This document shows, piece after piece, positions 1 to 38,003 of a stretch of 38,003 nucleotides of DNA (position 1 is the stretch's first letter; each line of letters starts with the position of its first letter). The DNA is taken from contig CABYEA010000011.1 in assembly GCA_902517895.1 (NCBI GenBank), positions 1 to 38,003 on the forward strand. Direction: 5' to 3'. The stretch is from an uncultured Bacteroidota bacterium (GTDB lineage: Bacteria > Bacteroidota > Bacteroidia > Flavobacteriales > Flavobacteriaceae). The notes under the pieces were generated by a model. The model worked only from the letters and a program-made list of their open reading frames with translations. It was not told the origin of the DNA and searched no databases. A program made the position numbers and the translations under genes.

Positions 1-1065
1 GATTGGGAATTGAAGTTGTCAGAAATTGATGATAACACTATGATTGAAATTTTAAATACCCAAAAGTCTGAAGCAAATTCACTTTTCTCAAAATTTATTG
101 AAAAAAACTATGAGTCATGGGTAAAAGAAATAAATAGCCCCCCCCTTTCAAATCATATAATTGAAAGATTTTTAATTAGAGAATTAGATCAAAAACCGAT
201 AATTTTTATCGTAATTGATAATTTAAGGTATGATCAATGGAGGATAATTGAACCATCTATTCTAGAATTCTATATCAAGGAAAAAGAAGTGCCATATTTT
301 AGTATTCTTCCCACAACTACACAGTATGCAAGAAATTCGCTTTTTTCAGGATTAATGCCAAAAGAAATTAAGGATAAATTCCCACAATATTGGAAGGATG
401 ATCACGAAGATGGTGGAAAAAATTTATATGAGTCTGAGCTTCTAGAAAATAACCTCAATAAACTAAAGCTGATCAAATTAAAGCATGAATATCACAAGAT
501 TACTAACCTTAAAAACGGCATAAAAATTTCAGGCAACCTAAAACAATTATCGCAAAATGACCTAACAACAATTGTTTATAATTTTGTAGATATGCTTTCT
601 CATTCCAAAACTGAAATGGAAATGATAAAAGAATTAGCTCCAAATGACAAAGCCTACAGGTCTCTAACAAATAGCTGGTTTATTAATTCTCCTTTATTTG
701 AAATAATTAAAAATGCAGCTAGCCTAGGATTTAAATTAATAATCACAACAGATCATGGCACAATAAATGTCAAAAATCCAACTAAAATTATTGGTGATAG
801 AAACACAAGTCAGAATTTAAGGTATAAAACAGGAAGAAGCCTTACCAGTAATGAAAAAGATAATTTAATTTATAATAATCCACATGATATTTTACTTCCA
901 AAAACTTCTATTAACTCGTCTTTTGTATTTGCTAAAGAAGATTTTTATATGGTTTATCCAAACAATTATAATCATTTTAGCAAATACTTTAAAAATACAT
1001 ATCAGCATGGCGGTGTATCTATGGAAGAGATGATCATTCCTTTTATTACTTTAAGTCCTAAATAG
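1..1065 (+). CDS. porX: PorX: response regulator with PglZ effector domain (5' end outside window)
   Basis: The reading frame is open from base 1, so this is the C-terminal ~354 residues of a longer protein; the receiver domain and its phospho-Asp lie upstream. What is visible is a PglZ (alkaline-phosphatase-superfamily) domain. It has VIDNLRYDQW near the start, TTTQYARNSLFSG with the likely nucleophile Thr cluster, ITTDHGT as a metal-ligand motif, and QHGGVSMEEMIIP at the C-terminus. These are the PorX hallmarks. In the family, PorX works with the kinase PorY (and the sigma factor SigP in Porphyromonas) to control type IX secretion genes, and its PglZ domain has been reported to hydrolyse oligonucleotides. 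tsaE begins one base after the stop, so the genes are probably co-transcribed. The TTG at base 10 is internal and should not be used as the start. Identification is confident; function in this organism is by homology. Confidence 0.93.
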   Translation, partial: DWELKLSEIDDNTMIEILNTQKSEANSLFSKFIEKNYESWVKEINSPPLSNHIIERFLIRELDQKPIIFIVIDNLRYDQWRIIEPSILEFYIKEKEVPYFSILPTTTQYARNSLFSGLMPKEIKDKFPQYWKDDHEDGGKNLYESELLENNLNKLKLIKLKHEYHKITNLKNGIKISGNLKQLSQNDLTTIVYNFVDMLSHSKTEMEMIKELAPNDKAYRSLTNSWFINSPLFEIIKNAASLGFKLIITTDHGTINVKNPTKIIGDRNTSQNLRYKTGRSLTSNEKDNLIYNNPHDILLPKTSINSSFVFAKEDFYMVYPNNYNHFSKYFKNTYQHGGVSMEEMIIPFITLSPK

Positions 1066-1066
1066 C

Positions 1067-1480
1067 ATGATTTATCAAGTTAAATTTACATTGGATGAAA
1101 TTGAAGAAGTCGCTAAATCATTAATTAATGAAATTAATGATGTAAATCTTATTTTGTTTAAAGGCGAATTGGGTTCAGGAAAAACCACACTTATAAAGTC
1201 AATATTAAAAAACCTTGGTGTAAAAGAAAATATAACTAGTCCAACTTTTTCAATTGTTAATCAATATCTTATTTCGAATAGATTAATTAATCATTTTGAT
1301 CTATACAGAATAAAATCTTTAACAGAATTGGATGTAATAGGTTTTGAAGAATACCTGGAAAGTGGAGCAGTCTGTTTTATAGAATGGCCAGAAATAGCAA
1401 TGAGTAAAATTATTGATAACTATATAGAAATATATATTAAATTCATAAATGAAAAAACACGAGAAATCACATTAAAATAA
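1067..1480 (+). CDS. tsaE: tRNA threonylcarbamoyladenosine biosynthesis ATPase TsaE
   Basis: A 137-residue protein of normal TsaE length. Walker A is GELGSGKTT at residues 33-41. It is followed by the family motifs SPTFSIVNQY, HFDLYRI and, near residue 105, IEWPE. TsaE is the P-loop ATPase that drives the TsaBD complex, which transfers the threonylcarbamoyl group to A37 of ANN-decoding tRNAs in the cytoplasm. Its ATG lies one base after the porX stop, so it is almost certainly translated from the porX transcript. Pairing of porX with tsaE is, from memory, common in Flavobacteriia. No anomalies are visible. Confidence 0.95.
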   Translation: MIYQVKFTLDEIEEVAKSLINEINDVNLILFKGELGSGKTTLIKSILKNLGVKENITSPTFSIVNQYLISNRLINHFDLYRIKSLTELDVIGFEEYLESGAVCFIEWPEIAMSKIIDNYIEIYIKFINEKTREITLK

Positions 1481-1490
1481 TTTTCTTAAC

Positions 1491-1850
1491 ATGAACTTTA
1501 TAAAAAGACTAACATACTTTTCAGGAGGTTTTATTATTGGTTTATTATTTCTTATGTTTTTTCTTAGTGGAAAAAGAACCTCATGCAGTTATTTACCTGA
1601 TGCTAGAGTTAAAAAAGATATATTAAAAAAAAGTATAATTTTTAAAAATCATAATTCAAAAAAGGATTCGTTAGTTATAATGAATACAATTTCTCGTGGA
1701 AAAGTTGATTTTTCAAAAAGCAACACATCATTAGAGAATTGTAAAGAGTATTATTTTGAAGATGAAGATAAAACGAAAAAAATTTGGGTGATTATTAAAA
1801 ATTGTTCAAATACAGCGGAAATATATGATTATAAAATTTCAGAAAAGTAA
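1491..1850 (+). CDS. small membrane-anchored protein, conserved in Flavobacteriia (DUF4258-like)
   Basis: A 119-residue protein with one hydrophobic segment at about residues 9-27 (YFSGGFIIGLLFLMFFLSG), preceded by a positively charged N-terminus. That predicts an inner-membrane anchor with a periplasmic or cytoplasmic C-terminal domain. After the anchor comes a KRTSCSYLPDARV-like stretch that I recall from small flavobacterial proteins annotated DUF4258; this assignment is from memory. The rest is lysine-rich with two further Cys (residues about 83 and 107) that could form a disulfide or bind metal. It starts 10 bases after tsaE in the same direction and ends flush against the stop codon of the convergent proline dehydrogenase gene, with no base between them. 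Function unknown. Confidence 0.75.
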   Translation: MNFIKRLTYFSGGFIIGLLFLMFFLSGKRTSCSYLPDARVKKDILKKSIIFKNHNSKKDSLVIMNTISRGKVDFSKSNTSLENCKEYYFEDEDKTKKIWVIIKNCSNTAEIYDYKISEK

Positions 1851-3023
1851 CTATTGTTTTCTTCTGTTGATTTCCATTTCGATTAATTTTAGTTCTCTGT
1901 TAGTCTGAAATGAAATGGAGGAGTTTTCGTCAAGTCTTCTCATCAGGTATGGCATAACTTCTTTAACAGGACCAAAAGGAAGGTATTTAGCAACATTATA
2001 TCCTTTATTTGCAAGTGAAAAACTAATATTATCACTCATTCCATATAATTGACTAAACCAAATTCTATCATCATCTGGTTTAATTTTATATTTTTTTAAT
2101 AGCTCAGATGAAAGCAGGTTACTTTTTTCATTGTGGGAACCAATAAACAAACTGAAATCATCTATATTTTTAATAATATACTCCAATGAATTATTAAATA
2201 TTTTATCAGTATGGGTTTTATCATCACATATCGGAGACATATAGTTATATCTAACAGCTCTTTTTCTTTCTTTTTTCATGTAGGCACCACGGACAAGTTT
2301 AACTCCTATTTTAAATTTTCCAGATGAATTATGATGTAATTTAGTCAAGTATTCAAATCTATCCCTTCTGTAAGCCTGTAGAGTATTAAATACAACGGCT
2401 TTATTTTTATTGTATGTTTTCATCATATTGTAAACCAATTCATCAATCCCATTTTGAATCCAACTTTCCTCAGCATCAACAAGCACCATTATATTTGTTT
2501 TTGAAGCTTCTAAACATATTTTGTTGAATCTATTTTTTACCCTATTCCATTCATTTTCCTCCTCAGCATCAAGGTCAAGTTTTGAACTCACTTTTTTATA
2601 AAGTGAAAATCTTCCTACGGCAGAGGGTTTAAACACAATAAATTTTGATAGATTCTTCGATTTACACTCCGAAAGGATATTTAAACATTTATTCATCGAA
2701 TTTTCAAAATCATTCTCTGTGACAGAACCCTCAATAGAGTAATCTAATATAGAATAAACTTTGTTTTTTTTTAGATTGTCAATTACATCTTCACACTCAT
2801 AAATATCTCTTCCTCCACAAAATTGAGCATAAATTGTTTTTAGAATTAATAAATCCAGAGGAAAATTTATATTGATAAGGATTTTAAGCAGTTTTCTGCC
2901 AACTTTAGAGATAAACCCGAGTGATAATAGTTTAAATAAATAATAAGCTCTCCTAAGCTCGTAATTTGACTTATAACTAAAGGCTATTTCGGTATTATTA
3001 AATTCCAAATTATTTTTTTTCAA
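1851..3023 (-). CDS. proline dehydrogenase (monofunctional, FAD-dependent)
   Basis: A 390-residue TIM-barrel proline dehydrogenase. Family motifs are visible in order: SAVGRFSLYKK, VFNTLQAYRRDR, KIGVKLVRGAYM, SHNEKSN, FSQLYGMSDN and, near the C-terminus, YLPFGPVKEVMPYLMRRLDEN, which carries the paired substrate-binding arginines. It oxidises L-proline to pyrroline-5-carboxylate and passes electrons to the quinone pool. No P5C dehydrogenase domain is fused, so a separate enzyme must finish the pathway. Two TTG codons could start it: 3023 (used here) and 3008. A TATATTTG promoter box at 3028-3021 overlaps the first, which favours 3008 if that box is real; homologues begin close to the residues EFNNTEIAF. 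A divergently placed Lrp-family gene 1.1 kb away is a plausible but unproven regulator, since Lrp/AsnC proteins often control proline genes. Confidence 0.93.
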   Translation of the reverse strand: MKKNNLEFNNTEIAFSYKSNYELRRAYYLFKLLSLGFISKVGRKLLKILININFPLDLLILKTIYAQFCGGRDIYECEDVIDNLKKNKVYSILDYSIEGSVTENDFENSMNKCLNILSECKSKNLSKFIVFKPSAVGRFSLYKKVSSKLDLDAEEENEWNRVKNRFNKICLEASKTNIMVLVDAEESWIQNGIDELVYNMMKTYNKNKAVVFNTLQAYRRDRFEYLTKLHHNSSGKFKIGVKLVRGAYMKKERKRAVRYNYMSPICDDKTHTDKIFNNSLEYIIKNIDDFSLFIGSHNEKSNLLSSELLKKYKIKPDDDRIWFSQLYGMSDNISFSLANKGYNVAKYLPFGPVKEVMPYLMRRLDENSSISFQTNRELKLIEMEINRRKQ

Positions 3024-3028
3024 ATATA
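3021..3028 (-). promoter_or_regulatory. candidate Bacteroidota -7 box for proline dehydrogenase
   Basis: The minus strand reads TATATTTG, an exact match to the Bacteroidota -7 consensus TAnnTTTG. It overlaps the upstream TTG start candidate and would place the transcript start near 3014, so translation would more likely begin at the TTG at 3008. No clear -33 TTTG is seen at 19-21 bases upstream. Confidence 0.4.
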
Positions 3029-3091
3029 ATTTACAAGAATTATATCTATATTAAATTTATTAGTTTATTTTGAGAAAGTTATATTCAAATA

Positions 3092-4177
3092 ATGAAGCCT
3101 ATAAAAAAAGACAGATTCTCAATTGTATTTAACCAAGATGGCTATCTGGAGTTAGTTGATTTCATAAAGAATAATGATTTTAATAAAATATTAATTCTAA
3201 CCGATGATAACACAAAGGAAAATTGTCTTGATATTTTCCTATCCTCAATCACGGCTGCAAATCCTGAAGTTTCTAATCTAATTATATCTAAATTATTCTA
3301 TTACTCTGTAAAACCTGGTGAAAACTCCAAAAATATTGATACATCAATTGAAGTATGGAAATTTTTAATTGAAAAAGGATTTAAGAGATTAGATTTAATA
3401 ATTAATCTAGGTGGGGGCATGATTACTGATCTCGGGGGTTTTGTTGCATCAACATTTATGAGGGGTATAAAATTTATCAATGTACCTACTACCCTTCTTG
3501 GAATGGTTGACGCAAGTATAGGAGGAAAAACAGGAATTGACTTTAGAGAAATTAAAAATATTATTGGTGTATTTGGATTTGCTAAAATTGTTTTGGTTGA
3601 TTTCAGGTTTCTTGCTACCCTTAACAAAAGACAAAAAACTGCGGGTTATGCTGAAATGATAAAACATATTTTAATAAGTAAAACACCTGAATTAAATAAA
3701 ATTAAAAAGGTAGATTATATGGAAGATATATCACATAAAATGATATATCAATCTATTATTACAAAGATTAGTATTATAGATGTGGACCCTCTTGAATCCG
3801 ATATTAGAAAATTTTTAAATTATGGTCATACACTTGGACACGCTATTGAATCATATCTTCTTAGCACTGATAGAGAATTATTACATGGAGAGGCTATTGC
3901 AATTGGAATAATTTTAGAAACCTATTTGTCTTATTTAAAGACAGGACTTGATTATGACATAGTTAACGATGTTAAAAAGCATATTAATACATATTTTGAC
4001 ATAATAAAATTTAGCGTTACAGATATTTCTGAGGTCATAAACTTATTAAAATATGACAAGAAAAATAGTGATGAAAAACCTAAATTTATTTTACTAGAAA
4101 AACTAGGTAAGCCTTTAGTAAATCAAATTGTATTTGAAAAAGAAATTAGGGACGCATTTAAATTTTACATTGACTAA
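3092..4177 (+). CDS. aroB: 3-dehydroquinate synthase
   Basis: A 361-residue AroB, normal length. NAD-binding GGGMITDLGG lies at residues 107-116. It is followed by VPTTLLGMVDASIGGKTGID (131-150), with Asp140 and Lys146 in the active site, then KNIIGVF, AGYAEMIKH, NYGHTLGHAIES with zinc-ligand histidines, and LHGEAIAIG. It converts DAHP to 3-dehydroquinate, the second step of the shikimate pathway, in the cytoplasm with NAD+ and Zn2+ (or Co2+). The gene starts from an ATG 69 bases downstream of the divergent proline dehydrogenase start. No other aro gene is in the window. Its stop overlaps the stop of the convergent Lrp gene over 4174-4177. Confidence 0.96.
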   Translation: MKPIKKDRFSIVFNQDGYLELVDFIKNNDFNKILILTDDNTKENCLDIFLSSITAANPEVSNLIISKLFYYSVKPGENSKNIDTSIEVWKFLIEKGFKRLDLIINLGGGMITDLGGFVASTFMRGIKFINVPTTLLGMVDASIGGKTGIDFREIKNIIGVFGFAKIVLVDFRFLATLNKRQKTAGYAEMIKHILISKTPELNKIKKVDYMEDISHKMIYQSIITKISIIDVDPLESDIRKFLNYGHTLGHAIESYLLSTDRELLHGEAIAIGIILETYLSYLKTGLDYDIVNDVKKHINTYFDIIKFSVTDISEVINLLKYDKKNSDEKPKFILLEKLGKPLVNQIVFEKEIRDAFKFYID

Positions 4178-4656
4178 CTCATGTCTTTAAAAATTGAATG
4201 CATTAATCTCTTTTTATCATTTACACTTTCTTCCAAGGATATCATTGACTCAGATCTGTAAACGCCTTCAATTTCGTCAAGCCTAAAGATAATATTTTTC
4301 GCATTGGTTGTTCCTTTAGCTCTTATCTTGCAAAAGATATTAAACTTACCTGTTGTAATGTGTGCAACTGTAACATTTGGAATTTCATTTATTCGCTGGA
4401 TAATAAACTTTATTTTGGATGTGTCTCTAATGTATAGGCCCACATATGCAATAAAGGTGTAACCAAGCTTGTCGTAATCTAAAATTAGAGATGAACCTTT
4501 TATTAGACCGTAATCTTCCATTTTTTTTACCCTTACATGAACAGTGCCAGCTGAAATCAGGAGTTTTTTTGCAATATCAGTAAAAGGTGTACGGGTATTC
4601 TCGATTAACATATCAAGTATTTGATGATCTATTTCATCTAATTTCATTTTTGACAT
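4174..4656 (-). CDS. Lrp/AsnC family transcriptional regulator
   Basis: A 160-residue protein of typical Lrp length. The N-terminal winged helix-turn-helix covers about residues 4-65 (LDEIDHQILDML, then ISAGTVHVRVKKMEDYGLIKG). The C-terminal RAM/ACT-like ligand-binding domain covers about 70-150 (YVGLYIRD, VTVAHITTGKFNIFCKIRAKG). Such proteins form dimers and octamers and respond to amino acids. There are two methionines (residues 1 and 4); the first is used here. Upstream lie a 13-bp palindrome at 4665-4677 and an inverted repeat at 4678-4707 that surrounds a -7 promoter box, so autoregulation is likely. Its target could include the nearby proline dehydrogenase, but this is inference. Confidence 0.93.
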   Translation of the reverse strand: MSKMKLDEIDHQILDMLIENTRTPFTDIAKKLLISAGTVHVRVKKMEDYGLIKGSSLILDYDKLGYTFIAYVGLYIRDTSKIKFIIQRINEIPNVTVAHITTGKFNIFCKIRAKGTTNAKNIIFRLDEIEGVYRSESMISLEESVNDKKRLMHSIFKDMS

Positions 4657-4664
4657 AACAATTA

Positions 4665-4677
4665 ATTCTTAAAGAAT
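4665..4677. promoter_or_regulatory. 13-bp palindrome just upstream of the Lrp gene (candidate operator)
   Basis: ATTCTT-A-AAGAAT is perfectly symmetric and lies 8 bases upstream of the Lrp start codon, within the predicted 5' leader. Lrp/AsnC proteins bind short AT-rich palindromes and usually repress their own genes. The low complexity of the region means chance cannot be excluded. Confidence 0.4.
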
Positions 4678-4707
4678 AGTAACAAATATAATACCATCTA
4701 TGTTACT
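4678..4707 (-). promoter_or_regulatory. inverted repeat AGTAACA/TGTTACT enclosing the Lrp-gene -7 box
   Basis: AGTAACA (4678-4684) and TGTTACT (4701-4707) are perfect 7-bp inverted arms, 16 bases apart. Between them, with slight overlap, the minus strand carries TATATTTG at 4690-4683, an exact TAnnTTTG -7 box. Transcription would start near 4675 and give a leader of about 20 bases. A protein bound to the arms would cover the promoter, as expected for an autorepressor. Confidence 0.45.
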
Positions 4708-4833
4708 TTATTAAAAAAACACCCTAAATTTTATAAAAATTATATAAAACAGGTAATTTAATTGAGAATTAATTAAAGATTGACCCGTATTTACTTTTAT
4801 ACAATAAAGAAATGATAATTTAAATATTATAAA

Positions 4834-4855
4834 TTAAAGTATATCAATACTTTAA
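4834..4855. promoter_or_regulatory. 9-bp inverted repeat of TTAAAGT motif (candidate operator)
   Basis: TTAAAGTAT (4834-4842) and ATACTTTAA (4847-4855) are perfectly complementary with a 4-base spacer. A third TTAAAGT half-site at 4872-4878 is in direct orientation with the first. The array lies upstream of the XRE gene and on the far side of the Lrp promoter. It could bind a dimeric regulator such as the neighbouring Lrp protein. This is sequence-based inference only. Confidence 0.3.
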
Positions 4856-4922
4856 AACACTTTGATTAATGTTAAAGTTTAATAAATATTTGTATTTATT
4901 AGTTAGATATTTATTTCTTTTT

Positions 4923-4938
4923 GTTTACATTTGTAAAC
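4923..4938 (+). promoter_or_regulatory. XRE-gene operator overlapping its -7 promoter box
   Basis: GTTTACA-TT-TGTAAAC is a perfect 16-bp palindrome ending directly before the ATG at 4939. It contains TACATTTG (4926-4933), an exact match to the Bacteroidota -7 box TAnnTTTG. A weak -33 match TTAG lies at 4903-4906, 19 bases upstream. A dimeric helix-turn-helix protein bound here would block the promoter, so self-repression by the XRE protein is the simplest reading. Transcription would begin within a few bases of the ATG, which implies a leaderless or nearly leaderless mRNA. Confidence 0.55.
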
Positions 4939-5229
4939 ATGTCGATAAACATACGTATCCAAAAACTGATTGAAAGTAAATCATTAACAAAATCTGCATT
5001 TGCTGCTGAAATTGGAATCCAAAGATCTAGCTTGGCACACTTTTTTAGCGGTAGAAATAAACCAAGCTTAGATTTTTTTCTAAAAATTAAGGAAAGATAC
5101 CCTGAAGCTGATTTAAATTGGATAATTTCAGGAAAGAAAGCGAAGCTTGCTAAAAAAAATAAGACTAAAAGCAGTGAAATTGAATCTGTTATAATACTTT
5201 ACAAAGATGGTACTTTCAAAAAAAATTAA
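4939..5229 (+). CDS. small XRE-family helix-turn-helix regulator
   Basis: A 96-residue protein when started at ATG 4939. An upstream in-frame TTG at 4921 is rejected because it lies inside the promoter/operator palindrome. The N-terminal two thirds is a Cro/C1-type helix-turn-helix: IRIQKLIESKSLTKSAFAAEIG, then IQRSSLAHFFSGRNKPSLDFFLKI, then PEADLNWIISG. The C-terminal tail is Lys-rich (KKAKLAKKNKTKS) and probably flexible. This type is widespread in Bacteroidota as single-domain chromosomal regulators. The lipoprotein gene starts inside its 3' end (23-base overlap), so the two are probably co-transcribed and translationally linked. No toxin partner is recognisable. Targets other than itself are unknown. 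Confidence 0.85.
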   Translation: MSINIRIQKLIESKSLTKSAFAAEIGIQRSSLAHFFSGRNKPSLDFFLKIKERYPEADLNWIISGKKAKLAKKNKTKSSEIESVIILYKDGTFKKN

Positions 5230-5590
5230 CCCCCTCCTACTACTTATCTTGTTTATAAGTTGCGACAATCCAGATAGGGATTGTAAAAATTATCACACTG
5301 GGAATTTTTACACTGAAACAACAGTAAATGGCACATCATACAAATCGACCTTTTCAAGAAATTATAATGGAATACAAATTGAAGAATTTGAAGGAAAGTT
5401 TGACTCTAGTAATGTTAGATGGGTAAATGATTGTGAAATGATATTATCACCAATTAATCCTAAAAGCTTGAATGAAAAGAAGAATATACTGATTAAAATC
5501 CTTAAAACAACTGATTCTTCATATACTTATGAATATTCATATCTAGGAAATAGTAAAAAACTAAAAGCAGAAGCAATCAGAATAAAGTAG
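5207..5590 (+). CDS. small secreted lipoprotein, conserved in Flavobacteriia
   Basis: A 127-residue protein with a lipoprotein signal: basic MVLSKK, a Leu/Ile core (PLLLLILF), then lipobox LFISC with the lipidated Cys near residue 19. The mature part has DCKNYHTGNF, TTVNGTSYKSTF and VRWVNDCEMIL, with two more Cys that could pair. I recall similar ~125-residue proteins beside parC in flavobacteria that are sometimes mislabelled DNA topoisomerase IV; that label is an artefact of the neighbour and not supported by this sequence. It overlaps the XRE gene by 23 bases and the convergent parC end by 14 bases (5577-5590). Likely on the periplasmic or outer-membrane surface; function unknown. Confidence 0.8.
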   Translation: MVLSKKINPLLLLILFISCDNPDRDCKNYHTGNFYTETTVNGTSYKSTFSRNYNGIQIEEFEGKFDSSNVRWVNDCEMILSPINPKSLNEKKNILIKILKTTDSSYTYEYSYLGNSKKLKAEAIRIK

Positions 5591-8174
5591 CCTGAGACGA
5601 ACTTGATTCATTTTCATCGTTAACCACGTCCTCAATAATAACTTCTTCAATTTCATTAGCAGATTTTTCAATAGTAGGGATAAACTCTATCGGATCTAAA
5701 ATATTAACTTGCTTTACCTTGTGAGGGGTTAATTGATTACCCTTTGCTTTTATACCCTTTACTGTAATAAACTCATCAAAAATAATCTTTTGATTAGTTC
5801 TTTGTTCTTTATTTCTCAATTTACTGAAAACAATTTCAAAAACTGGTTTCCAGTCAGTAGATATCAATTCAAGGAAAGACCCTTTATTATCTGAAATAAA
5901 GACCTCCTGCTTATTTACATTTTCTATTATAAATCTTTTAGCAAAATACTTTTCTTTTTTACCATCAAAATATACGGCAGAAATAGGTTTTTTTGGCGCC
6001 CACTTTTCTAACATAATCATATCATCACTGAAATGGGTAGTTAACTCAGGTGATATTATCTTTAAAATTCCCTTTTGAGAAACTACTAATATTTTATCTT
6101 CACCTCTGAATTCACCCAACAACTCTCCTCTGCCATCAACATTTAATTTTTGAACAGTTTCATCGAACCAAATCTTTCTTGGTTTAAGCGTGGACATACC
6201 TTTCTCCTTTAACTCAATATTTTTAATTGTATTTTTAGTTAAAATATTACCTCTTGTACCTCTACCCTTAATTATTACATCACTAAAATCTATATCCCAT
6301 TTTAGTTTTTTTAACTTTGAATTGTGTCTTAAATTAATTGTAACTTTTTCAGCTTCACCATTAGGATTTGCTGAAAAATACTTAACCACGCTAGGTTTTT
6401 TTGATGATGATAAAGTATAAGTTTTATCTCGGGTAACACCAGAAACTGCAAACCTTTTTATGTAACCAAAACTCTTATCACCATCTTTGTAAACCATATT
6501 ATAAATGGTTCTTAAATCTTTTTTCTTAAAAACCGCCACGTGAATAATATTTTTTCCTATAAAAATTTTACTACCAACTCTTGTAACCATCATGTTACAA
6601 TTTTCTGTGAAAACAATTATATCATCAATATCACTACAATCACACACATATTCATCTCTCCTAAGCGATGTTCCAATAAATCCTTCCTCTCTATTAACAT
6701 AGAGTTTTGTGTTACGCATAACAACTTTTCTTACATCAACATCATCAAATATTTTTATTTCGGTTTTTCTTTGTTTTCCATATGAATAGTCGTTTTTTAG
6801 TCTTGTAAAATAGGCTATTGCAAATTCTATAATTTTACTCAAATTGATTTTTACTTCACCAATTTGATTTTCAAGGTTTTCTATTTTTTCTTTAGCCTTA
6901 TCAATATCAAATTTTGATATTCTTTTAATTTTTATTTCAGTTAATTTTGCGATGTCATCATCGGAAACTTCTCTTTTTAATACTTTGACAAAAGGCTTTA
7001 TTCCGAGTTTTATAGCATTTAAAACACCCTCCCAGCTTTCTTCCTTTTCAATGTCACGATATATTTTATTTTCAATAAATATTCTTTCTAGTGAGAAGCT
7101 ATGCAATTGATCTTCCAACTCCTGTAAACGAATCTCTAATTCTTTTTTTAAGATGTTTACGGTTTTATCTGTAGATTTAATTAATATCTCTGAAACACCT
7201 AAAAAACAAGGTTTATTATTTTCAATAATGCATGACAGTGGTGAAATTGAAACCTCGCAATTAGTAAATGCATATAAAGCATCAATTGTTTTATCAGGAG
7301 ATATACCTGACGGAAGATAAACTAATATTTCAACCTTAGAAGATGTATTATCGTCTATTTTTTTGATTTTAATTTTTCCCTTATCGTTAGCTTTAATAAT
7401 TGAATCAATTAAAGATGTAGTTGTTGTTCCGTATGGTAATTCCGTGATTAAAAGAGTAGATTTATCTATAATTTTTATTTTAGCTCTTACACGAATTTTG
7501 CCACCTCTTTTACCATCATTATAGTTTGTAAAATCTGCTATACCACCTGTAATAAAATCCGGATACAATGTAAACCTCTTATTTTTTAGATATTTAATTG
7601 ATGCATCAATCAATTCATTAAAATTATGCGATAAAATCTTAGTGGATAAACCAACCGCAATACCTTCTGCACCTTGGGCTAATAAAAGAGGAAACTTTAC
7701 AGGTAAATTGATCGGCTCTTTCCTTCTACCATCGTAGGATGACTGCCAATCAGTAACTTTTGGATTAAAAATTACATCATGGGCAAATTTTGATAGCCTA
7801 GCTTCTATATATCTTGAAGCAGCTGCCCTATCGCCTGTTAATATATTACCCCAGTTTCCTTGGGTGTCAATAAGTAAATCCTTTTGACCAATTTGAACCA
7901 TAGCATCGGCAATACTCGCATCACCGTGTGGATGATACTGCATTGTATGCCCAACAATATTGGCAACCTTATTGTAACGACCATCATCAAGGTCTTTCAT
8001 AGATTGCATAATTCTTCTTTGAACAGGCTTAAAACCATCTTCAACTGAGGGAACTGCCCTCTCAAGAATGACATATGATGCATAATCAAGAAACCAATCT
8101 TTGTACATTCCAGTCACACGGGTTATAGATTCCCCAAGATTTAAATCTTCATTAGTCTCAAAATTTTCTTGCAT
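5577..8174 (-). CDS. parC: DNA topoisomerase IV subunit A
   Basis: An 865-residue type IIA topoisomerase A subunit. The winged-helix/tower part begins near residue 23. HPHGD at 81-85 and AAASRYIEAR at 118-126 place the DNA-cleaving tyrosine at Tyr122. The C-terminal beta-pinwheel region (about 500-800) is divergent, and I see no clear GyrA box (QRRGGKG), which favours ParC over GyrA. The position equivalent to E. coli ParC Ser80 is Ala86, and Glu84 corresponds to Asp90. With ParE it decatenates daughter chromosomes. Its ATG directly abuts the parE stop (TAA-ATG), so the pair is translationally coupled. The C-terminal tail is acidic and Ser-rich. Its end overlaps the convergent lipoprotein gene by 14 bases. 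Confidence 0.93.
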   Translation of the reverse strand: MQENFETNEDLNLGESITRVTGMYKDWFLDYASYVILERAVPSVEDGFKPVQRRIMQSMKDLDDGRYNKVANIVGHTMQYHPHGDASIADAMVQIGQKDLLIDTQGNWGNILTGDRAAASRYIEARLSKFAHDVIFNPKVTDWQSSYDGRRKEPINLPVKFPLLLAQGAEGIAVGLSTKILSHNFNELIDASIKYLKNKRFTLYPDFITGGIADFTNYNDGKRGGKIRVRAKIKIIDKSTLLITELPYGTTTTSLIDSIIKANDKGKIKIKKIDDNTSSKVEILVYLPSGISPDKTIDALYAFTNCEVSISPLSCIIENNKPCFLGVSEILIKSTDKTVNILKKELEIRLQELEDQLHSFSLERIFIENKIYRDIEKEESWEGVLNAIKLGIKPFVKVLKREVSDDDIAKLTEIKIKRISKFDIDKAKEKIENLENQIGEVKINLSKIIEFAIAYFTRLKNDYSYGKQRKTEIKIFDDVDVRKVVMRNTKLYVNREEGFIGTSLRRDEYVCDCSDIDDIIVFTENCNMMVTRVGSKIFIGKNIIHVAVFKKKDLRTIYNMVYKDGDKSFGYIKRFAVSGVTRDKTYTLSSSKKPSVVKYFSANPNGEAEKVTINLRHNSKLKKLKWDIDFSDVIIKGRGTRGNILTKNTIKNIELKEKGMSTLKPRKIWFDETVQKLNVDGRGELLGEFRGEDKILVVSQKGILKIISPELTTHFSDDMIMLEKWAPKKPISAVYFDGKKEKYFAKRFIIENVNKQEVFISDNKGSFLELISTDWKPVFEIVFSKLRNKEQRTNQKIIFDEFITVKGIKAKGNQLTPHKVKQVNILDPIEFIPTIEKSANEIEEVIIEDVVNDENESSSSQATLF

Positions 8175-10025
8175 TTATTCTATAATATCAAGTTCAACTT
8201 TTAAATTATCAATAATGAAGGATTGTCTGTCAGGTGTATTTTTTCCCATATAAAAACTCAAAAGCTCTTCAATACTTTTGTCCTCATCTAACATTACTGG
8301 GTCTAGTCTTATATCATCACCTATAAAATAACCAAACTCATCTGGAGAAATCTCACCCAAACCTTTAAATCTTGTTATTTCAGGTTTTGGCTGAAGTTTT
8401 TTTATAGCTTTAATCCTTTCAATATCAGAGTAACAGTATAATGTTTCTTTTTTATTTCTTACCCTAAATAAGGGTGTTTGCAATATAAATAAGTGACCAC
8501 TTCTTATCAGTTCAGGAAAGAATTGTAGGAAAAATGTGATTAATAAAAGACGAATATGCATACCGTCAACATCAGCATCAGTAGCAATTACAATATTATT
8601 ATATCTTAGGTTTTCAATTGAATCTTCAATATTTAAAGCGGCTTGAAGTAAATTAAACTCTTCATTTTCATAAACAATTTTTTTAGACATACCATATGAG
8701 TTTAGAGGCTTACCTCTAAGACTAAATACAGCTTGAGTATTTACATCCCTTGATTTGGTTATACTACCAGATGCAGAATCACCCTCTGTAATAAATAAGG
8801 TTGTGTCAAGCCTTCTATCATTTTTTAGGTCCCCTAAATGAACCCTACAATCCCTTAATTTTTTATTATGCAGACTTGCTTTTTTAGCTCTTTCTCTAGC
8901 CAATTTTCTAATACCTGAAAGTTCTTTTCTTTCTTTTTCAGCTTGTAATATTTTTTTATTTAGAGCCTCTGCAACACCACTATTTTTATGTAAAAAATTA
9001 TCTAGTTTATTTTTTAAAAAATCATTTATATAAACCCTAACTGATGGCAAGTCTCCTCCCATCTCAGTTGAACCAAGCTTGGTTTTAGTCTGACTTTCAA
9101 AAATAGGCTCCATCACCTTTATAGAAATTGCAGCTACAATAGATTTTCGAATATCAGATGAATCGAAGTTTTTGCCGTAAAAATCCCTTATAGTTTTCAC
9201 AAATGCTTCTCTAAATGAACTAAGATGTGTACCGCCTTGAGTAGTATTTTGACCATTTACAAAAGAATGATATTCCTCGCTGTACTGGGTTCTGCTATGA
9301 GTAATTGCTAACTCAATATCATTCCCCTTCAAATGTATAATCGGATATGAAATCTGAGTGTCTTTTATCCTCTCCTCCAATAAATCCTTTAACCCATCAT
9401 TACTGTGAAACTTCTCATTGTTAAAAACTATTGTTAAACCGGGATTTAGGTAAACATAGTTTTTCAGCATTCGGGCTATGTATTCATTTCTGAATTTAAA
9501 ATTTTTAAAAATTGATTCATCAGGTATAAATGTTACTTTAGTACCCCTTCTTCTAGAACTTTCTTCTGGCTGATTTTCAATTTCAAGAACACCTCTGTTA
9601 AATTCAGCAAATGCTGTTTTTCCGTCTCTATTAGACTCGACTTTAAAGTAATCGGATAATGCGTTTACAGCTTTCGTACCGACACCATTTAAACCGACAG
9701 CCTTTTTAAAAGCTCTTGTGTCGTATTTTCCTCCAGTGTTCATTTTAGAGACAACATCTATTAGTTTTCCAAGTGGAATACCCCTTCCATAATCTCTAAC
9801 AGTTACACGAGAGCTTTGAACAGACACCTCAATTGTCTTTCCTGCACCCATAACAAACTCATCTATTGAATTATCTAAAACTTCCTTTAATAAAATATAA
9901 ATACCGTCGTCAGGTGAAGAACCATCTCCTAGCTTACCAATATACATTCCAGGGCGCATACGAATATGCTCTTTCCAGTCTAGAGACCTAATATTATCTT
10001 CTGTATATTGGTTGATTTTAGCCAT
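8175..10025 (-). CDS. parE: DNA topoisomerase IV subunit B
   Basis: A 616-residue GHKL ATPase subunit. The ATP-binding fold shows [11 protein letters not shown] (20-30), [11 protein letters not shown] with catalytic Glu48 and Mg-binding Asn52, VRDYGRGIP and [14 protein letters not shown]. The TOPRIM domain follows with TEGDSASGS and [10 protein letters not shown] as the metal-binding acidic clusters. Its length and lack of the extra GyrB insert fit the compact ParE/GyrB type of Bacteroidota. Its stop directly abuts the parC start. About 95 non-coding bases separate it from ychF upstream, and it is the first gene of the two-gene operon. Confidence 0.94.
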
Positions 10026-10120
10026 ACTTCTTAAGAATGCTAATATAATGTATCAGTAAAAAAAAATAAATGTTGATTTAACAAAGTAATTAACAAAATA
10101 TCAAGAGATTAGCTGATATG

Positions 10121-11215
10121 CTAAACGTTAAATAAAAAATGTATAATATCTCCGTTTTTAACTATGTAATCTTTACCCTCTAACCTCATCTTTCCTGCCT
10201 CCTTAACCTTAATCTCAGTTTTGTAATTAACATAGTCATTGTAGTTAATAACTTCAGCCTTAATAAAACCCTTTTCAAAGTCTGTGTGAATAACGCCAGC
10301 AGCTTGAGGTGCAGTTGCCATTTTAGGAATAGTCCAAGCACGCACTTCTTTTGGACCTGCAGTAAAATAAGTTTGTAAATTCAGTAGGTCGTATGTTGCG
10401 CTAATTAATTTTGAGGATCCAGGTACATCTAAACCTAAGTCATCTAAAAACATCTTTCTTTCTTCATAATCTTCGAGTTCATTAATTTCAGATTCAATAC
10501 CTGCAGCAAGAACGATTAAATTAGCACCTTCTTTAGTAATTAATGATTTAACAGATTCTACATGGTTATTTGTTGAATTAATGCTGTTTTCATCAACATT
10601 ACAGACATAAAGCACTGGCTTTGATGTTATTAGTTGAAGAGGCTTCAAATACTTATTTATATCAGGCATATCTATATCAATCGATCTAATATTATTTGAT
10701 GACTCAATAAAGGCAATGGCCTTTTGCAATACTTCTTTTTCACGTACTGCATCCTTATCTCCTGATTTAGCAGTTCTCTTGACTTTTTCCATTCTGTTAT
10801 TCAAACTCTCCAAATCTTTTAATTGTAATTCAATATCAATAATTTCCTTATCTCTGACAGGGTCAACTGAGCCATCGACATGAGTAATATTATCATTATC
10901 AAAACATCTCAGTACATGTATTATAGCATCCGTTTCCCTGATGTTTGCTAAAAACTTGTTACCTAGACCCTCCCCTTTGCTGGCGCCTTTGACCAAACCC
11001 GCAATATCAACAATTTCAACTGTAGCAGGAATAACCTTCTCAGGTTTTACAATCTCCTCCAGAGCCATAAGCCTTTTATCAGGGACATTTATAATACTGT
11101 GATTTGGTTCAATAGTACAAAAAGGAAAATTTGCACTTTGAGCTTTTGTATTTGATAAACAATTAAATAATGTTGATTTTCCAACATTTGGCAAACCTAC
11201 GATTCCTGCTTTCAT
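10121..11215 (-). CDS. ychF: ribosome-binding ATPase YchF (Obg-family)
   Basis: A 364-residue protein, normal YchF length. The P-loop is [12 protein letters not shown] at residues 7-18. [10 protein letters not shown] is the switch region, [20 protein letters not shown] is the G3 region, and CNVDENS replaces the usual NKxD (NVDE), which explains the ATP rather than GTP preference of this family. A coiled-coil insert lies in the middle and a TGS domain at the C-terminus (about 280-364). It is a conserved ATPase that associates with ribosomes and responds to redox stress. The start is 4 bases after the ferredoxin stop, so the two form an operon. Confidence 0.96.
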
Positions 11216-11219
11216 TTAT

Positions 11220-11582
11220 TTAGGCCTTAATTTCATCACTGTGCATCAATTTTTGCTTTTCAAGTAATAAAGATTCTGATTCTATATTATTTAAGTCAGG
11301 AATACAACAATCAACAGGGCATACAGCAGCACATTGCGGCTCTTCATGAAAGCCTTTACATTCTGTACATTTATCTGGGACAATATAATAGACCTCGTCA
11401 TTGACTGCAGTTTGTGGAACCTCTGCACTAACAACCTTACCATCCAAAAGATTTACTTCTCCTTTAAGATTTGTACCGTCAGAATATTTCCAATTAACCG
11501 CAGCTTCATAAATAGCAGTATTTGGACATTCTGGCTCACATGCGCCACAATTTATGCATTCATCTGTAATAATTATCGCCAT
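11220..11582 (-). CDS. 2[4Fe-4S] ferredoxin
   Basis: A 120-residue bacterial ferredoxin. The first cluster motif is [12 protein letters not shown] (C-x2-C-x2-C-x3-CP) at residues 9-20. The second is [18 protein letters not shown], a C-x2-C-x8-C-x3-CP arrangement as in Allochromatium-type ferredoxins. Extra cysteines follow (VDCC). The insert between clusters and the acidic C-terminal helix ([12 protein letters not shown]) also fit that group. It is a low-potential electron carrier; the partner is not identifiable here. It is the first gene of the unit with ychF and diverges from the LuxC-like acyl-CoA reductase with only about 50 bases between them. Co-location with an acyl-CoA reductase is suggestive, but LuxC enzymes use NAD(P)H, so no functional link is claimed. 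Confidence 0.92.
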
Positions 11583-11602
11583 GATAATTTTATAATATTA
11601 TT

Positions 11603-11610
11603 TAAATTTG
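11603..11610 (+). promoter_or_regulatory. candidate -7 box for the LuxC-like gene
   Basis: TAAATTTG is an exact match to TAnnTTTG. It lies in the 50-base gap between the divergent ferredoxin and acyl-CoA reductase genes and overlaps the in-frame stop (TAA 11603-11605) that bounds the acyl-CoA reductase reading frame. It predicts transcription from about 11617. No good -33 box is visible. Confidence 0.4.
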
Positions 11611-11632
11611 TCACAAAATTAGCGCCAATATC

Positions 11633-12685
11633 ATTAAAAACAAAAGTATATATACAGAATTAAAAGCTAGAATCAACTACTTATCAAGTTTTGGAGAACT
11701 TTTAGAATCATTCTTTTCAGGTGAAAATCAATCTGAAAATCCAAAACTAGTACAAGCAATTGAAGATGCAGAAAAATATAATAGTTGGTTTTCAAAAAAA
11801 AATATTATCAATGCTTTAAAATATTGGATGGTCAAATTAAGAAAGGATAAACTAGAAGCTTGGATTTCAAAATATAATTTGCAAAATTTAAACTATAAAG
11901 TTGTAGTAATTATGGCTGGAAACTTTCCCCTAGCTGGATTACATGATCTAATATGTGTAATTATCACAGGAAATAAAGCAATTATTAAACCATCAAGCGA
12001 TGATAAAATTCTGATTAGTTTTTTTGTTGAATTCTTATACGAAAACTTTCCCGAGACCAATAAAATAATAGATATAAAATCAGAAAAAATTGGTGATTTT
12101 GACAAAGTAATAGCTACTGGTTCTAACAATACATTTAATTATTTTGAGTATTATTTTAGAGATAAAAGCTCATTACTTCGAAAAAATAGAAATTCAATAG
12201 CAGTTTTATCCGGAAATGAAAGCGAAAATGAATTAAAGTTACTATCAGATGATATTTTTATGTACTTTGGATTAGGATGTAGAAATATTTCCAAAATATT
12301 TATTCCTGTAGATTATAATTTAACTGAACTAAAAAGTAGATTTAGCAAGTATAATCATATAATAAACCACAATAAATATTCAAATAATTATAATTATCAA
12401 AAGACGATAAAATTAATGAACAACGAAGTTTTTATTGACTGTGATTATTTCTTAATGAGCCGATCTGAAAATAACACCCCTCCAATCTCAACGATATATT
12501 ATGATTATTATGATGATCTTTCTCAAGTATGTAATCTGATAAAAGAAAACGAAAATCAAATTCAATGCATTGTTACTAATCTTGAAATAGATAATTCTAT
12601 AAGATTTGGAGAGGCACAAAATCCAAAATTAGATCAATATTCTGACAATATAGACACAATAAATTTTCTGTTAACAAGTAGTTAA
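11633..12685 (+). CDS. LuxC-like acyl-CoA reductase with no standard start codon
   Basis: An aldehyde-dehydrogenase-fold acyl-CoA reductase (LuxC family). IMAGNFPLAGLHD and ITGNKAIIKPSSDDK form the nucleotide-binding side, and GLGCRNISKI carries the acyl-accepting Cys. Such enzymes reduce fatty acyl-CoA to aldehyde. The first ATG in frame is 11828, but the frame is open from 11606 and the upstream part encodes LKARINYLSSFGELLESFF and NSWFSKKN, which match the N-terminus of flavobacterial homologues as I recall them. There is no ATG, GTG or TTG between 11606 and 11827, so translation must start at a rare codon. ATT 11633 is used here (350 residues); ATA 11648 is an alternative. A start-codon-destroying substitution or sequence error is also possible. 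The catalytic Cys is about residue 216 with this start. serC follows after 68 bases. Confidence 0.8.
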   Translation: MKNKSIYTELKARINYLSSFGELLESFFSGENQSENPKLVQAIEDAEKYNSWFSKKNIINALKYWMVKLRKDKLEAWISKYNLQNLNYKVVVIMAGNFPLAGLHDLICVIITGNKAIIKPSSDDKILISFFVEFLYENFPETNKIIDIKSEKIGDFDKVIATGSNNTFNYFEYYFRDKSSLLRKNRNSIAVLSGNESENELKLLSDDIFMYFGLGCRNISKIFIPVDYNLTELKSRFSKYNHIINHNKYSNNYNYQKTIKLMNNEVFIDCDYFLMSRSENNTPPISTIYYDYYDDLSQVCNLIKENENQIQCIVTNLEIDNSIRFGEAQNPKLDQYSDNIDTINFLLTSS

Positions 12686-12753
12686 AAACATTTTACTTGA
12701 TGATACCGTATTTGGTTTAGTAAATATCGAAATTTGCTTTTTTATTATTTTTT

Positions 12754-13815
12754 ATGAAAATTCATAACTTCTGCGCTGGACCATCAATTTTACCGTCTGA
12801 GGTCTTTGAGGAAGCCTCAAACGCGGTAAAAGATTTAAATGGTTCAGGACTATCATTGTTAGAGATTTCTCATCGTAGCCATGCGTTTGTTGAAATAATG
12901 GATGAAGCTAGAGACTTATCTTTAGAATTATTGGGGTTAAGCGGTAACGATTATACTTCATTATTTCTGCAAGGTGGAGCAAGTTATCAATTCTTAATGG
13001 TTGCATATAACTATCTAAAAAATGAAGCTGCTTATTTAAATACAGGAACGTGGAGTAAAAAAGCAATTAAAGAAGCGAAATTATTTGGAAAAGTTGACGT
13101 GATAGCTACCTCCGAAAATGAAAATTTCAATTATATTCCAAAGTATGATATTTCTAAGCAATACGACTATTTTCATTGTACCTCAAACAACACTATTTTT
13201 GGTACTCAAATGAATTCTTTTCCTTCAACAAAGACCCCTATATTTTGTGATATGAGTAGTGATATATTTTCGCGTTTTCTAGATTTCACCAAATTTGATT
13301 TAATTTATGCCGGTGCTCAGAAAAATTTAGGTCCTGCAGGAGCAACACTAGTTATTATAAAAAACGATTTATTAGACAATATAAAGAATGATGTTCCTTC
13401 AATGTTGAACTACAAGGTACATGCTGATAAAAGCAGCATGTTTAATACCCCACCTGTTTTTTCAGTTTATGTATCTATGCTTAATATGAGATGGTTAAAA
13501 AAAATGGGGGGTATTTCTGCCATTGAAGAAAAGAACAGAAAAAAGTCTGAAATGCTATACTCTGAAATTGATTTAAACCCACTATTCAAAGGTCATGCTA
13601 ATGAAGCCGACAGATCAATGATGAATGCTACTTTCAATTTATGTGATGACAATTTTAAAGATAGTTTTGAATCAATGTTGTCAGAGGCCAGAATATCTGC
13701 TCTTTCTGGACACAGAAGTGTAGGTGGATACAGAGCATCTATGTATAACGCAATGGGGATTGACAGTGTAAAAGCTCTAGTTGAAATTATGAGTGAATTA
13801 GAATCTAAAATTTAA
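12754..13815 (+). CDS. serC: phosphoserine aminotransferase
   Basis: A 353-residue class V aminotransferase. NFCAGPSILP at the N-terminus, SHRSHAF, LQGGASYQF and YAGAQKNLGPAG place the PLP-binding lysine at Lys190. The C-terminal HRSVGGYRASMYNAM is the phosphate-binding motif. It transfers the amino group from glutamate to 3-phosphohydroxypyruvate, giving O-phospho-L-serine. serA begins 3 bases after its stop, so the two steps are co-expressed. O-phosphoserine is also the expected co-substrate for the cysteate synthase-like enzyme encoded at 33.5-34.5 kb. Confidence 0.96.
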   Translation: MKIHNFCAGPSILPSEVFEEASNAVKDLNGSGLSLLEISHRSHAFVEIMDEARDLSLELLGLSGNDYTSLFLQGGASYQFLMVAYNYLKNEAAYLNTGTWSKKAIKEAKLFGKVDVIATSENENFNYIPKYDISKQYDYFHCTSNNTIFGTQMNSFPSTKTPIFCDMSSDIFSRFLDFTKFDLIYAGAQKNLGPAGATLVIIKNDLLDNIKNDVPSMLNYKVHADKSSMFNTPPVFSVYVSMLNMRWLKKMGGISAIEEKNRKKSEMLYSEIDLNPLFKGHANEADRSMMNATFNLCDDNFKDSFESMLSEARISALSGHRSVGGYRASMYNAMGIDSVKALVEIMSELESKI

Positions 13816-13818
13816 TAT

Positions 13819-14772
13819 ATGAATGTTTTAGCAAATGATGGGATTAGTCAGGAAGGTGTTGAAAAACTTACTGCTGCAGGCTTTAACACTATATTAGAAT
13901 CTGTTGAGCAAGCAAATATCATAGATTTTATAAATGAGAATAATATTGAAGTATTATTAGTAAGAAGCGCTACAAAAGTTAGAAAAGATTTGATTGATAG
14001 CTGTAAATCAATAAAAATTATCGGAAGAGGTGGTGTTGGAATGGATAATATAGATGTATCCTATGCCAAGGAAAAGGGTATTCATGTAATTAATACTCCT
14101 GCAGCATCATCAATCTCGGTTGCTGAACTGGTATTTGCACATTTATTTTCTTGTGTAAGATCACTACACATCTCAAACAGGGAAATGCCGCTAGATGGAG
14201 ATAAAGAATTTAAAAAACTTAAAAAAAATTATGCCGGAGGAACAGAACTCAAAGGAAAAACATTGGGTGTAGTTGGTTTTGGAAGAATAGGACAAGAAGT
14301 TGCTAAAATTGGTATAGGTGTCGGTATGAATGTGATTTTTTATGATTTACACAATAAAAAAGCCGAAATTGAAATTGATTTTTTTGATGGAGGTTCAAAG
14401 AAATTTGGATTAGAAAGCTCAACTTTTGATGAACTATTAAAAGAATCCGACTTCATTTCATTACATGTGCCGGCACAAAAGGACTATATTATCGCAGATA
14501 AAGAATTTTCTATAATGAAACAAGGCTCAGGGATTATTAATGCTGCTCGTGGTGGCGTGATTGACGAAGAGTCTCTAATTAAATATATTGATAATAAAAA
14601 TTTATCCTTTGCTGCACTTGATACATTTGAGAATGAACCTACTCCTAGTATTAAGATTTTAATGAATCAAAAAATATCAATGACTCCACACATTGGAGCC
14701 GCAACAAAAGAAGCGCAAAAAAGAATTGGAATTGAACTTGCTGATCAGATAATAAATTTATATGCCAAATAA
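13819..14772 (+). CDS. serA: D-3-phosphoglycerate dehydrogenase (short form, no ACT domain)
   Basis: A 317-residue D-2-hydroxyacid dehydrogenase. GRGGVGMDNID, then the Rossmann motif GVVGFGRIGQEVAKIG, INAARGGVIDEESL with the catalytic Arg region, and TPHIGAATKEAQ with the catalytic His. The chain ends about 20 residues after that motif, so the C-terminal ACT regulatory domain of E. coli SerA is absent and serine feedback inhibition of that kind is not expected. Its position directly after serC strongly supports phosphoglycerate as substrate. It oxidises 3-phosphoglycerate to 3-phosphohydroxypyruvate with NAD+. Confidence 0.93.
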   Translation: MNVLANDGISQEGVEKLTAAGFNTILESVEQANIIDFINENNIEVLLVRSATKVRKDLIDSCKSIKIIGRGGVGMDNIDVSYAKEKGIHVINTPAASSISVAELVFAHLFSCVRSLHISNREMPLDGDKEFKKLKKNYAGGTELKGKTLGVVGFGRIGQEVAKIGIGVGMNVIFYDLHNKKAEIEIDFFDGGSKKFGLESSTFDELLKESDFISLHVPAQKDYIIADKEFSIMKQGSGIINAARGGVIDEESLIKYIDNKNLSFAALDTFENEPTPSIKILMNQKISMTPHIGAATKEAQKRIGIELADQIINLYAK

Positions 14773-14774
14773 TT

Positions 14775-15071
14775 ATGATGGATAAACTTAAAAAAAGATG
14801 GGGTATTAGCTCAAATTTTCAAATTTTGAAAATATTTATTGTTTTTGGAATTACTGGATCTACGGCTGCCTGGATTTCAGAGCCTCTTTGTCATTTTTTT
14901 GGAATAACTACTGATAATCTTAACATAATAATTTATTGGCTGTTTAGAATAGTTTTAATTACAATTGTATATCAATTTATATTAGTGTTTGTAGCATTTT
15001 TATTTGGAGAATTTAAGTTTTTCTGGAAGTTTGTAAGGAAATTTTTAAATGTTTTTGGACTAAAATTTTAG
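14775..15071 (+). CDS. small two-helix membrane protein (DUF6787-like)
   Basis: A 98-residue protein with two hydrophobic helices, about residues 20-38 and 50-76, and a basic aromatic tail (FKFFWKFVRKFLNVFG). The start MMDKLKKRWGISSNFQ and the overall layout match a small flavobacterial family I recall as DUF6787, often found after serA. It begins 2 bases after the serA stop, so it is the last gene of the serC-serA unit. It ends one base before the convergent msrA stop. Function unknown; an inner-membrane location is likely. Confidence 0.78.
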   Translation: MMDKLKKRWGISSNFQILKIFIVFGITGSTAAWISEPLCHFFGITTDNLNIIIYWLFRIVLITIVYQFILVFVAFLFGEFKFFWKFVRKFLNVFGLKF

Positions 15072-15072
15072 T

Positions 15073-15609
15073 TTATATCAATTTATCCTTAAAATTCTCT
15101 TGAAATTTTTGAACTTTTGGAGTGATAACAATATCACAATAAGGCTGATTCTTATTTAATTCATAATAATTCTCATGGTAATTTTCTGCCTTAAAGAACT
15201 CATTAAATTTAATTATTTCAGTTACAATTTTATCATTAAATGAATTACTCCCTTCTAATAACTCAATATAATTTATAATCATTTCTTTTTCGATTAAATT
15301 TGAGTAGAATGCAATTGATCTGTAATGTGTCCCAACGTCATTCCCTTGTCTATTTAATGTAGTTGGATCGTGTGCATCAAAAAATATTTTTAGCAGAGAT
15401 TGAAAGTCAATAATCATCGTATCATATGTGATCTCCACTGTTTCAGCATGTCCTGTTTTTCCAGAGCAAACCTCTTTGTATGTAGGGTTTTGAATATTCC
15501 CCCCACAATAACCAGGTTTTACATCTAATACTCCTTTTAACCTCTTATATATTGCCTCTGTACACCAAAAACAACCACCTGAAAAATATGCTTTACGTAT
15601 AAGACTCAT
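15073..15609 (-). CDS. msrA: peptide methionine sulfoxide reductase MsrA
   Basis: A 178-residue MsrA of normal length. The active site is GGCFWCTEA at residues 11-19 with catalytic Cys13 and Phe/Trp beside it; Cys16 could act as a resolving cysteine in this GCFWC type. It continues with PGYCGG, GHAETVEI, FFDAHDPTTLNRQGNDVGTH and YHENYYELN, all family motifs. It reduces the S-epimer of methionine sulfoxide using thioredoxin. No signal peptide is visible, so it is cytoplasmic. It is a single-gene unit, divergent from the ABC ATPase gene with a 29-base gap. Confidence 0.96.
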   Translation of the reverse strand: MSLIRKAYFSGGCFWCTEAIYKRLKGVLDVKPGYCGGNIQNPTYKEVCSGKTGHAETVEITYDTMIIDFQSLLKIFFDAHDPTTLNRQGNDVGTHYRSIAFYSNLIEKEMIINYIELLEGSNSFNDKIVTEIIKFNEFFKAENYHENYYELNKNQPYCDIVITPKVQKFQENFKDKLI

Positions 15610-15626
15610 AAATTAAATTAATATAT

Positions 15627-15634
15627 TATTTTTG
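15627..15634 (+). promoter_or_regulatory. candidate -7 box for the ABC ATPase gene
   Basis: TATTTTTG matches TAnnTTTG exactly and ends 4 bases before the ATG at 15639. If real, transcription would start at or within a few bases of the start codon, giving a leaderless mRNA. No -33 box is evident upstream, where the sequence already belongs to the divergent msrA 5' end. Confidence 0.38.
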
Positions 15635-15638
15635 ATTA

Positions 15639-16298
15639 ATGATTTTAGCCAAAAATATACATAAATTCTACGAAAATAACCATATTCTAAAAGGAATTGA
15701 TCTTAATGTGAGTAAAGGGGAAATTATTAGTTTAGTGGGAGCTTCTGGAGCAGGTAAAACAACTCTTTTACAAATCCTTGGAACTATTGACAGTTATAAG
15801 AATGAAGAAAACTCAACATTATTATTAAATAATCATGATGTTAGTATAATGAGTGATGATGAATTAGCTAATTTTAGAAATCAAGAAATCGGATTTGTTT
15901 TTCAATTTCATCAATTACTTCCGGAGTTTACTGCAATCGAAAATATTTGTATTCCTGCTTTCATAAATAAAACACCAAAAATAATAGCTGAGACTAAAGC
16001 AAAGGAATTAATGGACTATCTAGGTATAATAAAAAAAAATAATAACAAACCAAATGAGCTTTCTGGTGGCGAAAAACAAAGAGTTGCCGTTGCACGATCT
16101 CTTATAAATGAGCCTAGCATAATCCTTGCTGATGAACCGTCGGGTAATCTTGATACTAGTTCCTCAAATAACCTTCACAAACTTTTTTTAGATTTGAGAA
16201 AAGACTTCAACTACACTTTTATTATAGCAACACATGATTTAAAGCTTGCTAAAAAATCTGATAGAGTTTTAGAAATAATCGACGGAAAAATCAAATAA
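15639..16298 (+). CDS. ABC transporter ATP-binding protein, LolD/MacB type
   Basis: A 219-residue stand-alone ATPase. Walker A is GASGAGKTT (34-42), the Q-loop is [11 protein letters not shown], the signature [15 protein letters not shown] starts at 141, Walker [13 protein letters not shown] is at 161-172, and the H-loop is ATHD. The PSGNLD and Q-loop sequences are typical of the MacB/FtsE/LolD group that works with FtsX-like permeases at the inner membrane, often moving lipoproteins. No permease gene is adjacent, so the partner is encoded elsewhere. LolD is the likeliest identity, but the symbol is withheld for lack of context. Confidence 0.87.
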
Positions 16299-16309
16299 GT
16301 GAAAAAATT

Positions 16310-17068
16310 TTGGAATTAAAAGAATTTTTAAATTTAAAGGTTGAGGAATATAACAACATGAATTTTATTGAAGATGATCCTGTTAAAATTCCTCATCTTT
16401 TTGATAAAAAGGAGGATATTGAAATTTCAGGGTTTTTAACTTCAACAATTGCCTGGGGGAATAGAAAATCTATTATAAATAGTTCACTCAGAATGATGAA
16501 ACTAATGGAAAATGATCCCTATAATTTTATTATGAATCACAGCGAGAAAGATTTAAAAAATCTACTAAAATTTGTTCACAGAACTTTTAACGGTTATGAT
16601 TTTGCACAGTTTATAAGAAGTCTTAAGCATATTTATAAAAATCATGGCGGTTTAGAAGAGCTTTTCTCAAAAAAAATCAAAAATCAATCTATGCATAACT
16701 CTATTCATGAATTCAAAAAAACTTTTTTTGAGATTAAACATACTAAGAGAACAAAAAAACATATCTCTGACCCGTTCAAAGGGTCTGCATCCAAAAGAAT
16801 TAATATGTTTTTAAGATGGATGGTTAGAAAGGATAAAAAGGGGGTTGACTTTGGAATATGGAGGTCAATTGACCAAAAAAACTTGTCATGCCCATTAGAT
16901 ATACATTCTGGAAATGTTGCAAGAAAATTAGGTTTAATCAACAGAAAACAGAATGATCATAAAGCTGTAATAGAATTAGATTCAATACTAAGAACTTTTG
17001 ATAAAACAGATCCAGTAAAATACGATTTTGCGCTTTTTGGAATTGGTGTTTTTGAAAAGTTTTACTAA
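16310..17068 (+). CDS. TIGR02757-type conserved protein (helix-hairpin-helix-like fold)
   Basis: A 252-residue protein with IEDDPVKIPHLF, DIEISGFLTSTIAWGNRKSII and a central KHISDPFKGSASKRINMFLRWMVRKD, followed by GVDFGIWRS and LDIHSGNVARKLGL. These match the family known as TIGR02757 in Bacteroidota. The SASKRIN..LRWMVR..VD..LW..L..PLD.H pattern resembles HhH-GPD DNA glycosylases (8-oxoguanine-glycosylase-like), so a DNA repair role is possible but unproven. No ATG lies near the expected N-terminus; TTG 16310 is chosen because MELKEFLNLKVEEYN aligns with the homologue start. It lies 11 bases after the ABC ATPase gene, so the two are co-transcribed. Confidence 0.82.
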   Translation: MELKEFLNLKVEEYNNMNFIEDDPVKIPHLFDKKEDIEISGFLTSTIAWGNRKSIINSSLRMMKLMENDPYNFIMNHSEKDLKNLLKFVHRTFNGYDFAQFIRSLKHIYKNHGGLEELFSKKIKNQSMHNSIHEFKKTFFEIKHTKRTKKHISDPFKGSASKRINMFLRWMVRKDKKGVDFGIWRSIDQKNLSCPLDIHSGNVARKLGLINRKQNDHKAVIELDSILRTFDKTDPVKYDFALFGIGVFEKFY

Positions 17069-17133
17069 AGTTTTTTTAAAATTAATAAAATATGATGTCA
17101 AAAATTATTAGAAATATATACTTTAATTTTTAT

Positions 17134-17141
17134 TATTTTTG
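17134..17141 (+). promoter_or_regulatory. candidate -7 box for the dihydroorotase-like gene
   Basis: TATTTTTG matches TAnnTTTG and ends 14 bases before the ATG at 17156, so the leader would be about 8 bases. The surrounding 87-base gap holds nothing else of note. Confidence 0.38.
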
Positions 17142-17155
17142 TTCAAATTTTAGAT

Positions 17156-18412
17156 ATGAATTCTCTAATTAAATCAGCTTTAATCATCGATAAAAAAAGT
17201 GAATATCATAATATTACCGCTGACATTTTAATTCAAAATGGGATCATCACAAATATTTCAAAAAATATTAATAATCCTAGAAATTATAAAGAGATAAACT
17301 TCCCAAACTTACATGTTTCATCTGGATGGTTTGATTATAGTATTTGCTCAGGGGAGCCAGGGCATGAAGAGAGAGATAATTTGCTAAACACTCTAGATGT
17401 TGCCTCAAAATCAGGTTTTACATCAATTGCATTACAACCCAATACTTTTCCTGTCACTGAAAAAAGTACTGAGATTGAGTATTTAAAAGCAATAGCAAAA
17501 AATTCTAATGTTAATATATATCCAATTGGAGCTTTAACAAAAAAATCTGACGGAAATGAATTGGCTGAACTATTTGAATTGAAAAATGCTGGTGCAATAG
17601 GATTTGGTGATTATAAAAAATCAATAGATAATCCGAATATGTTGAAGTTGGCACTACTCTACTCAAAAGACTTTAACCTACCCATTTTTTCTTTTCCTCT
17701 TAACAAAGAAATATCAAATAATGGGGTTATGAATGAGAGTAAAACTAGTACTATGCTAGGTTTGAAAGGTATCCCAAATCTTTCTGAAGAAATTCAGATA
17801 ATGAGAGATATAAGAATTCTTCAATATACTGGAGGAAAACTGCATATACCATACATATCTACTGGAAATTCACTTGAATTGATCAAAAAAGCAAAAAATA
17901 AAGGGCTAAATATTTCATGCAGTACCTGCATTCATAATTTGTTTTTTAATGATAATGAACTTAGTAGATATAATACTAAATTTAAAGTTCTTCCTCCTTT
18001 GAGAACTCAAAATGATGTTGATAAACTAATTACTGGAGTAAAGGACGGTTCAATAGATATTGTGACCAGTGATCATAACCCTCTTAACATAGAATTAAAA
18101 AATGTTGAATTTGACAATGCTGAATTTGGTACAATTGGACTAGAATCTTTTTTTGGCGCACTAAATAAAATATTTCCAATAAAGACAACAATCAATATAT
18201 TAACAAAAGGAAAAAAAATATTTGGAATAGAAGAGACACCCATAAAAATTGGAGCTCAAGCTGATATGAGTTTGTTTAATCCGATTAATAGTTATGTTTT
18301 TGATGATAAAAACATCTTATCTATGTCTAAAAACTCAATATTCAAAGGAGCATCCTTGAAAGGAAAAATTTACGGAACCATTTCAAATGGAAAAATGACT
18401 TTAAGTGAATAA
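17156..18412 (+). CDS. dihydroorotase-like amidohydrolase lacking key metal ligands
   Basis: A 418-residue protein of the class I dihydroorotase type by length and layout: N-terminal beta-sandwich piece, LHVSSGWFDYSICSGEPGHEERD, SIALQPNTFP, GAIGFGDYKKS, LHIPYISTGNSLELIKKAK, VTSDHNPLNIELK and C-terminal LFNPINSYVF. Active enzymes have D-x-H-x-H where this has FDYSI, and a further His after the barrel centre where this has FSFPLNKE; only the later His (LHIPYIST) and the Asp of TSDHNP remain. The binuclear metal site therefore looks incomplete. I recall the same change in flavobacterial proteins annotated as dihydroorotase, so it is a lineage trait rather than decay. It may be a non-catalytic partner, as for PyrC' of Pseudomonas. 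The esterase gene overlaps its end by 8 bases. Confidence 0.85.
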   Translation: MNSLIKSALIIDKKSEYHNITADILIQNGIITNISKNINNPRNYKEINFPNLHVSSGWFDYSICSGEPGHEERDNLLNTLDVASKSGFTSIALQPNTFPVTEKSTEIEYLKAIAKNSNVNIYPIGALTKKSDGNELAELFELKNAGAIGFGDYKKSIDNPNMLKLALLYSKDFNLPIFSFPLNKEISNNGVMNESKTSTMLGLKGIPNLSEEIQIMRDIRILQYTGGKLHIPYISTGNSLELIKKAKNKGLNISCSTCIHNLFFNDNELSRYNTKFKVLPPLRTQNDVDKLITGVKDGSIDIVTSDHNPLNIELKNVEFDNAEFGTIGLESFFGALNKIFPIKTTINILTKGKKIFGIEETPIKIGAQADMSLFNPINSYVFDDKNILSMSKNSIFKGASLKGKIYGTISNGKMTLSE

Positions 18413-19055
18413 TATTTCTTTCGACTATGATGTAAAAGAGTCTTTATCTTTTGCAAAAGACAATAAAGTAATTATCATGTTTCATGGATATGGAAGCAAC
18501 AAAGATGATTTGTATTCATTTGCAAAATTCATGAATCCAAATTTTTTAATTATTTCAATACAGGGTCCCATACAAATGGGCTATAATTCATATTGTTGGT
18601 GGTTACTTAATTACGATAATGATATGCAATTACAAATGGATGTCAAAGAGGCTGAAAATTCACTAAATGAGTTAAATAGATTCATAAGTGAAGATTTATC
18701 TGTTAAATATAATTTTGGCTTAAATCAGGTATATTTACTAGGCTTTAGTCAAGGTTGCATGATTTCTTATGCATTGTCAATTAACTTCCCAAAAAATTAT
18801 AAAAAAGCTGTGGGATTAAGCGGTAAAATTCCACATGAAATAATAAATTTTGATGAAAAATGTGATTACAGTAATCATAATTTCTTTTGCTCACATGGAT
18901 TAAATGACCAAGTTATTCCAATTGAAATTGGTAGAGACTCTGACAGATGGTTTTCAGAAAAAAATATAGATCACAAGTACTTGGAGTTTGAATCAGCACA
19001 TGGGATTAATTCTGAAAATTTTGAACAAATGAATCTGTGGTTATCAAAAAATTAA
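18405..19055 (+). CDS. phospholipase/carboxylesterase-type alpha/beta hydrolase (YpfH-like)
   Basis: A 216-residue alpha/beta hydrolase of the carboxylesterase/thioesterase 2 group. FHGYGSNKDDL forms the oxyanion region. The nucleophile elbow GFSQG gives Ser115, GLNDQVIP gives Asp168 and ESAHGI gives His199, a complete triad. No signal peptide, so cytoplasmic. It hydrolyses short- or medium-chain esters; the natural substrate is not known. The start is GTG 18405, overlapping the dihydroorotase-like gene by 8 bases and so coupled to it. The stop shares TTAA with the convergent MBL hydrolase gene. Confidence 0.88.
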   Translation: MNNISFDYDVKESLSFAKDNKVIIMFHGYGSNKDDLYSFAKFMNPNFLIISIQGPIQMGYNSYCWWLLNYDNDMQLQMDVKEAENSLNELNRFISEDLSVKYNFGLNQVYLLGFSQGCMISYALSINFPKNYKKAVGLSGKIPHEIINFDEKCDYSNHNFFCSHGLNDQVIPIEIGRDSDRWFSEKNIDHKYLEFESAHGINSENFEQMNLWLSKN

Positions 19056-19813
19056 TTGCATTCTAGCTGTAAACCATCATAAGCTAAAAATACATTTTCA
19101 GGCAACTTTTTTTGGACTTCTTCATGAAATCCTAATTTATGGCTTATATGAGTTAAATATGATCTCTCAGGCTGTATTTTAGAAATAAGGTCTAATGCAT
19201 CATCTAAATTTAAATGAGAATAATGTTCTTCTTTTCTCAATGCATTTATCACCAAAAGATCTAAATTATTTAATTTTTCAAATTCACTTTCAGGAATTGT
19301 TTTAACGTCTGTAAAATAAGCAGTATTTCCAATTCTAAAACCATAAATAGGTAATTTTCCATGAAAAGCATTTAATAATATTATCTCATTTTCAAAGAAC
19401 ATAAAATTATCGTTAATTTCATTTATTTTGACGCTGGGTGTTCCTGGAATATTTCCTTCGGACTTAAAAATATATCTAAACCTGTTTTTTAAAGCATCTA
19501 TCACACGAATTCCAGCATATATAGGTATATTACCCTGACGAAAATAAAAAGGTCTAATATCATCTAAGCCAGAGACATGGTCATTATGCTCATGAGTAAA
19601 AAATATTGCATCTACCCTATCACAACCAGAGTTGAGCATTTGAGCTCTAAAATCAGGTCCACAGTCAATAACTATATTTTTATGATCAAATTGAATTAAA
19701 GCAGATGTTCTTAATCTTTTGTCTTTTGGATTATCGCTGAGACAAACTGGATGAGTACTTCCTATTACTGGAATACCTTGTGAAGTACCTGTGCCTAAAA
19801 AAGTGATTTTCAT
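19052..19813 (-). CDS. metallo-beta-lactamase-fold hydrolase (PhnP-like)
   Basis: A 253-residue MBL-fold protein. The start at ATG 19813 is chosen because MKITFLGTGTSQGIP is the typical N-terminus; a further upstream start at 19828 would add only five residues. The metal site is THEHNDHVSGLDD (His74, His76, Asp78, His79), followed by AFHGK, YFTDVK and THISHKLG. CLSDNPKDKRLRTS is typical of the PhnP-type phosphodiesterase branch, which cleaves cyclic phosphates. Phosphonate genes are absent nearby, so a specific substrate cannot be named. Its stop overlaps the esterase stop over 19052-19055. Confidence 0.88.
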   Translation of the reverse strand: MKITFLGTGTSQGIPVIGSTHPVCLSDNPKDKRLRTSALIQFDHKNIVIDCGPDFRAQMLNSGCDRVDAIFFTHEHNDHVSGLDDIRPFYFRQGNIPIYAGIRVIDALKNRFRYIFKSEGNIPGTPSVKINEINDNFMFFENEIILLNAFHGKLPIYGFRIGNTAYFTDVKTIPESEFEKLNNLDLLVINALRKEEHYSHLNLDDALDLISKIQPERSYLTHISHKLGFHEEVQKKLPENVFLAYDGLQLECN

Positions 19814-19868
19814 ATTTAAAATAATCAAAAATACACTATTTTTTCTTCATCTAGTTAGACTTATTTAA

Positions 19869-19876
19869 TACATTTG
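19869..19876 (+). promoter_or_regulatory. candidate -7 box for the conserved unknown gene at 19897
   Basis: TACATTTG matches TAnnTTTG exactly and ends 20 bases before the ATG, giving a leader of about 14 bases. It sits in the short gap between this gene and the divergent MBL hydrolase gene. No clear -33 box. Confidence 0.4.
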
Positions 19877-19896
19877 TATTTGTAAAATCATACCTA

Positions 19897-21330
19897 ATGA
19901 ATGAGGTGTCTTTAAATGGTGATTCACACATAGAGGCCATTCCTACAATAAAGCAAAAAGCTTTAAGAATTAACTTAAATAAGAATATTTATGGAACTTT
20001 CGCCGAAATCGGTGCTGGTCAGGAGACTGCAAGACAATTTTTCAGGGTTGGTGGTGCATCAGGCACCATAGCTAAAGCAATGTCTGCTTATGATAAAAGT
20101 TTTAGCGATGACATTTATGGAATTGAAAATGATGAAAGGTATGTTACTCAGAATCGACTAAAGAAAATGTTAAAGCATGAAACTTCGCTAATTGAGAAGA
20201 GAATTAAAAGAAAAAACCAACCTAATAAAATGTTTTTTTGTTATGCTAATACTGTAGCAACAGTCGATTTCGCAAAAAAGTATAATGGGCATGGTTGGGT
20301 CGGAATTAGATTTCAAATTGACCCAAAGCAAAAATACAATGAAATAATCCTACATGTTAGGTTTAAAGAAAATACGGCTAGTCAACAACAAGAAACACTT
20401 GGTGTTTTGGGAACTAATCTGATATACAGTGCATTTTATCACTTTAGTACACCAAGAAAAATAATCAAATATTTGTATGATCATCTAAATAGTGATCAAA
20501 TAGAAATAGACACCGTTAACCTGTCTGGCCCAATATTTAAAGATGTTGATAACAGAATTCTAAGTCTAGAATTGGTTAAAAATGGAATGACTGATGCTGT
20601 ATTGTTTGGACCTGAAGGAAATAATTTATTACCTGCGGCTGCATTGTACAAAAAAAACATATTAGCTCTAAGAGGAAGATTCAGACCTGTTACAAAAGTG
20701 AATGAAGAAATGTATTTAAACTCTCTTGAAATGTTTTTAAATGAAAGGCATGTAGATAAAAAAGATACCGTTGTGATTTTTGAAATTACTATGATAGACT
20801 TGACAAATGATGGCGAAATAGACGAGAAGGATTTTATGGACAGAGCTAAACTTTTGGGCTCTTTAGGTGAAACTGTTTTAATAACTAATTTTAAGGAATA
20901 TTATAGGCTTGTCGAATATTTTTCACTCTACACTAAGAAAAAAATAGGCTTAACTATGGGGGTAAATAATTTAGTTAGAATATTTGATCCAAAATATTAC
21001 ACTCATCTTAGTGGTGGTATTTTGGAGGCCTTTGGGAAATTATTTTTCAAAAAAATGAAGATTTACCTTTATCCTGAACTTAATGATAAAGAAGAAATTA
21101 TTAACAGCGATAATTTAAAAGTTCACCCAAGAATGAAGGAGCTTTATAAGTTTTTAAAATTTAATGGTAAAGTTGTTGACCTAGATAAATATAATTTGAA
21201 TTCACTAAAGATATATTCACATGAGGTACTAGCAAAAATCAAGGAGAATTCAAAAGGGTGGGAATCTGTTCTCCCAAAAGCTGTAGCCTCAAAAATTAAG
21301 AAATTTAATTTATTCGGTTATAACAAATAA
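19897..21330 (+). CDS. conserved protein of unknown function, ~480 residues
   Basis: A 477-residue soluble protein with no signal peptide or membrane segment. The N-terminus has a very characteristic block: LRINLNKNIYGTFAEIGAGQ, then ARQFFRVGGASGTIAKAMSAYD, then FSDDIYG. Later blocks include FFCYANTVATVDF, HGWVGIRFQ, FGPEGNNLLPAAALYKKNILALRGRFRPVT and LSGGILEAFGKLFFK. I recognise it as a family conserved in Bacteroidota and some other phyla whose members carry misleading labels such as TonB-dependent receptor or nicotinate-nucleotide adenylyltransferase. Nothing here supports either: there is no plug/barrel and no nucleotidyltransferase HxGH. The Gly-rich blocks suggest nucleotide or phosphate binding, which is inference. 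It is a single-gene unit with its own promoter box. Confidence 0.8.
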   Translation: MNEVSLNGDSHIEAIPTIKQKALRINLNKNIYGTFAEIGAGQETARQFFRVGGASGTIAKAMSAYDKSFSDDIYGIENDERYVTQNRLKKMLKHETSLIEKRIKRKNQPNKMFFCYANTVATVDFAKKYNGHGWVGIRFQIDPKQKYNEIILHVRFKENTASQQQETLGVLGTNLIYSAFYHFSTPRKIIKYLYDHLNSDQIEIDTVNLSGPIFKDVDNRILSLELVKNGMTDAVLFGPEGNNLLPAAALYKKNILALRGRFRPVTKVNEEMYLNSLEMFLNERHVDKKDTVVIFEITMIDLTNDGEIDEKDFMDRAKLLGSLGETVLITNFKEYYRLVEYFSLYTKKKIGLTMGVNNLVRIFDPKYYTHLSGGILEAFGKLFFKKMKIYLYPELNDKEEIINSDNLKVHPRMKELYKFLKFNGKVVDLDKYNLNSLKIYSHEVLAKIKENSKGWESVLPKAVASKIKKFNLFGYNK

Positions 21331-21335
21331 CTTTA

Positions 21336-21788
21336 TTAATCTAGAATCTGAGCTGTGTGCTCTTTGGTCTTTACCTTTTCAATTATTTGCTCAATTTTTC
21401 CAGATTCATCAATTATGATTGTTTTTCTAATAATCCCCATATATTCCTTTCCATACATTTTTTTTTGTCCCCACGCCCCGTATGATGAAATTATTTTTTT
21501 ATCCTCATCGCAAAGCAAACTGTAGTCAAAACTAAACTTATCACTAAAATTTTTCTGAACTTTTTCGCTATCAGAAGAAACCCCTATAACTTCATATCCC
21601 AGAGATTTGAATCTATTATAATTATCATTTAAATTACATGCTTCAGCTGTACATCCAGGTGTGTTCGCTTTTGGATAGAAAAAAAGAACAATTTTTTTTC
21701 CTATCATGTCTGATAAATTGATTATGTAACCATGTTGGTTTTTACAACTAAAATCTGGGGCATTATCCCCTACTTTCAAAACATTCAT
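21336..21788 (-). CDS. bcp: thioredoxin-dependent thiol peroxidase (BCP/PrxQ family)
   Basis: A 150-residue peroxiredoxin. LFFYPKANTPGCTAEACNLND puts the peroxidatic cysteine at Cys46 and the resolving cysteine at Cys51, the five-residue spacing of the PrxQ/BCP group. VGDNAPDFSC at the N-terminus and GVSSDSEKVQKNF are family motifs. It reduces H2O2 and organic peroxides with thioredoxin in the cytoplasm. It converges on the conserved unknown gene with 5 bases between stops and diverges from nth, the next gene, with a 33-base gap. Confidence 0.95.
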   Translation of the reverse strand: MNVLKVGDNAPDFSCKNQHGYIINLSDMIGKKIVLFFYPKANTPGCTAEACNLNDNYNRFKSLGYEVIGVSSDSEKVQKNFSDKFSFDYSLLCDEDKKIISSYGAWGQKKMYGKEYMGIIRKTIIIDESGKIEQIIEKVKTKEHTAQILD

Positions 21789-21821
21789 AATTATTATATT
21801 TGATTATAAAAATAATATAAT

Positions 21822-22466
21822 TTGGATAAAAAAAATAAGGTTAAATACTTAATAAGGAAACTTGAGACTTTATTTCCTGAAGTTCCCATACCATTAGACC
21901 ATAAAGACTCCTATACTTTGCTTATTGCTGTTTTATTATCTGCGCAATGCACGGATGAAAGAGTAAATCAAATAACACCTATGTTATTTAAAAAAGCCGA
22001 TAATCCTTATGATATGATTAATCTAACTGTCGAAGAAATTAAAGAAATTATCAGACCTTGTGGTCTTTCTCCAATGAAGAGCAAAGGAATTTATGGTTTA
22101 AGCAAAATTATTATTGAAAAACATAACGGCCTTGTTCCTAAAAACTTTGAGGATTTAGAAGACTTACCAGGTGTTGGACACAAAACTGCTAGTGTTGTAA
22201 TGTCTCAGGCTTTTGGATTTCCTGCATTCCCAGTCGATACACATATTCACAGATTAATGTACAGATGGGGTTTAAGTAATGGATCAAATGTAAAACAAAC
22301 AGAAAAAGACGCAAAAAGACTATTTCCCAAGGAAAAGTGGAATAAACTTCATTTGCAGATTATATATTATGCAAGAAAATATTCACCTGCAAGAGGTTGG
22401 AACATTAATAAGGATATTGTTACCAAGAAAATAGGTAGAAAATCTATTCTAAATAAATTAATTTAA
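21822..22466 (+). CDS. nth: endonuclease III-type DNA glycosylase lacking the iron-sulfur cluster
   Basis: A 214-residue HhH-GPD glycosylase/AP lyase. LEDLPGVGHKTASVV gives the helix-hairpin-helix and catalytic Lys121; FPVDTHIHR gives Asp139. These match Lys120 and Asp138 of E. coli Nth, so base excision of oxidised pyrimidines with AP-lyase activity is expected. The C-terminal cluster motif C-x6-C-x2-C-x5-C is absent: YSPARGWNINKDIVTKK has Ser where the first Cys should be, and no cysteine follows. The only Cys in the protein are at 43 and 80. I recall the same loss in other Flavobacteriia, so this is probably a lineage feature. Start is TTG 21822, since no ATG or GTG lies upstream of the conserved N-terminus. 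Confidence 0.92.
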   Translation: MDKKNKVKYLIRKLETLFPEVPIPLDHKDSYTLLIAVLLSAQCTDERVNQITPMLFKKADNPYDMINLTVEEIKEIIRPCGLSPMKSKGIYGLSKIIIEKHNGLVPKNFEDLEDLPGVGHKTASVVMSQAFGFPAFPVDTHIHRLMYRWGLSNGSNVKQTEKDAKRLFPKEKWNKLHLQIIYYARKYSPARGWNINKDIVTKKIGRKSILNKLI

Positions 22467-22545
22467 ATCAAAAATTAACTTGCCCAAAGCTGTTTTTTGA
22501 ACTTTTATTGACTTTGAATAATTTAAAATAAAATTAATAGTTTTT

Positions 22546-22590
22546 CTTTTTGGCTCAAGAGTGGTCTTCTCTTGAAAAAAGTAGTTTTTT
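22546..22590 (+). terminator. probable intrinsic terminator downstream of nth
   Basis: CTTTTT (22546-22551), bulge GGC, TCAAGAG (22555-22561), loop TGGTCTT, CTCTTGA (22569-22575) and AAAAAG (22576-22581) form a 13-pair hairpin. It is followed after TAG by six T at 22585-22590. Orientation fits nth on the plus strand; on the minus strand the hairpin is followed by A first, so it is a poorer terminator for the sigma gene. The remainder of the 172-base gap between nth and the sigma gene shows nothing else. Confidence 0.5.
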
Positions 22591-22638
22591 CCCATTCATT
22601 ATTTTTTAAAATAACGAAGAAAAAAACAGAATATTATA

Positions 22639-23223
22639 TCAGCTGGTTAAAATTATATTTTTCTTCTTAATTATATTCCTAAGATTAATCAAAGCATACC
22701 TCATTCTACCTAGGGAGGTATTAATACTAACTCCTGTTTTTTCTGATATTTCTTTAAAGCTTAGATCATTATAGTATCTGTAAATTAATACTTCTTTTTG
22801 ATCATCTGGTAACAATTCAATAATCTTTTTGACCTCTCCAAGAATCTGATCCTTAATCATTTTACTTTCAATATCAATATCAGTATTTTTAAGAACTGAA
22901 AAAATATCAAAATCATGTGAATTTTCAAATTTTGGTATTCTTGAATTTTTCCTAAAGTGATCTATGACCAAATTATGTGCAATACGCATAACCCAAGAAA
23001 TAAATTTACCCTCTTCATTATAATTTCCTAATTTTAAAGTTCTTATTACTTTGATAAAAGTATCTTGAAAAATGTCTTCTGTCAAATCTCTATCATAAAC
23101 TTTAGAATAAATAAAAGAATATATCCTTTGTTTGTGACGATTTATAAGAATCTCTAACGATTTTTCATGCCCAGAAATGTATCTTGACACTAATGTAGAA
23201 TCTGCAATTATTGGTTTTTTCAT
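22639..23223 (-). CDS. ECF-type RNA polymerase sigma factor, no adjacent anti-sigma gene
   Basis: A 194-residue sigma-70-family factor with only regions 2 and 4. Region 2: HKQRIYSFIYSKVYDRDLTEDIFQDTF, then GKFISWVMRIAHNLVIDHFRK. Region 4: LPDDQKEVLIYRYYNDLSFKEI, then TGVSINTSLGRMRYALINLR. No anti-sigma factor or membrane sensor gene is next to it: the neighbours are nth and uvrA. Control must come from elsewhere or from its own leader, which has a strong promoter (23335-23304) and a hairpin that buries the start codon. PorX of Porphyromonas acts with an ECF factor called SigP; whether this gene is its counterpart cannot be judged from sequence alone. Confidence 0.93.
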   Translation of the reverse strand: MKKPIIADSTLVSRYISGHEKSLEILINRHKQRIYSFIYSKVYDRDLTEDIFQDTFIKVIRTLKLGNYNEEGKFISWVMRIAHNLVIDHFRKNSRIPKFENSHDFDIFSVLKNTDIDIESKMIKDQILGEVKKIIELLPDDQKEVLIYRYYNDLSFKEISEKTGVSINTSLGRMRYALINLRNIIKKKNIILTS

Positions 23224-23279
23224 AACATTACTTATTAATTAAAACTGAGTTTTATTAAGATTTTTTAAAGTAATGTTAT
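23221..23279 (-). promoter_or_regulatory. 5'-leader hairpin covering the sigma-factor start codon
   Basis: On the mRNA (minus) strand, ATAACATTACT (23279-23269) pairs perfectly over 11 bases with AGTAATGTTAT (23232-23222), and the last two bases of the downstream arm are the AU of the AUG at 23223-23221. Between the arms sits a second hairpin, TTAATAAAAC (23258-23249) with GTTTTAATTAA (23245-23235), loop TCA, one bulged A. Both arms lie inside the predicted transcript. Because Bacteroidota do not rely on Shine-Dalgarno pairing, hiding the AUG itself would limit translation. A role as an RNA thermometer or protein- or ligand-responsive switch is inference. Confidence 0.5.
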
Positions 23280-23303
23280 TCTATAGGCATAAAATTTATA
23301 TAT

Positions 23304-23335
23304 CAAATATACATTTTAATTTAATATTATTCAAA
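23304..23335 (-). promoter_or_regulatory. full Bacteroidota housekeeping promoter for the sigma-factor gene
   Basis: The minus strand has a -33 TTTG (23335-23332), a 20-base spacer and a -7 TATATTTG (23311-23304), an exact fit to TTTG-N19-21-TAnnTTTG. Transcription would start near 23298, giving a leader of about 75 bases before the AUG. This is the best promoter in the window. Confidence 0.65.
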
Positions 23336-23375
23336 AGTGTTAAATTTTCATCTTAATAATAGTAGACTTTAGCAT

Positions 23376-23383
23376 TATATTTG
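23376..23383 (+). promoter_or_regulatory. candidate -7 box for uvrA
   Basis: TATATTTG matches TAnnTTTG and ends 25 bases before the uvrA ATG, so the leader would be about 19 bases. No clear -33 box. No LexA-like palindrome is obvious beside it. Confidence 0.42.
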
Positions 23384-23408
23384 TTGTTATTATAAAATAG
23401 GGTTATCA

Positions 23409-26156
23409 ATGGTTAAAAAGGATTATATCAAGTTAAGAGGCGCAAATATGCACAACCTCAAAAACATTGATTTAGAAATACCAAAAAAAAAATTTATTGT
23501 AATAACCGGTGTCTCTGGAAGTGGTAAATCCTCACTTGCTTTTGACACAATCTATGCCGAAGGTCAAAGAAGATATGTTGAAAGCCTCTCAAGTTATGCC
23601 CGACAATTTTTGGATAGAATTGAAAAACCTAAGATAGATAAGATTACGGGGTTATGCCCAGCAATAGCTTTAGAACAAAAAATTTCATCCTCAAATCCTA
23701 GATCAACAGTTGGAACAAAAACAGAGATATACGATTATTTAAAACTATTATTTTCTAGGTTTGGTAAAATCTTCTCCCCTGTCTCTGGAAAAGAGGTAAA
23801 AAAAGACTCAATCTCTGAAATAATTGATGAAATAAAAAAACAATCTGAAGGAGATAAAATTTTAATTCTTTCAGAACTAAAAAATATTGATAAAAAAAAT
23901 TTCCAGCCAAAAATAAAATCTTTGATTAATCAAAGCTATAACAGAATATATCATAATAATGAAATTATCAAACTAAATGAAATTAAAATTGATGAGATCT
24001 TAAATTTCAATGACTTATTTCTTGTTATTGATCGAATTGTATGTAATAATTCTGATGAATTTTTAAATAGGGTGGCAGATTCTCTTGAAACAGCAATTTT
24101 CGAAGGCAAGGGCAAATGTATTATCAATAATTTGACAAAATCAGAAATTAAGAACTACAATACAATTTTAGAAGAAGATGGTATAAGATTTGTAAATCCA
24201 GATACAAATTTTTTCAGTTTTAATAATCCTCATGGAGCTTGTAAAAAATGTGAAGGCTATGGAGATATTGTTGGTATTGAAGAAAAACTTGTTGTACCAA
24301 ATACATCACTTTCTGTATTTGATGATGCAATTTACCCATGGAGAGGCAAAAAGTTAAAAAAATACAAATCATTATTTATTAAAAACTCCATTGATTATGA
24401 TTTTCCTATTCATAGGCCATATTATGAATTATCAGATGCGCAAAAAAAATTATTGTGGGACGGTGATAAAAATATAATCGGAATAAATAAATTTTTTGAA
24501 AAATTAGAAGCCAAACTATATAAAATTCAAAACAGGGTATTACTTTCAAGATACAGGGGCAAAACAATATGTAGTGCATGTAATGGAAATAGACTAAATA
24601 AAGAAGCAGGTTATATAAAAATAAACGACAAAAACATTTTTGATCTGATAAATATGTCGCTGGAAGATCTTGAGCAATTTTTTAAAACAATAAAAATTAA
24701 TAACCGAATAACAAATGAAATAAAGGATAGATTAGAATGTTTAAATAATTTAGGTTTAGGATATTTAACATTAAACAGAAAATCAAGCACTCTTTCTGGA
24801 GGAGAAAGTCAAAGAATAAATTTAGCCACCTGCATTGGTAGTAATTTAACAGGGTCTTTATATGTGTTGGATGAGCCTAGTATCGGCCTACATTCTTACG
24901 ATACAAAAAAACTAATTGAGATTATTAGGAAACTAAAAAGTTTAGGGAATACGGTTTTAGTAGTTGAGCATGATGATGAAATTATAAAATCTGCTGATCA
25001 CATTATCGATATAGGCCCAAATGCAGGAACAAATGGTGGTGAAATTGTGGCGCAAGGAGATTTTAAAAGTATTCTAAAATCTGATTCACTAACAGCTAAC
25101 TATTTAAAAGGAAAGTTAGAGATTACAAAAAATACAAAAAAACGAAGCTCAAAATTTAAAATTAACATCTTAGGATGCAGAGAAAATAATTTAAAAAATA
25201 TTAATGTAGAAATTCCTTTGAATAAGCTAGTAACCATTTCTGGGGTTTCCGGTTCTGGTAAAAGTACTTTGATTAATAAAATTTTATACCCATCGATATT
25301 AAATTATCTCAATGATTATTCTATCAAACCAGGAGAATTTGAAAAGATTTCAGGTGATTTAGATGAAATAGATTATGTTGAATATATTAGTCAAAAGGCA
25401 ATCGGAAAATCATCTAGATCTAATCCTGTTACATACATAAAAGCATATGATGAAATAAGAAAGCTTTTTTCGTCACAAAGGGAAAGTAGGATCAAAGGAT
25501 ATAAACCAAAACATTTTTCTTTTAATGTAGACGGTGGAAGATGTGAAAGCTGCAAAGGTGAGGGCATTAACACAATTGAAATGCAGTTCATGCCAGATGT
25601 TAACCTCACATGCGAAAGTTGTAATGGAACAAGATTTAAAAGGGAAATCCTAGAAGTAAATATCAATGGCAAAAATATTTCAGATATTTTAAATCTAACA
25701 GTTGATGACGCAATTATTTTTTTTAATGAATTAGAGGAAATAAAAATATCTGATAAATTAAGTGTTTTACAGAAAGTTGGTCTTGGTTATATTAAACTAG
25801 GGCAAAGCTCCTCTACTCTATCAGGCGGTGAAGCACAAAGGGTGAAACTAGCCTATTTTCTTAGTGTGAAAACTAAATCAAAAAATGGATTATTCTTATT
25901 TGATGAACCTACAACTGGATTACACTTCGATGATATTAATAAGTTATTACAGTCTATAAATCAACTAATTGACAAAGGTAATTCTGTAATAATTATTGAA
26001 CATAATCTTGAAATCATTAAAGCTTCTGATCATATAATTGATTTAGGCCCCTATGGTGGCAATAAAGGCGGTGAAATTATTTTTCAGGGTGATATTCATA
26101 AGTTTTTAAAAACAAATACATTGACTGCTATTAATTTAAAAAAAGTGATGAATTAA
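23409..26156 (+). CDS. uvrA: excinuclease ABC subunit A
   Basis: A 915-residue UvrA with two ABC ATPase modules. Module 1: Walker [10 protein letters not shown] (34-42), LSGGESQRI signature and LDEPSIGLH. Module 2: [26 protein letters not shown] and [12 protein letters not shown]. Zinc-binding cysteine pairs are seen at [18 protein letters not shown] and, in module 2, CESCKGEG paired with [29 protein letters not shown] near the N-terminus is a family hallmark. With UvrB it scans DNA for bulky lesions in nucleotide excision repair. It is a single-gene unit, divergent from the sigma gene and convergent with the glycosyltransferase gene. Confidence 0.97.
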
Positions 26157-26163
26157 AAAAGTT

Positions 26164-26178
26164 TGGCACGTGGTTTGT
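26164..26178 (+). promoter_or_regulatory. sigma-54-like promoter motif after uvrA
   Basis: TGGCACG-TGGT-TTGT closely fits the RpoN consensus TGGCACG-N4-TTGC, with the exact -24/-12 spacing and a single change (T for C) in the -12 element. It begins 8 bases after the uvrA stop and would start transcription near 26189, just ahead of a strong terminator. No protein-coding gene lies downstream on this strand for 4 kb. Whether this genome has rpoN cannot be told from the window. Confidence 0.35.
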
Positions 26179-26188
26179 TTTAGATTGT

Positions 26189-26258
26189 TTGGTTAGTTTA
26201 ATTTATTGAATAGTTAGTTTAAGCCCTGTATCTTCCTTTATTACAGGGCTTTACTTTT
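26189..26258 (+). ncRNA. candidate ~70-base small RNA between uvrA and the glycosyltransferase gene
   Basis: This is an inferred transcript from the sigma-54-like site to the terminator hairpin. It contains no ATG frame. A 9-bp direct repeat GTTAGTTTA occurs at 26192-26200 and 26213-26221. The 3' half is a GC-rich 10-bp hairpin with a T-tract, the usual ending of bacterial small RNAs. It could equally be only the uvrA 3' untranslated region. Confidence 0.25.
26221..26258 (+). terminator. strong, probably bidirectional intrinsic terminator
   Basis: AAGCCCTGTA (26221-26230) pairs perfectly with TACAGGGCTT (26242-26251) across an 11-base loop; TTTTT follows at 26254-26258. The 10-bp stem is unusually GC-rich for this region. 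It lies between the convergent uvrA and glycosyltransferase genes, and its right arm touches the glycosyltransferase stop codon at 26251-26253, so it can serve both. Confidence 0.85.
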
Positions 26259-27540
26259 TCAAACCGATTTTAATAATTACTTCAACTAATTTTGAAGTCA
26301 AATTTTTTCTATTGTAAATATCTATGTTGTAATTATTATCTGAACTACTTAAATTATTGACATAATTTTCATAGAGTTTTTCTATATAAAATTTTAGTGA
26401 ATTATAATCTTTGTAATCAAAAAACTTTCCTGAACCGGTATTAGATAAAATCTCTCTTACTTCAGATTGTTCTGGACCAATTGATATTATTGGACGATTT
26501 GAATTTAAATAATCAAATAATTTTCCAGGAATAGCATATGATGATTCATCATCATCAACTTCCAACATTAACAACACCTGACTTGAACACATAAATTCAA
26601 TTGCTTTTTTGTGTTCAACATAATCAAAACATTCAACACAATCATTGAATACTCTTTTGCTTAAATTTTGTTTTATTTTTTTATTATTATTTCCAATAAG
26701 ATTTATTTGCAAATCTTTTTTGAATCCCTGTAGATCCTCTGATAATTCTTCAATTATGTCCCATAAAAACTCAGGATTTCTTTCATTATAAAGTGAGCCA
26801 ACATGTGAAATAGAGAACTTTTTGTCTAATTTGATTACTGGTTTATTATAATCATAACCGTTTGTAACTTGAAAAATACTGGAATTAATCTCAGAATATA
26901 AATCTTTTAATCTTTTTGAAGTTACTATTACAGCATCAGAATTATTAATTACTTTATCTCTTAGCTTTTTATGATATTCTTTGACAAAAGGTAAAAGATG
27001 AAATCTGTTTAAATAATTTAAATTGACCCATGGATCTCTGAAATCTGAAATCCAATTAATATTAAGTTTTCTTTTAAGCTCTAATCCAATCAAATGTATA
27101 CTATGAGGAGGACCTGTAGTAATTATGGTTTCAATATTATTTTCTGATAAGTATTTCTTTAAAAAATTAACAGAATTTCTTTTCCAAAATATTTTCATGT
27201 CAGGAATAAAAAAATTACCTCGAACAAAGAAAACTACTTTTTGAAGTATTGACTGATTTTTATTTTTTGATATATTACCAGATCTGATGGAATTCAAGGA
27301 TTTTAACCTGGGAAAAAAATTAGAAAGCTCAAATATTGGAAGCTTAATTATCTCTAAATCTTTACTAACCTCACTTTTCAAAGAATTATCATTAATAGGA
27401 TAGTTGGCATTTTCTGGAACAAATAATACCGGAGATATATTAAACTCAGGTAAATATTTTGCAAATTTTAACCAACGTTGAACACCTGGACCACCTGCAG
27501 GAGGCCAATAATAAGAAATTATCAAGATCTTCTTTTTCAA
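26251..27540 (-). CDS. GT4-type glycosyltransferase
   Basis: A 429-residue GT-B glycosyltransferase. The N-terminus KILIISYYWPPAGGPGVQRW is typical of family 4 enzymes, with the Gly-rich acceptor loop. The donor-binding half has VTNGYDYNKPV, SHVGSLYNERNPEFLWDI and SSYAIPGKLFDYLNSNRPII, the E/P..L.DYL..N.P region that contacts the nucleotide sugar. No signal peptide; cytoplasmic face of the inner membrane is likely. It starts with TTG, overlapping the YfhO stop as TTGA, and so is translationally coupled. Gene order DUF4834-YfhO-glycosyltransferase is one I recall from Flavobacteriia and suggests joint work on a surface glycan or glycolipid. Donor and acceptor are unknown. Confidence 0.87.
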   Translation of the reverse strand: MKKKILIISYYWPPAGGPGVQRWLKFAKYLPEFNISPVLFVPENANYPINDNSLKSEVSKDLEIIKLPIFELSNFFPRLKSLNSIRSGNISKNKNQSILQKVVFFVRGNFFIPDMKIFWKRNSVNFLKKYLSENNIETIITTGPPHSIHLIGLELKRKLNINWISDFRDPWVNLNYLNRFHLLPFVKEYHKKLRDKVINNSDAVIVTSKRLKDLYSEINSSIFQVTNGYDYNKPVIKLDKKFSISHVGSLYNERNPEFLWDIIEELSEDLQGFKKDLQINLIGNNNKKIKQNLSKRVFNDCVECFDYVEHKKAIEFMCSSQVLLMLEVDDDESSYAIPGKLFDYLNSNRPIISIGPEQSEVREILSNTGSGKFFDYKDYNSLKFYIEKLYENYVNNLSSSDNNYNIDIYNRKNLTSKLVEVIIKIGLKK

Positions 27541-29927
27541 TTTTTTCTTCTTAAGGTGAGTATAAAAATCAATAAAATAAATCCAATACTACTAAATAAG
27601 CTTATTCTTGAACTTAACTTAACGACATTAGGGTCAAATATAAATTCTATTTCGTGATTACCTCTAGGCACCTCTAAACCTCTCAAAGTGTAGTTAAATC
27701 TATGATTTACCACTTGATCGCCGTTTATGTAAGATTTCCATCCTTTTGGATAGAAAATTTCAGAAAAAATTATAAGACTAAGATCATCTGTTGAAACATT
27801 ATACTTAATATAGTTTGAACTTTTTTCTGATAACGACACAATAGAGTTAATATTTTGATATATTTTGTTTGGAAATGATTGAGAAACGGAGACATCTCTA
27901 AAATTTAATGAATCAAGACGTTTTATTTCCTGATCATCATTTAAAACTTTTATATTTTCCTTTACAAACCAAGCACTTCCAGATGCATTATCATTTTGGT
28001 AAATTTCTTTTACACCCTCCTGATCAAAAATTATATACTTAGTATTTAGCATACTAATCGTGTTTAAGTGACTTTTATTTAAATAAAACTCCATCAAGTC
28101 GTTGTATCTACCGAGTTTGGCAGCATGATACCCATTAACAGAATTAAAGAAATAGTTTGGCTTGGTTGAGTTTTCGGTCAAGTCAAGAATTCTGAAATCT
28201 GATTCATCCTGAGCAATTGATTGATAAACATCATCTTTGTTAAATGGATTTTCTACAAAAACTGGATCAACAAAATTTTCTTCATTTACATAATTTTTTG
28301 AAAAAGAAATAAGATCATAACAAATAGCAATACAAAAAGCTACTATCAATAGCTGCTTGCTTAATTTAGATTTCAAATACAAGAAAATAATTAAATAAGC
28401 AATTGAAATAAAAAACAAAGTCCTTTGTAGTTGATCAATGAAAATATTTTTTCTGTCTGAAATTAAAGCTTTGACAATACTATCATCCATATACTGATCA
28501 GAAACTCCTGAGTATGAAAAATAACCTTTGAATAAAAACAAAGTTGATAAAATTGAAATGAATAGAAGTGCAGTATAATTTAGTGCCCTCAATTTTGATT
28601 TATATTCAACTTCTTGACTAATAAGTTTAGATAAACCTAAAACCGCAAATATCGGAATACACAATTCAAGGATAACTTGAATTGAAGAAACAGCCCTAAA
28701 CTTATCATAGATAGGGAAATAATCGATAAATAAGTCTGTAAGTAAACTAAAGTTTTTCCCAAATGATAGTAGGAGAGAAACGATTATCGATGCTAATAAC
28801 CAACCTCTATGATTTCCTCTGTAGAGGAATACTGAAAAAACAAATAAAAAGAATACAACTACCCCTAGATATGCTGGAGCTTCAACAAAAGGTTGATCAC
28901 CCCAATATGTAGGACTATTTTTAATTATTTGATTTGATTCTATTGGGCTGTATCCATTATTCCTTAAAAGCTTATAAAATGAAGAATTTTGATCTAAATT
29001 CTCCGAAGATCCTCCACCCATAATTTTTGGGATAAATAAATTCAAACTTTCAAAAATACCATAACTCCATTGAGTTATATACTCACGGTCTAGACCTTTG
29101 GAATTATTTTCTTTAAAAGAACCATCAGGGTTAATTGTTAAAGATGATGAACTTCCTCTTGTTGACTCAGCTGAATACTCTATTGTAGCGAGAATATTTG
29201 AAGAATTCAATAGTAAAGAAAAAATTAAGGCTGCAAACAAGCTATAACTCGTTCTTTTTAGATGATTAAAATCTTTTTCTTTAATGCAGTTAATTATGAA
29301 CCATATCGCCATAATAATCACTATAAACATCAAATAATAGGTCATTTGGAAATGATTTGATGCTAATTGTAAACCTAAAAATATTGTCGTTAGAAAAAAC
29401 CCGAGTAAATACTTCTTTCTCACGACATAAATTATCGACCCTAAAACAAATGGCATATAAGATATTGCATGGGCTTTTGCATTATGACCGGCGCCTATTA
29501 TTATTATTAAATAAGTTGATAAGCCAAATGACATAGCACCTAGGACAGCAAGTCTGTATTCAACTTTAAGGCTTAACATTAAAAAATAAAAGCCTAAGAA
29601 ATATAAAAAAAGATAATCCGATGGACGTGGAAGAAATCTAATTAACAAATCTAGTTGTTTGATATAATTGTGTGGATATTTTGCTCCTAATTGATATGTG
29701 GGCATACCCGAAAATGCATTATTAACCCAGTATGTCTCTTTATCATTTTTATCCCTAAAATCCTTAAGCTCCTTTGACATTCCGGAATATTGAACAATAT
29801 CGTTTTGTAAAATCTTTTGACCTTTTAATACGGGTGAAAAAATAAAGAGTGATGTAATTATAAAAAATATAATTACAGAAAACTGCTTTACAATATCTAT
29901 TTTAGTCAATCTCCTCATAGTCAACAT
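27537..29927 (-). CDS. YfhO-family polytopic membrane protein
   Basis: A 796-residue protein with about 12-13 hydrophobic helices: one at residues 13-33, many from about 100 to 520, and one at the C-terminus (ISLFSSIGFILLIFILTL). The loop after helix 1 carries the family block LQNDIVQYSGMSKEL, followed by NNAFSGMPTYQL. Residues about 550-760 form an extracytoplasmic domain ending in FYPKGWKSYINGDQV, then RGLEVPRGNHEIEFIFDP, typical of YfhO. This family is related to GT-C-fold glycosyltransferases and in Firmicutes is linked to glycosylation of lipoteichoic acid. Two ATGs (29927 and 29918) are possible; both overlap the DUF4834 gene. It is in an operon with the downstream glycosyltransferase. 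Confidence 0.9.
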   Translation of the reverse strand: MLTMRRLTKIDIVKQFSVIIFFIITSLFIFSPVLKGQKILQNDIVQYSGMSKELKDFRDKNDKETYWVNNAFSGMPTYQLGAKYPHNYIKQLDLLIRFLPRPSDYLFLYFLGFYFLMLSLKVEYRLAVLGAMSFGLSTYLIIIIGAGHNAKAHAISYMPFVLGSIIYVVRKKYLLGFFLTTIFLGLQLASNHFQMTYYLMFIVIIMAIWFIINCIKEKDFNHLKRTSYSLFAALIFSLLLNSSNILATIEYSAESTRGSSSSLTINPDGSFKENNSKGLDREYITQWSYGIFESLNLFIPKIMGGGSSENLDQNSSFYKLLRNNGYSPIESNQIIKNSPTYWGDQPFVEAPAYLGVVVFFLFVFSVFLYRGNHRGWLLASIIVSLLLSFGKNFSLLTDLFIDYFPIYDKFRAVSSIQVILELCIPIFAVLGLSKLISQEVEYKSKLRALNYTALLFISILSTLFLFKGYFSYSGVSDQYMDDSIVKALISDRKNIFIDQLQRTLFFISIAYLIIFLYLKSKLSKQLLIVAFCIAICYDLISFSKNYVNEENFVDPVFVENPFNKDDVYQSIAQDESDFRILDLTENSTKPNYFFNSVNGYHAAKLGRYNDLMEFYLNKSHLNTISMLNTKYIIFDQEGVKEIYQNDNASGSAWFVKENIKVLNDDQEIKRLDSLNFRDVSVSQSFPNKIYQNINSIVSLSEKSSNYIKYNVSTDDLSLIIFSEIFYPKGWKSYINGDQVVNHRFNYTLRGLEVPRGNHEIEFIFDPNVVKLSSRISLFSSIGFILLIFILTLRRKN

Positions 29928-30129
29928 AATCGCCGAGCTTATCTGATTTGGATTTATTTTTTTTTGGCATTTTATCTATCGAAACATCGCCTTCTTTTTT
30001 ATTCAAATCTTCGGCTTTGCCATAGTTAGTATTTTTTTTGGAAACCTTGCCAATTAAATACATATAAAATATTCTTGAAATTAACTTAAAACCTAAATAA
30101 AATATAATAAGAAAAAAAATAAATTTCAT
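29902..30129 (-). CDS. DUF4834-like small membrane protein
   Basis: A 75-residue protein. An N-terminal hydrophobic helix (residues 3-26) is followed by a charged, low-complexity tail that ends GDVSIDKMPKKNKSKSDK, then LGDYVDYEEID. The tail ending DYVDYEEID is a hallmark I recall from DUF4834 proteins, which are short Flavobacteriia proteins found before YfhO. Function is unknown. Its 3' end overlaps the YfhO start by up to 26 bases, so it heads the three-gene operon. Too small and biased for a firmer call. Confidence 0.75.
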   Translation of the reverse strand: MKFIFFLIIFYLGFKLISRIFYMYLIGKVSKKNTNYGKAEDLNKKEGDVSIDKMPKKNKSKSDKLGDYVDYEEID

Positions 30130-30202
30130 CTCTGTAATTTAAGTACAAATTTACAACTATAAGAATTCAAAAAAAGTTAATATCTTATTAATTTATTAGA
30201 TT

Positions 30203-30210
30203 TATCTTTG
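30203..30210 (+). promoter_or_regulatory. candidate -7 box for the outer-membrane protein gene
   Basis: TATCTTTG matches TAnnTTTG and ends 16 bases before the GTG start at 30227, giving a leader of about 10 bases. It lies in the 97-base gap between this gene and the divergent DUF4834-like gene. Confidence 0.42.
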
Positions 30211-30226
30211 TATTATATATTTTGTT

Positions 30227-31099
30227 GTGAATAGACTTTTTGTTTCTTTACTGATTATTTTTATTTTAAAATTTGATTTCAGTTACTCACAGTATACTGA
30301 AATCATTAATTCAAATAGACCAGGCAGCTCATCTGGCGCTTTCTCTGTAGGTAAAAATATACTACAACTCGAAAACGGTTTTTATTACACTAATGAGCAG
30401 CATCAATTGTTAAACTACAAGGTCAAAGGCTTTGGGGCAGACTTTAAAATTAGATATGGGCTTCTATATGATAAACTAGAGATGATTATAGATGGAGTAT
30501 ATCAGGCAGATAATTTTACAGATAATCGATATTCACTTTCTAATAGTTTTGACAGAAAAAACTTTAAGAAATTTAAAATTGGAGCTAAATATCTAATTTA
30601 TGACCCAAAAAAAGGTCAAGTTGAAAAACCCAACGTATACAGTTATTTTGCTGATAAAAAATTTAATTGGAAAAATCTTATTCCGGCAATTTCAGCATAC
30701 ATTGGATTAAATTTGGATTCAAGAAATAACCCATACACAAATACGAATGTGAGCGGCATCAATCCATCAGTAGCAATTTTTACACAAAGCAATATCACAT
30801 ACAGATCGGTTATTACTACAAATTTAATCTTTGAGAGAATTGGTTCATCACAAAATGATTTCGAATATATCGTTTCGCTAAACCACGCGTTTAGTGAAAG
30901 TATGATTGGATTTATTGAAACCCATGGAATAAAGAGTGATTTTTATGCTGAAAACAAAATGAATTTCGGGGTCGCATATCTATTTAGTGATAATCTTCAA
31001 ATTGATACAGGTGTTAGTGTAAACTTTAAAGACACTCCACAAATATTTAATGTGGGCCTTGGCTTGAGCTATAGACTTAATTTAAATCAAATAAAATGA
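30227..31099 (+). CDS. outer-membrane beta-barrel protein (transporter/phenol-degradation MetA-like family)
   Basis: A 290-residue secreted protein. A signal peptide covers residues 1-22 (MNRLFVSLLIIFILKF, then DFSYSQ) with signal-peptidase I cleavage likely after SYS. The mature part has alternating hydrophobic/polar strands (LQLENGFYYTN, FKIRYGLLYDKLEMIIDGVY, FKIGAKYLIYD, IPAISAYIGLNL, LIFERIG, MIGFIETHGIKS, MNFGVAYLF, LQIDTGVSVNFKD, FNVGLGLSYRL). NRPGSS at the mature N-terminus is typical of this Bacteroidota transporter family. It is predicted to be a small outer-membrane barrel; the cargo is unknown. The start is GTG. The following acyltransferase gene overlaps its stop as ATGA, so the two are coupled. 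Confidence 0.85.
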   Translation: MNRLFVSLLIIFILKFDFSYSQYTEIINSNRPGSSSGAFSVGKNILQLENGFYYTNEQHQLLNYKVKGFGADFKIRYGLLYDKLEMIIDGVYQADNFTDNRYSLSNSFDRKNFKKFKIGAKYLIYDPKKGQVEKPNVYSYFADKKFNWKNLIPAISAYIGLNLDSRNNPYTNTNVSGINPSVAIFTQSNITYRSVITTNLIFERIGSSQNDFEYIVSLNHAFSESMIGFIETHGIKSDFYAENKMNFGVAYLFSDNLQIDTGVSVNFKDTPQIFNVGLGLSYRLNLNQIK

Positions 31100-32217
31100 T
31101 TGATATTATAAAGGTTTCTAACAATTCAGAGTTAAGAGAATTTGTTATGTTTCCATTTAAATTATATAAAGGTTCAAAATATTGGGTTCCCCCTATTATT
31201 GAACAGGAAATGAATAGTTTCAACAAGGATTTAAATCCTAATTTAAAAGACTCAAGCGTTGAACTATTTTTAGCATTTCAAGACAAAAAAGTTGTAGGCA
31301 GAATAGCTGTGATTATAAATTGGTATGAGGTAAAAAAACAAAAGACTAATAAAATAAGATTTGGCTGGTTTGATTTTATAGATGATTTTGATGTAAGTAA
31401 AGTGCTTTTAGATAAAGTTGTAGAGTCTGGTAATAAAAATAAACTTAAATACATGGAGGGACCAATGGGCTTTAGCAACTTGGATAAAGTTGGAGTTTTA
31501 ACCAGCGGATTTGATATTATTAGTACAATGATTACAATATATAATTATGATTATTATAAAAATCATTACGAAAAATATGGTTTAAAAGTTGAAAAAAAAT
31601 TTCATGAAAAAACTTTTATGTTTAAGGAAATTGACACAACTTACTATGAAAAGATGAGTAGAATTGTAAAAACCAGAAATAAATTAAGTGAAGTCAATTT
31701 TACTTCTACTAACGATGTAATGAAAAGAGCAAATGATATGTTTGATTTATTTAATGAATCTTATTCTAAATTATCTTCATTCGTAAAGATTTCTGAAATA
31801 CAGAAAGAATATATGAAGAAAAAATTTCTAAGTTTTATTAAGCCAGAGTATATAAAGTTTGTAGAAAATAGTCAGAATAAAATTGTTGCTTTTGCTATAA
31901 TTATGCCTTCTTTTGCCAAAGCTCTACAAAGAATGAATGGTAAATTATTCCCATTTGGATTCTTACACATGTTATATGCTAAAAAATTTAATAAAGATGT
32001 CACATTATACTTAATTGGAATACACCCAGATTATCAAAAAATGGGTGTTACCGCAATAATCTTTAACTCGTTTATACAGACACTGAAAAATAAAGGAATA
32101 CAAGTCTGTAGAAGAACTCCAGAACTTGTAGACAATATATCAGTTGATAAAATATGGAAAAATTTTAATCCTAAACTAATTAAAACTAGATCGACTTACA
32201 AGCTTAATCTTAATTAA
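31096..32217 (+). CDS. GNAT-fold acyltransferase, possible N-acyltransferase of sulfonolipid/ceramide type
   Basis: A 373-residue protein with an N-terminal block FPFKLYKGSKYWVPPIIEQE, a middle block FGWFDFIDD and EGPMGFSNLDKVGVLTSGF, and a C-terminal GNAT-like part with LYLIGIHPDYQKMGVTAIIF, where the QxxGxx segment resembles the acyl-CoA pyrophosphate-binding loop. Flavobacterial homologues are often mislabelled GTP cyclohydrolase; nothing here supports that. The LYKxxxxWVPP and F-E-GP-FS patterns recall the GNAT-like ceramide synthases of alpha-proteobacteria (from memory). It converges on, and shares stop bases with, the cysteate fatty-acyltransferase-like gene, so an N-acylating role in sulfonolipid synthesis is a reasonable hypothesis, not a demonstrated fact. 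Confidence 0.72.
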   Translation: MIDIIKVSNNSELREFVMFPFKLYKGSKYWVPPIIEQEMNSFNKDLNPNLKDSSVELFLAFQDKKVVGRIAVIINWYEVKKQKTNKIRFGWFDFIDDFDVSKVLLDKVVESGNKNKLKYMEGPMGFSNLDKVGVLTSGFDIISTMITIYNYDYYKNHYEKYGLKVEKKFHEKTFMFKEIDTTYYEKMSRIVKTRNKLSEVNFTSTNDVMKRANDMFDLFNESYSKLSSFVKISEIQKEYMKKKFLSFIKPEYIKFVENSQNKIVAFAIIMPSFAKALQRMNGKLFPFGFLHMLYAKKFNKDVTLYLIGIHPDYQKMGVTAIIFNSFIQTLKNKGIQVCRRTPELVDNISVDKIWKNFNPKLIKTRSTYKLNLN

Positions 32218-33458
32218 CCTAAGCTTTCAGAAAGTTTTTTATAAACTCCTGTGACTAATCTTTCCCTAATTGAAGAGAAAGCTTCTAAAGTTTCCTGAAT
32301 ATCATCAAAGTTATGCGAGGCAGTTGGAATAAGCCTTAATAAAATTAAACCCTTTGGAATTACAGGATAAACTACAATAGAGCAAAATATCTTATGGTTC
32401 TCTCTTAAATCTTTAACCAATGCCATAGCTTCGGGAACTGATCCTTTTAAATAAACTGGAGTTACACAACTTTGTGTTGTACCAATATCAAAACCTCTTT
32501 CTTTTAATCCAGATTGAAGTTCATTTACATTATCCCAAAGCTTTTGTTTAAATTCAGGTCTAGTTCTTAACATTTCTAATCTTTTTAAAATACCTTCGAC
32601 TAATTGCATTTGTAAAGATTTTGCAAAGACCTGGGATCTCATATTGTATTTTAAAAAATCTATAATGTCTTTATCAGATGCGATAAACGCTCCTGTACTG
32701 GCCAGAGATTTAGCAAAAGTGGCAAAATAGACATCAATTTGATCTTGTACTCCTTGCTCCTCACCTGCTCCAGCACCAGTCTTACCTAGTGTTCCAAATC
32801 CATGAGCATCATCAACAAGTAATCTAAAATTAAATTTTTTCTTAAGCTCAACAATCTCCTTCAATTTGCCCTGTTCACCTCTCATACCAAAAACACCTTC
32901 TGAGATAACTAAAACCCCTCCATTAGTTTCTTTTGCTATTTTGATTGCTCTGTTTAGATTTTTTTTAAGACTTTCCATGTCATTATGCTGATAGGTGAAC
33001 CTTTTTCCGAGATGAAGTCTAACTCCGTCAATAATACAAGCATGAGCATCAATATCATAAACTATAACGTCATTTTTACTAACCAAAGAATCAATAGTTG
33101 ATAATATACCCTGATATCCAAAATTTAACACATATGCAGCTTCTTTATTAACAAACTCAGCTAACTGATTTTGAAGTTTCTCATGCAAATCTGTATGACC
33201 TGACATTAATCTAGCGCCCATCGGATAAGCAGAACCATACTTGGCAGCGGCTTCTGCATCAACCCTTCTTACTTCTGGATCATTTGCTAAACCCAAATAG
33301 TCATTGACACTCCAGGTAATTACTTCTTTTCCATTAAAATTCATTCTGTTTGAAATTGGACCCTCCAGCTTCGGAAATGCAAAATATCCTTCAGCAATAT
33401 CGGCCCATTTTCCTAACGGACCTTTGTCCTGACGCATTCTATCAAATAAGTCTCTCAT
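32214..33458 (-). CDS. capB: cysteate C-fatty acyltransferase-like alpha-oxoamine synthase (capnine synthase)
   Basis: A 414-residue PLP enzyme of the alpha-oxoamine synthase family. SVNDYLGLAND, GARLMSGHTDLHEKLQ, DAHACIIDGVRL with the ring-stacking His138, VDDAHGFGTLGKTGAG and TFAKSLASTGAF with the PLP-binding Lys250 are visible. Relatives are serine palmitoyltransferase and 2-amino-3-ketobutyrate CoA ligase. The N-terminus DLFDRMRQDKGPLGKWADIA, the FPKLEGPIS stretch and its coupling to a cysteine-synthase-like gene point to the flavobacterial enzyme that condenses cysteate with a fatty acyl thioester to build the capnine base of sulfonolipids, reported as needed for gliding in Flavobacterium johnsoniae. 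The start overlaps the capA-like stop as TAATG. The alternative, Kbl, is less likely, although a threonine aldolase gene is nearby. Confidence 0.78.
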   Translation of the reverse strand: MRDLFDRMRQDKGPLGKWADIAEGYFAFPKLEGPISNRMNFNGKEVITWSVNDYLGLANDPEVRRVDAEAAAKYGSAYPMGARLMSGHTDLHEKLQNQLAEFVNKEAAYVLNFGYQGILSTIDSLVSKNDVIVYDIDAHACIIDGVRLHLGKRFTYQHNDMESLKKNLNRAIKIAKETNGGVLVISEGVFGMRGEQGKLKEIVELKKKFNFRLLVDDAHGFGTLGKTGAGAGEEQGVQDQIDVYFATFAKSLASTGAFIASDKDIIDFLKYNMRSQVFAKSLQMQLVEGILKRLEMLRTRPEFKQKLWDNVNELQSGLKERGFDIGTTQSCVTPVYLKGSVPEAMALVKDLRENHKIFCSIVVYPVIPKGLILLRLIPTASHNFDDIQETLEAFSSIRERLVTGVYKKLSESLG

Positions 33459-34501
33459 TATTTTCTAATATATTGTATATCGTTATTATTAATTTCTCTT
33501 TTTGAATCTGAAAATCCTTGATTTTCCATCCACTTATCACTGTAAATTTTACTTAAATACCTTGAACCATGATCAGGGAAAATTACTACAATAACATCTG
33601 TCTTATTAAATTCTTTTTCATCATTAAGTTGCTTAACTGCTTGAAATGCTGCACCGCTTGTGTAACCAACAAAAATGCCTTCATGCTTAACAAGCTGTCT
33701 TGCAGAATGCGCACTATCTTCATCAGTAACCTTAATATATCTATCGATGATTTCGAAATCAGTTACAGATGGTATTAGATTTTTTCCAAGACCTTCAATT
33801 CTATATGGGTATATTTCATTTTCATCAAACTCTCCTGTTTCATGATATTTCTTAAGAACTGACCCATACGCATCAACTCCAATAACTTTAATATTTGGGT
33901 TTTTTTCCTTTAGATACCTGGCTGTTCCTGAAATTGTACCGCCAGTGCCACTACAAACTATTAAATGTGTAATATTTCCGTCAGTTTGATTCCAAATCTC
34001 TGGTCCTGTCGACGAGTAATGTGCATCTGCATTTAAATCATTAAAATATTGATTAATATAAATTGATCCCTTAATTTCACTATGAAGCCTTTTCGCAACC
34101 TCATAATATGATCTTGGATCATCGGCCGATACGTTAGCAGGGCATACATACACTTTTGCACCCATTGCCTTTAACATATCAATCTTATCAGTTGATGATT
34201 TAGAAGACACAGCCAAAATACATTTGTATCCTTTAATTAATGACACCATGGCTAAGCTAAATCCAGTGTTTCCTGATGTAGTTTCAATAATTGTATCACC
34301 AGGTTTTAAAATACCCTTTTTTTCAGCACTCTCAACAATGTGTAAAGCAATTCTATCTTTTGAAGAGTGACCTGGATTAGCGGATTCAAGCTTAGCAAGG
34401 AAAGTTCCCGAAAAGTCTCTGGTTAATTTATCAATTTTTACCATCGGGGTATTTCCCACAAGCTCCAATAAATTATTGACTACATTTTTATTTTTTTTCA
34501 T
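33458..34501 (-). CDS. capA: cysteate synthase-like PLP enzyme (cysteine synthase family)
   Basis: A 347-residue fold-type II PLP enzyme. [16 protein letters not shown] carries the PLP-binding lysine (Lys48), [13 protein letters not shown] the substrate loop, and [15 protein letters not shown] the phosphate-binding glycines. Ordinary CysK/CBS proteins have NPGGSVKDR at the lysine; the H-S-S change here marks a separate subgroup. No CBS domain is fused. Coupling by TAATG to the capB-like gene identifies the pair reported in sulfonolipid-making Bacteroidota, where this enzyme makes cysteate from O-phosphoserine and sulfite. O-acetylserine sulfhydrylase or cystathionine beta-synthase are alternatives. 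ATG 34501 is used in preference to a TTG one codon upstream. A -7 box lies at 34538-34531. Confidence 0.75.
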
Positions 34502-34530
34502 CAATGAAAGACAATTGTTTTAGAGCAATA

Positions 34531-34538
34531 CAAAAATA
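34531..34538 (-). promoter_or_regulatory. candidate -7 box for the capA-capB operon
   Basis: The minus strand reads TATTTTTG, an exact TAnnTTTG match, ending 29 bases before the ATG at 34501. It lies in the 68-base gap after the threonine aldolase gene, so the two lipid genes can be transcribed on their own. No convincing -33 box. Confidence 0.4.
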
Positions 34539-34569
34539 AACGTTTTTGAGCTGATTTTTAAATTATATG

Positions 34570-35592
34570 TTATAAGTTATCGACAACCTTAAGTAGATAA
34601 TTATGCTCATGATCGCTGTAATTTAGATGAGTTACGATTCTAATCTTTTTAAACCCCATAGAATTCCAATCAAATAAAATTTCTTTATCATAAAAATAAT
34701 TTATAATTGTTTGCTTATCTACAGAATCTTCAAGTTCTAATATTATGATATTTGTTTCAACATCATTTACACTCTCAATACAATCCTTAGACAAGAACAT
34801 TGATGAAATCTCTTTAGCTCTTTGATGATCAATAGATAATCTCTCTAAATTGTTTTCAAGAGCATATAGTCCTGCTGCCGCTAAATAACCTGCCTGACGC
34901 ATTCCTCCACCAAAGATTTTTCTAACCCTGAGTGCTTTGTCTATAAATTTTTTTCTTCCTGCTAATACAGAACCCACCGGACAACCAAGACCTTTACTTA
35001 AACAAACAGAAATGGTGTCAAAATAATCTCCATATAACTCAGGCTTGTTTTCTTTAGCAACTATTGAATTCCACACTCTAGCCCCATCCATGTGCAATCC
35101 AAGCTTATTGTCATCACATATTTTTTTTATTTCCTCAAAATGTTTGACATCCCAACAATGTCCACCACCTTTATTGGTGGTATTTTCCAAAGAAACCAAT
35201 TTTGTCAATGGTGAGTGATAAAAATTCTTTGGGTTTATTGCATGTTTTAACTGATCTGGATTGAACATACCTTTATTACCTGAAAGAAGCTTAAAGGAGA
35301 CCCCACTATTAAAAGAAGCTCCGCCACCTTCATAATTGTAAACATGGGAATATTCATGAGCAATAACCTGATCTCCTGGGTTTGTATGAATTTTTACAGC
35401 AGTTTGATTAGCCATTGTTCCAGATGGAAAAAACATTGCACTATCCATTCCAAAAAAATTAGCAATTTTATTTTCTAGCTCTTTTACTGTTGGATCCTCT
35501 CCATATACATCATCTCCAACTTTAGCATGGAGCATAAAGTCAAGCATTTTATCACATGGTTTCGTTATCGTATCACTTCTTAGGTCTATCAT
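34570..35592 (-). CDS. ltaE: low-specificity L-threonine aldolase
   Basis: A 340-residue fold-type I PLP enzyme. The start at ATG 35592 is chosen because MIDLRSDTITKP is the canonical N-terminus and it lies one base after the upstream stop; an earlier start at 35625 would overlap that gene. GDDVYGEDPTVKELE, FFPSGTMANQ, LENTTNKGGG, LHMDGARVWN and CLSKGLGCPVGSVL with PLP-binding Lys200 are all present. It cleaves L-threonine or allo-threonine to glycine and acetaldehyde. It is translationally linked to the metalloprotease gene, and its product may also feed serine/glycine supply. Confidence 0.95.
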   Translation of the reverse strand: MIDLRSDTITKPCDKMLDFMLHAKVGDDVYGEDPTVKELENKIANFFGMDSAMFFPSGTMANQTAVKIHTNPGDQVIAHEYSHVYNYEGGGASFNSGVSFKLLSGNKGMFNPDQLKHAINPKNFYHSPLTKLVSLENTTNKGGGHCWDVKHFEEIKKICDDNKLGLHMDGARVWNSIVAKENKPELYGDYFDTISVCLSKGLGCPVGSVLAGRKKFIDKALRVRKIFGGGMRQAGYLAAAGLYALENNLERLSIDHQRAKEISSMFLSKDCIESVNDVETNIIILELEDSVDKQTIINYFYDKEILFDWNSMGFKKIRIVTHLNYSDHEHNYLLKVVDNL

Positions 35593-35593
35593 T

Positions 35594-38003
35594 TTATTTG
35601 AAATAGCCGCAATTATCTGTTCCAATCGGGGAACCGTCAGGTATTTTTAATGAATCCATGATTTCGTATTCTTTAGGATCTTTATTAAAATTACTTATCA
35701 TCTCTAGATAATGACTGTGATATTTTGAAAGTTTATAGTCCTTTCTTCTTTTTGATGATAGTTCTGATGAAATTTTTCTTACAAATTCATTACTTATACT
35801 TTTTACCTGAGAATAACTACTTGAACTACTAATAACATTAAAAACATTCTTTAAAAAAGAGGTATTAACTATATGTTGAATCTCCTTAAAGTAGGAGTCT
35901 TCTAATGCTGTAATATTTGAAGACTTTAAAAAGATCGTTTTTCTTAATAACAAATCATATAGTTCATTAAGACTCAGATTTGAATTATCTAATGAATGCT
36001 GTAATATTAATCGATTTAATCTTTTTGGCCTTAAAATCAAACTTAGGGTCATATCAGCAGATGTTTCAGCAACCGAAAAAGGATCAAAAGCAACACCTAG
36101 GTTAGACTTAAACGACTCTCTAGTTCTTGGAAATCCAAATGCTCTTGGGGGAAACAATTGTAATTTTTCCTTTGGGATTGCTAAAAAATCAGCGTGTAAT
36201 GTTTTCATTAATGAATTTAAAGCGTGTATTTGATTGACTCTTTCAATGTGGAAGAAGTCCTGCTGATTATCCCCAACCAAAGAGTAATTGTAATCCATAC
36301 CTCCAATTAACTTTACAGTAGCTTCAGTCTGATATCTGTGAAAAAAGTACAATGGAACAAAAACGTCCTCCAATACTGAATTTGGTGTACCTGCTGGAAC
36401 ATTATACTCTGAAAAATTTTCAATTGCCTTTTTTCTGATATCTATTACGTTGTCTAACCCAGAGTAAGCAGTTTCTCCGTTATCCCATAAGTGAGCATAC
36501 GCATGGGAACCGTCAATTGATCTAGCATCGTAATCACTAATAAATCTTAAACCTTCACTAGTTGAATTTTCCAATATTTTATTTAACTCAAAATCCTCAT
36601 TTTGATCCGATCTAAAATCACTGTAGCTATATGCAACAGTAACTTTATCCCAATCTCCAATTCCAGTATCATAAGCATCGTCAAAAACAATTTCATCACC
36701 GATTAAATTTACCAACGGATGAGGATAATCCATAACTGAAGCCCTATGATTTGTGCTTGCTGCAAAATTGTGGGCAAATCCGATTGTATGCCCAATCTCA
36801 TGGGCACTCAACTGTCTTATTCTGGCTATGGCTAATTCCATCATCTTATTGTTATTATTTTCAGAAGCGAATGGTTCTTTTGTCAATGCCTGAGCTATCA
36901 TATAATCCTGTCTAATTCGAAGACTCCCTAAACTTACGTGACCCTTAATTATTTCACCAGTTCTTGGATCAACTACACTAGCACCATAACTCCATCCTCT
37001 AGTAGAGCGATGAACCCATTGAATAACATTATATCTACAATCTAATGGATCTGCACCTTCTGGAAGCATTTTTACCTGAAAAGCATCTTTAAAGCCAATA
37101 GATTCATATGCCTGATTCCACCATCTTCCGCCATCTAATAAAGCACTCTTAACAGGCTCTGGTGTTCCAGGATCTAAGTAATAAACAATTGGCTCAACTG
37201 CTTCAGAAATTTCTAGTTCTGGATTTTTCTTTTTTAATCTGTGTCTTATAACGAATTTTTTTGTGATTGGCTCGTCAATTGGCGTTGAATAGTCCATAAA
37301 TGAAATTGATATAGCTCCGCTTCTAGGATCAAATTTTCTGGGCTGATATTTGTTATCAGGAAGTTTTATAAAAGAGTGGTGTTGAACAACTGAGACATTA
37401 TCTGGGTCTGGGGAAACACTTCTGATCATGCTACCCTTTGCCTCACCTGAAAAAGTTAATAGAGCTTCAAATTCGACATTATCAGGAAACGCTTTTGTGT
37501 TAAAAATTTCAATCGCACTTTTAGATTTGTCAACTTTGTATGAGCCTTGTTTTAGATCTCTTAGTCTTTTTGCCACCCCATGTCTATCATACAATAAAAA
37601 AGGGGTAAAATCAATTAAATAATGTTCATCATTTGTTTCAACAATTTCAAATCCGAAAATTACAGATTTTGCAAAAGCTTGTTCAACGCTTTTTTTCTCA
37701 CTAATATTTTCAGTTTGGGCTCTGTAGTATAGGTTTGGCTCAACTAATAATATTTTGTTACCCTTTTTAACAAATTTAACCAACTTTTCCAGCCCTAATT
37801 GGCCTCTATCTAAACCTATATCATTTGAACCAATTCCTGAGGCAAGTGATCCAATGTAAAGAAACTCATAATCTAGCTTATCAACCTCTAGGAAAATTTT
37901 ATCTTTAGATTCATCATATGAAAAATCAAAAAAACCTTTGAATTGATCTGATTCATTTACGTTTGAAAATGAAAAAATAATCGAAAGAATAAAAAAAGTT
38001 AGT
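35594..38003 (-). CDS. zinc-dependent metzincin-like metalloprotease, DUF5117/DUF4953 type (start just outside window)
   Basis: The frame is open through the right edge. The TTG at 37783 is internal: upstream it continues with a hydrophobic signal stretch (LTFFILSIIFSFSN), then FKGFFDFSYDESKDKIFLEV and YIGSLASGIGSNDIGLDRGQ, the N-terminal block of this family. At least 802 residues are visible, and only a few are missing. The catalytic motif HEIGHTIGFAH (HExxHxxGxxH, coded at 36802-36770) is followed by a Met-turn-like SVMDYP. It is exported, probably to the periplasm or cell surface, and likely degrades peptides. No type IX C-terminal domain is visible: the end SPIGTDNCGYFK lacks the usual Ig-like sorting domain. 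Confidence 0.9.
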   Translation of the reverse strand, partial: LTFFILSIIFSFSNVNESDQFKGFFDFSYDESKDKIFLEVDKLDYEFLYIGSLASGIGSNDIGLDRGQLGLEKLVKFVKKGNKILLVEPNLYYRAQTENISEKKSVEQAFAKSVIFGFEIVETNDEHYLIDFTPFLLYDRHGVAKRLRDLKQGSYKVDKSKSAIEIFNTKAFPDNVEFEALLTFSGEAKGSMIRSVSPDPDNVSVVQHHSFIKLPDNKYQPRKFDPRSGAISISFMDYSTPIDEPITKKFVIRHRLKKKNPELEISEAVEPIVYYLDPGTPEPVKSALLDGGRWWNQAYESIGFKDAFQVKMLPEGADPLDCRYNVIQWVHRSTRGWSYGASVVDPRTGEIIKGHVSLGSLRIRQDYMIAQALTKEPFASENNNNKMMELAIARIRQLSAHEIGHTIGFAHNFAASTNHRASVMDYPHPLVNLIGDEIVFDDAYDTGIGDWDKVTVAYSYSDFRSDQNEDFELNKILENSTSEGLRFISDYDARSIDGSHAYAHLWDNGETAYSGLDNVIDIRKKAIENFSEYNVPAGTPNSVLEDVFVPLYFFHRYQTEATVKLIGGMDYNYSLVGDNQQDFFHIERVNQIHALNSLMKTLHADFLAIPKEKLQLFPPRAFGFPRTRESFKSNLGVAFDPFSVAETSADMTLSLILRPKRLNRLILQHSLDNSNLSLNELYDLLLRKTIFLKSSNITALEDSYFKEIQHIVNTSFLKNVFNVISSSSSYSQVKSISNEFVRKISSELSSKRRKDYKLSKYHSHYLEMISNFNKDPKEYEIMDSLKIPDGSPIGTDNCGYFK

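Follow-up and report, generated by a model that had tools for sequence, protein, structure and literature searches.

Sulfonolipids are sulfur relatives of ceramides. In the portions of the literature available to us, they are described as belonging to the dominant lipids of the Flavobacterium johnsoniae outer membrane (PMC12045153), tied to gliding (PMC10191378), and reported to trigger choanoflagellate development (PMC3463246). The capnine pathway, represented by Capnocytophaga CapA and CapB, F. johnsoniae Fjoh_2419, and Alistipes finegoldii SulA, is described in these sources as cysteate synthesis, condensation, and reduction. In the sections seen, N-acylation is drawn without an enzyme in one paper (PMC10191378) and mentioned without a gene in another (PMC9304779), while a further one identifies the enzyme for step three of a route with four steps (PMC11211663). 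In ceramide synthesis the corresponding enzymes are the bacterial ceramide synthases (bCerS/CerS), which include Caulobacter CC_1154, Escherichia coli B YghO, and Bacteroides fragilis BF9343_4218. In the accessible parts of the respective papers, CC_1154 is named CerS (PMC11324152), and yghO is listed with CC_1154 as an orthologue of the Caulobacter ceramide N-acyltransferase gene (PMC9386255).

We analyzed a window of 38,003 nucleotides, positions 1 to 38,003 of a contig from an uncultured member of the Flavobacteriaceae, in which an earlier sequence-only reading had proposed a sulfonolipid locus. Three intact open reading frames were confirmed in the region 31096-34538, encoding CapA, CapB, and a GNAT-type acyltransferase (here GNAT), and the surrounding features are as follows.

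30227-31099, plus strand: PF13557 (Phenol_MetA_deg) beta-barrel-type protein, here OMP (Pfam, 87 bits; cutoff, 22)
31096-31099, plus strand: ATGA overlap of the OMP stop and the GNAT start (sequence)
31096-32217, plus strand: GNAT, a tandem-GNAT, bCerS-like acyltransferase and candidate sulfonolipid (capnine) N-acyltransferase (open reading frame of 373 amino acids; YghO homology, structure model, CapB co-occurrence)
32214-32217: TTAA containing the convergent GNAT and CapB stop codons (sequence)
32214-33458, minus strand: CapB/SulA cysteate fatty-acyltransferase, an alpha-oxoamine synthase (414 amino acids; PDB matches; PLP Lys250 and Lys280)
33456-33460, minus strand: TAATG, the 1-nucleotide overlap of the CapA stop and the CapB start (sequence)
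33458-34501, minus strand: CapA cysteate synthase (NF053679, 630.3 bits; cutoff, 600)
34570-35625, minus strand: GntG-family PLP aldolase, a recurrent neighbor (NF041359, 350.7 bits; cutoff, 230)

The CapA start was placed at ATG 34501, where the ORF caller has TTG 34504. Both overlaps of the sequence-only reading were found as described, TAATG between capA and capB (33460-33456 on the minus strand) and the TTAA shared with the convergent GNAT gene; since both stop codons lie within the latter, the GNAT and CapB genes overlap by 4 nucleotides. The OMP gene (30227-31099, plus strand) had been overlooked. It overlaps the GNAT start by ATGA, and GNAT is therefore the second gene of a coupled OMP-GNAT pair. 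The proposed compact three-gene island is really an OMP-GNAT pair facing CapB-CapA, and it does not include the ketoreductase (CapC). We regard the GntG aldolase as a conserved neighbor and do not claim that it belongs to the pathway.

The identities of CapA and CapB are firm and bear out the earlier assignment of the pair. As in the described capnine systems, CapA exceeds the curated equivalog cutoff of the cysteate synthase model (NF053679, CysteaSynCapA), and CapB is full length with the diagnostic lysine. Among solved structures, CapB comes closest to cysteate acyltransferases; it matches PDB entry 28eh ("Cysteate-C-fatty acyltransferase") with an E value of 3.7e-205 and entry 7u7h ("7-keto-8-aminopelargonate synthetase-like enzyme"), which we take to be the SulA entry, with an E value of 1.3e-168. 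It belongs to the alpha-oxoamine synthase family by its PF00155 match, and its Lys250 aligns with the PLP lysine of serine palmitoyltransferase (SPT) and KBL. Lys280 lies 30 residues past Lys250, the same spacing as that of Lys251 and Lys281 in SulA, and two aligned SPTs have alanine at this position. A lysine at position 281 (SulA numbering) where SPT has alanine is given as a feature of cysteate acyltransferases in the part of the SulA literature available (PMC9304779), and this lysine is conserved in all 80 named CapB loci as well as in the window CapB. The curated SPT model does not recognize the window CapB as an SPT (304.9 bits against NF047600; cutoff, 640).

The earlier reading had likened the GNAT protein to bacterial ceramide synthases, and the comparisons agree. 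It aligns over nearly its full length with E. coli YghO (BLASTP, 23% identity over 334 amino acids with an E value of 1e-30 for that pair; hhalign, probability of 100% over 367 columns), and the two are of the same length class (373 and 380 amino acids). In BL21, yghO neighbors genes for a fatty acyl-AMP ligase, an epimerase, an ACP, and SPT. Only the generic GNAT model was matched in Pfam, with 22.9 bits (cutoff, 20.7). The predicted structure (pLDDT, 91.2) is a tandem GNAT fold, with 5kf2 (Z score of 22.7, 300 residues aligned, 3.4 Å) and the tandem GNAT 7q3a (Z score of 22.6, 303 residues aligned, 3.4 Å) as the best VIA-align matches; its fold relatives are tandem GNATs, Eis proteins, and N-myristoyltransferases, which indicate no substrate. 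Against solved structures, the GNAT profile gave weak matches only, and YghO gave none at an E value of 0.1. In a phylogenetic tree, the window GNAT clade is separate from YghO and from six of eight SPT-adjacent members, while the other two (G036 and G071) fall within it. Thus the GNAT differs from the described ceramide synthases in its clade and its low identity of about 23%, YghO being the single direct comparison. At eight positions, 16 CapB-adjacent GNATs share a residue (constant at ≥95%) that none of 8 SPT-adjacent ones has; we dropped these positions as specificity determinants, the sequences being too few and too related. The OlsB and GlsB aminolipid enzymes are likewise bacterial lipid N-acyltransferases, but their domain, PF13444 in the portion of the source available (PMC11631085), does not appear when 24 members of the GNAT family are scanned, whose matches cover 15 families (Pfam, E values up to 0.1).

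We investigated how GNAT and CapB are distributed in Flavobacteriales. A close GNAT is present in 146 of 177 CapB-positive genomes and in 0 of 119 CapB-negative ones, a contrast in raw counts that comes mostly from two dominant families and does not account for kinship or control genes; without these two families, the counts are 8 of 33 and 0 of 119 (P = 2.4e-6). The earlier reading would have been refuted by a GNAT as common without capA/capB as with them, which is not the pattern within this order. A close GNAT is lacking in 31 of the 177 CapB-positive genomes, and in 13 of them only a weak relative is present. Among the 80 named CapB loci, the flanking DNA examined contains GNAT in 52, always convergent with CapB, and the PF13557 OMP adjoins GNAT in 50 of these. 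Cultured species carrying GNAT include Algibacter lectus, Winogradskyella vidalii, and Robiginitalea myxolifaciens. In the phylum survey, 21 of the 28 genomes of family f1 that have both genes carry them convergently within 1 kb. Given this convergence, the arrangement is not due to chance. No GNAT was found near CapB in 40 further CapB regions, 20 from outside Flavobacteriales and 20 mixed ones partly picked for having no known nearby GNAT.

The conserved block extends beyond the lipid genes and comprises a zincin, GntG, an S9 peptidase, CapA, CapB, GNAT, OMP, YfhO, and a glycosyltransferase. As several of these have no evident lipid role, GNAT might be a neighbor of capAB only through the block and N-acylate another amine, such as an amino acid, a peptide, or another aminolipid precursor. 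In family f1, where the genes are mostly linked, joint absence can be one deletion. However, GNAT stays with CapB when the two are unlinked: of 24 named CapB genomes whose examined CapB flank lacks it, 16 carry it at another place, and in family f5 the two are apart, e.g., by 1.7 Mb in G028. The strong GNATs of 21 genomes without CapB elsewhere in the phylum, and two clade I GNATs located away from an SPT-GNAT pair (G261 and G162), speak for another amine; the 0 of 119 result, the homology to a ceramide synthase orthologue, and the missing PF13444 match among the 24 members speak against it, and we consider this reading unlikely.

In the phylum-wide survey, no CapB match at an E value of 1e-80 turned up in 21 of the 66 genomes whose GNAT is strong (at least 389 bits). 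The rule that a strong GNAT means CapB therefore fails outside Flavobacteriales, and the GNAT family is not sulfonolipid specific everywhere. In other Bacteroidota, relatives of the window GNAT stand in same-strand SPT-GNAT-CerR rows (L118, L119, and L124) or directly adjoin SPT (L115, L120, L134, and L138). Phylum SPT matches were listed at an E value of 1e-150 or better, from which their 502-bit floor follows. For six GNAT-adjacent SPTs that we scanned, the SPT model was the best NCBIfam match in every case (491 to 674 bits), with one (L118) above the cutoff of 640.

Such relatives, together with the SPT-adjacent G036 and G071 of the same clade, raise the question of whether the product of GNAT here is ordinary ceramide, as it is for its family elsewhere. 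This is very improbable. In the window's family, no genome of the 60 searched reached the SPT cutoff (best match, 359 bits), and three of these best matches, when scanned, proved to be glycine C-acetyltransferases above their own cutoffs. In the window's own genome (68% complete), CapB (304 bits) was the sole SPT model match at 1e-60. CapB is therefore the only evident source of long-chain base in the family, and the GNAT, having CapB rather than an SPT as its partner, is filed as a bCerS homologue and not as a ceramide synthase.

Gene identities, homology, predicted fold, co-occurrence, and neighborhood were computed here, and what CapA, CapB, and CerS catalyze is taken from the literature as far as it was available; the acceptor and acyl donor of the GNAT and its order relative to reduction are inferred. 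The locus serves sulfonolipid backbone synthesis and probably also N-acylation, with GNAT acting on capnine or 3-ketocapnine. CapA converts phosphoserine to cysteate, CapB would convert cysteate to 3-ketocapnine, a ketoreductase encoded outside the locus would yield capnine, and GNAT would attach the second acyl chain to the amine and so complete the N-acylated sulfonolipid. The donor may be acyl-ACP and the chain 3-hydroxylated. GNAT would thus be a member of the bCerS/YghO family serving CapB in place of SPT. The acylation of capnine by GNAT, as first proposed, is supported by its homology, the SPT-GNAT-CerR rows of its relatives, and its CapB-only occurrence in the Flavobacteriales sampled. 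Against it count the 31 CapB-positive genomes of the order that lack a close GNAT, the strong GNATs without CapB in the phylum, the 40 CapB regions with none nearby, the clade separate from YghO, and the generic ketoreductase match of this genome. So does a passage of one paper in which homologues of CapA, CapB, and the ketoreductase convert phosphoserine into sulfobacin B, with no fourth enzyme named there (PMC11211663).

For the ketoreductase, the window's own genome offered only a generic 31% short-chain dehydrogenase (SDR) match on contig C22; as the assembly is 68% complete, its absence means little. An SDR (adh_short by Pfam), not a CerR-type epimerase, accompanies CapB in G030, where the order is GNAT, CapB, SDR, and in G453; homologues of the G030 protein do so in G026, G032, and G033. 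Outside Flavobacteriales, an SDR directly adjoins CapB in 1 of 20 regions (L258). These SDRs bear on a variant compatible with the preferred reading, in which GNAT would acylate 3-ketocapnine before reduction, in keeping with a model that has bCerS acting before CerR in Caulobacter (PMC11087976). With an SDR in place of the epimerase, and with capnine reported from Capnocytophaga and mouse cecum in the accessible text of another study (PMC9304779), this order is possible but rather doubtful.

We somewhat favor the view that GNAT is a dedicated flavobacterial sulfonolipid N-acyltransferase, a CapB-partnered branch of bCerS, and that the capAB genera without it (Mesonia, Gramella, Salegentibacter, Gillisia, and Psychroflexus) produce free capnine or rely on some unrelated enzyme instead. 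The block is kept, with GNAT alone missing from it, in Mesonia, Gramella, Salegentibacter, and one Gillisia MAG, and these losses are a natural test of its role. In Psychroflexus (G091), CapB is present and no GNAT was found; a labeling of this genome as Capnocytophaga was dropped, its contig being that of Psychroflexus curvus.

The sequence-only reading had held that the final acylation step has no assigned gene in flavobacteria, and among the matches listed in the open-access literature searched, as far as the texts were available, we found no gene for sulfonolipid N-acylation. The kind of enzyme is known, and its assignment to sulfonolipids appears to be new within that literature. With a candidate in cultured strains, CapB as assay partner, and natural gene-loss strains, the N-acylation step is directly testable. 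If the assignment is true, the bacterial ceramide and sulfonolipid pathways would share homologous acylating as well as condensing enzymes.

The genes in question lie on an assembly of 1.26 Mb that is 68% complete.

30227-31099, + strand: PF13557 beta-barrel-type gene (OMP); its stop overlaps the GNAT start (ATGA, 4 nt)
31096-32217, + strand: tandem-GNAT gene, candidate sulfonolipid N-acyltransferase; intact open reading frame
32214-33458, - strand: CapB, cysteate fatty-acyltransferase; intact open reading frame
33458-34501, - strand: CapA, cysteate synthase; intact open reading frame

The sequence-only reading had described a compact three-gene island, and inspection of the reading frames and sequence bore out three intact genes at these positions, the 1-base overlap of CapA and CapB (TAATG), and the TTAA common to the convergent stops. 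It had overlooked, however, the coupled PF13557 gene; since this gene overlaps the GNAT start, the unit is OMP-GNAT facing CapB-CapA. In many related loci (e.g., L122:2347-4488) an S9 prolyl oligopeptidase gene sits between CapA and the PLP aldolase gene gntG; the window has no S9 gene at 34501-34570, and gntG is followed directly by CapA.

CapA was confirmed as a cysteate synthase by NCBIfam model NF053679 (CysteaSynCapA) at 630.3 bits, above the cut-off of 600. CapB scored 304.9 bits with the serine palmitoyltransferase (SPT) equivalog model, far under the cut-off of 640, and its nearest solved structures are 28eh, a "Cysteate-C-fatty acyltransferase" (E=3.7e-205), and 7u7h (E=1.3e-168). A passage of PMC9304779 places Lys281 of SulA where SPT has Ala. 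In the window CapB the corresponding residue is Lys280, located 30 positions past the PLP lysine, the same spacing as SulA residues 251 and 281; Lys occupies the equivalent position in 80/80 named CapB loci (the 80 best out of 590 or more), and Ala in the two SPTs compared. The 28eh match and Lys280 together uphold the proposed cysteate fatty-acyltransferase.

Family models gave only generic GNAT scores for the tandem-GNAT protein. Its suggested likeness to bacterial ceramide synthases (bCerS) is borne out by a nearly full-length alignment with YghO of E. coli B, with 23% identity over 334 amino acids in BLASTP (E=1e-30, for that pair alone) and a probability of 100% over 367 columns in hhalign. 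Its AlphaFold model (pLDDT 91.2) has a tandem GNAT fold, with a best Z of 22.7. Part of PMC9386255 groups yghO with Caulobacter CC_1154, which a passage of PMC11324152 identifies as the ceramide N-acyltransferase CerS; in BL21, the yghO neighbors are a fatty acyl-AMP ligase, an epimerase, an ACP, and spt.

In other Bacteroidota, SPT, GNAT, and a ceramide-pathway reductase (CerR) form one-strand rows in L118, L119, and L124, and SPT adjoins GNAT in L115, L120, L134, and L138. Six GNAT-linked SPTs were scanned, all with the SPT model as best NCBIfam match (491-674 bits); among those six only that of L118 passes the cut-off, and the SPT of L119 also passes (731 bits). The CerR assignments are weak (21-28% in BLASTP), with Epimerase domains in all three checked. 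Bacteroides and Prevotella ceramide synthases are already published, according to a passage of PMC10865984. In a tree of 53 GNATs, one clade holds YghO and most SPT-adjacent members, and the other holds all 16 CapB-adjacent members together with the SPT-adjacent GNATs of G036 and G071. Within the Flavobacteriaceae members nests the GNAT of L112 (G119, family f37), a genome sharing only the phylum, and horizontal transfer is possible judging from this placement. Two further f37 loci, L113 and L129 (G115 and G165), carry a clade-I GNAT with ketoacyl-synthase and family-2 glycosyltransferase genes, and L113 an SDR gene too; these are possibly dedicated acyl-donor clusters.

We surveyed 40 relatives, including the window's own genome, for CapB (at least 60% identity) and GNAT (E of 1e-60 or better). 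CapB was found in 30 and GNAT in 24, all among those 30, with no GNAT match in the 10 CapB-less genomes. In G020, which has CapB without GNAT, the contig breaks off inside CapB. Neither orthologue was found in five partial genomes of the window's genus (G010, G015, G016, G017, and G019; 56-80% complete), which may mean that the locus is not constant across the genus. The sequence-only reading had made its claim depend on GNAT not being equally common without capA/capB; across 296 genomes of the order (CapB at E 1e-80, close GNAT at E 1e-100 or better), close GNAT occurs in 146 of 177 CapB-positive genomes versus 0 of 119 CapB-negative ones. In another 17 genomes, 13 CapB-positive and 4 CapB-negative, the GNAT matches are all weak. 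Family f1, the window's own, includes Psychroflexus curvus (G091) and is on that ground taken to be Flavobacteriaceae. With families f1 and f5 removed, the counts are 8/33 versus 0/119 (Fisher p=2.4e-6), and neither this test nor that on the whole order takes account of relatedness. In a phylum survey of 296 genomes, a GNAT of at least 389 bits was present in 66, of which 45 have CapB and 21 do not; weaker GNAT-family matches are nearly everywhere (285/296 with any match). The two genes are convergent within 1 kb in 21 of the 28 f1 genomes of this survey with both.

At the named CapB loci, GNAT lies in the flanking DNA examined at 52 of 80, convergent in all 52; of the 28 others, 4 have <3.1 kb on that side. 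A genome-wide search of 24 of these 28, which recovered 6/6 control genomes with an adjacent GNAT, found GNAT elsewhere in 16 and none in 8: Psychroflexus curvus, Mesonia mobilis, Gramella jeungdoensis, Salegentibacter lacus, and four MAGs of unstated completeness (L154, L178 of Gillisia, L199, and L209). The GNAT-less genera (Mesonia, Gramella, Salegentibacter, etc.) are probably close kin. In Mesonia, Gramella, Salegentibacter, and Gillisia, as in G555, G579, and G607, the OMP gene directly adjoins CapB and GNAT is gone; Psychroflexus has a different flank beyond CapB. The PF13557 gene remains beside CapB in GNAT-less L144, L145, L162, L178, L279, L280, and L281; coupled to GNAT, yet kept without it, it may have its own sulfonolipid or outer-membrane link. 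Stops interrupt GNAT in Lacinutrix neustonica, where the YfhO gene of the conserved block is also split, so sequence errors may lie behind the broken GNAT.

The SPT search favors a sulfonolipid base over a ceramide one. Among 60 genomes from the family of the window, none has a match above the SPT cut-off; the top scores reach 359 bits, and three of these matches are glycine C-acetyltransferases above their own cut-offs. CapB is therefore the only evident long-chain-base maker. The gene order in G030 is GNAT, CapB, short-chain dehydrogenase, and in G026, G032, G033, and G453 CapA and CapB are separated by a gene for a homologous reductase, a candidate CapC-like (capnine ketoreductase) enzyme.

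In the proposed pathway, CapA would form cysteate, CapB would yield 3-ketocapnine, a reductase encoded elsewhere would give capnine, and GNAT would attach the N-acyl chain; we infer the acyl donor, the acceptor, and the step order. A passage of PMC11087976 models bCerS as cytoplasmic and acting ahead of reduction. Capnine occurs in Capnocytophaga (a passage of PMC9304779), which with the CapB-linked reductase favors reduction first here; the acceptor could be either capnine or 3-ketocapnine. A 1143-amino-acid protein at L286:2145-5576 (G291) consists of an AMP-binding ligase and an acyl carrier domain followed by a CapB-like domain, which suggests an acyl-ACP donor loaded in place; similar long frames occur in G217 and G256.

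Counting against N-acylation by GNAT are 31 CapB-positive genomes of the order without a close GNAT, 21 strong-GNAT genomes outside the order without CapB, and the 0/40 fetched CapB regions with a nearby GNAT, regions partly picked for lacking one. One passage of PMC11211663 also treats three enzymes as sufficient for sulfobacin B; elsewhere in its text the third of four sulfonolipid steps is identified. PMC10191378 depicts capnine being N-acylated and gives no enzyme for the step, and PMC9304779 mentions it with no gene. In the open-access literature searched, we found no named enzyme for sulfonolipid N-acylation. The kind of enzyme is itself already known; what is apparently new is a bCerS-family enzyme working on a sulfonolipid base.
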